From Acidimicrobiia bacterium (GTDB taxonomy: Bacteria > Actinomycetota > Acidimicrobiia > Acidimicrobiales > Aldehydirespiratoraceae): a DNA stretch of 64,000 bases. Positions 1 through 64,000 of the stretch are shown piece after piece (the first letter of the stretch is position 1; every line of letters begins with the position of its first letter). Made by a program: the position numbers and the translations under genes. The DNA is taken from contig JAJEEV010000027.1 of the NCBI GenBank assembly GCA_022820805.1, forward strand, positions 1-64,000, written 5' to 3'. The notes under the pieces were generated by a model that worked only from the letters and a program-made list of their open reading frames with translations, was not told the DNA's origin and did not search any database.

Positions 1-107
1 ACAACCACCAGCGGCTGCACACCCATCTCGGCGACGTCCCGCCGACAGAGTTCGAGGCGGCCTACGCTGCCCGAAGACCCGACCAACAAACGGTTGGAAA
101 CCAATAA
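1..107 (+). CDS. IS3-family transposase OrfB, C-terminal fragment
   Basis: The reading frame is open from the window edge (first full codon at 3) to TAA at 105-107. It encodes the typical tail of an IS3-family DDE integrase (rve domain): NHQRLHTHLGDVPPTEFEAA, matching the family's 'YNxxRxHxxLGxxxPxEYE' ending. The rest of the protein, including the DDE catalytic residues, lies outside the window. The stop is 31 bp inside the inferred right end of the element. The family is recognised from this short tail only; the subgroup cannot be named. Confidence 0.75.
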   Translation, partial: NHQRLHTHLGDVPPTEFEAAYAARRPDQQTVGNQ

Positions 108-138
108 ACCGACCCTCCAAGAAAGCCAGGGCGGTTCA
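1..138 (+). mobile_element. Right end of an IS3-family insertion sequence
   Basis: The transposase tail ends at 107 and the sequence then runs to GGGCGGTTCA at 129-138. Read inward this is TGAACCGCCC, a usual IS3-family terminal inverted-repeat start. From 139 leftwards on the minus strand the cas3 reading frame resumes, so the element is inserted within cas3. The left end is outside the window, so the inverted repeat and the 3-4 bp target duplication cannot be confirmed. Confidence 0.65.
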
Positions 139-1593
139 AACCAACTTCTGAGGTCGCCGATTGGCACGCTACAAAGCTCTTCTCGACGCGGGGACCTGCC
201 CAACGGCTTGTTGCCGTCGATCTCGCGCCAAGCGACCTGGACACTGCGGTCGCCCCGGTCGCGGATGAACCGCGCTACGTCTACATCGTTGCCGCTCAGG
301 TCAGGGGTGGTGTCGAACAAGTCGATCAGGTCTCTGCGTCGGATTACCGGCGTGATCCGATTCGATGTGTGGACATCAAGGCTCTGCAGCCGAGTGGTCG
401 TCACCTTCGCCGCAGCAAGTGAGCGAAGCGCTTCTGAGGACTTCCGCACATCGGCTTCCTCATAAGGCAGGCGCTTGGGCGGCGTTGCCCACAGCAACTG
501 TGCATCATCTTGCATGCCATCTCGGTTGCAGCGACCGGCACGCTGGACGATCGAAGGCCACGGAGCGGCTTCGGTAAACAGCAGAGCCGCGGAAAGATCG
601 ACTCCGGCTTCAAGCACCTGCGTGCTCACAACGATCTTGCCTGCCGGTCCAGGTGGGGACAGGGCGGCGCTTGTGTGGGCCGCACGATCAGGAGGCCTGT
701 AGCGGGAATGCAAGAGCACCACCTCGGCGTCCGGGGCGAGTCTGTTAAGCGACTTCCAGGTGGCGGACGCGCGATCCACCGTGTTGAGCACCGCAAGTGT
801 CAAGGTGCCGGGCTGGTGGCGGGTGACGAGTTCCCGTGCGAGTGCTTGCTCGAACTTCTGGTCCTGCAGTTCGATCTCGACGATGGTGCGAGCCGCTTCG
901 AGGCGCCGATTGAGTGGGCCATGGCGATCTTGATCGCTGAGCTGGACCGTGAGGCCAGTATGGGGCCGGTCCACCGTACGCAGGAGGCGCTCGTCGACGG
1001 TGGCGGACATCCAGGTGCTTGCCGTTGGAAGCGCCGTACCGAGTGTTGTCGCGAAAGGACTGAAGCTGGCGAGTGTTCGGCGTGGCAACATCCATCAGCT
1101 GGATCTCGTCGAACACCCAGTGCGTCCCGTTGTTGAATCCGCCGAATGACATCGGCCAGTGCCACCGGCGGTCGGCGTAGCCACGATTGAGGGCTCGAGA
1201 CAGGAGCATGTCAATCGTGCCGACGAAGACGGCGTCACGGTGGGGGGCGAGTCGCCAGTCCTGATCGCTCCAGCCAACGCCCCCTTGCACCACATGGAGG
1301 TCGATGTCCGCATTCAAGCCGAGGCGTTCAAGCCATCCGCTGAAGCGGTCGGCGGTCTGCTCAACAAGAGTCCGCATTGGCAGCGCAATTGCCAGCCAGT
1401 GCGGTGTGGAAGCGCGAACTTCGGCGTCTGAGTGGAACCTTCGCCGGTACAGCCACCCAAGCCCGACCGCCTCCGTCTTGCCGCAACCCGTCGGGACCTG
1501 CAACAACTCCGGCAGTCCCTCTTCCGCGACGCGCCGCTGAAAGTCGTATGGCTCGAAGCCAGTCGCTCTCAAGTACAACTGATCAAGGCGCAC
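139..1593 (-). pseudogene. cas3: Broken type I-G (I-U) CRISPR helicase Cas3
   Basis: The frame starting GTG at 1593 (MRLDQLYLRATGFEPYDFQ; an in-frame GTG at 1689 also exists) encodes an SF2 helicase: motif I PTGCGKTEA, motif II DEIQLMD near 1107. Around 1052 one extra base shifts the frame. The other frame continues without a stop: motif III SATVDERLL, then STQVLEAGVD (motif V) and SIVQRAGRCNRDG (motif VI), then the I-U style segment RRRDLIDLFDTTPDLSGNDVD down to about 150. The IS3 end at 138 cuts off the C-terminus. DEIQLM and LFDTTPDLSGND are characteristic of Cas3 in type I-U/I-G systems, which normally lack a fused HD domain at the N-terminus. No cas1, cas2, cas7 or CRISPR array is visible. 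Two independent lesions mean it is very likely non-functional. Confidence 0.85.
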
Positions 1594-1795
1594 ATCCGCC
1601 CCCAACGCGATTCTGCGTTTGACCAGTGCGGCACGACATGCTGCCTTGAGGCATCGCCCATCGAGATGAGGGCTCGTACTGCGGTGCACCTAACGATCCG
1701 TGCCGCCCGGCATCCACCGGCATGCCCGTCAAGCTGTGCCCCTCGACCACGAGTCCATAGGATTCCCGCATCACAATGCAGCGTATATTGCGGGT

Positions 1796-2113
1796 ATGAC
1801 ATCTAGAGTCTCCAAAGGCTCTGAGCACCCCGCTCGCGAGGGCGACCGCACTGAGACGACCCTGTCGGGCGACCTCACCGAGGCCGAGCAGGCCATCTGG
1901 CGGAACCCTGATCTGCTGGCTCGCATCGAGTCGGTCTTCGACGACACTGCATTGAGTCGCAGCACGGCTGCGGACGGGACGGGCACGCCGTCGGGTGCCC
2001 TATGCCGTAACGGCGCTTTTCCTGGGCAAGCCGAGGCGGTTTACGGGCCGAGGGCGGTGTGGGCAGCACCGTTACGCCGTCGGGGCGCTCATAGCCGTCG
2101 CCGGCGGCGGTGA
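1796..2113 (+). pseudogene. Small acidic protein, duplicated copy 1 with frameshifted tail
   Basis: ATG at 1796 opens a 105-codon frame. Codons for SEHPAREGDRTETTLSGDLT and EAEQAIWRNPDLLARIES closely match the 96-aa protein at 2729. A missing base just before the place where the longer copy stops (compare 2000-2010 with 2999-3018) removes that stop, so the frame runs on into an Arg-rich tail antisense to the DUF4143 remnant. The family is not recognised. It is most likely a decayed duplicate; the N-terminal 65 codons look conserved, the rest artefactual. Confidence 0.5.
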
Positions 2114-2335
2114 TCACCAGCTTCTTGGCAGGCTCGCCCCACCTTGGATGCGTCGATCTGTTCACAGGCCCGCGTGGGCGACCGGGCGGCCTCGTCTAGC
2201 CGCTCCCCGAACCCAACTTGACCTCCACGGCCAGCCAGCGGCCGTCGCCATGCGCCACCACGGCGTCGAACTCGTGGTCGTTACTGTCGCGGAAGTGCCA
2301 CACGGCGACGTCGGCACCGACGCGAAGGACCGGGC
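1829..2335. repeat. Segmental duplication, left copy
   Basis: This stretch is an imperfect direct copy of about 2803-3330. Both contain most of a small plus-strand gene and, converging on it, the last part of a minus-strand DUF4143 gene. The left copy has scattered substitutions and indels and lacks the N-terminal two-thirds of the ATPase. Confidence 0.75.
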
Positions 2336-2340
2336 CACGC
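2041..2340 (-). pseudogene. C-terminal remnant of a DUF4143 ATPase gene
   Basis: The minus strand encodes WHFRDSNDHEFDAVVAHGDG and AVEVKLGSG near 2215-2310. After a frame change it encodes GEPAKKLVITAAGDGYERPDG, with TAA at 2041-2043. These match the C-terminus of the intact ATPase at 3049-4341 (nuclease-like DUF4143 tail). The AAA part is absent and the RelE-like gene abuts the break at about 2341. It has no start and is frameshifted, so it is not a working gene. Confidence 0.75.
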
Positions 2341-2341
2341 C

Positions 2342-2623
2342 TCACTCGATGGGCACGATTCCGAGGATCAGCACCCTGTCGCCAGCTTGTTGCCACAGCA
2401 CCAGGCGGCCTTCGCCGGAACCGTAGACCCTTGACGACCGAACCGGTGGATGCCGCGGAAGACGCAACACTTCGGAGGTGCCGCGTTCTCGACCCGGATC
2501 GTCCCTGATCGCAGCGATCTTGGCTTCCACCCTCTCAGCCAACACCTGTAGCCGCGGATTCTCTCTGAGCTTGCGCCGTTCATCGTTCACGGCGGCTTGG
2601 ACCCACATCGGCACGTCCGTCAT
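2342..2623 (-). CDS. RelE/ParE-like toxin candidate
   Basis: 93 aa beginning MTDVPMWVQAAVNDERRKL. The C-terminal half (SRVYGSGEGRLVLWQQAGDR VLILGIVP) looks like the beta-sheet core of RelE-type mRNA interferases or related cytotoxic translational repressors, which have an Arg-rich strand followed by a hydrophobic 'VLILxI' strand. Size fits the fold. The usual antitoxin would be a short gene next to it; the divergently transcribed 96-aa protein at 2729 is a candidate, but I do not recognise it as an antitoxin. Its stop abuts the DUF4143 remnant, suggesting it arrived with or after the rearrangement. Confidence 0.45.
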   Translation of the reverse strand: MTDVPMWVQAAVNDERRKLRENPRLQVLAERVEAKIAAIRDDPGRERGTSEVLRLPRHPPVRSSRVYGSGEGRLVLWQQAGDRVLILGIVPIE

Positions 2624-2728
2624 CTCTCGCCCCCTAAGCTGCTGGATGCTGGCGCACGAGCGCCGGGAGGCGGTATCCTCCGATACACTAAGTGCATCTA
2701 AGATGACTAGTAGTAATGGGAGTGCATT

Positions 2729-3019
2729 ATGATACGTGAATCTTCACCTGCAACACCCATTGCTGTAGATGGCGCAGGAGTTCCGAGCGAACCCGGAGGC
2801 TCTAATCGCCCCGCTCGCGAGGTCGACCGCACTGAGACGACCATGCCAGGTAACCTCAGCGAGGCTGAGCAGGCCGTCTGGCGGGACCCTGATCTGCTGG
2901 CTCGCATCGAGTCGGTCTTGGACGACCCCTCGCTTGCTGTCCCACTCGACGACACTGCATCGAGTCCCAGTACGGCGGCGAACAGCACTGGCGCGCCGTC
3001 GGAGTGCCCTACGCCGTAA
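2729..3019 (+). CDS. Small acidic protein of unknown family, copy 2
   Basis: 96 aa from ATG at 2729, with a GGGAG ribosome-binding site 7 bp upstream. The central part reads NLSEAEQAVWRDPDLLARIE and the rest is low-complexity Pro/Ser/Thr/Asp. A closely similar but decayed copy lies at 1796. It converges on the DUF4143 ATPase with a 29-bp gap, and is divergent from the RelE-like gene with about 105 bp between them. It could be an antitoxin or a partner of the ATPase, but nothing in the sequence proves this. Confidence 0.45.
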   Translation: MIRESSPATPIAVDGAGVPSEPGGSNRPAREVDRTETTMPGNLSEAEQAVWRDPDLLARIESVLDDPSLAVPLDDTASSPSTAANSTGAPSECPTP

Positions 3020-3330
3020 CGGCGCTTTCCTGCGCAAGCCCAGGCGGGTTACGGGCCGAGGGCGGTGGTGGGCAGCACCGTTACGCCGTCGGGGCGCTCG
3101 TAGCCGTAGCCGGCTGCGGTGATCACCAGCCTCTTGGCCGGCTCTCCCACCCGGGATGTGTCGACCTGCTCACAGGCCCGCGTGAGCGACCGGGCGGCCT
3201 CGTCCAGCCGCTCCCCGGAACCGAGCTTGACCTCCACGGCCAGCCAGCGGCCGTCGCCGTGCACCACCACGGCGTCGAGTTCGTGTCCGTTGCTGTCGCG
3301 GAAGTGCCACACGGCGGCGTCGTTCGCCTC
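2803..3330. repeat. Segmental duplication, right (intact) copy
   Basis: Matches 1829-2335 in the same orientation with small indels. This copy retains the small gene's stop codon and joins the full-length DUF4143 ATPase, so it is probably the parental copy. Confidence 0.75.
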
Positions 3331-4341
3331 CGCGTACACCCGCAGATCGCGCACCACCAGCGACTCGAAGGCCTGCCCCAGATAGCCGACATCTCGCCAC
3401 AAGCGCTCAGGTCCGGCCCGAAGCGTCGCCGCCGCCAGCGACGGATCCACCAGATGACGCTTAGGAGACCGCCGCAGCCTCGCCCGCGACCTGAGGTGCA
3501 CCGCCCAGGCCGGCAAGTCCTCAACCACGAACACCCGCCTGAGCGCCTCCAGGTACTCCGCCACCGTGTTCCGGGAAGGCGAGGCGTCGCCTGCGATGTC
3601 GTCAGACAGGGTGCTCGCCTTGGCCGCAGTCGCGATGTTGCGGCTCAGCGAGGACAGCAGCCTCTGAACGCCCTCGGGCCGGTGCCGCGACCGCCCCAGC
3701 CGGCCGATGTCTGCCCGAGCAACCTCCTGCAGGTAGGCGCGGCACAGCGACTGTGCGTCCGCCACCGGCATCCCCAGATGGCGGGGCCAACCGCCCCGGC
3801 ACAGCGCCTCCACCACGTCATCGACGGTGGCCGCAGAAGCCCCCGCTGAGCAGTCATCGCCGGCGAGCAGCGAGCCGAGAGACACCTCGCCCGACGATTC
3901 GCCCGACTCCGCCAGCGACATGGGCCGCATCCGCACCCGCACCACGCGGCCCGCGCCGGAGTGACGGGTGCGGTCGTCGGGCGGATGGGCCGATCCTGTG
4001 AAGATGAACCGACCCCGGCCCGACTCGGCGTCCACAACATGGCGGGCGAAGTTCCACAGGCCCGGAGCGAGCTGCCACTCGTCCACAAGTCGCGGCCGAT
4101 CGCCCTCCAGGGCCGCGCCAGGACGGAGCGAAGCGGCCTCTACGGCGCCGGGGTCGCGGTCCAGCCGAATCTGGCTGCGGGCATGGCGAAGGCCGGTCCA
4201 CGACTTGCCGGTGCCGCGGGCGCCCTCCACCACGACGATCGGGGAGATCGCCAGCGCCCGTCCCACCACGACATCGGCGACCCGCGGCACGTAGCCGTCC
4301 GGAGTGAGCGGTCCCGCCTGTCCGAAAGAGGCCAATGGCAT
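3049..4341 (-). CDS. AAA ATPase with DUF4143 C-terminal domain
   Basis: 430 aa. Walker A GARGTGKS lies at residues 40-47 and a Walker B-like RLVDEWQ at about 84-90, typical of AAA_14. The C-terminal DUF4143 part carries HFRDSNGHELDAVV followed by AVEVKLGSG, an E/D...ExK pattern resembling PD-(D/E)XK nucleases. The family is widespread in mobile or variable regions, with functions mostly unproven (defence or toxin-like roles have been proposed). It is transcribed away from an array of 23-bp-spaced repeats that ends 33 bp upstream of its ATG. Part of the gene is duplicated at 2041-2340. Confidence 0.85.
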   Translation of the reverse strand: MPLASFGQAGPLTPDGYVPRVADVVVGRALAISPIVVVEGARGTGKSWTGLRHARSQIRLDRDPGAVEAASLRPGAALEGDRPRLVDEWQLAPGLWNFARHVVDAESGRGRFIFTGSAHPPDDRTRHSGAGRVVRVRMRPMSLAESGESSGEVSLGSLLAGDDCSAGASAATVDDVVEALCRGGWPRHLGMPVADAQSLCRAYLQEVARADIGRLGRSRHRPEGVQRLLSSLSRNIATAAKASTLSDDIAGDASPSRNTVAEYLEALRRVFVVEDLPAWAVHLRSRARLRRSPKRHLVDPSLAAATLRAGPERLWRDVGYLGQAFESLVVRDLRVYAEANDAAVWHFRDSNGHELDAVVVHGDGRWLAVEVKLGSGERLDEAARSLTRACEQVDTSRVGEPAKRLVITAAGYGYERPDGVTVLPTTALGP

Positions 4342-4373
4342 GGGCTCATCATACCTTCATCAACGATCAGCAT

Positions 4374-4460
4374 GCATATTGCAGATAAATTAGCGTGCAC
4401 CTTGCAGGATCTCTGGCGAGCATATTGCAGGACTCTTGCCGGGCACTTTGCAAGGTGCCG
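4374..4460. repeat. Four TTGCA boxes at exact 23-bp spacing
   Basis: TTGCA occurs at 4379, 4402, 4425 and 4448, each exactly 23 bp from the next, within a wider consensus GCAYNTTGCAGGA. The array lies directly upstream of the DUF4143 ATPase (start 4341) and downstream of map (stop 4489). The even spacing, about two helical turns, suggests an iteron-like operator or other cooperative binding array. Nothing else in the region explains it. Confidence 0.6.
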
Positions 4461-4488
4461 ACGATCAGGCCGACCCGGCGACCGGGGG

Positions 4489-5448
4489 CTAGGCGACCGG
4501 GTCGGTGAACAGGTCGTGTGCGCACTCGCCCGCGGTCGTGCGGGTGAGGATCTCGGCTCCGTCGGGAGTGCAGGCCAGGGTGTGCTCGAACTGGGCGGTG
4601 CGGCGACGATCGCGGGTGACGGCCGTCCAGCCGTCGTCCCACATGGCGACCTCGGGCGAGCCCAGCGTGAGCATCGGCTCGATGGTGAAGCTCATCGCCT
4701 CCTCGAGCACGGTGGCGGCCCGCCGGTCGTAGTAGTGGGGCACCTGCAGGCCGGAATGGAACTCGGTGCCCACCCCGTGCCCGATGAACTCCCGCACCAC
4801 TCCGAGACGATGCCGCAAGGCGTGCGCTTCGATGGCCCGGCCGATCTCCGACACGGCCACGCCCGCTCTCACCGCGCCGATGCCCTTGTACAGGGCGGCG
4901 CGGGTCTCGTCCACCAGCCGCCGGGAGTGCTCGTCGACCTCCCCGACCATCAGCGTCACCGACGTGTCGCCGTGGACGCCCTCGCGGTACACGGTCACGT
5001 CGATGTTGATGATGTCGCCGGCGGCCAGCCGGCGCGAGTCGGGGATCCCGTGGCAGATCACCTCGTTCACGGACGTGCACACCGACTTCGGGAAGCCTCG
5101 ATATCCGAGCGGGCTGGGATAGGAGCCCGCAGCCACCGCAGTGTCGTGCACGAACCGGTCGATCGCGTCGGTCGTGATCCCGGCCCGCACCTGGCCGCAG
5201 GCGGCGATGAGCACCTCGGCCGCCAGGGCGCCCGTGCGGCGCATGGCGTCGAGTTCCTCCCGTGTCCGGACCACCGACGACACCGACGGTCCCGGCTCCC
5301 CGCCGGGCAGCCGCGCGTAGGGCGGGCGGTCGATGCCCGCGGGCACGGACCGCTTGGAGCTGACTAGGCCAGCCCGCACCGGCGGATCCGACACCAGGAC
5401 GCTGCCCGCACCCACACCGGCAGCAACCCGCCGCTTCCGCTTGGCCAT
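4489..5448 (-). CDS. map: Type I methionine aminopeptidase
   Basis: 319 aa; removes the initiator methionine from nascent cytosolic proteins using two metal ions. The five ligands are visible in order: D and D in IIDVTVYREGVHGDTSV, H in EFIGHGVGTEFH, E in SFTIEPML and E in AQFEHTL. The ATG at 5448 is preferred over the in-frame GTG just before it. There is an N-terminal basic extension of about 40 residues (MAKRKRRVAAGVGAG) before the catalytic fold, longer than in minimal bacterial enzymes and of unknown role. Ends in TAG, showing TAG is a normal stop here. Confidence 0.95.
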   Translation of the reverse strand: MAKRKRRVAAGVGAGSVLVSDPPVRAGLVSSKRSVPAGIDRPPYARLPGGEPGPSVSSVVRTREELDAMRRTGALAAEVLIAACGQVRAGITTDAIDRFVHDTAVAAGSYPSPLGYRGFPKSVCTSVNEVICHGIPDSRRLAAGDIINIDVTVYREGVHGDTSVTLMVGEVDEHSRRLVDETRAALYKGIGAVRAGVAVSEIGRAIEAHALRHRLGVVREFIGHGVGTEFHSGLQVPHYYDRRAATVLEEAMSFTIEPMLTLGSPEVAMWDDGWTAVTRDRRRTAQFEHTLACTPDGAEILTRTTAGECAHDLFTDPVA

Positions 5449-5511
5449 CACCCCACAGGCTACAGGCCCGGGTGCCCAGCCCCCGCGGTCCGAGGCCGAG
5501 CGTGCAGGCGG

Positions 5512-7452
5512 TCAGTTGAAGCGGTTGCGGGCCCGCTCGAGGAACAGTGCCATCTGGCCGCGGGTGGTCGCCCGGGCGGGACAGAAACTCAGCGGTTCGG
5601 TCGAGCAGCCCTTCGTGACGCCGGCGCGATACAGCGAGTCGATGGCGGCCTCGTGGACACTGCCGTCGGTGTCGGCGAATCCGGCCGGGACGGCGGGATC
5701 AAGCATGAAGGCCCGCTTGAGGAAGGTTGCCATCTGGGCCCGCGTCACCGGATCGTCGGGACAGTACTGGGCCGGCTCGCTGGCACAGCCCACGGTGATG
5801 CCCAGGTCCGCGAGCCGCTCCACGTGCCCGGCCCACCATTGGCCGGCGTCCACGTCCTCGAACCTCGAGGCGCTGACGGGCTCGGGATCCGCACCGTCCA
5901 CGACGCGCACCAGCCACACGGCCATCATCCACCGGGGAACCGGATCTCCGGGACAGAACAGCCCGGGCGCGCAATCCGTGCCAGCCAGGATGCCGTCGGC
6001 GGTGAGGTCCCTGACCGCTTCGTAGCGCTCGCCGTCCAGGTCGATGTCGGCCGGCAGGACGCCTGGCAACCCGGCCGCGGCCGCAACCCGGCGAGCCAGC
6101 CCGATCGGGTGCCAGCAGGCCTCGAGGTCGAGCTCGACGTCCGGCCGAACGCCTCCGGCGGCGCTCTCACCTTCGGGGCCCAACCACCGGAACACGGTCA
6201 CTCGGGCACCGCCCAACAGGACGCCGTCACGCGACTCGAGGGGCAACGCTATCTGTCCTGTGTTCTTGCCGAAGGTGAGGGTGCCGACCACTGTGGCCCG
6301 TCCGTGATCCCGCAGCGCCAGCGCAAGCACCTCCGACGCCGAGGCAGATCCTGCGTCCACCACCATCGTTATGGGAAGAACCGACGGGTCCGGGCGGTCG
6401 CCATGGCCGCTGACCAGATGCAACAGGGTCTGCTGCTTGGACACCTCCTGTATGACGACCTGGCGGTTCTCGAGGAACATGCTGGCGATGTTGATGACGG
6501 TCTTCAGGTAACCCCCGGGGTTGTCCCGCAGGTCCACGACCAGGTTGTCAACACCGGCATCGATCAAGGCCTGGAGCTCCCGCTCGACCAGCTCGTCGGT
6601 GCGGATCCCGAACGAGCCGAGCCGCAGATAGCCGATGTTGCCGGCCACCGTCCTGCCGTCAACCGTAGGGATGCGCACCGCGCCGACATCGACGGCGAAG
6701 GACCTCTGGCGGCCGTCGCGTTCGACCACGACGCTGACCGTGCTTCCCCGCTCGAGGGTGTGCAGGCCGCCCAGGCCGCATACAGGACCCGATGGGACGT
6801 AGCCGTCGATAGACACCACTAGGTCGTCGGCCATCAGCCCAGCCCGCTCAGCCGGGCTCTCCGCGTACACCTCGGACACCGCCACCCGGCAACTCTGCGA
6901 CAGCTCGTAGCAGGGCTTGACGCCGTCCAGCAGGCCCAGGCTGATGCCGATGCCGATGTAGGAGACCCCGTTCTGGCGCGACGTCAGCGTCTCGTACTCC
7001 AGGGGGGTCATCAGGAAGTTGTTGGGATCCCCCCGGGAGGCGAACATCGCCTTGGAAGCCGCCCAGACCGCGGCCTCGGTGTCGTCCACGGCGTCTATCT
7101 CGACGCAGGCCGCCTCGAAGGCGGGTGCCGGCAGAGCACAGGCCGGCGCCGCCCCATCGCGGCGTGGGGCCAGGCCGGCCTCACGCACTCCCTGGGCAGC
7201 GGCGGAGGCCCACTCCTCGTCGGGCACGTCGTCCACGTAGTGCTCGGAGAGCAGCTCATAGCTCCCGCACAGCACCTCGAAGACCCCGGCAGCTTCCGAG
7301 CAAGTCACCCGTTCGGGCTCGGAGCCAGCCTCGCTCCCGGTTCCGGCCTCTGCATCGGAGCCGGCATCGGCGGGTTCCTGCCCGAGTGCGACGGCCGGCC
7401 ACGACACCAGCGCGGCCAGCGCGGCCGCGGTCACCCGTCGAGCTATCCGCAT
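5512..7452 (-). CDS. Exported S41 (CtpA-like) peptidase with C-terminal SLH modules
   Basis: 646 aa. An N-terminal signal peptide (MRIARRVTAAALAALVSWPA) is followed by an acidic linker, a PDZ domain (about 170-250; RAGLMADDLVVSIDG) and the S41 catalytic core with the nucleophile Ser in DAGSASASEVLALALRD and the Lys in GTLTFGKNTGQ. From about residue 460 come three repeats of the form 'G..GC...P..FCP.DPVTR.QMA.FL.RA', resembling S-layer-homology or cell-wall-anchoring modules. It is therefore likely a surface-tethered processing protease acting outside the membrane. Its substrate is unknown. It stands alone, transcribed away from the MaoC gene's terminus. Confidence 0.88.
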   Translation of the reverse strand: MRIARRVTAAALAALVSWPAVALGQEPADAGSDAEAGTGSEAGSEPERVTCSEAAGVFEVLCGSYELLSEHYVDDVPDEEWASAAAQGVREAGLAPRRDGAAPACALPAPAFEAACVEIDAVDDTEAAVWAASKAMFASRGDPNNFLMTPLEYETLTSRQNGVSYIGIGISLGLLDGVKPCYELSQSCRVAVSEVYAESPAERAGLMADDLVVSIDGYVPSGPVCGLGGLHTLERGSTVSVVVERDGRQRSFAVDVGAVRIPTVDGRTVAGNIGYLRLGSFGIRTDELVERELQALIDAGVDNLVVDLRDNPGGYLKTVINIASMFLENRQVVIQEVSKQQTLLHLVSGHGDRPDPSVLPITMVVDAGSASASEVLALALRDHGRATVVGTLTFGKNTGQIALPLESRDGVLLGGARVTVFRWLGPEGESAAGGVRPDVELDLEACWHPIGLARRVAAAAGLPGVLPADIDLDGERYEAVRDLTADGILAGTDCAPGLFCPGDPVPRWMMAVWLVRVVDGADPEPVSASRFEDVDAGQWWAGHVERLADLGITVGCASEPAQYCPDDPVTRAQMATFLKRAFMLDPAVPAGFADTDGSVHEAAIDSLYRAGVTKGCSTEPLSFCPARATTRGQMALFLERARNRFN

Positions 7453-7499
7453 GACCGGAGAGGGTCCCTCGATGGTTGCGGCATGGGTCTACGGCGCTC

Positions 7500-7961
7500 T
7501 CAGTACAGGAAGCGGCTGACCGACTCGACGACACAGGCGGGCTTGGCCTGACCCTCGATCTCCACGGTGACCGTGATCACCGTCTGCACGCCCGCACCGC
7601 CGGGGAGTTCATCGGCGGAGGTGAGCGTGGCCGAGGCCCGCAGGCGCGACCCCACCAGCACCGGCTGCGGGAAGCGCACCCGGTTGACGCCGTAGTTCAC
7701 GCCCATCGAGATGCCCTCCACCCGCACGATCTGGGGCAGCAGCAGGTTCGTGAGCGCCAGGGTGAGGTAGCCGTGCGCGATCGTGGACCCGAACGGGCCC
7801 GCGGCGGCCGCTTCGGGGTCGACGTGGATCCACTGATGGTCGCCGGTGGCCTCGGCGAACATGTCGATCCGGCTCTGGTCTACGGTGATCCACTCGCTGT
7901 GGCCGAGGTGCTGGCCCACTGCCTCCAGGAGGTCGTCGGGGGCGGCGAAGACGGAGGCCAT
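7500..7961 (-). CDS. MaoC-like (R)-specific enoyl-CoA hydratase
   Basis: 153 aa with a single hot-dog fold. The hydratase-2 motif is visible as FAEATGDHQWIHVDPEA then GSTIAHGYLTL; the Asp and His of 'D-x(4)-H' are the catalytic pair. Members hydrate trans-2-enoyl-CoA in beta-oxidation or related CoA pathways. It is divergent from the cation transporter at 8070, so its partners must be elsewhere; substrate range cannot be told. Confidence 0.9.
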   Translation of the reverse strand: MASVFAAPDDLLEAVGQHLGHSEWITVDQSRIDMFAEATGDHQWIHVDPEAAAAGPFGSTIAHGYLTLALTNLLLPQIVRVEGISMGVNYGVNRVRFPQPVLVGSRLRASATLTSADELPGGAGVQTVITVTVEIEGQAKPACVVESVSRFLY

Positions 7962-8069
7962 GACGCCGTGACGCTACCGGCGCCGCGGTCGCTCCCTGCA
8001 CCGGGTCTCCGGCAAAGTTCGCGTCCGGAGCGCGGGCCGCGGGACGACGGGCCGTTAGCCTTGCCGCCC

Positions 8070-8984
8070 ATGGCAGCCGGCGGAGGAACCAAGGCGATCC
8101 TGGCCGCCTTCTTCGCCAACCTCGGCCTCGCCATCGCCAAGTTCGTGGCCTTCAGCTTCACCGGGGCGTCGTCGATGCTGGCCGAGGCCATCCACAGCGT
8201 GGCCGATACCAGCAACCAGGCCCTGCTGCTGCTGGGAGGGCGGCTGGCCCGCCGCGACGCCACCGAGCGGCACCCCTTCGGCTACGGGCGCGAGCGCTAC
8301 TTCTGGTCCTTCGTGGTGGCGCTGGTGCTGTTCGCGATCGGATCCCTGTACGCCCTGTACGAGGGGATCGAGAAGATCCGCCACCCCCACGAGATCGACG
8401 CGCCGGCGTGGGCCTTCGCGGTGCTCAGCATCGGCATCGTGCTCGAGAGCCTCTCGATGCGGACCGCGGTGATCGAGTCCAACCGGGTGCGCGGCAACGC
8501 CTCCTGGGTGCGCTTCGTGCGCCGCTCGCGCACTCCGGAACTGCCGGTGGTGCTGCTGGAGGACCTCGGAGCGCTGCTGGGACTGGTGCTGGCGCTCGGC
8601 GCTCTGGCGATAGCCGTGGTCTTCGACGCCCCCGTGTGGGACGGCATCGGCACCCTGTCGATCGGTGTGCTGCTGGGCCTGATCGCGGTTGTGCTGGCCC
8701 TGGAGATGCGCAGCCTGCTGCTGGGCGAGGGGGCCACCCGGGCCGACGCCGACAGGATCCGCCAGGCCATCGAGTCGACCGAGGGAGTCACCGGGCTGAT
8801 CCATCTGCGGACCCAGCACATCGGCCCCGAAGAGCTGCTGGTGGCGGCCAAGGTGGGCTTCGACCCCGGCTACAGCACCGCGGAACTCGCCGACGCCATC
8901 GACCGCGTGGAGGCGAACACCCGAGCGGCCGTGCCCATCGCGCACCCCATGTACGTCGAACCCGACATCCTTGCGGGACAGTGA
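8070..8984 (+). CDS. Cation diffusion facilitator (CDF) family transporter
   Basis: 304 aa from ATG 8070 (frame open far upstream, but homology starts here). Predicted membrane helices begin at LAAFFANLGLAIAKFVAF; the metal-site motif HSVADTSNQ (HxxxD) lies in helix 2. It is followed by the conserved HPFGYGRERYFW loop and a cytoplasmic C-terminal ferredoxin-like domain (IRQAIESTEGVTGLIHLRTQ). Exports divalent metals (Zn, Co, Fe or Mn; specificity not readable) in exchange for protons. Its stop overlaps the GTG of the next gene by 4 bp, so the two are probably co-translated. Confidence 0.92.
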   Translation: MAAGGGTKAILAAFFANLGLAIAKFVAFSFTGASSMLAEAIHSVADTSNQALLLLGGRLARRDATERHPFGYGRERYFWSFVVALVLFAIGSLYALYEGIEKIRHPHEIDAPAWAFAVLSIGIVLESLSMRTAVIESNRVRGNASWVRFVRRSRTPELPVVLLEDLGALLGLVLALGALAIAVVFDAPVWDGIGTLSIGVLLGLIAVVLALEMRSLLLGEGATRADADRIRQAIESTEGVTGLIHLRTQHIGPEELLVAAKVGFDPGYSTAELADAIDRVEANTRAAVPIAHPMYVEPDILAGQ

Positions 8985-9661
8985 CCACCGAACTTCACGC
9001 CACGACCTCCGGCACCGGGCCCGCCGTGCTCTTCGTGCACGGCTTCGGCGACAACGCCACTGTGTGGGACGCGACCGTGGAGGACCTCGGCGCAGACTGC
9101 ACCTGCACCGCAGTCGACCTGCCCGCTCACGGCCACTCCCCCGTCCCCGCCGAAGCCGCCGACTACGAGCGCGGGGCACTGCTCGAGTCGATCGACGCGG
9201 TGCTCGACCGTATTGGACCGGCGGTGTACGTCGGGCACTCCCTGGGCGGCTACCTGGGACTGGCCCACTGCATCACCCGGCCGGGTGTCCTCAAGGGGCT
9301 GGTGCTGGTGGCCGCGGGACCAGGGTTCCGTGACGCCGCTGCGATGCAAGAGTGGAACGACCAGGTCCACCTGGCGATGCCCCGACTCGACCTTCCCCGG
9401 GTCGCGGCCGCCTCCAGCCTGCACACGGACTCGATCGTGATCAACCGTCTCGACGAGGTGCAGATCCCGGTCGGGCTGCTCGTTGGAACCCGGGACCGGA
9501 ACTTCGTCGGCGCCAACGACTACATGGAGCGCAAGCTCGCCGATGTGCGCCGCCGCACGATCACTGACGGCCGCCACCGGCTCATGCGGACCCACTCGGC
9601 CGACATCGCCGAGATGGTGCGAGAGGTCGTCGCCGCGACCGGCCTGGCCGTCGAGAGATAG
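8981..9661 (+). CDS. Alpha/beta-fold hydrolase
   Basis: 226 aa. The GTG start at 8981 overlaps the transporter's stop (GTGA). HGFGDNATVWD forms the oxyanion-hole region, GHSLGG (about residue 86) the nucleophile elbow with catalytic Ser, and DGRHRLM near the C-terminus supplies the His. Esterase, lyase or C-C hydrolase activities are all possible in this fold. It is followed after 2 bp by the rhodanese gene. Confidence 0.85.
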   Translation: MTTELHATTSGTGPAVLFVHGFGDNATVWDATVEDLGADCTCTAVDLPAHGHSPVPAEAADYERGALLESIDAVLDRIGPAVYVGHSLGGYLGLAHCITRPGVLKGLVLVAAGPGFRDAAAMQEWNDQVHLAMPRLDLPRVAAASSLHTDSIVINRLDEVQIPVGLLVGTRDRNFVGANDYMERKLADVRRRTITDGRHRLMRTHSADIAEMVREVVAATGLAVER

Positions 9662-9663
9662 CC

Positions 9664-10485
9664 GTGGACCTGACCGGACCACTAGTCGATGCGGCTTGGC
9701 TGGGCACCCGCGCCGACTCGGTCGTTGTCGCCGATGTCCGGTGGTACCTCGACGGCCGCTCGGGCCGGGAGGCCTACGACCGGGGCCACATACCCGGAGC
9801 CCGCTTCGTCGATCTAGACGTCGATCTCTCGGGCCCGCCGACCACGGGGGAAGGCCGCCATCCGCTGCCGTCGCCGGAAGCCTTCGCCGACGCCATGGGC
9901 CGGCTCGGCATCGGCGACGGCACCGCGGTCGTGGCCTACGACGACGCCGGCGGGGTGATGGCCTCGCGGATGTGGTGGATGCTCGACTGCCTGGACTGCC
10001 CCGCGGCCGTGCTCGACGGCGGGATCGACGCCTGGACCGGCGAGCTCGAGACCGAGACGCCTTCGTGGCCGGCGGCCGCCTTCACGGCCCGCCCATGGCC
10101 CGCCGGACGCTTCGCGACCATCGACGAGGTGGACGCCGCCCGCACCGATCCGGCGTCGCTGGTGATCGATGCCCGCTCGGTGGAGCGGTACCGGGGAGAG
10201 CCCAACCAGATCGATCCCCGCTTCGGCCACATCCCGGGTGCGGTCAGCATGCAGGTCGGCGACAACCTGAGCGGCGGGCGGCTGCAGCCGGCGGCTGAAC
10301 TGCGGGACCGCTACGAGCGCGCCGGAGCCGCCGACCGCCAGGTCATCGCCTACTGCGGCAGCGGGGTGTCCGCCTGCCACGACCTGCTCGCCATCCGCCG
10401 TGCCGGCCTTCCGGACGGGAGGCTGTTCGTGGGGTCGTGGTCGGCCTGGGGGTCCGACCCGGACCGGCCCCTGGCCACGGCCTGA
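9664..10485 (+). CDS. Two-domain sulfurtransferase (rhodanese/3-mercaptopyruvate type)
   Basis: 273 aa with two tandem rhodanese domains. The N-terminal inactive one starts VVVADVRWYLDGRSGREAY. The C-terminal active one has CGSGVSAC, where the Cys at about residue 230 carries the persulfide. The six-residue active loop CGSGVS matches 3-mercaptopyruvate sulfurtransferases (CGTGVT in SseA) rather than classical rhodaneses. Transfers sulfane sulfur to cyanide or thiols. The start follows the hydrolase stop by 2 bp, suggesting co-transcription. Confidence 0.9.
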   Translation: MDLTGPLVDAAWLGTRADSVVVADVRWYLDGRSGREAYDRGHIPGARFVDLDVDLSGPPTTGEGRHPLPSPEAFADAMGRLGIGDGTAVVAYDDAGGVMASRMWWMLDCLDCPAAVLDGGIDAWTGELETETPSWPAAAFTARPWPAGRFATIDEVDAARTDPASLVIDARSVERYRGEPNQIDPRFGHIPGAVSMQVGDNLSGGRLQPAAELRDRYERAGAADRQVIAYCGSGVSACHDLLAIRRAGLPDGRLFVGSWSAWGSDPDRPLATA

Positions 10486-10549
10486 CGCCAGGCCGTCGTG
10501 CCCGCTCCGGGTTGCGAGACGGTGCGTTCGGCGTGATGCTGGCCCGCCG

Positions 10550-12157
10550 ATGACAGGCTCGCGGGCGCTGGCCGCCATAGATGTGGGCACGAACTCCGTC
10601 CACATGGTGATAGCGCGACAGGTCCCGGGCGGCTCCCCCGAGGTGCTGGTCCGGGAGCGGATGCCGGTGCGGCTGGGCAGCGGCGGCGCCGACATGAGGC
10701 GCCTGCTTCCCGACGCCGTCGACCGGGCCATCAACGCCCTCGTCGAGTGTCGCCACATCGCCGACGCCCACGACGCCGAGGTGGTGGCGGTGGCCACCAG
10801 CGCGGTGCGGGAGGCCGACAACCAGAGCGACCTGTTGCGCCGGGCCAACTCCGAGGCCCGCGTGCCCGTGCAGGTGATCTCCGGCGTGGAGGAGGCCCGG
10901 CTGATCCACCTGGGCGCGATGAGCGCCGTCCCGATCGCGGGCCGGCCCCATGTGGTGATCGACATCGGCGGCGGCTCCACCGAGGTGATCGTGGGCAACG
11001 GCACCGCACCGGCGATGGCCCGCAGCCTGAAGCTGGGCCACATACGCCTCACCGACCGCTTCTTCCCGTCGGGAGTGATCGCCGACGGCGCGGTGAAGGC
11101 CTGCCGCCGCCACATCCGGTCCTTCGTCGCCCCCGTGGCCCAGGAGGCTCAAGACATCGGGTTCGAGGTGGCGGTGGGCTGCTCGGGGACCATCGCCGCG
11201 CTGGCGCATCTGTGCGCGGCGAGACGGGGCGAGACATTGCGCACCGCAGCCAACGCCGTCATCGAGCGCTCCGACCTGACCGCCGTGGTGAACGAGCTGA
11301 TCGCGAGGCCCCGACCGTCGGACCGCCTGAAGGTCCCCGGACTCGACCCGGCCCGCAGCGACGTGATCGTCGGGGGGGCGGTGCTGCTCAGGCAGCTGTT
11401 CAAGGCACTGGGGATCGAGTCGATGGTCGTGTCCACCGGGGCGTTGCGCGAGGGTCTGCTGCTCGACCGCTTCACCCGCCGCGACCGCTCCCGCGACGAC
11501 GGCCTGCACCATCTGAGCGACCTGCGACGGTCCAGCGTCCTGGCCCTGGCCCGCAGCTACCACGAGGACCTGATCCATGCCGAGCACGCCACCGACCTTG
11601 CCCTCGAGCTGTTCGACGAGACCGCGGCGGCCCACGGCCTGGGCATCACCGACAGCGAGGTGCTGGAGGCGGCCGGGCTGCTCCACAACATCGGGCGCTT
11701 CGTGGCCCACTCCTCGCACCACAAGCACTCCTACTACCTGATCCGCCACAGCGAGCGCCTCGCCGGCTTCACCGAGGGCGAGCTCGAGCTCATCGCCCTG
11801 GTGGCCCGCTACCACCGCAAGAGCGAGCCGGTGTCGTCGCACCGCGAGTACACGGCCCTCGGCAAGCGCGACCGCTACCGGGTGCGTGTCCTGGCCGGGC
11901 TGCTCCGGATCGGGATCGCCCTTGACCGCACCTACCGGCGGGCCGTTGAACGGGTCCACGCCTCCGTGGACGAGGACGCGATCACCGTCGAAGTAGAGGT
12001 GCCCGGCGGCGCCGAGGTCGACATCGAACTGTTCACCGCCCGCCGCAGCGCCGAACTGCTGGCCGGGGCCCTCAAGCGTTCCGTGGACTTCCGTGTCGTG
12101 GAGTCGAGCACCGAGCAGCAGCGCAGGAACCACCCCGCCCAGGGCGCGGGCGGGTAG
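10550..12157 (+). CDS. Ppx/GppA family phosphatase with HD domain
   Basis: 535 aa from ATG 10550. The ASKHA-fold ATPase part shows AAIDVGTNSVHMVIA (residues 8-22) and VIDIGGGSTEVIVG (about 140-153). The C-terminal HD-like domain has GLLHNIGRFVAHSSHHKH (about 375-395). Hydrolyses long-chain polyphosphate and/or the 5'-phosphate of pppGpp; the two activities cannot be separated by sequence. The HD-bearing form is the long Ppx type. Ends 28 bp before the amidohydrolase start. Confidence 0.92.
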   Translation: MTGSRALAAIDVGTNSVHMVIARQVPGGSPEVLVRERMPVRLGSGGADMRRLLPDAVDRAINALVECRHIADAHDAEVVAVATSAVREADNQSDLLRRANSEARVPVQVISGVEEARLIHLGAMSAVPIAGRPHVVIDIGGGSTEVIVGNGTAPAMARSLKLGHIRLTDRFFPSGVIADGAVKACRRHIRSFVAPVAQEAQDIGFEVAVGCSGTIAALAHLCAARRGETLRTAANAVIERSDLTAVVNELIARPRPSDRLKVPGLDPARSDVIVGGAVLLRQLFKALGIESMVVSTGALREGLLLDRFTRRDRSRDDGLHHLSDLRRSSVLALARSYHEDLIHAEHATDLALELFDETAAAHGLGITDSEVLEAAGLLHNIGRFVAHSSHHKHSYYLIRHSERLAGFTEGELELIALVARYHRKSEPVSSHREYTALGKRDRYRVRVLAGLLRIGIALDRTYRRAVERVHASVDEDAITVEVEVPGGAEVDIELFTARRSAELLAGALKRSVDFRVVESSTEQQRRNHPAQGAGG

Positions 12158-12185
12158 TCACTGCCGCAACAGACAGGAGCGAGCA

Positions 12186-13598
12186 ATGCCTGCAACCCGA
12201 GTTCCGCGCCAGTACGACCTGGTGCTGTCCGGCGGGACGGTGGTGACCCTCGACAACGAACGGCGGGTGATCGAGCCGGGCACGGTCGCGATCTCCGGTA
12301 ATCGCATCGCGGCGGTCGACGCCGGCGACAAGGTGGAGACGTCAGGCGCTCATCGAACCATCGACTGCACCGGCTGCGTGGTCCTTCCGGGCTTCATCGA
12401 CTGTCATAACCACCTGGCCCAGTCGGTGATCAAGACTCTGGGAGAGGGCCTCGCCGTCTGGGACTGGCTGTCGAAGCTGACGTTCCCGGTCGCGCACGCC
12501 ATCACGACCGAGGAGGCGGTCGCCGGCACCCGCCTGGCCGCGATGGAGGCCGCCAGGGCCGGCATCACCTTCGTCGTCGACAACCAGTACATGCCTCCCG
12601 ATCCCGACACCACCACCGGCGTGGCCGGCGCCATCGAGTCGATCGGGATCAGGGGCGCGGTCGCCCGGGGCATGACCGGGACCCGCCCGGCCGCGATGGC
12701 CTTTCGGGCCAGCGGCTCACGGCCCAACCACTACACCACCGAAGCGGAGCTGGAGATCATGGCCGAGCTGCTCGCCGGATGGTCGGGCGACCGGATGGTG
12801 GCGGTGTGGCCCGGGCCGCTCAACATCGCCTTCAACGATCAGGAGCTGATCGCGGGCTGCGCCGACCTGGCCCGGAGATTCGGGACCAGGTGGCACACCC
12901 ACTGCTGCGAGTCCGAGGGAGATCCCGGGGTCTACCGCCAGGCGTACGGCACGACGCCGGTGGCGTGGCTCCACTCCGAGGGCCTGCTGGGCCCCGAGGC
13001 GACCCTGGCCCACGCGATATGGCTCTCCGAGGACGAGATAGCCATGCTGGGCGAGGCCGGAGCGGGAGTGGCCCACAACCCTGTCTCGAACGCGTACCTC
13101 GCTTCGGGCAACATGGCACTGCCGGAGATGCTCGAGGCCGGTGCCGTCGTCGGGCTGGGTACCGACGGCCCGGCGGTGGGCCATCGCCAGGATCCGTTCG
13201 AGGCGATGAAGCAGGCCGTGCTGGCGCAACGGCTCCGGGCCGGGAACGCGGCGGTCATCGACAGCGAGACCATCCTCGAGACTGCCGCACTCGGCGGAGC
13301 CGCATTCACAGGACTGGACGCGGGGGTGCTGGCACCGGGCCGGCTGGCCGATGTCGCCGTGGTCGACATGTCCGGTCCGAACTGCGCACCGAGGCAGCGG
13401 GTCGCCGCGACCGTCGTCAACTCGTTGACCGGATCCAACGTCCGCACCGTCGTCGTCGACGGGCAGGTCGTCGTCGAGGATGCCCGATGCGTTCAGGTCG
13501 ACGAGGACGAGGTTCTCGAGGACGCCGAGCGGGCGATCTCCAATCTGGGTGACCGGGTCGGGTTCGACCGGTTCATCCGATGGGGAGCCCGAGCCTGA
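12186..13598 (+). CDS. Amidohydrolase, TrzN/SsnA/MtaD-like deaminase group
   Basis: 470 aa with ATG 12186 behind ACAGGAGCGAGCA. Metal site: HNH at residues 74-76, THCCES with the next His near 240, HAIW with the active-site His near 275, and GTDGPA with the metal Asp near 322. This is the ATZ/TRZ-type mononuclear hydrolase family acting on S-adenosylhomocysteine, triazines, guanine or formimino compounds. The double Cys after the third His is unusual to my eye, but no substrate can be assigned. Convergent with the LLM oxidoreductase. Confidence 0.88.
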   Translation: MPATRVPRQYDLVLSGGTVVTLDNERRVIEPGTVAISGNRIAAVDAGDKVETSGAHRTIDCTGCVVLPGFIDCHNHLAQSVIKTLGEGLAVWDWLSKLTFPVAHAITTEEAVAGTRLAAMEAARAGITFVVDNQYMPPDPDTTTGVAGAIESIGIRGAVARGMTGTRPAAMAFRASGSRPNHYTTEAELEIMAELLAGWSGDRMVAVWPGPLNIAFNDQELIAGCADLARRFGTRWHTHCCESEGDPGVYRQAYGTTPVAWLHSEGLLGPEATLAHAIWLSEDEIAMLGEAGAGVAHNPVSNAYLASGNMALPEMLEAGAVVGLGTDGPAVGHRQDPFEAMKQAVLAQRLRAGNAAVIDSETILETAALGGAAFTGLDAGVLAPGRLADVAVVDMSGPNCAPRQRVAATVVNSLTGSNVRTVVVDGQVVVEDARCVQVDEDEVLEDAERAISNLGDRVGFDRFIRWGARA

Positions 13599-13622
13599 GC
13601 CTCTTGCCGGTCGGAGTGAGTC

Positions 13623-14489
13623 CTACTGGTCGTGCTTGGCGATGACGGACTCGCCGAACTCGGCCAGACCCTCGGCGGTGTTGCGGAAGTAGAACACCGA
13701 CGGAACCATCAGCCGCTCCACCCCCCAGGACTCGGCCTCCTGCACCGCCGCGGCCGGGTCGTCGCCGAACAGCCCGAGATGCACCGCCGACATCTCCAGC
13801 GCCTCGGGGTCGCGCCCGTGGTCGGCTGCGGTGTTGCGGGCGATGTCGAGCAGTTGGGCCATGTCGCCGCCGGCCAGGAACAGGCCGTCCCCGACCCGCC
13901 CGGCCCGGCGGGCGGCGGCCTCGCTGTGGCCACCGATGTGGATCGGGACCCGTCCCGCCTTGGGCTTCGGATTGGAGCTGGCCCGGCGGAACGACACGAA
14001 CTCGCCGTCGAAGGTCACGTCGTCGTCGGCCCAGACCCGGCGCATGACCTCCATGTACTCCTCGGTGCGGGGGCCGCGGCGCTCCCAAGGCACGTCGAGC
14101 GCCTCGAACTCCTCGCGCAGCCAGCCGATGCCCACGCCCAGTGTGACCCGTCCTCCCGACAGCACGTCCAGGGTGGCCACCTCCTTGGCGAAGGTCAGCG
14201 GATGGCGCTCGGGCAGCAGTGAGATGCCGGTCGCCAGCCCGATCGTCGAGGTGACCGCGGCCGCGTAGCCCAGCCACACCAGCGGATCGGGGATCGGGTT
14301 GTTGCCCGAGCCGGGCATCTTGCCGTCGGGGGCGTACGGGTACGTCGACTCGTACCCCTCCGGGTAAAGGATGTGCTCCACCGTCCAGAGCGAGTCGAAC
14401 CCCGCCGCCTCCGCACCCTGTGCCAGCCGGGCTGCGCCCTTGCCGCTGACGAACGTCCCCACATTGGCGAACGAGATGCCGAACCTCAT
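13623..14489 (-). CDS. LLM-class F420-dependent oxidoreductase
   Basis: 288 aa luciferase-like TIM barrel starting MRFGISFANVGTF. Typical segments are AAGFDSLWTVEHI, TGISLLPERHPL, SGGRVTLGVGIGWLREEFEA and PIHIGGHSEAAARRAGRVGDG. The GWLREEFEALDVPWERRG stretch marks the TIGR03619-type F420-dependent group common in Actinobacteria. Reduces or oxidises an unknown small molecule with coenzyme F420 (or FMN). A single gene with its own upstream region. Confidence 0.88.
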   Translation of the reverse strand: MRFGISFANVGTFVSGKGAARLAQGAEAAGFDSLWTVEHILYPEGYESTYPYAPDGKMPGSGNNPIPDPLVWLGYAAAVTSTIGLATGISLLPERHPLTFAKEVATLDVLSGGRVTLGVGIGWLREEFEALDVPWERRGPRTEEYMEVMRRVWADDDVTFDGEFVSFRRASSNPKPKAGRVPIHIGGHSEAAARRAGRVGDGLFLAGGDMAQLLDIARNTAADHGRDPEALEMSAVHLGLFGDDPAAAVQEAESWGVERLMVPSVFYFRNTAEGLAEFGESVIAKHDQ

Positions 14490-14640
14490 CTGTGCTCCCT
14501 GCCTGTCGAGTTGCCTGCCGGCGCCGACCGGTCACGGTAGCCACTGCCAGCCGATAGTGACAGGATGACGCCCATGACCGACACGACACCCTCAGCCGAC
14601 GGCAACACCGGCACCCTGCCTTAGTAGCGCTCCCGTCCAG

Positions 14641-14687
14641 GAATTGGCAACAGTACGCACGCCGGACGTGCACAACGTTGCCAATTC
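14641..14687. promoter_or_regulatory. 11-bp inverted repeat with nested hairpin upstream of the C-S lyase
   Basis: GAATTGGCAAC at 14641-14651 is exactly mirrored by GTTGCCAATTC at 14677-14687. Between them GCACG and CGTGC form a nested pair around a 5-nt loop. It lies 12 bp before the ATG at 14700 and 48 bp before the alternative GTG at 14736. The arms (TTGGCAA/TTGCCAA) look like a palindromic operator for a dimeric repressor. A terminator for the opposite gene is unlikely because that gene is transcribed leftwards away from it. Confidence 0.6.
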
Positions 14688-14699
14688 GCCAGCGGCGGC

Positions 14700-15929
14700 A
14701 TGGCGCGTCCCGGCACAGGGATAGCGTCGCGGTCCGTGACCAGAGACGACCCGTCGCCTGGCGAAGCGTTCGATCCCGCCGTCGACGTTGCCCGGAAGCG
14801 GGGGAACCGCAACGCCAAGTGGTCCAAGCACGGCGCCGAGGCCGTGCCGGCGTGGGTGGCCGAGCACGACTTCCGGCCCCCGCCGGCCGTCACCGGCGCC
14901 ATGCAGGACACGATCGACCACGGGGACTTCGGCTACCACGACCTGGAGGAGGATGTGGGCGCGGCGTTCGCCCACTGGGCCGCGACGCGCTACGGCTGGA
15001 GTCCCGACCCCGGCTTCGTGCACACCTGCGTAGACGTGCTGCAGGGAGTGACCGCCGCGGTCACCGCACTGGCCGGTCCCGGCGAGGGCGTGATCCTGAC
15101 GCCGCCGATCTACCACATCTTCCTGCAGATCTGCCCCACCGCCCGGCGCCCCCAACTCGAGTGGCTGATGCGCTACGACCGCGACCAGGGATGGACTCTC
15201 GACCCCGACGACCTGGAGACGCTGGTGCGGCGGGAGCCGAACGCCCGGGTGTTGCTGTGGTGCCACCCCCACAACCCCACCGGATGGGTGGCCGGCGCCG
15301 ACGTCCTGGCGAGGATCGTCGAACTGGCCCACGCCTACGACTTCTATGTCGTGTCCGACGAGATCCACGCCGACCTCGTGTACCCCGACTCGTCGGCCCC
15401 CTTCACGCCGATGCTGTCGATCGATGGCGCGGCCGAACGGGTCGTGACGGTGACGTCGCCCGCCAAGACGTTCGCCATGTCGGGACTGCGCTGCGCGGTG
15501 ATGGCCTACGGCGACAGGGGGCTGCGCCGGCGGGTGCGCGACGCCCATCCGCCGCTGCTGCTCGGCCACGCGGCCCGCACCGGCATCGACGCCACCATCG
15601 CGGCCTGGCGCCGCGGCGCGGCCTGGGCCGACGGGCTGCTAGCCCATCTGCACGGCCTGCGCGACCATCTGGCGGAGCGGATCGAGAGCGAAGCACCCGG
15701 CGTGGTCCTCCACCGGCCCGAATCCACCTTCCTGGCCTGGCTGGACGTGTCGGCCTGCGGCCTGGGCGACGCCCCGGCCGCCCGCCTGCTGTCGGACTCG
15801 GGCGTGGCCGCGTCGGAGGGCACCGAGTTCGGCACCAACGGCGACGGCCACATCCGGCTCAACTTCGGGACCCCCAGAGAGGTCCTCGACGAGATCCTTG
15901 ACCGCCTTGTGCCCTGCCTGAACCCCTAG
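14700..15929 (+). CDS. PatB/MalY-type PLP-dependent C-S lyase
   Basis: 409 aa if ATG 14700 is used; GTG 14736 (VTRDDPSPGEAFD) would give 397 aa and clears the inverted repeat, so it is a fair alternative. The aminotransferase class I/II fold of cystathionine beta-lyase type is marked by KWSKHGAEAVPAWVAEHDF at the N-terminus, CHPHNPTGWV, VVSDEIHADLVYP and the PLP lysine in SPAKTFAMSGLRC. Cleaves C-S bonds of cystathionine or cysteine conjugates to pyruvate, ammonia and thiol. Ten bp separate it from the ureohydrolase, starting a five-gene plus-strand run. Confidence 0.9.
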   Translation: MARPGTGIASRSVTRDDPSPGEAFDPAVDVARKRGNRNAKWSKHGAEAVPAWVAEHDFRPPPAVTGAMQDTIDHGDFGYHDLEEDVGAAFAHWAATRYGWSPDPGFVHTCVDVLQGVTAAVTALAGPGEGVILTPPIYHIFLQICPTARRPQLEWLMRYDRDQGWTLDPDDLETLVRREPNARVLLWCHPHNPTGWVAGADVLARIVELAHAYDFYVVSDEIHADLVYPDSSAPFTPMLSIDGAAERVVTVTSPAKTFAMSGLRCAVMAYGDRGLRRRVRDAHPPLLLGHAARTGIDATIAAWRRGAAWADGLLAHLHGLRDHLAERIESEAPGVVLHRPESTFLAWLDVSACGLGDAPAARLLSDSGVAASEGTEFGTNGDGHIRLNFGTPREVLDEILDRLVPCLNP

Positions 15930-15938
15930 GGTTTGTGT

Positions 15939-16895
15939 ATGAGCGCGGCCGGCAACCCGCAGCCGCTGGGCGGCAACGAGATGCCGCGTTTCGCGGGGAT
16001 CACGACCTTCATGCGGCTGCCGGGGCGCTCGCAACCCTCCGAGCTCGACGTGGCCGTGGTGGGGGTGCCGTTCGACATCGGCACCTCGAACCGTCCCGGC
16101 GCCCGCTTCGGGCCCCGGGGCATCCGCGACGAGTCGGTGCTCATCCGCCCCTACAACATGGCCACCCGGGCCGCCCCGTTCGACAGCCTGCGCATCGACG
16201 ACACCGGCGACGTGGCCACCAACCCCTACAACCTGCTCGACTCGGTGGACCGCATCGAGGCCCACTTCAACGAGTTGCTGTCGCACGGCGTCATCACGGT
16301 GGCGCTCGGCGGCGACCACACCATCGTGCTGCCCATCCTGCGGGCCATGCGGGACCGCCACGGCCCGGTCGGGCTGGTGCACGTCGACGCCCACACCGAC
16401 ATCAACGACGAGATGTTCGGCGAGCGCATCGCCCACGGCACCCCGTTCCGCAGGGCGGTCGAGGAGGGCCTGCTCGACTGCGACCGGGTCGTCCAGATCG
16501 GGATGCGGGCCACCGGCTACGCGGCCGACGACTTCGACTGGTCCCGCCAGCGGGGCTTCCGGGTGGTCCAGATCGAGGAGTGCTGGCACCGGTCGCTGGT
16601 CCCGCTGATGGAAGAAGTGAGGGAGCAGGTCGGCGAAGGGCCCGTGTACCTGAGCTTCGACATCGACGGCCTGGACCCCGCATTCGCCCCCGGTACCGGC
16701 ACCCCTGAGATCGCCGGCCTCACCACCCCGCAGGCGCTGGAGATCATCCGGGGCTGCCGGGGTCTGGACCTGGTGGGCTGCGACCTCGTGGAGGTGGCCC
16801 CGATCTACGACGTGTCGGGCATGACCGCACACATCGCCGCCGACCTCGTCTACGAGATGCTCTGCGTCCTGCCCGGCGTGCAGTACCGCAACTGA
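15939..16895 (+). CDS. Agmatinase/guanidino-acid ureohydrolase
   Basis: 318 aa from ATG 15939. The binuclear Mn site is complete: GGDHT, HVDAHTDIND and SFDIDGLDPAFAPGTGTPE. The ureohydrolase family includes agmatinase, guanidinobutyrase, guanidinopropionase and guanidine hydrolase. The N-terminal FDIGTSNRPGARFGPRGIR pattern is shared by agmatinase-like members rather than arginases. Converts a guanidino compound to urea plus an amine. Its place between a C-S lyase and a NicX-like gene suggests amine or N-compound catabolism rather than polyamine synthesis. Confidence 0.88.
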   Translation: MSAAGNPQPLGGNEMPRFAGITTFMRLPGRSQPSELDVAVVGVPFDIGTSNRPGARFGPRGIRDESVLIRPYNMATRAAPFDSLRIDDTGDVATNPYNLLDSVDRIEAHFNELLSHGVITVALGGDHTIVLPILRAMRDRHGPVGLVHVDAHTDINDEMFGERIAHGTPFRRAVEEGLLDCDRVVQIGMRATGYAADDFDWSRQRGFRVVQIEECWHRSLVPLMEEVREQVGEGPVYLSFDIDGLDPAFAPGTGTPEIAGLTTPQALEIIRGCRGLDLVGCDLVEVAPIYDVSGMTAHIAADLVYEMLCVLPGVQYRN

Positions 16896-16926
16896 CGGCG
16901 AGACGAGAGTCAACAGGAGGGCGCGG

Positions 16927-17964
16927 ATGCTGGTGGAGCGGGTCGAGGCGAAGTGGATCGACGCCTTCGCGGAGACGTTCCGGCTCTGCGGGGTGAGCGA
17001 GGGCGAGACCGCGGCAGTGCTCTCGGAGTCCCAGAGCCGTCCGGTGATCGTGCAGCTGGCCGATTTGGCCCTGCAGCGCCTCGGGGCGCGGGTGTTCCAC
17101 CTGAGCGTGCCCACTCCGGTGCAGCGGGCACCGGTCCCGGTGCGTTCCACCGGCGCGTCCGACGCCATCGGCGGGCTCGAGCCGGTGGTGGCCGCGCTGG
17201 CGGCCGCTTCGTTCGTGGCCGACTGCACGGTGGAGGGTCTGCTTCACGCCCCCGAGCTGGGCGCCATCCTGTCCGGCGGCGCCCGGATCCTCATGGTCTC
17301 CAATGAGCATCCCGAAATCCTCGAGCGGCTGGTTCCCGACCCGGCCCTGAAGCCCCGGGTGGACGAGGGTGCGGCCCTGCTGGCCCAGGCGGCACAGATG
17401 CGAGTGACCTCCGCCGCGGGCACCGACCTGACCGTGGACGTGTCCCAGGCGCCGGCTGCGTCCAGTTGGGGCTGCACCAACGGGCCCGGCACCGTCGCCC
17501 ACTGGCCCGGCGGGCTGTGCCTGTGCTTCCCGCCGGCGGGCACCGTCAACGGCACCCTGGTGCTCGACACCGGCGACGTGAACCTCACGTTCAAGCGCTA
17601 CCTGGAGTCGCCGGTGAGGCTCCGGATCGTCGACGACTACGTGACCGGAATCTCCGGCGACGGGCTCGACGCCGAGCTCATGTCCAGCTACATGGAGGCC
17701 TGGGACGACCCGGAGGCCTACGCGGTGTCCCATGTGGGCTGGGGAATGAACCCCGCGGCCCGCTGGGACGCGCTCACCATGTACGACCGCACCCAGTTCA
17801 ACGGCACCGAGCTGCGGGCCTTCGCCGGCAACTTCCTGTACTCGACCGGCGCCAACGAGACCGCCGGGCGCCACACCCTGGGCCACTTCGACCTGCCCAT
17901 ACGCAACTGCACCATCACCCTCGACGGCACGACCGTGGTGTCGGCCGGCACCGTCGTCTTCTAG
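16927..17964 (+). CDS. M29-fold protein, NicX-like (2,5-dihydroxypyridine dioxygenase relative)
   Basis: 345 aa, start 9 bp after a GGAGG box. It resembles the family joining M29 aminopeptidases and the Fe(II) dioxygenase NicX: metal-binding parts include HVGWGMNPAARW, GNFLYSTGANE and a C-terminal HxD in GRHTLGHFDLP. NicX opens the ring of 2,5-dihydroxypyridine in nicotinate breakdown, but no other nic genes are visible here. A plain metallopeptidase or another ring-opening enzyme are alternatives. It lies mid-run in the 14.7-20.4 kb group with a 31-bp gap after the ureohydrolase. Confidence 0.7.
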   Translation: MLVERVEAKWIDAFAETFRLCGVSEGETAAVLSESQSRPVIVQLADLALQRLGARVFHLSVPTPVQRAPVPVRSTGASDAIGGLEPVVAALAAASFVADCTVEGLLHAPELGAILSGGARILMVSNEHPEILERLVPDPALKPRVDEGAALLAQAAQMRVTSAAGTDLTVDVSQAPAASSWGCTNGPGTVAHWPGGLCLCFPPAGTVNGTLVLDTGDVNLTFKRYLESPVRLRIVDDYVTGISGDGLDAELMSSYMEAWDDPEAYAVSHVGWGMNPAARWDALTMYDRTQFNGTELRAFAGNFLYSTGANETAGRHTLGHFDLPIRNCTITLDGTTVVSAGTVVF

Positions 17965-18054
17965 GCGGGACCGTTCCGGCCGCATGCGCCCGCTGCCCAC
18001 TCCTAGGCTGAGCCGACTTTCTCCGCCCGTCCCCTACCCCAGGAGCCGCGCCCG

Positions 18055-19272
18055 ATGAGCCACCACGCCCTCCTCCATCCGTTCGCCTCGCCGGCCAAGC
18101 CCGAGTCGGACATGATCAACATCGTGCGGGCCGAGGGCTCCACGCTCTACGACGACGACGGCAAGTCGTACATCGACGGGCTGGCCAGCCTCTGGTACTG
18201 CCAGATCGGCCACGGCCGCGCCGAGATGGCCGACGCGGTCGCCGCCCAGATGCGCGACCTCGCCTGCTACAACACGTTCGACCCGTTCACCAACCCGCCC
18301 GCGGCCCGGGCGGCCGAGATGATCGCCGAGCGCTCGCCGCTCCCCGACGGTCGGGTGTTCCTGGGCTGCTCCGGGTCCGAGGCCGTCGACACCGCGCTCA
18401 AGCTCGCCCGACTCCACGCCCAGCGCACCAGCGGAGCCGACCGGCAGGTGGTGATCACCCGCACCAACGGCTACCACGGCACCAACTTCGGGGGGACGTC
18501 CGCCCAGGGCATCGCCCTCAACCGGGAGGGCTGGGGGGACCTGGTCCCCCACTTCGTGGAGGTGCCCCACGACGACATCGAGGCCATGTCCACCGCGTTC
18601 GCCCAGCACGGCGAGAGGGTGGCCGCGGTGATCACCGAGCCGGTCCAGGGCGCAGGCGGGGTCTTCCCCCCGCCCGAGGGCTACCTGGCCGGCGTGCGCC
18701 GCCTCTGCGACCAGCACGGCGCCCTGCTGATCCTCGACGAGGTGATCTGCGGGTTCGGCCGCACCGGGGAGTGGTTCGGGGCCCAGACCTTCGGGGTGAT
18801 GCCCGACATGATGACGTTCGCCAAGGGTGTGACCTCGGGCTACCTGCCGCTCAGCGGCGTGATCGTGAGCCGGCAGGTGTGCGAGAACCTCGAGGAGCCC
18901 GGCTTCCTGCTGCGCACCGGCTACACCTACTCGGGCCATCCCACCGTGGCCGCGGCCGCGGTCAGGAACATGGAGATCCTCACCGACGAGGGCCTCGTCG
19001 AGCGGGCCCACCATGTCGGTCGCAAGCTGGTCGAGGGTCTGGAGGCGTTGGCCGCCGACGGGCTGATCGCGTCGCACCGCGGCACCGGCGCGGTGCAGGC
19101 CGCGGTGCTCGACCGGCCGTCGATGGACGTGCGCAACGACATGCTGCGGCGGGGCGTGATCGTGCGCCCGATCAACGAGGCGCTGGCCATGTGCCCGCCC
19201 CTGGTGATCACCGACGACGAGATCGGCCGCATCATCGACACGATGGCCGAGTCCCTGCGCGCCGTCGCCTGA
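18055..19272 (+). CDS. Class III (omega) aminotransferase
   Basis: 405 aa fold-type I PLP enzyme. VFLGCSGSEAVDTALKLAR, the LILDEVICGFGRTGEWFG block with the PLP-binding Asp, and MTFAKGVTSGYLPL with the Schiff-base Lys are all intact. Uses omega-amino compounds such as beta-alanine, GABA, taurine or putrescine-like amines with pyruvate or 2-oxoglutarate. It fits with the nearby ureohydrolase, whose product would be an amine or amino acid. 90 bp follow the NicX-like gene; the next start is 29 bp downstream. Confidence 0.9.
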   Translation: MSHHALLHPFASPAKPESDMINIVRAEGSTLYDDDGKSYIDGLASLWYCQIGHGRAEMADAVAAQMRDLACYNTFDPFTNPPAARAAEMIAERSPLPDGRVFLGCSGSEAVDTALKLARLHAQRTSGADRQVVITRTNGYHGTNFGGTSAQGIALNREGWGDLVPHFVEVPHDDIEAMSTAFAQHGERVAAVITEPVQGAGGVFPPPEGYLAGVRRLCDQHGALLILDEVICGFGRTGEWFGAQTFGVMPDMMTFAKGVTSGYLPLSGVIVSRQVCENLEEPGFLLRTGYTYSGHPTVAAAAVRNMEILTDEGLVERAHHVGRKLVEGLEALAADGLIASHRGTGAVQAAVLDRPSMDVRNDMLRRGVIVRPINEALAMCPPLVITDDEIGRIIDTMAESLRAVA

Positions 19273-19301
19273 GCCCGGACCCGGCAGACGGACCAGAGCC
19301 G

Positions 19302-20435
19302 ATGGGATCGGAGCTGCTGGAGCGGGCCCGCGAGCTGCGCTCGACGATCGATGCATCCGGCGCCGAGGCCGCGGCTGCTGGCGACACCGCGCTGCCGCAG
19401 GCGATGGTGGACGCCTGCTTCGAGGCGGGCCTGTACGCCACCCTGTCGCCGCGGGCCGTGGGCGGCGCCGAACTGCCCATCGACGAGTGCCTCGACGTGT
19501 TCGCAGAAGTGGCCTACGCCGACGGCTCGGCCGGCTGGGCGCTCATGGCCGGCGCCACCGCCGCCTGCTTCTTCGGCGCCTACTGCACCGACAGCTTCAC
19601 CGACGAGATGTTCGCCGGCGGCGTGGTGCCGGTGGTGGCCGGCCAGTTCGCGCCGAACGGAACGGCGGTCCCCGACGGCGACGGGTTCCGGCTGACCGGC
19701 GCCTACAGCTTCGGCTCGGGCCTCGCCCACGCCGACTGGGTGGGCGGGGGCGCCTTCACCGCCCCGCCGGAGGGTGAGCAGGCCGAGTTCCGCCTGATGG
19801 TGGTGCCCCGCTCCGACGCGGAGGTGCTCGGCAACTGGGACGTGCTGGGGCTGCGGGCCACCGCCTCCTACGACTACCGCATCGACGCCCACGTGCCGGC
19901 CCACGCCACCTTCGAGTTCTTCTCCCCCACCCGGCACCGGGGCGGCCCCATCTACGACCTCGGGGTGATCATCCTCACCGAGATCGGCCACATGGGCTGG
20001 ACCATCGGGGTCGTGCGCCGGGCCATCGACGAGGCGGTGGCCATCGCCAGGGGACGGGCCCGCATGGCCGCCCCGTCGGTGATCGCGGAGGACCCCCGCT
20101 TCCGCCACGAGTTCGCCATGGCCGTGTCGCGCTTCCAGGCCGCGGAGACCTGGTGCCGCCAGGCGTTCAGCCGGGCCGAGCAGGCGGCCGAGGCCGGCTC
20201 GGGCCGCGACCCCGTGCTGGCCACCCACGTCAAGCAGTCGGCCACCCTGCTCACCCAGGAGGGCATGGCCCTGATCCGCAGCCTCTACGAGTGGTGCGGC
20301 ACCGAGGCCCTGCGCGACGGTCCCCTGCAACGCTGCTTCCGCGACATCCACGCCGGCAGCCAGCATGTCCTCGTAGGCGACCGCAACCCCCAGGAGTACG
20401 CCGACCTCCTCCTATCCGACCCGCCATCGGACTAA
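19302..20435 (+). CDS. Flavin-dependent monooxygenase of the acyl-CoA dehydrogenase fold
   Basis: 377 aa. The ACAD-like fold with a C-terminal Acyl-CoA_dh_2-type domain is read from YADGSAGWALMAG, VVAGQFAPNGTAVPDGDGF, WDVLGLRATASYDY and the terminal RDIHAGSQHVLVGD. This last motif is shared with HsaA, DszC and NcnH-type group D flavoprotein monooxygenases. These hydroxylate aromatic or sulfur substrates with reduced FMN/FAD from a partner reductase, which is not seen nearby. True acyl-CoA dehydrogenase activity is less likely because no catalytic Glu region is evident. Confidence 0.82.
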   Translation: MGSELLERARELRSTIDASGAEAAAAGDTALPQAMVDACFEAGLYATLSPRAVGGAELPIDECLDVFAEVAYADGSAGWALMAGATAACFFGAYCTDSFTDEMFAGGVVPVVAGQFAPNGTAVPDGDGFRLTGAYSFGSGLAHADWVGGGAFTAPPEGEQAEFRLMVVPRSDAEVLGNWDVLGLRATASYDYRIDAHVPAHATFEFFSPTRHRGGPIYDLGVIILTEIGHMGWTIGVVRRAIDEAVAIARGRARMAAPSVIAEDPRFRHEFAMAVSRFQAAETWCRQAFSRAEQAAEAGSGRDPVLATHVKQSATLLTQEGMALIRSLYEWCGTEALRDGPLQRCFRDIHAGSQHVLVGDRNPQEYADLLLSDPPSD

Positions 20436-20451
20436 TTGTCAATATTTTCAA

Positions 20452-20470
20452 GTATATTTCAAAAATATAC
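20452..20470. promoter_or_regulatory. Perfect palindrome in AT-rich hicAB promoter
   Basis: GTATATTT-CAA-AAATATAC is a perfect 8-bp inverted repeat in an AT-rich island (about 20436-20500) that contrasts with the high-GC surroundings. A TATGCT -10 candidate lies at 20494-20499, just before hicA. HicB antitoxins autoregulate by binding such palindromes, so this is the likely operator. Confidence 0.65.
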
Positions 20471-20534
20471 AATCTAAAGTCTTATTCTTGGTGTATGCTC
20501 GGCGCACCTTTGCCGGATGCGCCGAGGAGTCGAC

Positions 20535-20738
20535 ATGCCGAAAGTGGGGGACGCGATCCGGGTGGTCGAGGCCGACGGCTGGTGCCTGGTGCGGACGCGT
20601 GGCAGTCACCGTCACTTCAACCATCCTCACAAACCCGGACTCGTTACGATTGCGGGGAAGACAAGCAAGGACCTCGCGCCCGGCACGTGGGCCAGCATCC
20701 TCCGGCAGGCGGGGCTCGACGCAGGAGATCTCCAGTGA
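20535..20738 (+). CDS. hicA: HicA-type mRNA interferase toxin
   Basis: 67 aa from ATG 20535 with GCCGAGGAG upstream; the frame is also open from ATG 20517. The dsRBD-like HicA fold is clear: DGWCLVRTRGSHRHFNHP contains the catalytic His, followed by KPGLVTIAGKTSKDLAPGT and ILRQAGL. Cleaves mRNA to arrest growth when freed from HicB. The HicB gene starts 4 bp inside its end (GTGA overlap). Confidence 0.93.
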   Translation: MPKVGDAIRVVEADGWCLVRTRGSHRHFNHPHKPGLVTIAGKTSKDLAPGTWASILRQAGLDAGDLQ

Positions 20739-20941
20739 CCTACACGGCGATTATCGAGAAGACGGGCGACGGCTACTCGGCGTACGTCCCGGACCTTCCC
20801 GGCTGTGTCGCTGCGGCTGACACGCGCAGGGAGACCGAGGCCCTTATCCAGGAGGCAGTCACGCTCCATCTCGACATGCTGCGCGCCAACGGCGACCCTA
20901 TTCCGGAGCCGCTAACCACAGCCAGGTCGGTGCCGGTGTAG
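20735..20941 (+). CDS. hicB: HicB-type antitoxin
   Basis: 68 aa, GTG start overlapping hicA's stop. TYTAIIEKTGDGYSAYVPDL and PGCVAAADTRRETEALIQEA match the partially RNase H-like HicB core. It is short and lacks an obvious C-terminal helix-turn-helix or ribbon-helix-helix, so DNA binding may use the bare form or be weak. Neutralises HicA. Confidence 0.92.
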   Translation: MTYTAIIEKTGDGYSAYVPDLPGCVAAADTRRETEALIQEAVTLHLDMLRANGDPIPEPLTTARSVPV

Positions 20942-20963
20942 GGGCTCCCGTCACTACTAGGAG

Positions 20964-21617
20964 CTAGTGCTTCTTGCCCTTCATGAGGGCTATGTCCTGG
21001 GGTGGGACGCCGGTGATCCAGATGCCCTCGAGGCGTTCGACGTAGCGCACGAAGCGGTACTTGTCCTCGATGCCGTCGGTGCGGCGGGGCCTCACATGGG
21101 AGTGGCCGGGAAGGGTGCGCACGTTGACGAAGCTGCACACGTTGCGGGAGAAGGCCAGGTCGATCTCGGCGTCGAGCTCGTCCTCGGCGGTGACGTCCAC
21201 CGTGTAGGGGACGCCGCAGCCCGCGGCGATGGCGGCCAGGTCGACCTGCCCCGCGGTGGCGGTAGGCCGGCGGCCCTGGCTGCTCCACCCGATCGACTCG
21301 TACACGCCGTTGTCCACCACGAACACCACCAGGTTGCCGGGCTGCTGCTCTCCCATGGCAACCAGCTGGCCCAGCTCCATCAGCACCGAGCCGTCGCCGT
21401 CGAGGCAAACGATCCTGCGGTGCGGCAGGGCCAGCGCCAGACCGAGGGCCAGGCCGATCACGTCGCCCATCTGGCCGAGGTGGGCGCTGCGGTGGTGCTC
21501 CTCGGTGTGGTGGGCCCACTCGAACGACACCGCGCCGATGTAGGTGGACATCACCAGGGCGTCCTCCGGGATGCGGCCCGCCAGCCGTCCGAGCCATTCG
21601 TAGCGGTCCAGGGCCAC
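20964..21617 (-). CDS. TPP-dependent decarboxylase, beta subunit (sulfopyruvate decarboxylase-like)
   Basis: 217 aa. The C-terminal TPP-binding domain of ComE/phosphonopyruvate-decarboxylase type is shown by GDGSVLMELGQLVAMGE ending at NLVVFVVDNGVYES, the GDG-x(n)-N thiamine-diphosphate motif. GQMGDVIGLALGLALALP precedes it. Pairs with the alpha subunit 3 bp upstream to decarboxylate a 2-oxo acid to an aldehyde. Sulfopyruvate or phosphonopyruvate are the known substrates of close relatives. The terminal gene of a five-gene operon headed by a molybdoenzyme. Confidence 0.85.
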   Translation of the reverse strand: MALDRYEWLGRLAGRIPEDALVMSTYIGAVSFEWAHHTEEHHRSAHLGQMGDVIGLALGLALALPHRRIVCLDGDGSVLMELGQLVAMGEQQPGNLVVFVVDNGVYESIGWSSQGRRPTATAGQVDLAAIAAGCGVPYTVDVTAEDELDAEIDLAFSRNVCSFVNVRTLPGHSHVRPRRTDGIEDKYRFVRYVERLEGIWITGVPPQDIALMKGKKH

Positions 21618-21620
21618 GCC

Positions 21621-22127
21621 TCAGTCCTCCCAGACGCAGTCGCCGGAGACCAGCACGGCCGCGGGATGCAGCTGGGCCTCGGCAATCCGCTTGGCCCGCA
21701 CGATCGACTTGGCCAGGTCCTCGACGTGGCGGACGATCAGGTACTTGACCCTCAGCGCCTGCAACAGCGGCTCGGCCACGATCCCGTGGGGGATGCCCCA
21801 GTGCTCGGTCTCGCCCACGTCGCCCCGGTACGAGCACAGCAACGTCACCGGCACGCCGGTTCCCAGCGAGATGCGGGCGATGTACTCCGAGGCCACCCTG
21901 ATCCCGCTGTTCTCCATGATCAGCGCGGGCTTCTTGCCGCCGAGCCAGGCCCCGGCGCAGATCGAGAACCCGACGCCCTCGTTGCACACCGGCACGTAGC
22001 GGATGTCATCGTCGAACTCGACCCGTTCGTGCAGGGGGCGCTGCCAGCCGTCGGGCAGGCCCGACACGAAGTCGATGCCCGCGGCCCGCAGTCCGTCGTG
22101 GGCCGCGTCCAGCGCGGCCGCGGTCAT
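21621..22127 (-). CDS. TPP-dependent decarboxylase, alpha subunit (ComD-like)
   Basis: 168 aa from ATG 22127, 11 bp after the nrfD stop. The PYR-type TPP domain shows VCNEGVGFSICAGAWLGG with the activating Glu, then KPALIMENSGIRVASEYIAR, characteristic of sulfopyruvate decarboxylase alpha. The active enzyme needs the beta subunit. Placement directly behind a membrane molybdo-oxidoreductase suggests the aldehyde or acid it makes or consumes is linked to that enzyme (inference). Confidence 0.85.
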   Translation of the reverse strand: MTAAALDAAHDGLRAAGIDFVSGLPDGWQRPLHERVEFDDDIRYVPVCNEGVGFSICAGAWLGGKKPALIMENSGIRVASEYIARISLGTGVPVTLLCSYRGDVGETEHWGIPHGIVAEPLLQALRVKYLIVRHVEDLAKSIVRAKRIAEAQLHPAAVLVSGDCVWED

Positions 22128-22138
22128 GGCCACCGCGT

Positions 22139-23152
22139 TCAGCCTCCGGCGGTGGGGCCGGCGGACCTCGGGCCCCGCACCGACGGGATGTGAACCGGCG
22201 GGTAGATCCCGACCCGCAGCGTCATCAGCCGCAGCAGGAAGCCGCCCACCACCAGCAGCAAGCAGCAGATCACGGCCAGGGCATCCCGAGCGCCGGCGGC
22301 GCCGGCCCCGGCGAAGGCCAGGACCGCAGGGACCGCCGTGCCCGCGGCGCACACGACCCACACGAAGACGAAGCGGTGCTGGCCCCGCAGCAGCCGCTCC
22401 AGACTCTGGGCCTTGCCGGGAGCGTCGGTGCGGGTCAGCAGGTGCACGACCACCGTCACCGCCAGGGCTGCGGTCAGCACGCCCAGCAGCACCATCTGGC
22501 CCGTACTCACCGGCTCGCCCGCGATCACCTCGATGAGCATCACCACGGCCACCGACATCGCGGCCGACGACAGCAGGAACTGCAGCGGCACCGCCGGCGA
22601 GTTCCAGTACGGGATGGCCCGGGGCCGGGCCAGGACAGCACCCGCGTAGGTCATCACCACCACCGCGGCCACCCCGGCCACGATCTCGAGCGCGAGGCCG
22701 CCGCCGTCACCGCCGTGGGGATCCCATCCGAGGCCCGAGAACGGCTCGGACCCGCCCAGACTCAACGCGGGCAGCACCAGCAGGCCGGCCACCACCAGGA
22801 AGATCAGGTCGGACCACGCCCCCCAGCTGATCCAACTGGTGCGCACGTTGACGAACGCCCTCCAGGCCTGCAGGGGCCGGCCCAGGTCGGCGACCAGGAT
22901 CGCCCCGCCGACCGCGATGGCCACGAAGCTGACCACATCGACGTTCGGGATTCCCAGCAGGGAGCCCAAGCCCTCCGTGAGGTTCAGGATCCGCCCGACC
23001 AGGAACACTCCCCCACCGAGGCCCATGAGCGTGAACCAGATGGCGTGGTTGATGTCCCACACCCGCTGGGTGCGGGCCGCCAGGTCGAACTGGTCCATGA
23101 ACACGTTCTGGGGGGCGGACCCTCCCCCGGACTGCATGCTGATCGCGGTCAT
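22139..23152 (-). CDS. NrfD/PsrC-like membrane anchor
   Basis: 337 aa from ATG 23152, which overlaps the Fe-S gene's stop (ATGA). About eight to nine hydrophobic helices are visible, starting NHAIWFTLMGLGGGVFLVG. The helical bundle binds quinone and passes electrons between the quinone pool and the cytoplasm-exposed or exterior Fe-S subunit. Third gene of the operon. Confidence 0.88.
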   Translation of the reverse strand: MTAISMQSGGGSAPQNVFMDQFDLAARTQRVWDINHAIWFTLMGLGGGVFLVGRILNLTEGLGSLLGIPNVDVVSFVAIAVGGAILVADLGRPLQAWRAFVNVRTSWISWGAWSDLIFLVVAGLLVLPALSLGGSEPFSGLGWDPHGGDGGGLALEIVAGVAAVVVMTYAGAVLARPRAIPYWNSPAVPLQFLLSSAAMSVAVVMLIEVIAGEPVSTGQMVLLGVLTAALAVTVVVHLLTRTDAPGKAQSLERLLRGQHRFVFVWVVCAAGTAVPAVLAFAGAGAAGARDALAVICCLLLVVGGFLLRLMTLRVGIYPPVHIPSVRGPRSAGPTAGG

Positions 23153-23814
23153 GGCAGCCCCACGTACTGGGTGCTCGGCAGGGTCTTCGCGTCGGGCCTG
23201 AGCACCTCTGGAGGGCCGTGCCCGGCCAGGTACTGGCTCACGTTGCTGTCGGGGTCGTCGAGATCGCCGAAGATCCGGCATTCCGCCGGGCAGGTCACCA
23301 CGCACGCCGGCGTGGCCAACGGATGAACCCCGACCTCCAGGCCGTTCTCCAGGCCGAAGTCGATCTTGTGGGCGCAGTAGGTGCACTTCGACACCGCGCC
23401 CCGCACATGCCGCTGATGGGCGTAGCGTTCCGGCACGCTCTCGGCGGACTCGGCGGGCGCCCCCTCCACCGCTACCGTGCCCCGGTCCTCGAAGAAGTGC
23501 AGCGCCCCGTAGGGGCAGGCCGTCATGCAGGCCCGCGAGCCGATGCAGACCTCCTCGTCGGCCATCACGATGCCGTCGTCGCGGCGCGTGAGGGCGCCCG
23601 AGGGGCAGGCGGTCACGCACGGGGCGTCCTCGCAGTGGTTGCACAGCACCGGCAGGTAGTTGAGGGTGGCGTCGGGGAACTCGCCGACCTCCCATTCCAC
23701 CACCGGCGCGTACCAGGCATCGAGCGGCGACTGGTTCTCGGTCTTGCAGGCCACGGTGCAGGCCTGGCAGCCGACGCAGCGGGCCGCGTCGATCACCATG
23801 CCCCACCGGGTCAT
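23149..23814 (-). CDS. Four-cluster ferredoxin-like subunit (NrfC/PhsB type)
   Basis: 221 aa, start overlapping the molybdoenzyme's stop. Cys groups: CVGCQACTVAC, CNHCEDAPCVTACP, CIGSRACMTACP and CTYC...CVVTCPAECRIFGD. In the third group the usual CxxC is CxxS: codon TCG (Ser) replaces an expected Cys, so one [4Fe-4S] site lacks a standard ligand. The subunit wires the Mo site to NrfD. The substitution may tune a cluster's potential, leave a 3Fe cluster, or be a sequencing error. Confidence 0.88.
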   Translation of the reverse strand: MTRWGMVIDAARCVGCQACTVACKTENQSPLDAWYAPVVEWEVGEFPDATLNYLPVLCNHCEDAPCVTACPSGALTRRDDGIVMADEEVCIGSRACMTACPYGALHFFEDRGTVAVEGAPAESAESVPERYAHQRHVRGAVSKCTYCAHKIDFGLENGLEVGVHPLATPACVVTCPAECRIFGDLDDPDSNVSQYLAGHGPPEVLRPDAKTLPSTQYVGLP

Positions 23815-26411
23815 CGTGCACCTCCCCTGCCGGAGCGAACCGTTCGCACATCGGCCGCGATGGCGCAGTCCAGTGCGCCCGACACGAAGTCGATGTGCTC
23901 GACGTCGATGTTCAGCAGGGCGTTGAAGTTGACCTCGTCGCCGCTGCTGCCCCCGCCCCAGCCGCCGCCGCAGCCCTGGGTGGCCAGCACCTCTGGGTGG
24001 ACCAGCTGCGTGACCCGGGCCGTGGCCGTCTGCTTGCGTCCACCCGAGGTCTCGATCTCCACCAGGTCGCCGTGGGAGATGCCCCGGGCCTCGGCGGTCC
24101 TGGGGTTGATCCACACCGACTTCAAGTCGTTGTGGCGGTTCGACAGGGTGGACAGGATCGAGTTCTTGTGGGTATGGGACAGGGCGTGGTTGGGGACCTT
24201 CATGTTGGTCACGAACAGGTCGTGGGGCGCGGCGCGCTCATAGGCCGGTCCCGGCTTCCAGTCGGGCAGCGGCTGGTAGTCGTCGGTCTCCCACGGGATT
24301 CCCAACTCCTCGACGGTGCGCTCCAGGTCCTGCTTGGTGTCGATCATGAACTCGCAGTAGACCTGCGCCCTGGCGTCGAAGAACGGCCGGGGAAACTTCT
24401 GCTCCACGGTCTTGTCCTCGGTCCAGAGCCCGTCGCTGAGATGCCAGTCGAGGCCCTTGTCGTCGCCCAGGGTGTTGCGCAGCCACCGATCGCAGATCTC
24501 GAAGTACGAGTAGCTGCCGTCGGGGTCGAGCCGGTAGGGCTCGCGCATCTTGGCGATGTTGTTGAACGCCTCGTTGAACTGCGGCAGCCGGTCGGCCCGC
24601 CGCAACAGCTCCAAGTAGATCTGCATGGCGTCCACGAAAGGCTCGCCGGGCACCGGACCCTCGATGCTCGACTGCACCACCGGTTTGGCCCCGTAGGCCG
24701 CATGGCGCGAGTCCCCCGAGGCCAGGTGCTGGTACACCAGCGGCGTCATCCGCTCGAGGTAGTGCACGTCGGGCAGCACGATGTCGGCCATCAGCGTGGT
24801 CTCCTCGAAGCGCCGGGCGATGGCGGCCACGAACGGGATCCGCTTGATGAACCTCTCCACCACCTCGGGCGGGCCCGAACTCTTCATCATGTTGGACTGG
24901 AAGTTGATCATCATCGACGGGAACGGCGGCGCCCCGAACAGGTCGGGCTGCTCGGAGTTGAGCAGCGAGAACACCGTCCCGTAGGGGGCGCACGGCAGCA
25001 GTTCCCACATCTCGGTGGTGCGGGGCGGCCCGGTCGGCCGGGGCGGGTACAGGCCCCCCACCCGGCCGCCGCCGATGAACCCCTGCGATATCAGCCCGTC
25101 GTCGCTGGCCTTGGAGGTGTACTCGAGGTCCTTGACCTTGCCGATGAGCCCCCACGGGTCGCCCAGCAGCCCGCCGGGCACGTCGATGCCGCCGATCAGC
25201 GTCGGCAGCAGGATGATCGCCATGCCGTTGAGCATCGAGTGCTTGTGGGCCGACAGGCCCCGGTACCAGGCGACGGTGGCGGGCCGGTAGGGCAGCTCGA
25301 CACCGTCGATGGTGATGGTCTCGCCGATGCAGGCCGCCTCGCCGAACTCCCTGGCCAGGCGGCGGACCGTCTCGGCCGGAACGGTGGTGATCGACTCGAC
25401 GTACTCGGGTGTGTAGGAGCGCACGTGGTCGGCCAGCATCTGGAAGCCGGGCCGGGCCTCGGCGCCGTCCACGTCGAACGTGCCGGTGAGGGCGGCGTTG
25501 CCGGTGCCGGCGTCGAAGGGCTGGGGTCCGTTGTGCTCGTCCCACACGAGCGGCTTGCCGCTGACGGGGTCCCGGAGGTAGCGGCCGTCGGTGCCCACCA
25601 GGTAGGCGGCGTTGGTGGAGTTCTTGAGGAACTCGGCGTCGTAGATGCCCAGCTCGTTGATGAGCTGGTCGACCATGCCCAGGATCAGCGCGGCGTCGGT
25701 GCCGGGTCGGATCGGCACCCACTCGTCGGCCACCGCCGCCGCGGACGAGCACACCGGGTCGACCGACACCATCCGCACGTCGGAGCGGCGCACCGACAGC
25801 TCGTGGGTGGAATGCATGGTGTCGTAATGCACCACCGAGCCGAACTGGGCCCCGAAGTTCAGGATGTAGCGGCTGTAGATCGGGTCGGGGTTGCTCTCGA
25901 ACGCGTTCTGGTTCATGTAGAGGATGCCGTGCACGTTGTTGCCACAGAAGATGGCGGCCGACCAGGTGGAGTACCCGGGCATCCCCAGCCCCGTCACCCA
26001 CGACGCGGCCAGCGCGCCCCGCAGGTGGTAGATGTCGAAGCTGGTGTAGAGGATCTTCTCAGGGTCGTCCGCGATGGTGTCGCGCAGATGCCCGGCGATC
26101 TCGTCGAGAGCCTCGTCCCAGCTGATCGGCACCCACTTCGGGTCGACGCCCACACCCTTCTCGGGGTTCGTGCGCCGCAGCGGGGTGGTGATGCGGTCGG
26201 GGTCGGTGAGCCCCTCGAAGCCGGCGTCGCCCTTGGCGCAGGTGCGTCCATGGTTGTGGGGGTTCTCGGGGTCGCCGAGGATCTTGTCGACCACCTCGTC
26301 GTCGTTGACATGGGCCAGGATCCCGCAGCGGTTCATGCAGATCGTGCAGGCGCTGCGGACCCACCCGTCGCCGTACGCGGTTCCCGACCGCTCTCCCAGG
26401 ACTGTCTCCAT
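23811..26411 (-). CDS. DMSO-reductase-family molybdopterin oxidoreductase, catalytic subunit
   Basis: 866 aa from ATG 26411 with AGGAGG 6 bp upstream. The N-terminal [4Fe-4S] motif is CTICMNRC...GRTCAKG. The bis-MGD domain is followed by IFCGNNVHG, whose Cys is the likely Mo ligand, and a C-terminal dinucleotide-binding domain (HTHKNSILSTLSNRH, DLVEIETSGG). No Tat signal is evident at the N-terminus, so it may be cytoplasm-facing. Thiosulfate/polysulfide reductases, acetylene hydratase and formate-dehydrogenase-like enzymes are relatives; the substrate is unassigned. Heads the operon to 20964 and is divergent from the amidohydrolase at 26497. Confidence 0.88.
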   Translation of the reverse strand: METVLGERSGTAYGDGWVRSACTICMNRCGILAHVNDDEVVDKILGDPENPHNHGRTCAKGDAGFEGLTDPDRITTPLRRTNPEKGVGVDPKWVPISWDEALDEIAGHLRDTIADDPEKILYTSFDIYHLRGALAASWVTGLGMPGYSTWSAAIFCGNNVHGILYMNQNAFESNPDPIYSRYILNFGAQFGSVVHYDTMHSTHELSVRRSDVRMVSVDPVCSSAAAVADEWVPIRPGTDAALILGMVDQLINELGIYDAEFLKNSTNAAYLVGTDGRYLRDPVSGKPLVWDEHNGPQPFDAGTGNAALTGTFDVDGAEARPGFQMLADHVRSYTPEYVESITTVPAETVRRLAREFGEAACIGETITIDGVELPYRPATVAWYRGLSAHKHSMLNGMAIILLPTLIGGIDVPGGLLGDPWGLIGKVKDLEYTSKASDDGLISQGFIGGGRVGGLYPPRPTGPPRTTEMWELLPCAPYGTVFSLLNSEQPDLFGAPPFPSMMINFQSNMMKSSGPPEVVERFIKRIPFVAAIARRFEETTLMADIVLPDVHYLERMTPLVYQHLASGDSRHAAYGAKPVVQSSIEGPVPGEPFVDAMQIYLELLRRADRLPQFNEAFNNIAKMREPYRLDPDGSYSYFEICDRWLRNTLGDDKGLDWHLSDGLWTEDKTVEQKFPRPFFDARAQVYCEFMIDTKQDLERTVEELGIPWETDDYQPLPDWKPGPAYERAAPHDLFVTNMKVPNHALSHTHKNSILSTLSNRHNDLKSVWINPRTAEARGISHGDLVEIETSGGRKQTATARVTQLVHPEVLATQGCGGGWGGGSSGDEVNFNALLNIDVEHIDFVSGALDCAIAADVRTVRSGRGGAR

Positions 26412-26496
26412 CGGTTGCCTCCTGATCGCCACTGAGGAGTCTCGCGCATGCGGACCCCGCAACGGGAACCGGCTACTTTCGTTCCCGGGAGGAAGT

Positions 26497-27864
26497 ATGA
26501 GCCACCAGATCGACGAGGCCGTGACCGCCATCGTCAACGCCGTCGTCTACCCGTGCGACGACGCCTTCAGCTGTCACAACCCCGGGTCGGTGGTCTTCTC
26601 CGGCGGCACCATCACCGCGGTCGGCCCGGCCCGCGACGTGGACGTGCCGGAGGATGCGACCGTGATCGACGCCGGGGGCAGGCTGGCGGTTCTGCCCGGC
26701 CTGCTCGACGTCCACAGCCACTCCAGCCTCCTGAAGGGATACACCGAGAACGCACAGCTGATCGACTGGCTGCCCGAGTACCAGCGCGAGCACCAGGTCC
26801 TCACCCCCGACGACGCCTACTTCGGCTACCTGGTCAGCTACATGGAGGCGCTGAAGGGCGGCACCACCACCGTCATGGACATGTACCGGTTCCCCCACCG
26901 GGGCGCCGAGGCCGCCAACGCGCTGGGCATGAGGGCCCATCTCGTTCCGTATGCAGCCGACCATCCCACCAAGCACTTCTTCGAAACCCTCGAGACGAGT
27001 GAGCAGCTGATCCGGGACTGCCACAACACCGGCGACGGAAGAGTGAAGGTGTGGCTCGGCCTCGAGCACATCACCTACTGCTCGGGCGACATGTTCCGCC
27101 GGGTCGCCGAGCTGGCCGGCGCCTACGGGGTGAGCATCCACACCCACACCAGCGAGCAGCGCGAGGAAGTGGACGTCGTGGTGGAGCTCTTCGGCGACCG
27201 CCCCGTCCACGTGTTCAACGAGTGGGGCATCCTGCGGCCGGGAACGGTGCTGGCCCACTGCGTGTGGCTCGACGACGCCGAGATCGCGGTGCTGGCGGGC
27301 ACCGGCACCGGCGTGGCCCACTGCCCGATCAGCAACATGAAGCTGGCCGGCGGGACCGCGCCGCTGGATCGGTTCCGGCAGCAGGGCGTGGTGGTCGGCC
27401 TGGGCACCGACGGCGGCACCGCCAACAACTCGATGAGCATGTGGGAGTGCATGAAGATCGGTTCGCTGCTGCAGAAGGTGACCCGGCTCGACGCCACCGC
27501 GGTCAGCGCGTCGGAGGCTTTGCGGATGGCGACCATCGACGGCGCTCGCCTGCTCGGGATCGATGATGAGGTCGGCTCGATCGAGGTCGGCAAGCAGGCC
27601 GACCTGATCACCGTGGACCTGTGGCAGCCCCACCTGCTGCCGGTGGCCCTGGCGGAGGGACACGACCCGATCCTGTGGAACCTGGTGTTCGCGGGCCGTG
27701 CCAGCGACGTCCGCCACGTCTGGGTGAAGGGTGAGCCCTGCGTCGACGACGGTGAGATCTGCAGGCTCGACGAGTCGGAGGCCCTCGCCGAGATCCACGC
27801 CCGAACGGTGGATCTGCTGTCACGCCGGGAGGGCGTGGCCGCCATCCCGATGGTCGCCGAATAG
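26497..27864 (+). CDS. Amidohydrolase (MTA/SAH deaminase-like)
   Basis: 455 aa, ATG 26497 behind GGGAGGAAG. The metal motif is HSH at residues 73-75, then HTHTSEQREE, LAHCVWLDD and GTDGGTANN, all as in the mononuclear deaminase family. The C-terminus closes the composite beta-sandwich (VGSIEVGKQADLITVD). It could deaminate S-adenosylhomocysteine, methylthioadenosine or a xenobiotic-like heterocycle. It is divergent from the molybdoenzyme operon, sharing an 85-bp intergenic region. Confidence 0.88.
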   Translation: MSHQIDEAVTAIVNAVVYPCDDAFSCHNPGSVVFSGGTITAVGPARDVDVPEDATVIDAGGRLAVLPGLLDVHSHSSLLKGYTENAQLIDWLPEYQREHQVLTPDDAYFGYLVSYMEALKGGTTTVMDMYRFPHRGAEAANALGMRAHLVPYAADHPTKHFFETLETSEQLIRDCHNTGDGRVKVWLGLEHITYCSGDMFRRVAELAGAYGVSIHTHTSEQREEVDVVVELFGDRPVHVFNEWGILRPGTVLAHCVWLDDAEIAVLAGTGTGVAHCPISNMKLAGGTAPLDRFRQQGVVVGLGTDGGTANNSMSMWECMKIGSLLQKVTRLDATAVSASEALRMATIDGARLLGIDDEVGSIEVGKQADLITVDLWQPHLLPVALAEGHDPILWNLVFAGRASDVRHVWVKGEPCVDDGEICRLDESEALAEIHARTVDLLSRREGVAAIPMVAE

Positions 27865-27872
27865 CGCTGCTG

Positions 27873-28490
27873 TCAGGGGCGGGTGAGTGCGACTCGTTCG
27901 GCTTCGCACCCGGGGCGGGCGAAGCAGCCCTCGACGTGGTCGTTGACCAGGCCCATCGACTGCATGAAGGCGTACACGGTGGTGGGGCCGACGAAGCTCC
28001 ACCCCCGGCGCTTCAGGTCCTTGGCCAGCGCCGCCGACTCCGGCGTCGACGCCGGGATCGACTCGCTGCCCGCCGGCGGCGACCCGGGTTCGGCCGGCTC
28101 CCATGCCCACAGGTAGGCCGCGAGGGTGCCGAACTCCTCGATCACCTCGACGGCCCGGCGGGCGTTGTTGACGGCCGAGTCGATCTTGCCCCGGTGGCGC
28201 ACGATCCCGGCGTCGCCCAGCAGGCGCTCCACGTCGGCGGGTCCGAAGGCGGCCACGGTTGCGATGTCGAAGCCGCCGAAGGCGGCCCGGAAGTTCTCGC
28301 GTTTGCGCAGGATCGTCAGCCACGACAGGCCGGACTGGAACCCCTCCAGGCAGAGCTTCTCGAACAGCCGGTTGTCGTCGATGACGGGCCGGCCCCACTC
28401 CGTGTCGTGGTAGGCGACGTAGCCCTCGTCGTCACCGGGCCACCAGCATCGCACCCGGCCGTCGGCGCCCGCAGGCGTGGCCGCGCTCAC
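27873..28490 (-). CDS. tag: DNA-3-methyladenine glycosylase I
   Basis: 205 aa. RCWWPGDDEGYVAYHDTEWG at the N-terminus, FEKLCLEGFQSGLSW and the Zn-binding CysHis set (N-terminal Cys, EGCF and C-terminal Cys) are characteristic. Excises 3-methyladenine from DNA, starting base-excision repair. Starts 24 bp after the amidohydrolase_2 gene's stop on the same strand. Confidence 0.95.
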   Translation of the reverse strand: MSAATPAGADGRVRCWWPGDDEGYVAYHDTEWGRPVIDDNRLFEKLCLEGFQSGLSWLTILRKRENFRAAFGGFDIATVAAFGPADVERLLGDAGIVRHRGKIDSAVNNARRAVEVIEEFGTLAAYLWAWEPAEPGSPPAGSESIPASTPESAALAKDLKRRGWSFVGPTTVYAFMQSMGLVNDHVEGCFARPGCEAERVALTRP

Positions 28491-28514
28491 AGCCGGATCA
28501 GAACCGAGGGCTTC

Positions 28515-29708
28515 TCAGGAGGCCGCGGCAGCCACGGCCCGCTCGGTGAGCGACAGACCGTTGGTGCGCATCACCAGCTCGATCTCGCCGTCGTTGAACC
28601 CGTCGAGGTCGTGCACGAACGACACCGGGTCGGCCAGGCCCTCGGCATGGGGGAAGTCCGACCCGAACAGCATGTGGTCGGCACCGATCAGGTCGCGCAG
28701 CGCAGACAGGTCGTCCTCGTAGTAGGGCGAGACCCACACCTGGCGCCGGAACACCTCCAGGGGATCCTCCTCGAAGGCGTGGCTCTGCTGGCTGTAGGTC
28801 TTGGCCAGCTTCTTCACGAAGGGCCAGACCCACTCCGAGCCGGTCTCTATGGTCGCGACCCGCAGGTTGCGGTGCCGGCTCAGCACGCCCTCGGCCAGCA
28901 GCGAGGCCAGCGCGTCGGAGATGGGTGAGTAGGTGAGCAGGCTCTTGAGCGCGTTGTAGCGGAACGACTCGAACTCGCTGTCGACGCCCCAGTGCTCGAG
29001 CATGAAGCCGTACCCGGAGTCGCCGGAGTGCATGGCCACCGTGATGCCGTGCTCGTCCAGCCGCTGCCACACCCGCTCGTGGTCCGGGTGGCCGAGCGAG
29101 CGCCGGCCGCCGGTGCCGTCGGGCACCGACGACGGCCGGATGTTGACCACCCGCACGTCGTTGGCGATCAGCCAGTCGAGCTCGTCGAGGGCCCAGTCGG
29201 GGTCGGCCAGCGTGAGGTACCCGGCCGCGAAGAGCCTGCCGCGGTACGAGAAGCCCCAGTCGTCGGCCAGCCACCGGTTGAAGCCCCCGAAGGCGGCGGT
29301 CAGGGCGTCGGTATCGTGCTCGAGGGCGGCCTCCATGCCCACGCCGAGCGTCGGGAACAGGAAGCACGCCTGCAGTCCCTGGGCGTCCATCAGCTCGACG
29401 CGGGCGTCGCGGTTGCGGTAGGCGGCCGAGATCGGCTCCAGCTTCCCGAAAGCCTCGCGCATGTCGGCGGCCGCGATCCGGCCCCGGAAGTAATCGTCGA
29501 GGCAGCCGGGCCGGGCCACCGGGTCGAAGGTGGGGTTGGGTATGAAGCGGTTGATCCGGCCGGCCACCAGCAGGCGCTCGCGCCCGTCGACCGTGGCCCA
29601 CTGCATGCAGCGCTTGTGCATCCTGGGATCGACGTGGCGGATGAAGGCGTCGGTCGCCTCGTAGTAGTGGTTGTCGGCGTCGAAGGCGGTGAAGCCCACC
29701 TCGGTCAT
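28515..29708 (-). CDS. Amidohydrolase_2 family metal-dependent hydrolase
   Basis: 397 aa TIM-barrel protein of the ACMSD/uracil-5-carboxylate decarboxylase-like group. It has FDADNHYYEATDAFIRHV (the DxNH form of the first metal motif), AMHSGDSGYGFMLEHWG, and FGSDFPHAEGLADP with the metal Asp. Members decarboxylate or hydrolyse ring compounds; many actinobacterial paralogues lack known substrates. The first motif has N-H in place of the usual H-x-H, so metal binding may differ. Confidence 0.82.
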   Translation of the reverse strand: MTEVGFTAFDADNHYYEATDAFIRHVDPRMHKRCMQWATVDGRERLLVAGRINRFIPNPTFDPVARPGCLDDYFRGRIAAADMREAFGKLEPISAAYRNRDARVELMDAQGLQACFLFPTLGVGMEAALEHDTDALTAAFGGFNRWLADDWGFSYRGRLFAAGYLTLADPDWALDELDWLIANDVRVVNIRPSSVPDGTGGRRSLGHPDHERVWQRLDEHGITVAMHSGDSGYGFMLEHWGVDSEFESFRYNALKSLLTYSPISDALASLLAEGVLSRHRNLRVATIETGSEWVWPFVKKLAKTYSQQSHAFEEDPLEVFRRQVWVSPYYEDDLSALRDLIGADHMLFGSDFPHAEGLADPVSFVHDLDGFNDGEIELVMRTNGLSLTERAVAAAAS

Positions 29709-29744
29709 CGGGCTCCTCTCGTGCGTGCGAACGGGGCCCTCACT

Positions 29745-30404
29745 CTACGAGCGGTCCGATGGGTACAGGAGCCGCACCGTGACCACAGCCAGAGCGGCGC
29801 CGGCGAGTTGCATCACCACGAACATCGGAGCCGAGGCCGGATCGATTCCCGCGAAGGTGTCCGACAGCGTGCGGGCCGCGGTGACCGCAGGATTGGCGAA
29901 GGAGGTGGAGGCAGTGAAGAAGTACGCCGCTCCGATGTAGGCGGCCACAGCTCCGGCCACCAGTTGGACGCGACCGCTGCGCGCGAGCATGAACACCACC
30001 AGCACCAGGCCGTAGGTGGCCACCACCTCCGCCAGCCACAGATGGGAGCCGTCTCGGGCCTTGGTCGAGATGTTCACCGCATCGAGGTCGAACATGAGGT
30101 TGGCCAGCACCGTGCCGGACACTCCGCCGGCCACCTGGACTGCGATGTACGGCACCACCTCGGCCCAGCGCCGGTCGCCCAGAGCGGCCTCCGCCAGCGT
30201 CACCACCGGGTTGAAGTGCGCCCCCGAGACCGGTCCGAACATGTGGATGATGATCAGCAGGACGCCCGCCGTGGCCGCCGCGTTGGCCAGCAGCACCACC
30301 CCGACATCGCTGCTGAGACGCTCGGCCATGATGCCCGAGCCGACCACCCCGGCCAGCAGGAAGGCCGTTCCGATGAACTCGCCCGCCAAGGGTCTGAACC
30401 TCAC
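29745..30404 (-). CDS. Aquaporin/aquaglyceroporin (MIP family)
   Basis: 219 aa with six membrane helices plus two half-helices. The first box is HFNPVVT, with the usual NPA altered to NPV, and the second is FANPAVTAAR. This asymmetry is seen in AqpS-like channels often linked to arsenic export, though no ars gene is nearby. Likely passes water, glycerol or small neutral solutes. Divergent from the lipoprotein at 30467 over 62 bp. Confidence 0.88.
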   Translation of the reverse strand: MRFRPLAGEFIGTAFLLAGVVGSGIMAERLSSDVGVVLLANAAATAGVLLIIIHMFGPVSGAHFNPVVTLAEAALGDRRWAEVVPYIAVQVAGGVSGTVLANLMFDLDAVNISTKARDGSHLWLAEVVATYGLVLVVFMLARSGRVQLVAGAVAAYIGAAYFFTASTSFANPAVTAARTLSDTFAGIDPASAPMFVVMQLAGAALAVVTVRLLYPSDRS

Positions 30405-30466
30405 AGAGCCTCACTCTAGAGATGGCAGGAGAGATGACTCCCAGCACCGCCTAGCCTCCGAGTCTG

Positions 30467-31135
30467 ATGGGACTTGCTGATCGCCTCGGCGCCATGGCGA
30501 GCGTGGCCGTAGGGATCGCTGTGCTGGCCGCTTGCAGCGGCGGGACCGACCGCACCGTCGAGGAGGTGTTCGACCCGGCCGCGGCTGTGGCCGAGGCAGA
30601 CAGCGCGGCCGCCACCGATGTGGTGGCCGGCGCGTCCGCCGCGGAGGGCAGCGGGCAGGGCTCGGAGTCCAGCGCCACTGAGGCCGACGGTACCGACGAG
30701 CCCGCCGGGCTGGGGCCGATAGAGCCGTTGGACATCCCCGGCGAGATCATCAGCGAGTACAGCCTGGTCCAGGGCGATTGCTTCAACCGTCTGGAGGGAC
30801 TGCAGTCGGGCCGCCGGCTGGCCATCACAGCCCGGGTCGGCTGCAACCAGTCCCACTGGGCGGAGGTGTACCACACGTTCGAACTGGACGCGCCGTATCC
30901 CGCCGTCTACCCCGGCGATGACGCCGTGCGGGGCTTCGCGCTGCGGGTGTGCTACGAGCAGTTCGAGGCGTTCGTCGGCGTGCCCTACGAGCTGTCGGTG
31001 TACGAGATCGGGGTGTTCACACCCACCCGCACCAACTTCGAGCACGAGGAGGCCCGCTACCGCGGGATCCACTGCTGGCTCTACCACACCGACGACCTGC
31101 CCTTGGCGGTAACCGCGCGGGGGATGGCCCGATGA
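30467..31135 (+). CDS. Lipoprotein with septum-formation-like domain
   Basis: 222 aa. A lipoprotein signal with lipobox LAAC (Cys at about residue 23) and an acidic Ala/Glu-rich linker precede a domain beginning GDCFNRLE and containing GCNQSHWAEVYHTFEL and C-terminal Cys residues. The pattern GDC...C..pH..EV matches the Septum_form/DUF4190-associated domain of Actinobacteria. Probably membrane-anchored outside the cell; function not established. Stop overlaps the next ATG (ATGA). Confidence 0.7.
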   Translation: MGLADRLGAMASVAVGIAVLAACSGGTDRTVEEVFDPAAAVAEADSAAATDVVAGASAAEGSGQGSESSATEADGTDEPAGLGPIEPLDIPGEIISEYSLVQGDCFNRLEGLQSGRRLAITARVGCNQSHWAEVYHTFELDAPYPAVYPGDDAVRGFALRVCYEQFEAFVGVPYELSVYEIGVFTPTRTNFEHEEARYRGIHCWLYHTDDLPLAVTARGMAR

Positions 31136-31392
31136 CCGATCCGAACGATCCGGTCCTGGCCCGGCGACGCCAGTTCGCCCGCTGGTCGGCCACCGGCCGC
31201 CGGCTGGGATACGGGCTGTACGGCCTGTCGCTGGCCGCGTTCGGGGTGGGCTTGGCCATCGGGTTCACCACCGTGCCGGCCACGATCGCCACCGTCGCTC
31301 TGGTGGCCGGCTCGGTGTTGCTGTTGCCGTCGATCATCATCGGCTACGGCGTGCGAGCTGCCGACCGGGCCGACCGGACCGACGACTGGTAG
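31132..31392 (+). CDS. Small two-helix membrane protein
   Basis: 86 aa with ATG overlapping the lipoprotein's stop. A short basic N-terminus (RRRQFARWSATGRR) is followed by two hydrophobic helices around residues 27-45 and 53-72. No family recognised. Translational coupling suggests a shared envelope role with the lipoprotein. Confidence 0.65.
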   Translation: MTDPNDPVLARRRQFARWSATGRRLGYGLYGLSLAAFGVGLAIGFTTVPATIATVALVAGSVLLLPSIIIGYGVRAADRADRTDDW

Positions 31393-31398
31393 CAAGCC

Positions 31399-31899
31399 TC
31401 AGGCCCCCGACGGGCCGGGAGAGATGTCTATGGGCGGGTCGGCCAGGTCGCCGGCCACCACCGAAGGCAGGAACTCCCGCAGCCGGGCGGGAACGGTCGG
31501 CTCCCGGTTCGCCAGCAACTCGTCGAGCGTCCACCAGCCTGCGTCGATGAACGCCGCGGCCTCGAGCGCCTCCAGCCCCCGGGGCCGGAACTCGCCCCCG
31601 TCGCACCAGGCCACGTGGATGCGCTCCTGCGACTCGAAGCGCATGCCGCAGAAGGTGTACTCCACGTACTGGGTCCACATGCACGGCCCCATCTGCACGT
31701 CGGTGATGCCGGTCTCCTCGTGCAGTTCCCGCATGCAGGCCGCGGCCGAGTCCTCGCCGGAGCCGACACCCCCGCCGGGGATCTCCAGCCACTCCGGCTT
31801 GTGAGGATCGATGGGATCCTCGGAGCGGATCAGGAACACCCGTCCCGCGCCGTCGAGCAGCACGCATCGGGCAGCCGGGCGCCGGATCAGGAACGACAT
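31399..31899 (-). CDS. Nudix hydrolase
   Basis: 166 aa. The Nudix box is complete, from GGGVGSGEDSAAACMRELHE to ETGI (G-x5-E-x7-REUxEExGU) near residues 44-67. Hydrolyses a nucleoside-diphosphate-linked compound; substrate unknown. It lies 15 bp downstream of the flavin-binding-fold gene, same strand. Confidence 0.92.
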   Translation of the reverse strand: MSFLIRRPAARCVLLDGAGRVFLIRSEDPIDPHKPEWLEIPGGGVGSGEDSAAACMRELHEETGITDVQMGPCMWTQYVEYTFCGMRFESQERIHVAWCDGGEFRPRGLEALEAAAFIDAGWWTLDELLANREPTVPARLREFLPSVVAGDLADPPIDISPGPSGA

Positions 31900-31914
31900 G
31901 CCGGCGCTGCAGGC

Positions 31915-32250
31915 TCAGACCGGGGCGGGACGGTGCCTTACCGCCGAGAAGACTTCGATGGTCAGCGGCGTGTCGGGCCGGGGCTCGCCGTCCACGGAGG
32001 CGACCCCGTCGGCGATCAGGCTGAACCCGTCCGCCGCGGGAGACCACAGCAGGACCACATCCGGCCGGGCCGCCGCATTGGCGGCCGCTCCCCTGCCGAC
32101 CACGGCCCGGACGACGCCCGCGTCGTCGATGTCGACCTTCACGTGAATGACCCGGGTGCGGCCGTCGTCGCCCACAGTGAGCACGAACGCGGTCGGCCCG
32201 TGATCGGCCGCCACCGACGCCAGATCCCGCGGCTCCACCGCAACGCTCAT
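31915..32250 (-). CDS. Pyridoxamine-5'-phosphate-oxidase-like flavin-fold protein
   Basis: 111 aa starting MSVAVEPRDLASVAADHGPT. The split-barrel pattern is visible as AFVLTVGDDGRTRVIHVKV and RPDVVLLWSPAADGFSLIAD. Short members of this fold in Actinobacteria bind FMN or F420, or act as heme-linked pyridoxine oxidase-like proteins. Exact role unknown. Confidence 0.65.
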   Translation of the reverse strand: MSVAVEPRDLASVAADHGPTAFVLTVGDDGRTRVIHVKVDIDDAGVVRAVVGRGAAANAAARPDVVLLWSPAADGFSLIADGVASVDGEPRPDTPLTIEVFSAVRHRPAPV

Positions 32251-32285
32251 CGCCCAGACGCTACCCACCGACGCGGCAGGCCGCC

Positions 32286-33494
32286 CTAGCCGGAGCTCTT
32301 GAGAGCGTTCGCCAGATCGCCTCGGGCGCCGTAGCTCACGCCGTCGACGCCGACGAAGCGGGCCAGGTCTTGCAGATGGGGTCGGAGCCGCTCGACTAGG
32401 CCGCCGTGATCGACGCCGGGCTCGGCGAATGCGGCCAGCACCTGGAGGGTGCCGCCGGCCCGGTCGGTCCTGATGTCGAGGCGGGCCACCAGGCGCTCGC
32501 CGTCGAGCACGGGCAACACGTAGTAGCCGTAGACGCGCTTGGCCGCGGGGACGTAGATCTCGATCCGGTAGTCGAAGCCCCACAGCCGCAGGGCCCGATC
32601 CCGGTTCCACACGATCGGATCGAACGGCGACAGCACGGTGAGCGCTCCCGCGGACCGGGGAAGCCTCGCGTCCAGGTGCATGTAGGCGGGCTCCGTCCAG
32701 CCCTCGACCTGCACCGTGTGGACGGCGCCCGCCTCGACCACCTCGCGCAGCCGGGCCCGGCCCTCCCGTACCGGCAGGCGGTAGTAGTCGATCAGGTCGG
32801 TGGCGGTGCCCACTCCCAGCGCCGCCGCCGAGCGCTCCAGCAGCTCGCGCTGGGCCTCCTCCGCGCTCGGGGTGGGCCGGGACAGCACCTCGGGCGGGAC
32901 GATCCGCTCCAGGAGGTCGAACTCCTTGACGAAGTTGCCCCGGCGCCGGATGCCGACGGTCCCGATGCGGAACAGCCAGTCGAGGGCGATCGAGCCCAGC
33001 GACCGGCTCCCCCACCACTCGCCGTCTCGGCGGCGGGGATCGGCCAGCTCGCCCGCGGTCAGCGGGCGCTCAGCCACCTGGGCCAGCACTTCGGCCACGT
33101 AGCCGGGCTCGCTGCGGGCCAGGTCCGCCAGGTTCTTCCAGGTGTCGCCCTGCTCGGCCCGCCGCTTCTGCCAGCGGAACAGCGGCTCGTCGGTGACGGG
33201 GAGCAGGGAGGCCTCGTGGGCCCATGCTTCGAACCACTCGTCGTCGGCATAGGCGATGCGGTCCAGCAGGGATCGGTCGTAGCACCCGAGACGGGAGAAG
33301 GGCGGCAGGTACTGGGTGCGGACCACCACCGGCACCGAGTCGAGCTGCAGCAGCCTGAGCCGCCCCATCACCCGGCGCAAGTGGCGGCGGTCCACCTGTC
33401 CCCGGGGAGCCGGATCGCAGAACCCCTGGGCCGCGAGCGCGACCCGCCGGGCCTGCGAGACCGACAGCTCGCGGCCGTGGCGGCGGGTGCTCAC
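32286..33494 (-). CDS. YcaQ-like winged-helix DNA glycosylase
   Basis: 402 aa. It has the AlkX/YcaQ family features: [21 protein letters not shown] (the QLDS motif), [15 protein letters not shown] and a C-terminal [20 protein letters not shown] with [19 protein letters not shown]. Family members unhook interstrand DNA crosslinks. GTG start at 33494 overlaps the leuS stop by 4 bp, so it is translated with leuS. Confidence 0.9.
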
Positions 33495-36322
33495 ACCACG
33501 AGCGCGATCATGCGGCCGGGCACGTAGAGCTGCTTGCGCAGCTCGCGGCCGCCCACATGGGCCGCCACGTTGGGTTCAGCCAGCGCCGCCGACACCGCGG
33601 CCTCCTCGCCGGCGTCGGCCGCCAGCGTCACCCGGCCCCGCACCTTGCCGTTGACCTGAACGGGCACCTCCACCGTGTCGGTCACCAGCAGCGCCGGATC
33701 CGCTTCCGGGAACCCGGTCTGGGCGACCGAGGCGGCGCCGTCGCCGTGAAGGAGGTGCCACAGCTCCTCCGCGAAGTGAGGCACCAGCGGCGCCAGCATC
33801 CGGACCATCGCGTCGGCCACCTGCCGGGGCGCTCCCGAGCCCCGCCTGGTGAGCTCGTTGTTGAGTTCGGTGAGCTTGGCGATGGCGGTGTTGAAGCGCA
33901 TGCCCTCCATGTCGGAGCGCACCCCGTCGATGGTGCGGTGCAGGAGTCGCAACAGCTCGTCGTCGGCCCCGTCGTCGGTGACCCGCAACTCTCCGGTCTC
34001 CTCGTCGAGGATGTTCCGCCAGACCCGCTGCAGCACTCGCTGCGAGCCGATCACCGAGCGGGTCTCCCAGGGCCGGTCCTGGTCGATCGGGCCCATGAAC
34101 ATCTCGTACAGCCGCAGCGTGTCGGCCCCGTAGGAGGCGTACATGTCGTCGGGGGTCACCGAGTTCTTCAGCGACTTCCCCATCTTGCCGAGCTCGCGGG
34201 TGACGGGCTGCCCCTCGTGGGTGAACCCTGCCTGCAGCGAGCCCTCAACCTCGTCGGCGGGGACGTAGATCCCTCGCCCGTCCTTGAAGGCGTACGCCTG
34301 GATGTAGCCCTGGTTCACGAGGCGCTTGAACGGCTCGGGACCGCTCACATGGCCGAGGTCATAGAGCACCTTGTGCCAGAACCGGGCGTAGAGCAGGTGC
34401 AGCACCGCGTGCTCGACGCCGCCCACGTACAGGTCGACACCGCCGACCCCTTCGGGCTCGGGGTCGGCCATCCAGTAGCGCTCGACGTCGGGATCCACCA
34501 GGCAGCCGTCGTTGCGGGGATCGAGGTAGCGCAGGTAGTACCAGCACGACCCGGCCCATTGGGGCATCGTGTTGAGTTCGCGCCGGTAGCGGCGCACGCC
34601 CCCGCCCAGATCCAGGTCGGTCTCGACCCATTCCGTCACCCGGCCCAGCGGCGGCTCCGGCTCGGAGTCCCGGGCCAGCGCCCGCGGCGCCCAGTCGACC
34701 AGCTCGGGCAGCTCGACCGGCAGCTGGTCCTCGGGCAGGGCGACCGGGCCGTGCTCGTCGTGCACGATGGGGATCGGCTCGCCCCAGTAGCGCTGGCGGC
34801 TGAACAGCCAGTCCCTCATCCTGTAGTTGACGGTGGGACGGCCCAGCCCGGCCTCCTCGAGTCTCTCCAGGATCAGAGCCTTGGACCCCTCGACGTCGAG
34901 CCCGTCGAGGAACCGCGAGTTGATGGAGGGCCCGTCGCCGGTGTAGGCCAAGTCCTCGGGATGGTCGTCCGGCGGCTGCACGGTGCGGACGACCGGCAGC
35001 CCGAAGGCCTCGGCGAACTCGCGGTCGCGCTGATCCTCGCCAGGGACCCCCATGACCGCGCCGGTGCCGTATCCCATCAACACGTAGTCGGCGATGAACA
35101 CCGGCACCCGGCTGTCGGTGAACGGGACCAGGGCCATGGCACCCAGGAAGACGCCGGACTTGGACTCGCTGCGGTCGGCGTCGCTCATCTCCGAGGCGCG
35201 GGCCCGGTAGGCAGCCACCGCCTCCGACGGCGTGGCCGCGCCGCCGGTCCAGTAGTCGGGGGTGCCCGACGGCCAGGCGTCGGCGGTCAGCACTTCAACC
35301 AGCGGATGCTCCGGCGCCAGCACCATGTAGGTGGTGCCGAACAGGGTGTCGGGCCTCGTTGTGAACACCTCGAGGTCGCTGGAGGGCTCCTTCAGCGACC
35401 CGGCCGCGGGGAACGTGATGAACGCGCCCTCGGAGCGGCCGATCCAGTTGCGCTGCATGGTCTTGACCGACTCCGGCCAGTCCAGCCGGTCGAGGTCCTC
35501 CAGCAGACGGTCGGCGTAGGCCGTGATCCGCATCATCCACTGCTTGAGCGGGCGCTTGAACACCTCGTGGTTGCCGCGCTCGGACCGCCCCTGGTTGGTG
35601 ACCTCCTCGTTGGCCAGCACGGTCCCCAGTGCCGGGCACCAGTTGACGGGCGCATCGGCCACGTAGGCCAGGCGGTGGCCGTCGACCAGCTCCCGCTGCT
35701 CGGCCTCGCTCAGACCGTGGAAGGACCGGCCGTCGGGCGCCTGCCGCGCCCCGGAGGAGAACTGGTCGACCAGCTCCGAGATGGGACGGGCCCGGCCGGC
35801 CTCGGGATCGAACCACGAGTTGAAGATCTGCAGGAAGATCCACTGGGTCCAGCGGTAGTAGTCGACGTCGGTGGTGGCGACGCCCCGCCGCTTGTCGTGG
35901 CCGAGCCCCAGCCGGTCGAGCTGGCGGCGCATGTTGTCGATGTTGGCCTCGGTGTTGGTCCGGGGGTGCTGGCCGGTCTGGCGGGCATGCTCCTCGGCGG
36001 GGAGCCCGAACGCGTCGAAGCCCATGGTGTAGAGCACGTTGAAGCCCGCCATCCGCTTGAACCGGACATAGACGTCGGTGGCGATGTAGCCCAGAGGATG
36101 GCCCACGTGCAGTCCCGACCCCGACGGGTACGGGAACATGTCCATGATGAAGAGCTTCGGACCGCCGGCGCCCTGGTCCGATGCCAGCTGCCCCGACGGG
36201 TTGGGCGTCTCGTATATGCCGTCGGCCGCCCAGCGGGCCTGCCAGCGGGCCTCGATCTCGGCCGCGAGCGCCGCGTTGTAGCGATGCGGGGGCGTGTCAC
36301 CCCCCGGAACGGACCCGGGCAT
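33491..36322 (-). CDS. leuS: Leucyl-tRNA synthetase
   Basis: 943 aa class I synthetase. The HIGH motif appears as HVGHPLGY near residue 70, the CP1 editing domain follows ([15 protein letters not shown]), and KMSKS is KMGKSLKN near 725. Charges tRNA-Leu in the cytosol. The length is usual for bacteria. Upstream lies the 92-bp tandem repeat rather than a recognisable T-box or other leader. Stop overlaps the YcaQ-like gene. Confidence 0.97.
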
Positions 36323-36337
36323 GACGGCACAGGCTAG

Positions 36338-36613
36338 AGGCCGAGCGGATGGGTGCCATTCCGGCTCAAACGGACGAGGCCGTGGCCCGAGCGGCCCGTG
36401 AGCGCAGCGAACAAGAGCGGGAGTGCCAGAGGCCGAGCGGATGGGTGCGATTCCGGCTCATACGGACGAGGCCGTGGCCCGAGCGGCCCGTGAGCGCAGC
36501 GAACAAGAGCGGGAGTGCTAGAGGCCGAGCGCAAGGGTGCCATTCCGGCTCATACGGACGAGGCCGTGGCCCGAGCGGCCCGTGAGCGCAGCGAACAAGA
36601 GCGGGAGTGCTAG
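36338..36613. repeat. Three 92-bp tandem direct repeats
   Basis: Units start at 36338, 36430 and 36522, each beginning AGGCCGAGCG and ending CGGGAGTGCYAG, and differ at only a few bases. 92 is not a multiple of three and the frames inside change phase between copies, so the repeat is not a coding tandem. It fills the gap between leuS (start 36322) and the corrinoid operon promoter. The rest of the gap to 36780 holds the operator described separately and no gene. Confidence 0.85.
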
Positions 36614-36654
36614 AGCGCTGCTGCCTGGGTGCGGATTTCTTGGGCCCAGGTTGC

Positions 36655-36719
36655 TTGTGCCGACCGCGAACCGTGGTACAGTCCGTTCCGTATCGTGGGA
36701 CTGGTCCACAGTACGGAAC
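36655..36719 (+). promoter_or_regulatory. Promoter and inverted-repeat operator of the corrinoid operon
   Basis: TTGTGC (36655-36660) and TACAGT (36677-36682), 16 bp apart, fit a -35/-10 pair. Directly behind them GTTCCGTA (36685-36692) and TACGGAAC (36712-36719) form a perfect 8-bp inverted repeat, with an inner imperfect pair GTGGGAC/GTCCAC. A repressor bound there would block the start region. No cobalamin-riboswitch landmarks were recognised in the 60-bp leader. Confidence 0.55.
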
Positions 36720-36780
36720 AATCTTGGGGCTGAGGTCCGTCGAGGGGGACCCAGGAACAACACGTGGAGGGCTGCGCCGG

Positions 36781-37497
36781 ATGACCGACACTCCTGTTTC
36801 CGGACCCGACATGGCTGACGACATCGACCTGTCGAGCCTCGATGACGAGGAACTCACCGCGCAGATGCACGACGACCTCTACGACGGGCTGGCCGACGAG
36901 ATCGCCGAGGGAACGAACATCCTGCTGGGGCGGGGCTGGTCGGCCGACAAGGTGCTCAACGACGCCCTCGTGGAGGGGATGCGCATCGTGGGCATCGACT
37001 TCCGCGACGGGATCCTGTTCGTGCCCGAGGTCCTGCTGGCCGCCAATGCCATGAAGGCGGGCATGGCCATCCTGAGGCCGCTGCTGGCCGAGACGGGCGC
37101 CGAACCGATCGGCAGCGTGGTGATCGGGACGGTCAAGGGCGACATTCACGACATTGGCAAGAACCTGGTGGCCATGATGCTCGAGGGAGCCGGCTTCGAG
37201 GTCTTCGATCTCGGCATCAACACCGACGCCGAGGAGTTCCTGGCCGCCCTCGACGAGCACCAGCCGGACATCCTGGGAATGTCGGCGCTGCTCACCACCA
37301 CCATGCCCTACATGAAGGTCGTGATCGACACCCTCACGGAGAAGGGCATCCGCGACAATTTCATCATCCTCGTGGGCGGAGCCCCACTGAACGAGGAGTT
37401 CGGGTCGGCCATCGGCGCGGACGCCTACTGCCGCGACGCCGCCATCGCGGCCGAGACGGCCAAGAGCTTCGTCGCGGCCCGCCGGGCCGCGGGATGA
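36781..37497 (+). CDS. Corrinoid (B12-binding) methyl carrier protein, MttC/MtgC-like
   Basis: 238 aa from ATG 36781 (second ATG at 36811). A helical cap domain at about 30-105 (GTNILLGRGWSADKVLNDAL) is followed by a Rossmann B12 domain with KGDIHDIGKNLVAMMLEGAG, where DxHxxG (D121, H123, G126) supplies the lower axial His. It shuttles methyl groups between the MttB-type and THF-type methyltransferases encoded downstream. First gene of the operon; stop overlaps the next ATG. Confidence 0.92.
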   Translation: MTDTPVSGPDMADDIDLSSLDDEELTAQMHDDLYDGLADEIAEGTNILLGRGWSADKVLNDALVEGMRIVGIDFRDGILFVPEVLLAANAMKAGMAILRPLLAETGAEPIGSVVIGTVKGDIHDIGKNLVAMMLEGAGFEVFDLGINTDAEEFLAALDEHQPDILGMSALLTTTMPYMKVVIDTLTEKGIRDNFIILVGGAPLNEEFGSAIGADAYCRDAAIAAETAKSFVAARRAAG

Positions 37498-38126
37498 CGC
37501 CTGCGGCGCAGCCGTCACCGGTACTCGTCATCGGCTGCGGCGCGCTGGTCCGCGAGCTGCAGGAGGTAGCGGCCCTCAATGGCGGCCGGCACATCGAGGT
37601 CGAGTGCCTGCCCGCCATCATGCACAACCGTCCCGAGCAGATACCCGAAGCAGTCCGGCGGCGGGTCAGGGCGGCCAAGGCCCGCGGAACCTTCGGCACG
37701 ATCCTGGTGGGCTACATGGACTGCGGCACCGGCGGCCTTCTCGACCGCGTGTGCTCCGAGGAGGGCGTCGAGCGCCTCGACGGGGCCCACTGCTATGAGA
37801 TGTACGCCGGTGCCGGCGCCTTCGCCGACCTGCAGGAAGCCGAGCCGGGCACGTTCTACCTGACCGACTATCTGGTCAGGCACTTCGACCGGCTCATCAT
37901 GAAGGGCCTCGGCATCTCGGCGCACCCCGAGCTGCTCGAGGCCTACTTCGGCAACTACACCCGGGTGGTGCATCTGGCCCAGACCGACGACGACCGTCAG
38001 GCCCGGGCCGCTGAACGGGCCGCGGCAAGTCTGGGTCTTCGCTGCGAGCGGATCGTGACCGGCATCGGCGGGCTCCAGCGACAGATCGTGGAGCTGGCCG
38101 GCGGGGCCGGTTGCGAGGCGGCATGA
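37494..38126 (+). CDS. DUF1638 protein
   Basis: 210 aa. VLVIGCGALVRELQEVA, HIEVECLPAIMHNRPEQIP and GYMDCGTGGLLD match DUF1638, a family regularly found with corrinoid methyltransferases. Conserved Cys and His residues (C14, CLPAIMHN, DCGTGG) suggest a metal or thiol site. Function is not known. ATGA overlaps on both sides show tight operon packing. Confidence 0.85.
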   Translation: MTPAAQPSPVLVIGCGALVRELQEVAALNGGRHIEVECLPAIMHNRPEQIPEAVRRRVRAAKARGTFGTILVGYMDCGTGGLLDRVCSEEGVERLDGAHCYEMYAGAGAFADLQEAEPGTFYLTDYLVRHFDRLIMKGLGISAHPELLEAYFGNYTRVVHLAQTDDDRQARAAERAAASLGLRCERIVTGIGGLQRQIVELAGGAGCEAA

Positions 38127-38530
38127 ACGCCCCGGCGCGGCGCGGCGGCCGCAGACGCCGCAACGACGACGGCAGCCTCGTGCTGATCAGCTGGCGCGAC
38201 ATCCCGGCCCAGGTCAACGGCGGCTCCGGTGAGAGCCGGGTGCAGCGCATCCTGCCCCGCCGCTTCCAGAGGGCCATCGACCGGGCCGCCATGGTGGCCG
38301 GCAAGACCCAGGCCTCGCAGTACGTCGGCGAGTGGCGCCGGACCGTGATCCCCGCCGACGGCGACGATCCCGAGGCTGCGGCCATAGCGGCCGCGGCCCG
38401 GCTGGAGGAGTCCTTTCCCCGGGAGCGGCTCGACGAGTTCGTCAGGACCGGCGGCTGGGACCCCGAGAACAACGGCCAGCAGGCCGAGCGGGCAGGCGGC
38501 CGCGCCGATTCCGGAGGGGACGCCCAGTGA
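38123..38530 (+). CDS. 'Virulence factor' family small protein
   Basis: 135 aa with a basic N-terminus. LVLISWRDIPAQVNG, ILPRRFQRAIDRAAM and EWRRTVIP match the small 'virulence factor' domain family (PF13769-like), which despite its name travels with MttB/corrinoid operons. Function unknown. The last 20 residues are low-complexity and acidic. Stop overlaps the next GTG. Confidence 0.75.
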   Translation: MNAPARRGGRRRRNDDGSLVLISWRDIPAQVNGGSGESRVQRILPRRFQRAIDRAAMVAGKTQASQYVGEWRRTVIPADGDDPEAAAIAAAARLEESFPRERLDEFVRTGGWDPENNGQQAERAGGRADSGGDAQ

Positions 38531-39417
38531 CCGACACAATCGTCAGCTCGGCCACCAAGGAGGTGGTCATCGGCTTCGGTCGCCCGTTCGTGATGATCGG
38601 CGAGCGCATCAACCCGACGGGACGGCGGCTGCTGGCCGAGGAGATGCGAAACGGCGACTTCAGCCGGGTCGAGGCCGACGCGCTGGCGCAGGCCGCGGCG
38701 GGGGCCCACATGCTCGACGTCAACGCGGGGATACCTCTTGCCGACGAGCCGGCCCTGCTGGCCCAGGCCGTCAAGCTCGTGCAGAGCGTCACCGATGTGC
38801 CTCTCTCCATCGACTCGTCGATCGTGGAGGCTCTCGAGGCCGGCATCGCGGTCTACGAGGGCAAGCCCCTCATCAACTCCGTCACCGGCGAGGAGGAGGT
38901 GCTGGAGCGGGTGCTGCCCCTGGTGGCCCGGCACGGAGCCGCGGTGGTCGCGATCTCCAACGACGAGACCGGCATCAGCGAGGATCCCGACGTTCGCTTC
39001 GAGGTGGCCCGCAAGATCGTGAACCGGGCCGCCGACCACGGCATTGCCGCGGCCGACGTAGTAGTCGACCCCCTGGTGATGCCGATCGGCGCCATGGGCA
39101 CAGCGGGACGCCAAGTGTTCCAGCTGGTGCGGCGCCTCCGGGAGGAGCTCGGGGTCAACACCACCTGTGGCGCCAGCAACGTGAGCTTCGGCCTGCCGGC
39201 CCGCCACATGATCACCGGCACGTTCCTGTCGATGGCCATGACCGCCGGGTTGACCTCGGCGATCATGAATCCTCTCCACCCGGAAGTGAAGAACGCGGTG
39301 TTGGCCGCCGACGTGCTCGCGGGCCACGACCGCGACTGCGCCAGGTGGATCGCCGAGCATCGCGACCCCGACGCGATCGGCCTGAGACGGCGGGGCGGGC
39401 GTCGCCGCGGGGCTTAG
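38527..39417 (+). CDS. Methyl-THF:corrinoid methyltransferase (MtvA/AcsE-like, DHPS fold)
   Basis: 296 aa TIM barrel of the pterin-binding family: MIGERINPTGRRLLAEEM, AAAGAHMLDVNAGIP, LSIDSSIVEALEAG, LINSVTGEEE and CGASNVSFGLP. The folate-binding Asp and Asn residues of the fold are present. Transfers the methyl group from methyl-Co(III) corrinoid to tetrahydrofolate (or back), feeding C1 metabolism. TAG stop directly abuts the activase ATG. Confidence 0.92.
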   Translation: MTDTIVSSATKEVVIGFGRPFVMIGERINPTGRRLLAEEMRNGDFSRVEADALAQAAAGAHMLDVNAGIPLADEPALLAQAVKLVQSVTDVPLSIDSSIVEALEAGIAVYEGKPLINSVTGEEEVLERVLPLVARHGAAVVAISNDETGISEDPDVRFEVARKIVNRAADHGIAAADVVVDPLVMPIGAMGTAGRQVFQLVRRLREELGVNTTCGASNVSFGLPARHMITGTFLSMAMTAGLTSAIMNPLHPEVKNAVLAADVLAGHDRDCARWIAEHRDPDAIGLRRRGGRRRGA

Positions 39418-41394
39418 ATGCCAGACATGCACGGCGTCGTGTTCAACCCGTCGGGGATACGCGCCTCCGTGACTGCCGGAGCCACCGTGCTGGACGCGGC
39501 CCGGGCCGGCGGGGTGGACCTCGACTCGGTGTGCGGGGGCCGCGGGCTGTGCGGCCGCTGCCAGGTCTCCCCCACCGACGCCGGCGTCCTGTCGAGTCCC
39601 GGCCCCACCGAGTTGGGCTACCGGGGCCGGCGCCCGCTGGCCGGCGGCGCCCGCCTGGGGTGCCAGGCCGTCGTGCTGGCCGACGCGGTGATCGACGTTC
39701 CGGCCGAGAGCCAGGTCCACCGCCCGGTGGTGCGCAAGTCGATCGACCTCGCCGAGGTCATCATCCACCCGCTGGTCACCCTGCACTACGTGGAGCTGCT
39801 CGATGTCGAGCTGGGATCCGAGGCCGCTGAGCTCGACCTGATCGCCGACGCGCTGGCAACCGACTGGGGGCTGCCCGATGTGGAGTTCCCGGTTCCGGTG
39901 CTGGCCGGGATCTCCCCGGCGGTCGCGGCCGGGGATCGGTCGGTGACGGTGGTGGTGCACGACCGCCGCACCGTGCTCGACGTGCGGCCCGGCTATTCCG
40001 ACGACGCCTGGGGCGTGGCTGTCGATGTGGGCTCGACCACCATCGCCGGCTACCTGCTCGATCTCTCGTCGGGGGAGGTGGCCGGGTCCTCGGGCCGGAT
40101 GAACCCGCAGATCCGCTTCGGCGAGGACCTCATGAGCAGGGTGTCCTACGTGATGATGAACCCCGGCGGCGAGGCCGAGCTCACCGCGGCCGTGCGCGGC
40201 GCCATCGACGAGCTGGTGAGCGAACTCTGCGAGCAGGCCGGCGCCGACCGGAGCAGGGTCCACGACCTGGTGGTGGTGGGGAACCCGATCATGCACCATC
40301 TCGTGCTGGGCCTCGACCCCACACCGCTGGGAGCGGCGCCGTTCACTCTCACCACCGCCGCCGCGGTGCGAGGCCGCGCCACCGACATCGGAGTCGGGTT
40401 GGACCGCGCCGCCCTCTATGTCGGGCCGTGCATCGCCGGCCACGTGGGAGCCGACGCCGCGGCGGCCACGCTGGCCGAGGGGCCCCACCGGAGCACCGAG
40501 CCGATGCTGGTGGTGGACATCGGAACCAACGCCGAGATCGTTCTGGGCGACGGGAGCCGGGTGCTGGCCGCGTCGAGCCCTACGGGCCCGGCGTTCGAGG
40601 GAGCCCAGCTCAGCTGCGGCCAGAGAGCGACTCCGGGCGCGGTGGAGCGGGTACGGATCGATCCCGAAACCTGGGAGCCCCGCTTCAAGGTCATCGGCTG
40701 CGAGCTGTGGTCGGACGAACCCGGCTTCTCGACGGAGCTGGACCGGGCCGGGCTGCAGGTGTCGGGACTGTGCGGCTCGGGCATCATCGAGGTGATCGCG
40801 GAGATGTTCCTCGCCGGCGTCGCCGACCGCCACGGCGTGATCTCCTCCGACCAGAGCCGCTCGCCCCGCATCGTCGCCGACGACCGCACCTTCAGCTATG
40901 TGCTCCAGACCGAGCCCATCCGGCTGGCCATCACCCAGAACGACGTCCGGGCCGTCCAGCTGGCCAAGGCCGCTCTGCGGGCCGGCATCGACCTGCTGCG
41001 CGAGCACGCCGGGATCGACGCGGTCGGAGACGTGCGTCTGGCGGGCGCCTTCGGGGCCCACATCGACCCGGTGCGGGCGATGGTGCTGGGGCTCGTCCCC
41101 GACACGCCCCCGGGCGGCGTGCGGGCTGCGGGCAACGCGTCCGGAGTGGGCGCGGTACGGATGCTGCTGTCGGGCGAGCAGCGGCTGGAGGTCGAGCGGC
41201 TGGTCCGGTCGGTGATCAAGATCGAGACCGCTACCGAGGCGAGGTTCCAGGAGTTGTTCGTGGCAGCCATGGCATTCCCCCACGAGACCGATCCCACCCC
41301 GCATCTGGCCTCGATGATCGATCTGCCCGAGACGCCGGCCCCGGAGATGGCCGAGGGTCGGCGCCGGCGCCGGCGTCCCCGCCCGGCAGCATGA
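39418..41394 (+). CDS. RamA-like corrinoid activation protein (2Fe-2S + ASKHA, DUF4445)
   Basis: 658 aa. The N-terminal ferredoxin has CGGRGLCGRC (C39, C45, C48) plus GCQ near residue 80 for a [2Fe-2S] cluster. The C-terminal actin-like ATPase shows AVDVGSTTIAGYLLDL (about 200), VVDIGTNAEIVLGDGS (about 362) and LCGSGIIEVIAE. Uses ATP hydrolysis to return oxidised Co(II) corrinoid to Co(I). Bears a basic RRRRRPRP tail. Needed once per operon and found only here in the window. Confidence 0.92.
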   Translation: MPDMHGVVFNPSGIRASVTAGATVLDAARAGGVDLDSVCGGRGLCGRCQVSPTDAGVLSSPGPTELGYRGRRPLAGGARLGCQAVVLADAVIDVPAESQVHRPVVRKSIDLAEVIIHPLVTLHYVELLDVELGSEAAELDLIADALATDWGLPDVEFPVPVLAGISPAVAAGDRSVTVVVHDRRTVLDVRPGYSDDAWGVAVDVGSTTIAGYLLDLSSGEVAGSSGRMNPQIRFGEDLMSRVSYVMMNPGGEAELTAAVRGAIDELVSELCEQAGADRSRVHDLVVVGNPIMHHLVLGLDPTPLGAAPFTLTTAAAVRGRATDIGVGLDRAALYVGPCIAGHVGADAAAATLAEGPHRSTEPMLVVDIGTNAEIVLGDGSRVLAASSPTGPAFEGAQLSCGQRATPGAVERVRIDPETWEPRFKVIGCELWSDEPGFSTELDRAGLQVSGLCGSGIIEVIAEMFLAGVADRHGVISSDQSRSPRIVADDRTFSYVLQTEPIRLAITQNDVRAVQLAKAALRAGIDLLREHAGIDAVGDVRLAGAFGAHIDPVRAMVLGLVPDTPPGGVRAAGNASGVGAVRMLLSGEQRLEVERLVRSVIKIETATEARFQELFVAAMAFPHETDPTPHLASMIDLPETPAPEMAEGRRRRRRPRPAA

Positions 41395-41464
41395 AGCTGA
41401 TCGGCGACTCTCCGGAGAATCCCACAACAGCACAACAGAGACCCACAGAGGTGAACGAAGCGCA

Positions 41465-42997
41465 ATGAGCGAGCCAAGAGGGCGCAGAGGCGGAGGCAGG
41501 GCCGGCCGGCGGGCGGCGAGGGCCGCTTCGGCGGAGGCCGCGCCCTACCTGGTCCGGCGGTCGGCACCGGTGGACATACTCGACGATGAGAGCCTGGAGC
41601 AGATCGAGCGCAACGCCGAGACGATCCTGTCGGAGATCGGGATCGCCTTCCAGGACTATCCCGACGCCCTGGACCTGTGGCGCGCCGCTGGCGCCGACAT
41701 CGACGGGGAGCTGGTGCGGTTCCCGCCCGGACTGTGCCGCCAGATCGTGCAGGACAGCGCTCCCGCGGTCTACACCCAGCACGCCCGCAACCCCGCCCGC
41801 AGCGTGAAGGTGGGCGCCGACGCCACCGTGTTCGTCCCCAACTACGGCTCGCCCTTCGTGATGGACCTGGACCGGGGCCGCCGGTACGCCACGCTGGAGG
41901 ACTTCGAGAACGTGGTGAAGCTCGCCTACTGCCTGCCGCAGCTGCACCACAGCGGGGGCACTGTGTGCGAGCCGGTGGACGTGCCCGTCAACAAGCGGCA
42001 CCTCGACATGGTCTACGCCCACCTGCGCTACAGCGACAAGCCGTTCATGGGCTCGGTGACCGCAGCCTCGCGCGCCGCCGACTCCGTCGAGATGGCCCGA
42101 ATCGCCTTCGGTGGCGACCTCGCCGACCGCACGGTGATGACCTCTCTGATCAACGCCTCCTCCCCGATGCGCTGGGACGCCACCATGCTGGGCGCGGCCA
42201 CGACCTACGCCAGGGCCAATCAGGCCTGCATCATCAGCCCGTTCATCCTGGCCGGCGCGATGTCGCCGGTGACGGTGGCCGGCCTGGCCGCGCAGGCGCT
42301 GGCCGAGGCCCTGTCGGGCATGGCCTACCTGCAGCTGGTGCGGCCCGGGGCGCCGGTCGTGTTCGGGACGTTCGCATCGTCGATGTCGATGGCCACCGGC
42401 GCACCCACCTTCGGCACGCCCGAGGCCGGTCAGGCCATCTACGTGATGGCGTCGCTGGCCCGCAGGGTCGGCGTTCCCTTCCGCTCCGGCGGTCAGTTCA
42501 CGTCGTCGAAGCTGCCCGACGCCCAGGCCGCCTACGAGTCGGCCCACACCCTGTTCCCCACCGTGCAGGCGGGGGTGAACTTCGTCCTGCACGCCGCCGG
42601 CTGGCAGGAGGGCGGCCTGGCCCTGGGCTACGAGAAGCTGATCCTCGATGCCGACCAGCTCGGGGCCATGGAGGTCTGGGCCCGGGGCGTGGACACCAGC
42701 GACAACGGCCAGGCCATGGACGCGTTCCGCTCCAACGCCCACGGTGACCATTTCCTGGGCAACGCCCACACGCTGTCCAACTTCGAGTCCGCGTTCTGGC
42801 GCTCGGACCTCTCGGACGCGGCGAGCTACGAGCAATGGACCGAGGAGGGCTCCCTGACGGCGGCCCAACGGGCCAATGCTCGCTGGAAGCAGCTCCTGGC
42901 CGACTACGAGCCGCCCCCCATCGACGACGCGGTGGACGCGGAGCTGCGCGACTACGTGGCCCGCCGCAAGGACGAGATGCCCGACGAGATCGGCTGA
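41465..42997 (+). CDS. MttB-superfamily methyltransferase without pyrrolysine (MtgB-like)
   Basis: 510 aa with no internal stop. In place of the pyrrolysine region of trimethylamine methyltransferase it reads FRSGGQFTSSKLPDAQAAYE (about residues 339-358), like non-Pyl quaternary-amine demethylases such as MtgB (glycine betaine) and MtpB (proline betaine). The N-terminus is Arg/Gly rich (GRRGGGRAGRRAARA). Transfers a methyl group from an unknown quaternary amine to the corrinoid protein. A 70-bp gap separates it from ramA. Confidence 0.9.
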   Translation: MSEPRGRRGGGRAGRRAARAASAEAAPYLVRRSAPVDILDDESLEQIERNAETILSEIGIAFQDYPDALDLWRAAGADIDGELVRFPPGLCRQIVQDSAPAVYTQHARNPARSVKVGADATVFVPNYGSPFVMDLDRGRRYATLEDFENVVKLAYCLPQLHHSGGTVCEPVDVPVNKRHLDMVYAHLRYSDKPFMGSVTAASRAADSVEMARIAFGGDLADRTVMTSLINASSPMRWDATMLGAATTYARANQACIISPFILAGAMSPVTVAGLAAQALAEALSGMAYLQLVRPGAPVVFGTFASSMSMATGAPTFGTPEAGQAIYVMASLARRVGVPFRSGGQFTSSKLPDAQAAYESAHTLFPTVQAGVNFVLHAAGWQEGGLALGYEKLILDADQLGAMEVWARGVDTSDNGQAMDAFRSNAHGDHFLGNAHTLSNFESAFWRSDLSDAASYEQWTEEGSLTAAQRANARWKQLLADYEPPPIDDAVDAELRDYVARRKDEMPDEIG

Positions 42998-43028
42998 GGA
43001 GCCGGGCCGGCCGGCCGGCTGGGGCCCG

Positions 43029-43394
43029 TTAGCCGGCTACGGACAGGTCGGCCAGCTGGGGCCGGTCGGGCAGGCGCAGGCCGATGAGCTCGCCGGCGGC
43101 GTGCAGCTCGAAGTGCCACACGTCGACATCGTCGGGACTGGTCTCGCGCAGCGACGTCACCGCATGCCAGATGGCGTAGCGGGCAGCCCGGATCGTCGCC
43201 TCCGGCGACTCGGCGGCGCGCGACACGGCTGCGTACCCGGCAGAGATGCCGGAGTAGACGTCGCCGTTGACGCCCACTGAGGCGGCCGCCCACTCCGCCA
43301 GCGCCCTCAGCGCGCGGGGCCGCGACCGATTGACCCGATCGTCGAACACCCCCTCGACCCATGCGTGCCAAGCTGTCGAACCTCTCACCGCCAT
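43029..43394 (-). CDS. Hypothetical protein (121 aa)
   Basis: ATG 43394 behind AAGGGAGCG. The protein is helical, beginning MAVRGSTAWHAWVEGVFDD, with an alanine-rich centre and DVDVWHFELHAAGELIGL near the end. No family recognised, no signal or membrane segment. It converges on MttB (32 bp apart) and lies downstream of the ABC importer operon with a 63-bp gap, so it might be its last gene. Confidence 0.6.
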   Translation of the reverse strand: MAVRGSTAWHAWVEGVFDDRVNRSRPRALRALAEWAAASVGVNGDVYSGISAGYAAVSRAAESPEATIRAARYAIWHAVTSLRETSPDDVDVWHFELHAAGELIGLRLPDRPQLADLSVAG

Positions 43395-43457
43395 CGTGCG
43401 CTCCCTTCAGCTGCAACCCGCGAGTGCCCTGTAGCAGCAATGCTAATGGCAACTGAG

Positions 43458-44501
43458 TCACCTTCGACCCTCGGTGATGGGGTGGTGGCAGGCCACGGCC
43501 GCTTCCATCGACGAGGCTGACACGGGCAGTCCCTTCAGACGGCCCAGGCCGGGCCGCTGCTGCTCGCAGAGGTCGGTGGCCAGCGGGCAGCGGGGCGCGA
43601 AGCTGCATCCCGGCGTGGTCCCCACCGGCACAGGCGGCGAACCGGCGATGGGCGTCAGCCGGGCCGCAGTGATGTTGAGACGGGGCACGGCCGCGAGCAG
43701 TCCGGCCGTGTACGGGTGACTGGGCCGGCGGTACACGTCGTGCACACCGCCCCGCTCCACGCAGTGACCGGCGTACATGACCATCACGCTGTCCGCAGTG
43801 CCCGCGACCACCCCGAGGTCGTGGGTGATGATCATCATGGCCCCCGACATCCGCTGTCTCACCTCCGAGAGGACCTCCAGCACCTGGGCCTGCACGGTGG
43901 CGTCCAAGGCGGTGGTCGGCTCGTCCGCGATGAGCACGACGGGGTCGAGCGCCACGGCCATGGCGATCATCACCCGCTGGCGCATCCCGCCCGACAGCTC
44001 GTGGGGATAGCAGCGGGCCCGCCGGTCGGCGTCGGGGATGCCGACCCGCTCGAGCAGGTCCTCGGCCCGGAGGCGGGCGTAGCGCTTTCGCACCGGCCGG
44101 TGGGCTCTGAGCATCTCCGCGATCTGGTCCCCGACGCGGTGCACGGGGTTGAGAGCGGTGAGCGGGTCCTGGAAGATCATGGCAATCTCCGCGCCCCGCG
44201 CCCGGCGGCGGCGCAGCGGGGAGGCCGCCAGCAGGTCCTCGCCCGCCAGCCGCACCTCGCCAGCGGTGGTGCGGGCCCTCGGCCCCGGAAGCAGTCCCAG
44301 GATTGACAGGGCCAGCATCGTCTTGCCGGAGCCCGACTCCCCCACCACGGCGAGCACCTCGTCGGCGAACAGGTCGAGGCTGATGTCATTGACGGCCACC
44401 AGCGTGCCGTCGTCGGTGTCGATCTCGGTGCGGAGGTTCCGCACCGACAGCAGGGGCTCGCCCCGGTCGGCGGTGCCGGCGGCGGCGGCGCGCTCGCTCA
44501 C
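43458..44501 (-). CDS. Peptide/nickel-type ABC importer ATPase (DppD-like)
   Basis: 347 aa; GTG start overlaps the permease stop. Walker A GESGSGKTM, signature LSGGMRQRV, Walker B VLIADEPTTALD and H-loop ITHDLG are all present. The C-terminal oligopeptide extension GCSFAPRCPLATDLCEQQRP contains the Cys residues that can hold an Fe-S cluster in DppD-type proteins. A second ATPase (DppF) is not encoded in the cluster. Confidence 0.92.
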   Translation of the reverse strand: MSERAAAAGTADRGEPLLSVRNLRTEIDTDDGTLVAVNDISLDLFADEVLAVVGESGSGKTMLALSILGLLPGPRARTTAGEVRLAGEDLLAASPLRRRRARGAEIAMIFQDPLTALNPVHRVGDQIAEMLRAHRPVRKRYARLRAEDLLERVGIPDADRRARCYPHELSGGMRQRVMIAMAVALDPVVLIADEPTTALDATVQAQVLEVLSEVRQRMSGAMMIITHDLGVVAGTADSVMVMYAGHCVERGGVHDVYRRPSHPYTAGLLAAVPRLNITAARLTPIAGSPPVPVGTTPGCSFAPRCPLATDLCEQQRPGLGRLKGLPVSASSMEAAVACHHPITEGRR

Positions 44502-45412
44502 CGGTGGTCCTGGGTCGGGTCGAGCGAGTCGCGCAGACCGTCGCCGATGAAGTTGACGCACAGCGCGGTCACCACGATGGCCAGCCCGGGCGCCCACACC
44601 AGCCAGGGCGCGACGGTGACGAACCCCTCGTTGCCGCCCAGCATGTTGCCCCAGGTGGCGGTGCGGGTGGCGCTCACGCCGAGGCCCAGGAAGCTGAGCG
44701 TCGACTCGGCCAGGATGGCCGCGGCCACCGTGAGCGACACCGACACCATCACCTCGCCGGCCAGGTTGGGCAGCAGGTGGCGAACGATGATCCTGCGATT
44801 GGGCACGCCGAGGGCCCTGGCCGCCTCCACGAACTCGCGCTCGCGCAGGGCCAGCACCTTGCCCCGCACGATCCGGGCCAGGATCATCCAACTGATCCCG
44901 GCCAGGACGATCACCACATCCCAGACGCCGTCGCCGAGGATCCGGGCCGCGATGATCACCACCATCAGCCCGGGCAGGGCCAGCATGGTGTCGGTCGCCC
45001 GCATCAGCACCGCGTCGACCCAGCGGCCGTAGTACCCGGCCACCAGCCCGACGGTGGTCCCGATGACCCCGCTTATCAGCGCGACCGCCCCGCCTACCAG
45101 CAGCGACACCCGGCCCCCGTAGAGGATCCGGCTGAGGTTGTCGCGCCCGAGGGTGTCAGTTCCCAGCAGGAAGTCCCGTCCCGGCGGCTCCAGGATGCGG
45201 TCGAGGTTCTGGTCGGTCGCCGCGTACGGCGCGATGAGGTCGGCCAGCGCGGCGCACGCCACCACGACGACCAGCACACCGGCCGACAGCACCGCGGCCC
45301 GGTGCCTCCGGAAGCGCCGCAGGACGGCGAGCCACTCGGGGGCCTGGGCGTGGTCCGGCAGCTCGCTGTCGGGCCGGGCCGGCGGTGTGGTGCCGTCGGG
45401 GCGCTCAGACAC
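44498..45412 (-). CDS. ABC importer permease (DppC-like)
   Basis: 304 aa with an N-terminal OppC-N segment and five to six helices. The EAA-like loop is EFVEAARALGVPNRRIIVRH. The DFLLGTDTLGRDNLSRILYG motif is typical of DppC. Overlaps the neighbouring genes on both sides. Confidence 0.92.
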   Translation of the reverse strand: MSERPDGTTPPARPDSELPDHAQAPEWLAVLRRFRRHRAAVLSAGVLVVVVACAALADLIAPYAATDQNLDRILEPPGRDFLLGTDTLGRDNLSRILYGGRVSLLVGGAVALISGVIGTTVGLVAGYYGRWVDAVLMRATDTMLALPGLMVVIIAARILGDGVWDVVIVLAGISWMILARIVRGKVLALREREFVEAARALGVPNRRIIVRHLLPNLAGEVMVSVSLTVAAAILAESTLSFLGLGVSATRTATWGNMLGGNEGFVTVAPWLVWAPGLAIVVTALCVNFIGDGLRDSLDPTQDHR

Positions 45413-46385
45413 GGTGGATCCTGGGATCGAGCACGGCGTAGAGCAGGTCGGCGACCAGGTTCATCAAGAACACGGCGGCCGACACGATCATCACCGTGGC
45501 CAGCAGTATCGGGTAGTCGCCGGAGTTGAGGGAGTCGAGGAACAGCAGTCCCATCCCCGGGTACTGGAACACCCGCTCGGTGACGATCAGGCCACCGACC
45601 AGCAGGCCCACGTCCACCGCCGCCTGGGTGGTCACCGGGATGAGGGCGTTGCGCACGCCGTGGCGGACCACGACCGACGGCTCGCCCAGGCCCTTGGCCC
45701 GAGCCGTGCGGATGAAGTCCGACCCCATGACGTCGAGCATGGAGGCCCGCATGTAGCGGCTGTAGACGGCCACCAGCTGAAGCGACAGCGCCATCACCGG
45801 CAGCGCGAGGTGGCGGGCCCGGTCGACCAGGTCGAATCCCTGCTGGCCCGGCGAGTAGATGCCGGCCGTCGGCAGCAGGGGCGGGCCGACTCCCAGCCAG
45901 TTGGCCAGGTACAGGCCGAAGAATAGCTGGAGCATCAGACCGAGCCAGAACACCGGGATCGAGATGCCCAGGAACGACACCGCGGTGGCGCCGTGATCCA
46001 CCACAGACCCCTGGCGGATGGCCGACAGCGTGCCGATTGCCAGCCCCGCGGCGACGGAGAAGGCCACCGCCACCCCCACGAGCACCAGTGTGTTGGCCAT
46101 GGCCCGCTCCACGAGGGGCCACACCTCCTGGCCGTTGCGCACCAGAGAGGTGCCCAGGTCGCCGGTGACGAAGTTGCCCAGCCACGTCAGGTAGCGCGCC
46201 CCGAAGGGGTCTTCGAGGCCCAACGAGTCGATGTAGGCCTGGCGGGCCTCGGCGCTGATGCGGGGGTTGACGGTGAGCTGGGCCGCGGGGCTGGCGATCT
46301 CGCCCGCGGCCCAGAAGGTGGCCAGCGAGATGAGCAGCAGGATCGGCGCGGTGACAACCAGCCGGCGCGCCGCGTACCGGATCAA
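45405..46385 (-). CDS. ABC importer permease (DppB-like)
   Basis: 326 aa. A TTG start at 46385 (LIRYAARRLVVTAPILLL) is inferred because it gives the usual DppB N-terminus and lies 7 bp after the binding-protein stop; the frame is open further upstream inside that gene. The EAA loop is DFIRTARAKGLGEPSVVVRH. Its end overlaps dppC by 8 bp. Confidence 0.88.
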   Translation of the reverse strand: MIRYAARRLVVTAPILLLISLATFWAAGEIASPAAQLTVNPRISAEARQAYIDSLGLEDPFGARYLTWLGNFVTGDLGTSLVRNGQEVWPLVERAMANTLVLVGVAVAFSVAAGLAIGTLSAIRQGSVVDHGATAVSFLGISIPVFWLGLMLQLFFGLYLANWLGVGPPLLPTAGIYSPGQQGFDLVDRARHLALPVMALSLQLVAVYSRYMRASMLDVMGSDFIRTARAKGLGEPSVVVRHGVRNALIPVTTQAAVDVGLLVGGLIVTERVFQYPGMGLLFLDSLNSGDYPILLATVMIVSAAVFLMNLVADLLYAVLDPRIHRV

Positions 46386-46392
46386 CGGGTCG

Positions 46393-48189
46393 TCACCCGA
46401 TGACGGTCCAGTCGTACATGTCGTAGAAGCCGCCGTACACGCTCGACACCCATCCGCCCGGTCCGTCGAGCACGTCGGGGTTCCAGGCGAGAAGGTTGGG
46501 CAGGACGTACAGCGGTATCCATGGGACGTCCTCGCCCAGCACGGTGCCGAGCTCGCGCACGAGTTCGAGTCGGGCCGCTTCGTCGATCTCGGCGTCGATG
46601 GCGAAGGCAAGGTCGCTGGCCCGCTGGCTGGCGTAGGCGGTGAAGTTCTGACCGCTGAAGCCGTTGGCCTCGCTTGGGATGCCGTCGATGTCGTAGAAGG
46701 CGGTCACGCTCGGGTCGGGGTTGGTGCTGTTGGCGAACAGGGCGACCGGGCCGAAGTTCATGGCCGGGAGCCGGTTCTGGAACAGCTCGCCCGGGTCGTA
46801 GTTGATGATCTCCCAGCCGATTCCGAATGGCCTGGTCATCTCGACCACCAAGGCCTGCACGTCCTCGCGGCGCTTGTTGCCGGCCACGGTGTTCCACTGC
46901 AGCACCAGTTCCACGCCGTCGGCGTTGACCCACAGACCGTCGGGGTCGGGTCGGGTCCAGCCCTCGGCGGCGAGCAGTTCGGTGACCTTGGCCATGTCCT
47001 GGCCGTAGTGGGCGAAGTCGTCGGTGCACCAGTCACCGAACGCGGGGTTCCATCCCGCGCACTGCAGCACGACCGGATCGTCGATGATCGGGCCGAGGGC
47101 CACATCCGCGATCCGCTCCCGGTCCAGGGCGTAGGCAACGGCCTGGCGCACGTTCCTGGTCAGGTCGAAGTAGCGGTCGGGGGCGCGCTGGTTGATCCAC
47201 AGGCCCTCTATGAACGTGCCCGAACCGGCAACGAACGCCAGGGGCGCGGCCAGGCGCTCCTTGGCCCCCGGGAAGGGCTGGGGGAAGGCGGCCATGGCCT
47301 CGCCCGTCTGCAGGGCCACTATCTCGGTGTCGGTGTCCTCCCTGGGGACCATTACCACCCGGTCCACCAGCGGCATCCGCTCGGGGACCCAGTAGTTCTC
47401 GTTGGGAACCAGGATGTGCTGCTCGGGGCTCCACGAATGCTGGAGCCATGGGCCTCCCGAGATCGGGATCGAGTCGTTCCAGTGGCCGGAGATGTCGGTC
47501 TCGCCGTCGAAGGCGTGTGCGGGCAGGATCGGGTCGAACAGGTAGCGCCAGGGCGCGTAGACCTCCGAGAACGTGACCACCGCGGTCTGCGGGTCGTCAT
47601 GGTCCACCGCGGTGATCAGTTCGTACCCGATGGTGTTGAGCGAGCCCTCGGTGTCGAGCTTGGCCCGCCAGGTGAACCACACGTCGGTGCTGGTGATGGG
47701 AGTGCCGTCGCTCCAGCGGGCCTCGGGGCTCAGGCGGTACGTGATCGTGAGGGTTCCGTCGTCGTTGAGCACCGCTCCGCCGTTGTCGACCGTCGGCTCC
47801 TCGGCCAGTACCGGCGAGGCCCCGATGTTGTTGTCGGCGTCGAACTCCATGAGCCGGGGCTGGACGTGCACGAGCACCGACCAGAGCAGCCAACTGGCGT
47901 TGGCGCAGGACGTGAGCGGGTTGAGGCATTCGGGCCACTGCTCCACGGCCAGCACGATCTCGCCACCGGGCCGGTCAGCGGGTGCTGGGGCTTCGGTGCC
48001 GTCAGGGCCGGGGTCCGAGGGCTGGGCCCCGTCCGTGCTCTCGGCGTCGACGGCGCCGGCGTCCGGGGCTGCCGGCGACTGGGAACTGTCGGGGGCCTCG
48101 CCCGAGTCGCCGCACGCGGCTGCCATCAGGGCGACGACGGCCACGACCCCCCAGCGCACCCGGCGACGAGGGCTGCGTCGTGGTCTCAT
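46393..48189 (-). CDS. ABC importer substrate-binding lipoprotein (SBP_bac_5)
   Basis: 598 aa. Signal with lipobox LMAAACG, then an acidic Pro/Ala linker and the family-5 fold: RWSDGTPITSTDVWFTW, VRQAVAYALDRERIADVALG and GLWINQRAPDRYFDLTRN. Captures a peptide or other small solute (opines, nickel chelates and betaines are also known for the family). First gene of the importer operon. Confidence 0.92.
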   Translation of the reverse strand: MRPRRSPRRRVRWGVVAVVALMAAACGDSGEAPDSSQSPAAPDAGAVDAESTDGAQPSDPGPDGTEAPAPADRPGGEIVLAVEQWPECLNPLTSCANASWLLWSVLVHVQPRLMEFDADNNIGASPVLAEEPTVDNGGAVLNDDGTLTITYRLSPEARWSDGTPITSTDVWFTWRAKLDTEGSLNTIGYELITAVDHDDPQTAVVTFSEVYAPWRYLFDPILPAHAFDGETDISGHWNDSIPISGGPWLQHSWSPEQHILVPNENYWVPERMPLVDRVVMVPREDTDTEIVALQTGEAMAAFPQPFPGAKERLAAPLAFVAGSGTFIEGLWINQRAPDRYFDLTRNVRQAVAYALDRERIADVALGPIIDDPVVLQCAGWNPAFGDWCTDDFAHYGQDMAKVTELLAAEGWTRPDPDGLWVNADGVELVLQWNTVAGNKRREDVQALVVEMTRPFGIGWEIINYDPGELFQNRLPAMNFGPVALFANSTNPDPSVTAFYDIDGIPSEANGFSGQNFTAYASQRASDLAFAIDAEIDEAARLELVRELGTVLGEDVPWIPLYVLPNLLAWNPDVLDGPGGWVSSVYGGFYDMYDWTVIG

Positions 48190-48241
48190 GACTGCGAACA
48201 ATAGGCGTTGTGGCTGCGCCGGTCGGCGCACTCGCACGCTC

Positions 48242-49546
48242 TCAGGCCCGGCGGGGGCGCCTCAGGAGGTTTGCGGCCACCGCGGAGGCCCGCACCGGCC
48301 AGGGATCGAAGCGGCCCTGGTCCTCCACCGGCGGCGCGGGCTTCACGAACATGCGGTACACGACGTAGAGCGCGATCACCAGATGGGCCCCGACCAGCAC
48401 CGCGAAGTACGCCCACGGTGCGATGAGCGCCATGAGTGCGCCTCCCAGGGTCGGCCCGATCACGGCGCCCACGCCGCTGACTCGAACCAGCGAGGCGCTC
48501 GCGCCCGTCAGCTGGGCGGGCGCGACACCGTCGGCGGTGGTGGCCACGGCCAGCGAGTACAGCGGGAACGTCGAGCCGCCGTGGACGAACATCAGCAGCA
48601 ACGACAGCGCTGATCCCGGACTCACCATCAGATGCAGGCACGCGGAGCCGGCCGCAGCCACCGCCACGATCAGGATGACGTAGCGGCGGGGCACCCGGTC
48701 CGAGGCGCTCCCGACCAGCCACTGGAACACCACCGACCCCACTATGGGTGATACCACGAACAGCGAGATCCGGGTGTTGGGCAGGCCCTCGGTGGCGGCG
48801 TAGAACGCTCCGAGTCCCATGAGGCAGCCTTGGGACACGCCCACCCAGAACGCGGTGACCAACCCGAGGGGCACGACCTTCAGGAGCTTGCTCAACGAGA
48901 TCGGCTCGGGCACCACCAGTGGAGGCGCGGTGGAAGCCGACAGCGCCACCGGCACCAGCGCGACCGAGATCAGCGCGGAGGAGACCACGAACAGCTCGAA
49001 GCTGCCGGGGTCGGCGAGGTTGAGCATCAGCTGGCCGGCGCCCATCCCGCCCATCGTCACGATCATGTAGCGCGACAGCATCCGACCCCGGGTTTCGTTG
49101 GTGGCCATGTCGTTGAGCCAGGACTCGACGGTCACCAGCAGGCCGGCCAGGCACAGGCCGTAGGCGAGCCTCAGCACCGTCCAAGACACGGGGTCGACCC
49201 AGATGGCGTGCAGGATCGAGGCGGCCGAGCCCACCGAGGCCAGGGCCGCGAACACCCGGATGTGGCCTACGGTGGCGATGAAGTACTCGGCCGCCCTGGT
49301 CCCGAACAGGAACCCCAGGAAGTAGCCGGCCATCACCACACCGGTCACGGCCAGCCCGAAGTCCTCCAGTTCGGCCCGCACTCCCAGCGCCACCCGCAGC
49401 AGGCCGTTGCAGGCCATGACCAGGACCACGCCGGCCAGCAGCGACCTGACCGCTCCGAGGCCGTCGCCGCGCGTGTCGATCCACGGTCCGCCCGCCAGCC
49501 CATCGTCGTCGCCCGGCTCGGGCCGCACCACCGCACCGGAGGCCAC
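48242..49546 (-). CDS. MFS transporter
   Basis: 434 aa, GTG start 49546, about 12 hydrophobic helices. The segment RLAYGLCLAGLLVTVESWLN and the following NETRGRMLSRYMI loop are those of the YcaD-like MFS group. The substrate is unknown. It is 52 bp upstream of the binding-protein gene on the same strand and may share its transcript. Confidence 0.87.
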   Translation of the reverse strand: MASGAVVRPEPGDDDGLAGGPWIDTRGDGLGAVRSLLAGVVLVMACNGLLRVALGVRAELEDFGLAVTGVVMAGYFLGFLFGTRAAEYFIATVGHIRVFAALASVGSAASILHAIWVDPVSWTVLRLAYGLCLAGLLVTVESWLNDMATNETRGRMLSRYMIVTMGGMGAGQLMLNLADPGSFELFVVSSALISVALVPVALSASTAPPLVVPEPISLSKLLKVVPLGLVTAFWVGVSQGCLMGLGAFYAATEGLPNTRISLFVVSPIVGSVVFQWLVGSASDRVPRRYVILIVAVAAAGSACLHLMVSPGSALSLLLMFVHGGSTFPLYSLAVATTADGVAPAQLTGASASLVRVSGVGAVIGPTLGGALMALIAPWAYFAVLVGAHLVIALYVVYRMFVKPAPPVEDQGRFDPWPVRASAVAANLLRRPRRA

Positions 49547-49614
49547 CGCGGGATCGTAAGTCAGCGGCGCCGGCCCCGGAAACGGCTAGAGAGTGACTTC
49601 CGTCACACTCGGGG

Positions 49615-50412
49615 TCAGGCGCGATCCAGCGCCTCCGCGATGGCCCGGCGCACCGGGATGGGGCTCTCGATCTGCAGGAAGTGGCCGACCCGGTCGAGAT
49701 ACACGGTCCGGACATCGTCGAAGGCCTCGATCATCCGCGCGGCCCCCTTGTTGGGGGTCATCTTGTCCTCACGGCCCAGGATCAGCGTCACGCCGCACCG
49801 GACCCGGGCTGCCGCGTCCTCGGCGCCGTCGTAGGCGTCGCAGGCCGCCAGGTCGCCGGCCAGCACTCCCGGACGGGCCCGGTCCAGCAGCGACGTGTTG
49901 CCCCCGATGAGCCACATTCCCGGCGAGGCGTGGCCTCCGGTGTGGGCCCGGCTGCCGATCCCCCAGGACGTGATGAGCCGACCGGCCAGGGGATCGTCGG
50001 CGTCGGCTGCCGCCTGGAGGTCGGGATGCACCGGCATCGCGCCGGCCGTGCCCAGCAGCACCAGCGACTGGACCACCTCGGGCCGCTGAGCCGCCGCCTC
50101 CAGCGCCACGAAGGTCCCCATCGAGTGGCCGACCAGATGGGCCGGCGCCAGGCCCAGCGCCTCCACAGCCGTCGCCAGCCACTCCCCCATCTCGGCGATG
50201 GTTGCGAGGGCCGGCCCGTCGCTGCCGCCGTGGCCGGGCAGGTCCACGGCCGCAGCCCGGTAGCCGTGGTGGGCGATCCAGCGGGTCTGGAGCTGCCAGA
50301 CCGTGCGGTCGCCGCCCGCTCCGTGCACCAGCACCGCGCCGGGCTCCTCGCCGTCGAGGCTGCGCCCGCCGGTGGCGCAGCGCACGACACGCCCGTCGAT
50401 CAGCGTCTCCAC
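49615..50412 (-). CDS. Alpha/beta hydrolase
   Basis: 265 aa. VLVHGAGGDRTVWQLQ forms the oxyanion region, VGHSMGTFVALEAA the nucleophile elbow (Ser about 98), LILGREDKMTP the acid residue and VGHFLQIESP the catalytic His. Esterase, lactonase or haloperoxidase-like; no substrate can be inferred. Confidence 0.88.
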   Translation of the reverse strand: METLIDGRVVRCATGGRSLDGEEPGAVLVHGAGGDRTVWQLQTRWIAHHGYRAAAVDLPGHGGSDGPALATIAEMGEWLATAVEALGLAPAHLVGHSMGTFVALEAAAQRPEVVQSLVLLGTAGAMPVHPDLQAAADADDPLAGRLITSWGIGSRAHTGGHASPGMWLIGGNTSLLDRARPGVLAGDLAACDAYDGAEDAAARVRCGVTLILGREDKMTPNKGAARMIEAFDDVRTVYLDRVGHFLQIESPIPVRRAIAEALDRA

Positions 50413-50537
50413 CGGGCTGCTTCCGGGGTCGCTCGGGCGCTGAGTCGGACTCTCATCTCGCCCCTCGGGTGGATCTCGGGTGCGCTGGGTGTCGTCCAGC
50501 CGTAGAACTCACACCGAGAACCCGGGGAACGCATCCT

Positions 50538-51830
50538 CTAGCGCTGCGAGGCCTTGAGAGCCCGCTCGAGGTCCTCGACGATGTCGCGCGGGTCCTCCAA
50601 GCCGACCGAGATGCGCACCAGGTCCTCGCCGACTCCGGCCGCGGCCAGGTCCTCGGCCGACATCTGCTGATGGGTGGTGCTGGCCGGGTGGATCACCAGG
50701 GTCTTGGCGTCGCCCACATTGGCCAGGTGAGAGGCCACGCGGACCGCGGAGATGAACTTGGCTCCAGCCTCCCTCCCGCCCGCGATGCCGAAGCTCAGGA
50801 TGGCTCCGGTGCCCCGGGGGTAGAGCCGCAGGGCCAGTTCGTGGTCGGGATGGTCGAGCATCGAGGGGTACTTGACCCACGTAACCGCGTCGTTGGCGGC
50901 CAGCGCCTCCACCACGGCCGCAGTGTTGGCCACGTGGCGCTGCATCCGCAACGGCAGCGTCTAGATGCCCTGAAGGATCTGGAAGGCGTTGGCCGGGCTC
51001 ATGCAGGCGCCGAAGTCGCGCAGCCCCTCGACCCGGGCCCGGCTGATGAAGGCGCTCGGCCCGAACTCGTCGCTGAAGCTGATGCCGTGGTAGCCGGCGT
51101 AGGGCTCGGTGACTGTCGGGAACAGGCCCGAGGCGTCCCAGTCGAAGTGCCCGCCGTCGACGAGCACGCCTCCGAGGGCCACGCCGTGACCGCCCAGGAA
51201 CTTGGTGGCGGAGTGCATCACGATGTCGGCGCCGTGCTCGAAGGCCTGGATGAGGTACGGCGTGGAGAAGGTGGCGTCCACCATCAGCGGCAGCCCGTGC
51301 TCGTGGGCCACCTCGGCAACCGCCGGAATGTCCAGCACCTCGATGCCGGGATTGCCGAGCGTCTCCGCGAAGACGAGCCGGGTGTCGGCGCCGACGGCGG
51401 CCGCGAAGTCGTCGGGACGGCGGGGATCGACGAAGGTGGTGCTGATGCCGAAGCGCCGCAGGGTGAGGTTCAGCATGTTATGGGTGCCGCCGTAGATGTT
51501 GCGGCTGGCCACGATGTGGGAGCCCGAGTCCATCAGCGTGGCCACAGCCAGGAAGAAGGCGGCCTGGCCGCTGGCGGTCGCCACCGCACCCACACCGCCC
51601 TCGAGGGCCGCGATCCGCTCCTCCAGCACGGCCACGGTGGGATTGGAGATCCGGGAGTAGATGTGGCCCGGGATCTCGAGGTTGAACAGCCCGGCCGCGT
51701 GGTCGACGTCCTCGAAGGTGTACGAGGTCGTGAAGTAGATGGGGACGGCCCGGGCTCCGGTGGTGGGATCGCTGTGCTGGCCGGCGTGCAGGCTCAGCGT
51801 GTCGAAGCGCAGGAAGTCGGGCTCTACCAC
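50538..51830 (-). pseudogene. O-acetylhomoserine sulfhydrylase-like gene with in-frame amber codon
   Basis: The frame from GTG 51830 reads FDTLSLHAGQHSDPTTGARA, a PLP-lysine segment MHSATKFLGGHG and SRARVEGLRDFGACMSPANA as in Cys/Met-metabolism PLP enzymes. At codon 290 (50961-50963) a TAG stands where the family has Glu (LQGI-E-TLPLRMQRH). Beyond it the same frame continues to a normal C-terminus at 50538 (KTLVIHPASTTHQQMS). One base change (GAG to TAG) explains the break. The truncated 289-aa product would lack the C-terminal domain. A sequencing error, true pseudogene or read-through are the choices. Confidence 0.85.
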
Positions 51831-51979
51831 GACGCCGAAGCCTACGGGGCTGCACGCGTCGAGGCCCTCGCCGTGCCGGCAATTGGGGGGAAACCGGCTC
51901 CGGCGGGGCCTCGAGCTTGTCTGAGGGCGCCTGCCCTCAGGCGGGGGCGTGGTGCCGACCCTCGCGGGCCGGCGGTCGG

Positions 51980-52129
51980 TTAGCGGCGGGCACGATAGGG
52001 CCGTCCGGCAGCCTCGCCGGCCACCCGCAACAGCCCCTCAGCCACGCCGACGGCGTAGCCGGGACCCAGCGCGTCTCGCCATACGGTCGAGGCGCTGACC
52101 CTGGTGTTGACAACGGGAAGTGAACTCAC
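51980..52129 (-). CDS. Possible 49-aa small protein
   Basis: GTG at 52129 is preceded by AAAGGAG at an ideal 7-bp spacing. The frame encodes VSSLPVVNTRVSASTVWRDA and ends RPYRARR-TAA at 51980. No family recognised. It lies between the choline-dehydrogenase-like gene and the broken sulfhydrylase, all on the minus strand, downstream of a TGTGA-N6-TCACA palindrome. The strong ribosome-binding site is the main support. The rest of 51831-52255 shows no gene. Confidence 0.45.
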   Translation of the reverse strand: MSSLPVVNTRVSASTVWRDALGPGYAVGVAEGLLRVAGEAAGRPYRARR

Positions 52130-52228
52130 GCTCGCTCCTTTCCTGCTGTTGTTACGCCACATGTTCGGCGTTTACCTGATTGTTTCGCCGATCACGCCGA
52201 ATTGCAAAGAACTACAGGTCAGATGGGG

Positions 52229-52244
52229 TGTGAATTACGTCACA
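52229..52244. promoter_or_regulatory. Perfect Crp/GlxR-type site TGTGA-N6-TCACA
   Basis: TGTGAATTACGTCACA is an exact match to the consensus shared by CRP and actinobacterial GlxR/Crp regulators. It lies 100 bp upstream of the 49-aa ORF's start and just behind the choline-dehydrogenase-like gene's stop (52256), so it most likely controls the minus-strand genes downstream. Confidence 0.6.
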
Positions 52245-52255
52245 ACGGCGCGCCG

Positions 52256-53944
52256 CTACCCGCTCGGGCCCTTGCCGGCCCGGTAGAACTCCACCGGCTC
52301 AGCCGGCAGTGGCGTGTCGCCGCGTATCAGGTCGGCGGCCTTCTCGGCCAGCATCATCACCGGCGCGTAGATGTTGCCGTTGGTCACGTACGGCATCGAT
52401 GAGGCGTCCACGACCCGCAGCCCCGTGGTGCCGTGGACCTCCAGCGTGTCGGGGTGAATGGCGCTGTCGTCGCCCAGGCCCATGCGGGCGGTGCAGGAGG
52501 GGTGCAGCGCGGTCTCCGCGTCGCGGCGCACCCAGTCGAGGATCTCGTCGTCGGTGCTCACCGCAGGACCGGGCGACACCTCGCCGCCGTTGAAGGCTTC
52601 CATGGCCGGCTGGTTGAGGATGTGGCGGGCGTGTCGCACCGCCTCCGCCCACTCGCGGCGGTCCTCGTCAGTAGACAGGTAGTTGAAGCGGAGCGCGGGC
52701 TTGGCCCGGGGGTCGGCGGAGGTGATCTGCACCGTCCCGCGCGAGTTGCTGTACATCGGCCCGACGTGCACCTGGTAGCCGTGGCCGCCCTCGGGCACCG
52801 TGCCGTCGTAGCGGACGGCGATGGGCAGGAAGTGGAACATCAGGTTCGGGTAGGCGACGTCGTCGTTGCTGCGGATGAAGCCGCCGGCCTCGAAGTGGTT
52901 GGTGGCGCCCGGGCCTCGGCGGGCCAGCCACTGCAGGCCGATCCAGGGCCGGCGCCACTTGGCCAGGTTGGGCTGCATCGACACCGGTTGCTTGCAGGCG
53001 TACTGCACGTACACCTCGAGGTGGTCCTGGAGGTTGGCGCCCACTGCGGGCACGTCGGCGACGACGTCGATGCCGTGGCTGCGCAGCAGGTCGGCCGGGC
53101 CCACGCCGGACAGCTGCAGCAGCTGCGGCGAGTTGATGGAGCCGCCGCAGCAGATCACCTCGCCTGCCTGCGCGGTGCGGGTCTTCCCGCCCCTGGTGTA
53201 GGTGACGCCGGTGGCCCGGGTGCCGTCGAATCCGATCTTGGTGGTGAGAGCCCGGGTGACCAGGTGCAGGTTCGGGCGGCGCAGCACCGGGTGCAGGTAG
53301 GCCCGGGCCGCGCTCAGTCGCCGGCCCCGGTGGACGTTGCGGTCGAAGGCCGCGAAGCCCTCCTGGCGGTAGCCGTTGACGTCGGTGGTTCGGGGGTGCC
53401 CGGCCTGCTCGGTGGCCGCCAGGAAGGCCTCGAACAGCGGGTTGAGGGCCGGGCCCCGCTCCAGCACGAGAGGACCTTGGCTGCCCCGGTAGAGGCCGCG
53501 GGTGCTCTCGGGGCCGCTGTGGTCGTCGCCGGCCAGGCAGGCCTCCATGCGCTTGAAGTACGGCAGGCAGTGGGCGTAGTCCCAGTCCTGCATCCCCTCG
53601 TCGGCGGCCCAGCGCTCGTAGTCGAGGGGGTTGCCCCGCTGGAAGATCATGCCGTTGATGCTCGAGGACCCGCCCAGGACCTTGCCCCGGGCGTGGTAGA
53701 CGCGGCGGCCTCCCATGTGGGGCTCGGGCTCGGAGGTGTACTGCCAGTCGTAGAAGCGGTTGCCGATGGGGAACGACAGCGCCGCGGGCATGTGGATGTA
53801 GACGTCGAAGCGCCAGTCCCGCCGGCCCGCCTCCAGCACCAGCACCGACGTCGCCGGGTCGGCGCTGAGCCGGTTGGCCAGCGCGCAACCGGCCGAGCCG
53901 CCGCCCACGATCACGTAGTCATAGCGGCGGTCGTCGTCTGCCAT
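52256..53944 (-). CDS. GMC oxidoreductase, choline-dehydrogenase-like
   Basis: 562 aa from ATG 53944. FAD motif [17 protein letters not shown] (residues about 11-27), the [23 protein letters not shown] signature, and C-terminal HPSCTARMG followed by [20 protein letters not shown], which carries the Asn/His active-site region. BetA-type enzymes oxidise choline to betaine aldehyde; other alcohols are possible. The neighbouring dimethylglycine-type and Rieske genes favour choline/betaine use. Divergent from the GFA gene across 97 bp. Confidence 0.9.
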
Positions 53945-54041
53945 GGTCCCCTCGACAGTTCGCACCGGGGTTCCTGCTGGCCCCGTGCCGTGCAACAATC
54001 GCGACCCTACCGCTGCCGACCCCTACTGCGAAGGGACTGCC

Positions 54042-54479
54042 GTGAACGAGAACACCCGGTCCGGGCCCGGCGCTCCGCCCTCGGGCCACTGCCTGTGCGG
54101 TGCCGTGAGCTACGAGGTGCACGGCCCGATCCGCCCGGTGTGGAACTGCCATTGCTGGCGCTGCCGCCGCTGGACCGGCCACTTCATGGCCGCGTCGGGG
54201 TGCAAGCGCTCCGATCTGAGGCTCCTGTCCGACGCCACTTTGGCCTGGCACTACCCCGCCGACGATCCCAACGTGGCCTACGGCTTCTGCCGGGAGTGCG
54301 GCGCATCGCTGTTCTGGAAGGTGATCGAGGGACCGGCGGACCAGATCGACGGCATCGCCATCTGCGCAGGCACCCTGGACCTGCCCACCGGGGTGTCCAC
54401 CGAACGGGCCCTGTTCGTCGACGACGTCTCCGACTACCACACCCTCGACCCGGACGTGCCCTCCTGGAGCCGCGAGTAG
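54042..54479 (+). CDS. GFA-family (glutathione-dependent formaldehyde-activating-like) protein
   Basis: 145 aa, GTG 54042 with AAGGGACTG upstream. Zn-binding Cys sites: GHCLCGAVSYEV, NCHCWRCRRWTG and FCRECGASLFW. The family contains Gfa but most members have no proven role. Sitting among demethylating genes that release formaldehyde, a C1-related role is attractive but unproven. Confidence 0.87.
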   Translation: MNENTRSGPGAPPSGHCLCGAVSYEVHGPIRPVWNCHCWRCRRWTGHFMAASGCKRSDLRLLSDATLAWHYPADDPNVAYGFCRECGASLFWKVIEGPADQIDGIAICAGTLDLPTGVSTERALFVDDVSDYHTLDPDVPSWSRE

Positions 54480-54530
54480 CGTCTACGGATCCGTCCGAGG
54501 TCGACAGTCCAGCAGGGCCTGATCAAACAC

Positions 54531-56492
54531 TTGTCCAAGGCTCGCGTTCTGAGGCTTGCGGTGGTGGCGGTCGCCGCGGTGGGGGTGGCCATCGGGGTCG
54601 TGGCCGGTTGCAGCGCCGACGACGACCTCGCCCCGGTCCCCGCCATCACGGCCGACCAGCCGGCAGCCCCCGATCCGGAGTCGGGGCTCGAACCCGAACC
54701 GGACCTGTCCGGCGCAGCGACCCTCACCGATCCGGAGCCGGCCGCCGGCGAGCCCGATGCCCTTGACACGGAGCCCGACGGGCCGGAGTCTGACACCGCC
54801 AGCGAGGAGCTTGCGCCCTCCCCGGCGACCCCCGTGCCTCAGATCACGTCCACAGGCCCGGTGCTGGAGTGGACCGAGATCGATCCGGGCTTCGACAACC
54901 TCTTCAAACTCGAGTCGGTGGGCGACGGCCGGGTGATCGCCCGAGCGTGGAACGACGGCGACGGAGGGTTCTTCGGGCAGCGGGTCGTGGTCTCGGCGAA
55001 CGGCACGGACTGGACCGAGGTCCCAATGCCGGAGAACTTGTTCCCCGAGCAGGTCAACGTGTCCGCGGATCGCTGGGTCGTCACCGGCCGGCTGCCCGAT
55101 GTCGACCGAGCCGACATCGGTCCTGATCGGGTGTTCTTCAGCGACGATCGGGGCGCCACCTGGACTGAGGTGGCCATCGACATTCCGGCCGAGGCGTCGT
55201 CTCCGTACGCGGGACTGAGCCTCCGTGCATCGTCGGTGCTGGTGTCGGGCGAGCGCATCGTGGTGTCGCTGCTGACCTCTCCGAGCTTCGACGGTCAAGC
55301 GCTTCTCACCGATCTCGGTCTGCTGCCTCCCGGCAAGAAGGTGATCTTCAGCCTGCCCACCCCCGACGGGGTGTCATTCACGCTGATCGATGCCGATGCC
55401 CCGTACCCCTATTCCGACTTGACTTCCACAGCGTTCAGCCTCACCGCCGTCTACGGCGCCCTCGTCTTCACCGATGAGCATGACCTGGCCTACGACGAGC
55501 TGGATCTGACCTACGACGAGGTCGGCCTCACCTTCGACGAGATGTTCGACCTGGCCAACCCGTTCGATGTCCTGCAAACCCGCTTCTATGTGAGCGACGG
55601 TGCGTCCGGGGAGGTGGCAGCCAGCTTCGACGGCCTGATCTCGTCGGGTGCGGCCACCGGTGATGGATTCACGCTGATGGCGGTCGATGACTCGGGCGGA
55701 ACCGTTCTCAGCTCGCCTGACGGGCTTGCGTGGAGCGAGGGACCGTCGCTCGGACCCGACTTCTTCGCCGGGACGGTCGCGGCCGACGGCACCACCTGGA
55801 CGGTGACATCCGGCGCCGGGCCGTCGTTCGCGGTTCAGCGGGCAACCCCTGGCCAGAGGCTGGCGACGGTTGCGGCTCTTGACGGCTTCAGTGACCTCGG
55901 GCTCCTGGTGGTGGGCCCAGCCGGCCTCGTCCTCATCGCGACGGCACAGGACATCCCGTCCGGGATCAGCAACGAGCCAGTCGTGACCCGGGTCGACAGA
56001 GACGGATACGAACTCCGCTACAACGAGCCCGAGGGTGGCCTCACGATGTGGGATCTCGCCGATGGCGCCGCCGTCTATGTCTTCGGTCCCGAGGACCTAC
56101 GGACGGACATCCTTCCCGACGGGGTCCGTCAGGTCGATGACGGCCCGTCGATCGCGCTGGTGTTCGAGGATCCCGACACCGGCGAGGACCTCGTCACGTT
56201 CACCGCCGACGACCTTGCCTTCCTGTTCGGGATGGCGTCGGCCCAGTTGGACACGGCCCCCGGCGACGAGCCCGAGCGGCCGCTGCAGTGGGTGGGATGG
56301 TCACCCGACGGCGACCGGTGGGGCTGGGAGAGCCTGGCCGACGCCTTCGGGATCGACGACTCCACGATATGGGCCGAGTTCGCCGTAGGCCGGGACTTCA
56401 TCGTCGCCCGCGTGGCCAGCTGGGAGACCAGCGATCCCGCCGCCGTCAGTGGCGCACAACCAACCCGCTGGTTCCTAGCCACAGTCCCCTAG
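54531..56492 (+). CDS. Large secreted lipoprotein, beta-propeller-like, unknown function
   Basis: 653 aa with a TTG start at 54531 in front of KARVLRLAVVAVAAVGVAIG and lipobox VVAGC. A Pro/Glu/Asp-rich linker (about 35-100) leads to repeats of sheet-like segments containing 'S.DG..WTEV' (NGTDWTEV, RGATWTEV, SPDGLAWSEG, SPDGDRWGWE), reminiscent of BNR/sialidase-type propellers. An acidic run with tandem TYDE-like units lies near 320-345. Exported and lipid-anchored; function unknown. Confidence 0.7.
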   Translation: MSKARVLRLAVVAVAAVGVAIGVVAGCSADDDLAPVPAITADQPAAPDPESGLEPEPDLSGAATLTDPEPAAGEPDALDTEPDGPESDTASEELAPSPATPVPQITSTGPVLEWTEIDPGFDNLFKLESVGDGRVIARAWNDGDGGFFGQRVVVSANGTDWTEVPMPENLFPEQVNVSADRWVVTGRLPDVDRADIGPDRVFFSDDRGATWTEVAIDIPAEASSPYAGLSLRASSVLVSGERIVVSLLTSPSFDGQALLTDLGLLPPGKKVIFSLPTPDGVSFTLIDADAPYPYSDLTSTAFSLTAVYGALVFTDEHDLAYDELDLTYDEVGLTFDEMFDLANPFDVLQTRFYVSDGASGEVAASFDGLISSGAATGDGFTLMAVDDSGGTVLSSPDGLAWSEGPSLGPDFFAGTVAADGTTWTVTSGAGPSFAVQRATPGQRLATVAALDGFSDLGLLVVGPAGLVLIATAQDIPSGISNEPVVTRVDRDGYELRYNEPEGGLTMWDLADGAAVYVFGPEDLRTDILPDGVRQVDDGPSIALVFEDPDTGEDLVTFTADDLAFLFGMASAQLDTAPGDEPERPLQWVGWSPDGDRWGWESLADAFGIDDSTIWAEFAVGRDFIVARVASWETSDPAAVSGAQPTRWFLATVP

Positions 56493-56549
56493 ACGCGAGG
56501 CTTGACGCATCCGGGCCATTGCGTTGCGCTGCCGGCGGGCGCGGAGCCG

Positions 56550-59102
56550 TCAGGATCTCATGCGGGTGGCTTCGGGGTCCCAGAGGCAGCCCTCCACCAG
56601 CTTGGCGGGGCGGCGGGTTCCGATTATCTCGATCTCGAACGGGCCGGCCGACTCGGCCAGCTCGGCGGGGACGTAGCCCATGGCCACCGACACCTCGCTG
56701 TGGTGGGCGTAGCCGCCGGAGGTGACCCAACCGACCACCTGGCCGTCGTGCCATACCGGCTCGTCGCCGACCACGTCGACCGCGTCAGGCCCGGTGCCCA
56801 CGTCAACCGTCCAGGTGCGCAGGCGCATGCCCGCCCCCGGCTTCCCGCCCGGCGGACCCCCCTCGCCGTACTTGGCGGCCAGGGCGTCGCGACCGATGAA
56901 GTCCTTCCCCATGCGAACGAAGCGGCCCAGGTCGGCCTCGAACGGGTCGTAGATGGGCCGGTACTCGCGCAGCCACGACCCGAAGCCCTTCTCCAGGCGC
57001 AGCGAGTTCAGGGCGTGCAGGCCGAACAGCTCCAGCCCGTGCGCAGCCCCGACCGACCGCAGCAGGTCGAACACGTAGCGCTGGTACCTCGCCGGCATCC
57101 ACAGCTCGTAGCCCAGGTCGCCGGTGAAGCTGATCCGCCCGCACCACACCGGGGCCAGGCCTGCGCTCATCTCCGTGAAGGCCATGAACCGCATCCCGTG
57201 GGCGGACACATCGACGTCGGCCACCTCCTCCAGCAGCGCCCGCGCCGCCGGACCGGCGACGGCCAGGCCGCACAGCTCCGCCCCCAGCGTCCGGTAGCGC
57301 ACCGAGCCGCCCGAAGGCAGGTGGGCGTCGAACCAGCGCTCGTAATAGCGCTCCGCGATCCCCGAGCCGAACACCACGAACCGCTCGCCGTCGCGCACGT
57401 TGCCGGTCGTCCCGCCCACCACCGTTCGCACCGGACCCTCGGCTCGCCCCGGCGCAGCCGGCAGGCACGCCACCGTCAGGTCGCCGGCCAAGTTGCCGGC
57501 CGGGTTGGTCATCGGGGTGAGCGCCATCCGGCCCGGCACCGGGATCCGTCCGGCCAGCAGGCGGTCGAGCCAACCCCGAGCGCCCGGCCCTTCCACCAGG
57601 AACTTCGCGAAGCCGGTGGTCTCCATCAGGCCTACGCCGGCCCGCACGGCCAGGGTCTCGGCCCGCACCCGGTCCCAGGCGTTGGAGCGGCCGAAGGTCA
57701 CCTCCTCCACCGGCTCCAGTCCCGGCTCCTGGAACCACAGCGACGACTCGAGCCCGAAAACGTCGCCCCACACCGCGTTGGCCTCCACCAGCCGGTCGTG
57801 GATGGGCGACGTCTGCACGCCCCGACCCTCGGGCAGGAACTCGTTGGGGAACGTGATCCGGAACCGGCGGGCGTAGTTCTCGCGCACCTTGACGCTGGTG
57901 TAGGCGAGCGTGGTGTAGTCGCCGAAGCGGGCCACGTCCATGGCCCACACATCCGCCCCGGGATCATCCTCCACAATCCAGTTGGCCACCGCCAGCCCTA
58001 CCCCGCCGCACTGCGAGAGCCCGGCCATCACCCCGCACGCCGTCCAGTAGCCCGGCAGTCCCCGCACCGGGCCGATCAGCGGGTTGCCGTCGGGGGCGAA
58101 CGTGAACGGACCGTTCACCACCCGCTGTATCCCCGCATTGGCCAGCACCGGGAAATGAGCGAAGGCGACCTCCAGCGACGGCGAGATGCGGTCCAGGTCG
58201 GGGGCCAGCAGCTTCATGGAGAAGTCCCACGGCGTCTCGCGGGGCGCCCAGGGCAGGCAGGCCTGCTCGTAGGTGCCCAGCAGCATCCCCTGGCCCTCCT
58301 GCCGGGTGTAGAGCTCGCCGCCGAAGTCGATCATGTGCCTGAGCCGCCGGCCCGTGCTGCGGTTGTACTCGATCACCTCCTCGAGGGGCTCGGTCACCAG
58401 GTAGGTGTGCTCCATGGCCAGCACCGGCAACTCCAGCCCCGCCATGCGACCGACCTCGCGGGCCCACAGGCCCCCGCAGTTCACGACGTGCTCGCAGTCG
58501 ATCGCGCCCAGGTCCTCGCCGCTGGCGGTGTCGTAGACCACCACCCGCCAGCCCCCGCCGGCCCGGCGCTCGATGGCCCGGGCCCAGCAGTTGCGGTACA
58601 CCTCGGCGCCCGCCAGCCGGGCCGCCTTGGCGAAGGCGTGGGTCACCCCGGCCGGATCGACGTGGCCCTCATGGGCGTCGAGCATCGCTCCCACGAAGTG
58701 CTTGGGGTCGATCAAGGGCACCATCTCGGCGACCTCGGCGATCGACACCATCTCGGTCTGCATGCCGAGGTAGCGGCCCCGGGCATGGGTCATCCGCAGC
58801 CAGTCGAGCCGCTCGGGGGTGTCGGCCAGCATGATCCCGCCCGGCATGTGGATGCCGCAGTCCTGGCCGGAGATCCGCTCGATCTCGGCGTACAGCTCCA
58901 TCGTGTAGCGCTGGAGCCGGGCCACGTTGGGATCGCCGTTGAGGGTGTGCATGCCGCCCGCGCTGTGCCAGGTGGATCCGGCCGTGAGCTCGGTGCGCTC
59001 CACCAGCACCACGTCGGACCAGCCCGCCTTGGTGAGGTGGTAGAGGACGCTGGCCCCGATCACTCCCCCGCCGACCACCACCACCCGCGCCTGGGTCTTC
59101 AT
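56550..59102 (-). CDS. Dimethylglycine/sarcosine dehydrogenase-like FAD + GcvT fusion
   Basis: 850 aa from ATG 59102. The FAD-binding DAO domain (VVVGGGVIGASVLYHL, 7-22; GSTWHSAGG with H46 in the position used for covalent FAD in this family) ends near 400. It is followed by an aminomethyltransferase (GcvT) domain and its C-terminal barrel to 850. Oxidatively demethylates dimethylglycine or sarcosine and passes the C1 unit to tetrahydrofolate. It lies 31 bp after the Rieske gene on the same strand, fitting stepwise betaine breakdown. Confidence 0.92.
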   Translation of the reverse strand: MKTQARVVVVGGGVIGASVLYHLTKAGWSDVVLVERTELTAGSTWHSAGGMHTLNGDPNVARLQRYTMELYAEIERISGQDCGIHMPGGIMLADTPERLDWLRMTHARGRYLGMQTEMVSIAEVAEMVPLIDPKHFVGAMLDAHEGHVDPAGVTHAFAKAARLAGAEVYRNCWARAIERRAGGGWRVVVYDTASGEDLGAIDCEHVVNCGGLWAREVGRMAGLELPVLAMEHTYLVTEPLEEVIEYNRSTGRRLRHMIDFGGELYTRQEGQGMLLGTYEQACLPWAPRETPWDFSMKLLAPDLDRISPSLEVAFAHFPVLANAGIQRVVNGPFTFAPDGNPLIGPVRGLPGYWTACGVMAGLSQCGGVGLAVANWIVEDDPGADVWAMDVARFGDYTTLAYTSVKVRENYARRFRITFPNEFLPEGRGVQTSPIHDRLVEANAVWGDVFGLESSLWFQEPGLEPVEEVTFGRSNAWDRVRAETLAVRAGVGLMETTGFAKFLVEGPGARGWLDRLLAGRIPVPGRMALTPMTNPAGNLAGDLTVACLPAAPGRAEGPVRTVVGGTTGNVRDGERFVVFGSGIAERYYERWFDAHLPSGGSVRYRTLGAELCGLAVAGPAARALLEEVADVDVSAHGMRFMAFTEMSAGLAPVWCGRISFTGDLGYELWMPARYQRYVFDLLRSVGAAHGLELFGLHALNSLRLEKGFGSWLREYRPIYDPFEADLGRFVRMGKDFIGRDALAAKYGEGGPPGGKPGAGMRLRTWTVDVGTGPDAVDVVGDEPVWHDGQVVGWVTSGGYAHHSEVSVAMGYVPAELAESAGPFEIEIIGTRRPAKLVEGCLWDPEATRMRS

Positions 59103-59133
59103 CCGAGTCTCTCCCGGAGCCGGCGCGCGCCGA

Positions 59134-60411
59134 TCAGTCCGTGCTCGACCAGCGGCGGGCGTCGATGGCGGGCAGAGCGGGGTTCGGCCCGCAGCCGTAG
59201 CGCTCGGCGTCCTCGGGGCCGTCCCCACCTGGCACGGTCAACCCGGTGGCCAACGAGTCCGCAGTCATGCAGTCGGCCACCATGTTGTGGAAGCGGTGCA
59301 GCGGCTCCTCGAAGCGGGGCGACAGCGGCCCGGGCGGTGCCGCTCCGAGGGCCAGCCCCCGCTGGGACCGCTCGCAGATGTCGATGTCCTCGTTGTTGAC
59401 CTCGATCCAGAACTTGCGGGTGGCCTCGAAGGCGTCGCCGACGGTGTCGGGATCGGTGGTGGGCGGGAACAGGAACGTGCAGTGCTCGCGGGTGGCTCCC
59501 GCCGACAGCGGCTCCAGGCGCATCACGAAGGCATGGCTGGGAAGCACGGCCAGTGTCAGGTTGGGAAACACGGCCACGAACCGGCCGCTGACCGAGTCGG
59601 ACCCGTCCAGCCCCGACGCCGGGGGCAGCACGAGCCAGTCGTCGCGCTCGTCGCCCGACACCGGCGTGGTGGTCTGACCGCAGTACAGGCCCGGCCCCTG
59701 GTAGCGGTAGTGGTCCCGAACCCGCGACACTTTGGCCAGCTCGGGATGGACCCATGCCAGGTGGTAGTACTCCTGGAAGTTCTCGGTGATCAGCTTCCAG
59801 TTGGCGGCCACGTCGAAGCTGCACTTCTCGTGGACGTACCAGCCTTCGAAGCCGTAGCCGGCCATCCGCTCGGGCAGGTCGCCCAGCCACTCGGCCAGAG
59901 GCGGCGTCTGCTCGTCCAGGCAGGCGAACACCTGGAAGCCCCATGTCTCCACCCGCACCGGCAGCAAGGACAGCTCGGCCGGGTCGAAGCCGGGTCGCGG
60001 CACCTCGTCGAACAGCGGGGTCGCCAGCAGCGTCCCGTCGAGGCCGTATCCCCAACGGTGGTAGGGGCAGCGGATCATCCGCGACACCGAGCAGTCCTCC
60101 GACGCCAGCTCCGTCCCCCGGTGGCGGCACGAGTTGACGAAGCCCCGCAGCACCCCGTCATGGCCCCGGACGATCAGCACGGACGTGCCGCCGACATCGC
60201 GCGCCAGCAGCCGCCCCGGCTCGGCCACCTCGGACCTGGAAGCCACCGCCACCCAGCCGCGGCCGAACAGCCGGCGCCGTTCGGTGTCGAAGAACTCCTC
60301 GCCGGTGTAGGCCACCGGCGGCAGGCCGCCGGCCTGCTCCAGGAGCCTGCGGGTCCCGGACCAGAAGTCCTCGGATGTGGGGCTCGGCCCCCCGTCCCCT
60401 GCACGCCTCAT
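59134..60411 (-). CDS. Rieske aromatic-ring-hydroxylating-type oxygenase, likely quaternary-amine demethylase
   Basis: 425 aa. The Rieske cluster is CRHRG (C95, H97) and CPYHRW (C115, H118). The mononuclear iron site has NFQEYYHLAWVHPEL (H217, H222) and a late Asp in NNEDIDICERSQRG. Length and motifs fit the GbcA/stachydrine-demethylase group, which strips a methyl from glycine betaine or proline betaine as formaldehyde. The partner reductase (GbcB type) is not in the window. Neighbours a DMGDH-like and an MttB-like gene. Confidence 0.88.
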   Translation of the reverse strand: MRRAGDGGPSPTSEDFWSGTRRLLEQAGGLPPVAYTGEEFFDTERRRLFGRGWVAVASRSEVAEPGRLLARDVGGTSVLIVRGHDGVLRGFVNSCRHRGTELASEDCSVSRMIRCPYHRWGYGLDGTLLATPLFDEVPRPGFDPAELSLLPVRVETWGFQVFACLDEQTPPLAEWLGDLPERMAGYGFEGWYVHEKCSFDVAANWKLITENFQEYYHLAWVHPELAKVSRVRDHYRYQGPGLYCGQTTTPVSGDERDDWLVLPPASGLDGSDSVSGRFVAVFPNLTLAVLPSHAFVMRLEPLSAGATREHCTFLFPPTTDPDTVGDAFEATRKFWIEVNNEDIDICERSQRGLALGAAPPGPLSPRFEEPLHRFHNMVADCMTADSLATGLTVPGGDGPEDAERYGCGPNPALPAIDARRWSSTD

Positions 60412-60479
60412 GGCGCGAAGTACACCACGACCGGCCGCCCGAGCGCAACGGCCTCACCGCCTCAACAGCGGGTAGGAGG

Positions 60480-62015
60480 CTAGAAGTCGGTGTCGACCCC
60501 GCCCTCGGCTATGCGGCGGTCGGTGAAGTCGTCCAACTCGGCCCGCACGTCGTCAGCGAGCGCGGGCGGCTCGTAGGCCGCCAGCAGCTCCCCCACCAGC
60601 CGCTCGGCATGGTCCAGCGCGGTCGGCGAGCCGGCCTCGGCCCAGGACTCGTAGTTGCGCCAGTCAGACACCATCGGCTTGAAGAAGGCGTCGCGGTAGC
60701 GGGCCAGCGTGTGGGCCGTGCCGAAGAAGTGGCCGCCCGGGCCGACCTCGGCGATGGCCTCCACCGCCAGCGAGTCGGCGTCGGTGGCCAGCGGCTCGAG
60801 GAAGGCCCCCACCATGCCGAGCATGTCGGCGTCGATGACCATCTTCTCGAAGCAGGCCTGCAAGCCGCCCTCCATCCAGCCCGCGCCGTGCATCACCATG
60901 TGGGCCCCGCCCATTACCGTCGCCCACAGCGAGAACACGCTCTCGTAGGCGGCTTGGGCGTCCACCGCGTTGGCCGCGCAGGCGTTGGAGGATCGGTACG
61001 GGATGCCGTAGCGGCGGGCGAGCTGGCCCCCCAGCAGCACGGCCTTCATGTACTCGGGGGTGCCGAAGGCCGGTGCGCCCGACTGCATGTCGACGTTGGA
61101 GGTGAATCCGCCGTAGATCACCGGCGCGCCCTTGCGCACCAGCTGGCAGAAGGCCATCCCGGCCAGGGCCTCGGCGTTCTGCTGCACCACCGCACCGGCC
61201 ACCGTCACCGGTGCCATGGCCCCGGCCAGAGTGAACGGCGTTACCACCACCACCTGGTTGCGGGCCGAGTACTGCAGGATCCCCTCCAGCATGGGTGTGT
61301 CGAGCCGCAGGGGCGAGTTGCAGTTGATGACCGTGAAGATCGACGGCTCAGACTCGAGCTGCTCGTGACTGACGCCCCGCACGATGCGCACCATCTCCAG
61401 GCAGTCCTGGTTGCGCTGGGCGCCGAGGGAGTAGCAGTGGATGGCCTTGCGCGACAGCGTCAGCAGGTCGCGGGTGGTCACCAGATGGCGGACCGAGGAG
61501 TGGACATCGACCGGCTCGACCGGGTAGCCGCCGTGCATCGCCACCGCGTTGAGAACCTCGCTCAACATGACGAGCCTCCGGAAGTCCTGGTGGTTGCCGG
61601 TGCGGCGCCCGCCGGCCCGGTCGGCCACGTTCGGGGGGCTCGCCACCGCGGCGAAGGCCATGCTGCGCCCGCCCATGGGCAGGTGCCTGGCCGGGTCGGG
61701 GGCATGCAGAACGAACTCCGAGGGCGCCGAGGCCACCAGCTCGGTGACCATCTCGGGATCGAGACGGACCCGGTCCCCGTCCACGCCGGCGCCGGCGTCG
61801 GCCCACATCTGCCGGGCGGTGGGATGAAGGAAGTCCATCCCGGTGTCGCGCAGCACCGCCAGCGACGCCTCGTGGATGGCCTCCAGCTCGTCGTCGCTCA
61901 CCGCCGGCGTCGGTTCGAAGCCGCGCTCGTGCAACCGCCAGGACGGCTGGGCGGGCCCGCTCGGCTTGGCGGCGACGGACTCCCTGGGCCGGCGACGGCG
62001 GCGCTCGGTGGCCAT
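60480..62015 (-). CDS. MttB-superfamily methyltransferase, second paralogue
   Basis: 511 aa, no internal stop. The region aligned with the pyrrolysine loop reads YRSSNACAANAVDAQAAYES (about 338-357), different from the FRSGGQFTSSK form of the first paralogue, so it likely binds another substrate. No corrinoid carrier or activase sits beside it; it would have to share the set at 36.8-41.4 kb. 68 bp upstream of the Rieske gene and same strand, so probably in one operon with it and the DMGDH-like gene. Confidence 0.88.
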   Translation of the reverse strand: MATERRRRRPRESVAAKPSGPAQPSWRLHERGFEPTPAVSDDELEAIHEASLAVLRDTGMDFLHPTARQMWADAGAGVDGDRVRLDPEMVTELVASAPSEFVLHAPDPARHLPMGGRSMAFAAVASPPNVADRAGGRRTGNHQDFRRLVMLSEVLNAVAMHGGYPVEPVDVHSSVRHLVTTRDLLTLSRKAIHCYSLGAQRNQDCLEMVRIVRGVSHEQLESEPSIFTVINCNSPLRLDTPMLEGILQYSARNQVVVVTPFTLAGAMAPVTVAGAVVQQNAEALAGMAFCQLVRKGAPVIYGGFTSNVDMQSGAPAFGTPEYMKAVLLGGQLARRYGIPYRSSNACAANAVDAQAAYESVFSLWATVMGGAHMVMHGAGWMEGGLQACFEKMVIDADMLGMVGAFLEPLATDADSLAVEAIAEVGPGGHFFGTAHTLARYRDAFFKPMVSDWRNYESWAEAGSPTALDHAERLVGELLAAYEPPALADDVRAELDDFTDRRIAEGGVDTDF

Positions 62016-62185
62016 GGCCGCAGGCTAGTGCGCCGTCGGTTAGCCATCACGCCGTTGCACCAGCATAGTTGTCAGTGGATTTCAGGTGATGAAACTACAG
62101 GCTGAGCGGTCGGCGCCGGCCCGCGCACCGGTGCCCGGCCGCCTGAACTCGCGATCGAGCCTCGGAGGCAGCAGACTGGGGAACG

Positions 62186-63226
62186 ATGACCGATGCGTCG
62201 GAGATGCTCGAGGTCGCGTCCGCGGACCCGGACACCGTCCGGGACGTCTTCGCGCAGCGCGGCTGGGGCGACGGTCTCCCGCTGGTGGCCCCCACCGCCG
62301 AGCGGGTCGACGACATGCTGGCCGGATCCGCCCGAGACCCCGATGAAGTGATCGCGGTGCTGCCCCCTCGGTCGGGCATGGCCACCCGAAGGATCATCGC
62401 GGTCAACGCGGTTCTGGCCGGTTGCCGCCCCGAGCACCTGGGTGTTCTCGTCGCCGCGGTGCGGGCCCTGGCCCGCCCCGAGGTCAACCTGCGGGGCGTC
62501 AACGCCACCACCCATCCGGTGGCGCCGATGCTGGTCGTGCACGGCGAGGTCGCCCGCACCGCGGGCTACAACGCCGGGCTCGGAGCCTTCGGCCCGGGCA
62601 ACGTGGCCAACGCGGCCACCGGCCGGGCCCTCCGCCTGATCCTGCTGCACGTCGCGGGCGCGGTCCCCGGAGCCGGCGACGCCTCCACCCAGGGCGGACC
62701 GGCCAAGTACGCCTACTGCGTGGCCGAGAACCTGGACGAGTCGCCCTGGGGCGGCTACGCCGCCAGCGTCGGGGTGGACGCGCCGTCGGCGGTGACCGTC
62801 CACTGCGGGGAGGCCCCCCACAACGTGCACGACATGGAGGCGAGCGGGCCTGCGCCGATCCTCGACAAGGTCGCGTCGGCCATGACGTCGCTGGGCTCCA
62901 ACAACGCGCCGGTCAGCAGCGGCGAGTTCTTCGTGATGCTGTGCCCCGAGCACGCCGCCGCCTGCGCGGCCGCGGGATGGACCCGCAGCCATGTGGCGTC
63001 CTACATCCACGAGCGGGCCCGCATCAGAGCCGGCGACCTCCGGGCCGCATTCGCGCTCAGGGCCTGGGCGCCCTGGCAGGAGGCCCTGCCCGACGACTCG
63101 GCGATGCCGGTCACCGAGCATCCCGCCAACATCAGAATCGTCGTGGTCGGGGGTCCCGGCAAGCACAGCTCGGTCATCCCCAGCTGGGGCATGACCTCCA
63201 GCGCCACGGTGCCGGTGGAGCACTAG
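62186..63226 (+). CDS. Uncharacterised 'WGDGLP' protein upstream of the UGSC selenoprotein
   Basis: 346 aa from ATG 62186. Recognisable only by its conserved start (FAQRGWGDGLPLVAPTAERV) and core motifs NLRGVNATTHPVAPMLVVHG and GALRLILL-like helices; ends VVVGGPGKHSSVIPSWGMTS. Such proteins tend to accompany UGSC-family genes, but I know no function. One Cys-poor domain, no signal peptide. It is 18 bp before the selenoprotein start, so co-transcribed. The 170 bp upstream (62016-62185) hold only the divergent promoter region and a weak TTTCA-N5-TGAAA palindrome. Confidence 0.7.
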   Translation: MTDASEMLEVASADPDTVRDVFAQRGWGDGLPLVAPTAERVDDMLAGSARDPDEVIAVLPPRSGMATRRIIAVNAVLAGCRPEHLGVLVAAVRALARPEVNLRGVNATTHPVAPMLVVHGEVARTAGYNAGLGAFGPGNVANAATGRALRLILLHVAGAVPGAGDASTQGGPAKYAYCVAENLDESPWGGYAASVGVDAPSAVTVHCGEAPHNVHDMEASGPAPILDKVASAMTSLGSNNAPVSSGEFFVMLCPEHAAACAAAGWTRSHVASYIHERARIRAGDLRAAFALRAWAPWQEALPDDSAMPVTEHPANIRIVVVGGPGKHSSVIPSWGMTSSATVPVEH

Positions 63227-63244
63227 ACGCAGGAGGAACCGAAC

Positions 63245-63763
63245 ATGGAGGTCTACGCCCCCGACGGAGCAGTCGGAGCTGCGCCCACCGGCCTGGCCCC
63301 GGGCGCCGGAGTCCTGGCCGGCAAGCGGATCGGGGTACTCGACAACTCCAAGCCGAACGCGGGGCTGCTGCTGGGGCGCATGGCGGAGCGGCTCGCAGCC
63401 CGCACCGGAGCCGGCGTGGGGGTGGTGGAGCGCAAGAACGCAGCCCTGCCCGCTCCCGACGACGTGCTGGCCCGGCTGGCGGAGGCGCAGGTCGTGCTGA
63501 CCGGCTCAGCCGATTGAGGCAGTTGCACGTCGTGGAGTGTCCACGACTCCGTCAGCCTCGAAGCCGCCGGGATTCCCACCGTCCTGGTGGCCACCACCGC
63601 CTTCGAGGCCCTCGCATCTGAGGTGGCCGCCACCCTGGGAGTGCCCGATACCAGGATCGTGTCCGTCGACCACCCGCTGGGCGGCACCGACGAGGCCAGC
63701 GTCATCGATCGGGCCGACCGGGCCGTGGAGCGGACCCTGCTTCTGCTGACCGGGTCGGCATGA
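63245..63763 (+). CDS. UGSC-family selenoprotein (in-frame UGA = Sec91)
   Basis: 172 aa if UGA at 63515-63517 is read as selenocysteine; otherwise only 90 aa. ATG 63245 follows CAGGAGGAACCGAAC. KRIGVLDNSKPNAGLLLGRM is followed at residues 90-103 by D-U-GSCTSWSVHDSV; then VSLEAAGIPTVLVATTAFE and HPLGGTD run in the same frame to TGA at 63761. The U-G-S-C redox-like motif names the family, in which Cys versions also occur. A SECIS-like hairpin follows the UGA. Activity is unknown. Sec insertion needs SelA/SelB/SelC, which must be elsewhere in the genome. Confidence 0.88.
63515..63559 (+). promoter_or_regulatory. Bacterial SECIS-like element in the selenoprotein mRNA
   Basis: Directly after the UGA, GTCGTGGA (63529-63536) and TCCACGAC (63540-63547) make a perfect 8-bp stem with a GTG triloop at 63537-63539. 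A lower stem GAGGC/GCCTC joins 63516-63520 with 63555-63559. The first loop base is G and sits 19 nt beyond the UGA, within the 16-37 nt window usual for bacterial SECIS. The element lies within coding sequence, as expected in bacteria. Confidence 0.82.
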
Positions 63764-63800
63764 CCGGCGAGCCGAGCGCCTGCTGCGGGGACTCCAGCCT

Positions 63801-64000
63801 GTGAGCGAACGGCTGGTCGTCGGGGTGCTCTACCCGGGGGACTTCAACGACGACTTCGAAGGGCACCTGGCGGAGTTGGCGGCGATCGACCCGAGGATCG
63901 AGATCGTCGCCGAGCCCTACGTCGAGCCGTCCGAACTCCGCTCCCAGCGGGGAGTTCCTCCCTACGACAACGCGCGCGGCCTCGCTCCCCCGCTCACGCC
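63801..64000 (+). CDS. Truncated gene, hydroxyacid-dehydrogenase-like N-terminus
   Basis: GTG 63801 opens SERLVVGVLYPGDFNDDFEG and the frame stays open to the window edge (66 codons). The N-terminus resembles D-isomer-specific 2-hydroxyacid dehydrogenases, but the NAD motif is beyond the window, so the assignment is tentative. A 14-codon frame (ATG 63760, ending ACCGDSSL then TGA 63802-63804) overlaps both the selenoprotein stop and this GTG and may only be a translational coupler. Confidence 0.45.
   Translation, partial: MSERLVVGVLYPGDFNDDFEGHLAELAAIDPRIEIVAEPYVEPSELRSQRGVPPYDNARGLAPPLT

Follow-up and report, generated by a model that had tools for sequence, protein, structure and literature searches.

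A UGSC-family selenoprotein of an actinobacterium with a probable partner protein and a suggested kinship to the selenocysteine domain of GrdB/PrdB

Introduction

D-proline and glycine reductases combine a selenocysteine (Sec) protein with a subunit that bears a carbonyl group; in proline reductase, substrate binding falls to that subunit (PMC9908766). A comparable two-protein layout is found in the fluoroacetate reductase FarB/FarE, whose components are homologues of GrdB and GrdE, and FarB has been predicted to attack the C-F bond via its Sec (PMC10838667). The UGSC family, known since 2008 and already recognised as a family of selenoproteins, ranked among the most abundant selenoprotein families in an ocean survey, with 255 Sec members and a reported fusion to a domain named Unknown_1 (PMC2398784). 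It also features in PMC9312934 and PMC13188914, has been called likely thioredoxin-like (PMC2398784; PMC13188914), and has its own model at NCBI (NF041046). The functions of such selenoprotein families are, according to a review, largely uncharacterised (PMC13188914).

Here we describe a further member of the UGSC family, encoded in an Acidimicrobiales-related genome within a window (the whole stretch of DNA that was analysed) of 64,000 nucleotides. The bacterium is a relative of common water and soil actinobacteria. The gene shares with the described family (PF24696, NF041046; PMC2398784) the UGSC motif, the Sec/Cys column and a near full-length match over the cut-offs; it differs in nothing essential and is one of three divergent copies in the genome. 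Relative to the literature, the predicted fold, the alignment with GrdB/PrdB and the constant partner seem to be new: among the papers listed by our searches, no title or displayed abstract connects UGSC with GrdB or with the partner, and the texts of three of them mention both UGSC and GrdB/PrdB.

Results and discussion

The features of the locus are collected in Table 1. The UGSC frame opens with an ATG at 63245 and, beyond an in-frame TGA, runs on for 81 sense codons to a stop TGA at 63761-63763, so that the product reads D-U-GSCTSWSVHD across the UGA, just as the initial annotation of this DNA had it. The family assignment made there for the 172-aa product held as well: the read-through product matches the Pfam UGSC family over nearly its whole length (E 6.2e-45, cut-off 25 bits) and exceeds the NCBIfam cut-off of 125 bits. 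An alignment of 36 members, in which Sec is written as Cys, shows residues 91, 92 and 94 to be invariant, together with D101, G109, H143 and P144, the last four of which lie C-terminal of the UGA.

Table 1. Features of the UGSC locus (window coordinates)
Feature	Position	Strand	Evidence or remark
Partner protein gene, 346 aa, GWGDGLP motif; stops 18 nt before UGSC start	62186..63226	+	No Pfam/NCBIfam family
AGGAGG ribosome-binding-like site 5′ of UGSC start	63231..63236	+	Sequence
UGSC-family selenoprotein gene (predicted), 172 aa, Sec at residue 91	63245..63763	+	PF24696 153.8 bits; NF041046 130.5 bits
UGA codon, predicted to be decoded as selenocysteine, codon 91	63515..63517	+	Same column UGA 38, Cys 9, uncovered 1 (48 loci)
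Lower stem of the initial annotation, GAGGC 63516-63520 with GCCTC 63555-63559	63516..63559	+	Present here; poorly conserved in relatives
SECIS-like hairpin, 8-bp stem 63529-63536/63540-63547, loop GTG 63537-63539	63529..63547	+	Both-side changes at 4/8 pairs
D-2-hydroxyacid dehydrogenase gene start, 343 aa, runs past window end	63801..64000	+	L023 3802-4833; PF02826 7.7e-48

A Sec or Cys had been expected at the motif position, and the corresponding column of 48 loci holds UGA or a Cys codon in all but the one locus where it is uncovered (Table 1). These loci comprise the three of this genome, 29 further best matches and 16 from 13 genomes, 12 of which were picked for lacking selA, which raises the Cys share. 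Homologues do not end at the UGA; family sequence lies beyond it in 38 of the 48. A wider set of Cys-type loci was obtained by scanning with the pattern [GA]x[AG]DCGSC[TS][SA] in Cys codons; the best 80 of the 194 obtained have record titles that name actinobacteria, proteobacteria, Myxococcota, haloarchaea, Archaeoglobi and others, and, being Cys by construction, were kept out of the Sec/Cys counts. Three of them (L086, L092, L093) are metagenome-assembled genome records titled Bifidobacterium breve that are probably mislabelled, their UGSC and partner genes resembling those of the window's order. A family tree with 75 rows, of which 28 were hand-picked from the 80 Cys-type loci and the rest were 47 of the 48, requires at least 7 changes between Sec and Cys, in a short search that left many branches weak. 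The genome holds two UGSC genes beyond that of the window; each of the three has one UGA and its own partner gene, and they sit in three different parts of the tree.

A search of the genome for selA, selB, selC (tRNA-Sec) and selD recovered every one: selA and selB lie side by side on contig 46, whereas contig 44 has selD and contig 25 tRNA-Sec, with anticodon TCA. The selD gene (L025 3234-4259, + strand; G000 contig 44) has an in-frame UGA of its own, giving GAGUGCK with the Sec at residue 11 of the stretch read; selenophosphate synthetase is therefore probably itself a selenoprotein here. Among 298 genomes of the order, UGSC occurs in 150 and selA in 179 (six genomes with matches worse than E 1e-20 being set aside as not selA). 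Both are present in 138, UGSC only in 12, selA only in 41 and neither in 107, a co-occurrence with a Fisher p of 2.8e-32, uncorrected for relatedness. Of the 12, five genomes that are 93-100% complete (G053, G155, G180, G246 and G255) yielded neither selA nor selB above the cut-off, nor a tRNA-Sec, the best matches to the latter being tRNA-Ser; their UGSC copies are all without the stop and have Cys where read. Another genome with UGSC and without selA (G018) yielded a fragment only. A UGA-type UGSC without detected selA or selB over the cut-off was found in six genomes (G001, G063, G170, G197, G242 and G261). Four of these are 78-90% complete, and G242 (96%) and G261 (94%) both have tRNA-Sec; assembly gaps would therefore be the likeliest reason for the missing selA. 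One genome with selA, selB and tRNA-Sec (G127) carries one Sec copy and one Cys copy of UGSC.

The initial annotation had described a two-part hairpin after the UGA. Its upper part stood: the stem is a perfect 8-bp inverted repeat that begins 11 nt past the UGA, with the GTG loop at 19 nt, and it is conserved with compensation. All 8 pairs form in 30 of the 38 UGA members and at least 7 in 36 of them; the nine Cys members form 1-5 of the 8 pairs. At the window hairpin the observed pairing was equalled in 2 of 2000 synonymous reshufflings. Tested member by member, pairing was better than in synonymous reshufflings (P<0.05) for 28 of the 38 UGA members and for no Cys member (0 of 9); the other 10 UGA members singly pair no better at P 0.05. 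Moreover, AGT encodes the loop serine in 37 of the 38 UGA members but in 0 of 9 Cys members. This codon is locally rare, occurring once among the 109 Ser codons of four neighbouring genes. The exception is L076, with a UGA, only 4 of 8 stem pairs and no AGT. Bases change on both sides at half of the upper-stem pairs, the plainest compensation being between codons 97 and 99: in 7 members TGG (Trp) at the former goes with GTC at the latter, and in 31 members a third-position C at the former goes with a third-position G at the latter. Both stems together give a covariation score of 0.210, which none of 500 shuffled versions reaches (0.106); the best slid version attains 0.158. The shuffles take no account of relatedness among members. 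Two of the five covariation measures are less clear, pairs with changes on both sides being matched in 18 of 500 shuffles and further pair types in 121 of 500.

The lower part fared less well: 58.4% of its cells are paired against 95.9% in the upper stem, and it was dropped as part of the conserved element. Taken over the whole region, folding energy is unremarkable (mean z -0.55 in UGA members, -0.40 in Cys members) and does not tell the two groups apart; the stem alone does. A hairpin model (R1) run against the genome ranks its three UGSC genes top, by construction since all three were among the training sequences, and the next match has E 0.008. The upper stem combines a G in the apical loop with a conserved, compensating stem past the UGA, as is characteristic of SelB-dependent selenoproteins. 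Comparison supports the view that SelB and tRNA-Sec, aided by the hairpin at 63529-63547, would insert Sec at the UGA at 63515-63517.

That the UGA is instead a real stop, leaving a truncated UGSC gene and a downstream frame open by chance in GC-rich DNA, is extremely improbable. Neither the open frame nor the hairpin is above chance when taken alone, since at least 81 open codons follow the TGA in 78 of 241 TGA-ended frames of at least 90 codons in this GC-rich window, and 4 perfect 8-bp/3-nt hairpins occur in the 64 kb against 3.55 expected; moreover, six relatives have UGA copies without detected selA. A real stop is nevertheless contradicted by the four invariant residues past the UGA, by the recurrence of UGA at the same codon, by the compensation in the stem and by the sel machinery of the genome. 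The gene stands above chance because the Pfam match spans the UGA, because the pairing occurs at this very place and because it is conserved within the family. The window gene almost certainly encodes a true UGSC-family selenoprotein, as first proposed, and is supported in this by the sel genes and by homologues that continue past the UGA.

The UGSC gene is preceded by a gene for a 346-aa protein (Table 1). Relatives of this protein or of its two counterparts in the same genome were found in 42 of the 48 loci, with about 1.5 kb examined on each side; over that distance none was found in the other 6, among them the UGSC loci of G242 and G261 (L029 and L066). In the Cys-type set (best 80 of 194, up to 6 kb each side) a partner relative was found in 78 loci and not in 2; among the 78, that of L157 is a weak match (E 1.6e-4) and that of L124 lies about 5 kb away. 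Members of the partner family are of about 350 aa, and 48 aligned partners share as invariant, among others, D29, G30, P32, C80, T109, N142, R147, E181 and H256. None of the 48 could be assigned to a Pfam or NCBIfam family, the listed matches being scattered and none better than E 0.014. By sequence, neither a single UGSC or partner protein nor the partner profile matched anything in the PDB. By fold, the predicted partner model (pLDDT 86) has fumarate hydratases as its top PDB matches (best E 0.011, TM to query at most 0.28), which are not significant.

In 10 of the 48 loci the Sec is preceded by IEALAD. All eight partners of this subtype whose N-terminus is covered carry a fused CxxC domain; for the remaining two the contig breaks off before that point. 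The motif and one weak TraF match (E 0.008) suggest that this domain is thioredoxin-like. From gene adjacency we infer that UGSC quite probably forms a complex with its partner; that it is a selenoprotein with a functional partner, irrespective of the reaction, we propose with high confidence.

Among 83 loci the commonest neighbours are zinc alcohol dehydrogenases (33), short-chain dehydrogenases (30), IclR regulators (24), two clusters of Amidohydrolase_2 proteins (24 and 16) and substrate-binding proteins (18), the clusters being formed by single linkage and named from one representative each. Not all lie on the UGSC strand; the IclR regulators and the second amidohydrolase cluster are mostly off it. 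Taken together, these neighbours suggest the catabolism of an organic compound. In the 21 window-type relatives, viewed up to 6 kb each side, Amidohydrolase_2 is near 14 and a 2-hydroxyacid dehydrogenase near 4. A Rieske oxygenase gene lies near the window UGSC gene and is the one hint encountered of the aerobic life that the initial annotation supposed. A link to quaternary amines, raised by the MttB, Rieske and dimethylglycine-dehydrogenase-like genes beside it, was rejected, these genes being near 0 of the 21 window-type relatives within 6 kb on each side, or less at contig ends.

The predicted model of UGSC (pLDDT 93) is built of five strands with helices in alternation, and Sec91 lies right before helix 92-107; the strand and helix order of thioredoxin-like proteins is not found in it. 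Its PDB matches by fold are all weak among those listed (50 of 1694), with TM to query of at most 0.50; flavodoxins, azoreductases and receiver domains occur among them and no thioredoxin-fold entry is named. By sequence, the UGSC profile gave one chance match in the PDB (E 0.94). The model suggests a flavodoxin/Rossmann-like fold rather than the published thioredoxin-like one, and this seems to be new. It also bears on the role suggested for UGSC in the literature, that of a general thiol/selenol oxidoreductase or peroxidase of thioredoxin-like fold, which we consider improbable: the UxxC motif and the published assignments speak for it, and the predicted strand order, the weak listed matches free of thioredoxin folds, the frequent partner and the catabolic neighbours speak against it.

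Kinship was instead suggested with GrdB/PrdB. In hhalign, UGSC against 17 GrdB/PrdB-type proteins gave E 1.8e-5 and a probability of 78%, with Sec over Sec; one GrdB alone gave 38.5% (E 3.3e-4) and four control comparisons 0.1-1.4%. Similar E-x-x-G-I-P stretches lie past the Sec in both groups. Weak matches to GrdB-type NCBIfam models, below the cut-offs (TIGR01917 22.6 of 602.2 bits, TIGR01918 18.1 of 65.45), were obtained for up to 16 of 36 UGSC members, and GRDB is absent among the 13 Pfam families matched by any of the 36. UGSC is probably homologous to the Sec domain of GrdB/PrdB, the Sec subunit of glycine/sarcosine/betaine and D-proline reductases (PF07355, TIGR01918, TIGR04483), the 78% being suggestive rather than firm. 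Unlike these subunits, UGSC is a single short domain of 172 aa that falls below their cut-offs, and no kinship of its partner with a GrdE-type protein was detected. A GrdE-type identity of the partner was rejected on a profile comparison with one GrdE-type protein (probability 0.4%), which also matches the FarE model. The likeness to FarB/FarE lies in the two-protein layout and in a Sec proposed to attack a polarised carbon bond (PMC10838667); as far as this comparison reaches, the partner differs.

By analogy with these systems, UGSC would most likely supply the Sec nucleophile of a catabolic reductase made of two proteins, the second subunit most likely being, as gene adjacency suggests, the 346-aa protein encoded upstream. 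Sec91, lying before the helix after the third strand of the predicted Rossmann/flavodoxin-like domain, would attack a substrate that the partner binds and polarises. The intermediate would be resolved by Cys94 as a selenenyl sulfide, and a dithiol, in one subfamily perhaps that of the CxxC domain fused to the partner, would re-reduce it. This would amount to GrdB/PrdB-like chemistry inside a catabolic operon, and the redox function that the initial annotation had left general may be narrowed to that of a GrdB/PrdB-like Sec domain with a constant partner. Reductive cleavage of a bond by UGSC and its partner has, in our judgement, somewhat less than an even chance of being correct. Slightly more tentative still is the suggestion that the two proteins might form a widespread third GrdB/PrdB-type branch, a Sec/Cys-dependent two-protein reductase in catabolic operons of actinobacteria, proteobacteria and archaea, in which the partner replaces GrdE/PrdA and one branch has a built-in thioredoxin-like domain.

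The Sec/Cys pair might also serve a non-redox role, for example by binding a metal or, in a lyase or hydrolase reaction carried out jointly with the partner, by forming a covalent adduct. The frequent neighbours would suit this, being dehydrogenases, amidohydrolases and substrate-binding proteins with no known reductase subunits among them, as would the non-significant resemblance of the partner model to fumarate hydratases; yet Sec is rarely used for non-redox work and one subfamily has the fused CxxC domain, so that we regard such a role as unlikely, less so than the thioredoxin-like oxidoreductase. The constant partner, the alternative fold and the link to glycine and proline reductases make the function of UGSC testable via its Cys versions, which need no selenium machinery.

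Proteins closer to GrdB and PrdB were also encountered. A second type of selenoprotein in the same genome is a PrdB-like protein with UPLC (L171 796-1950, - strand; G000 contig 44). All 17 short PrdB-like matches read have an in-frame UGA giving U-P-x-C (18 in total including that of this genome; L176 left out). In another genome of the order (G009), genes for a GrdE-type protein and a full-length GrdB-type protein with an in-frame UGA adjoin (L211 6407-8800, + strand), followed by a gene that we take to be GrdC-like.
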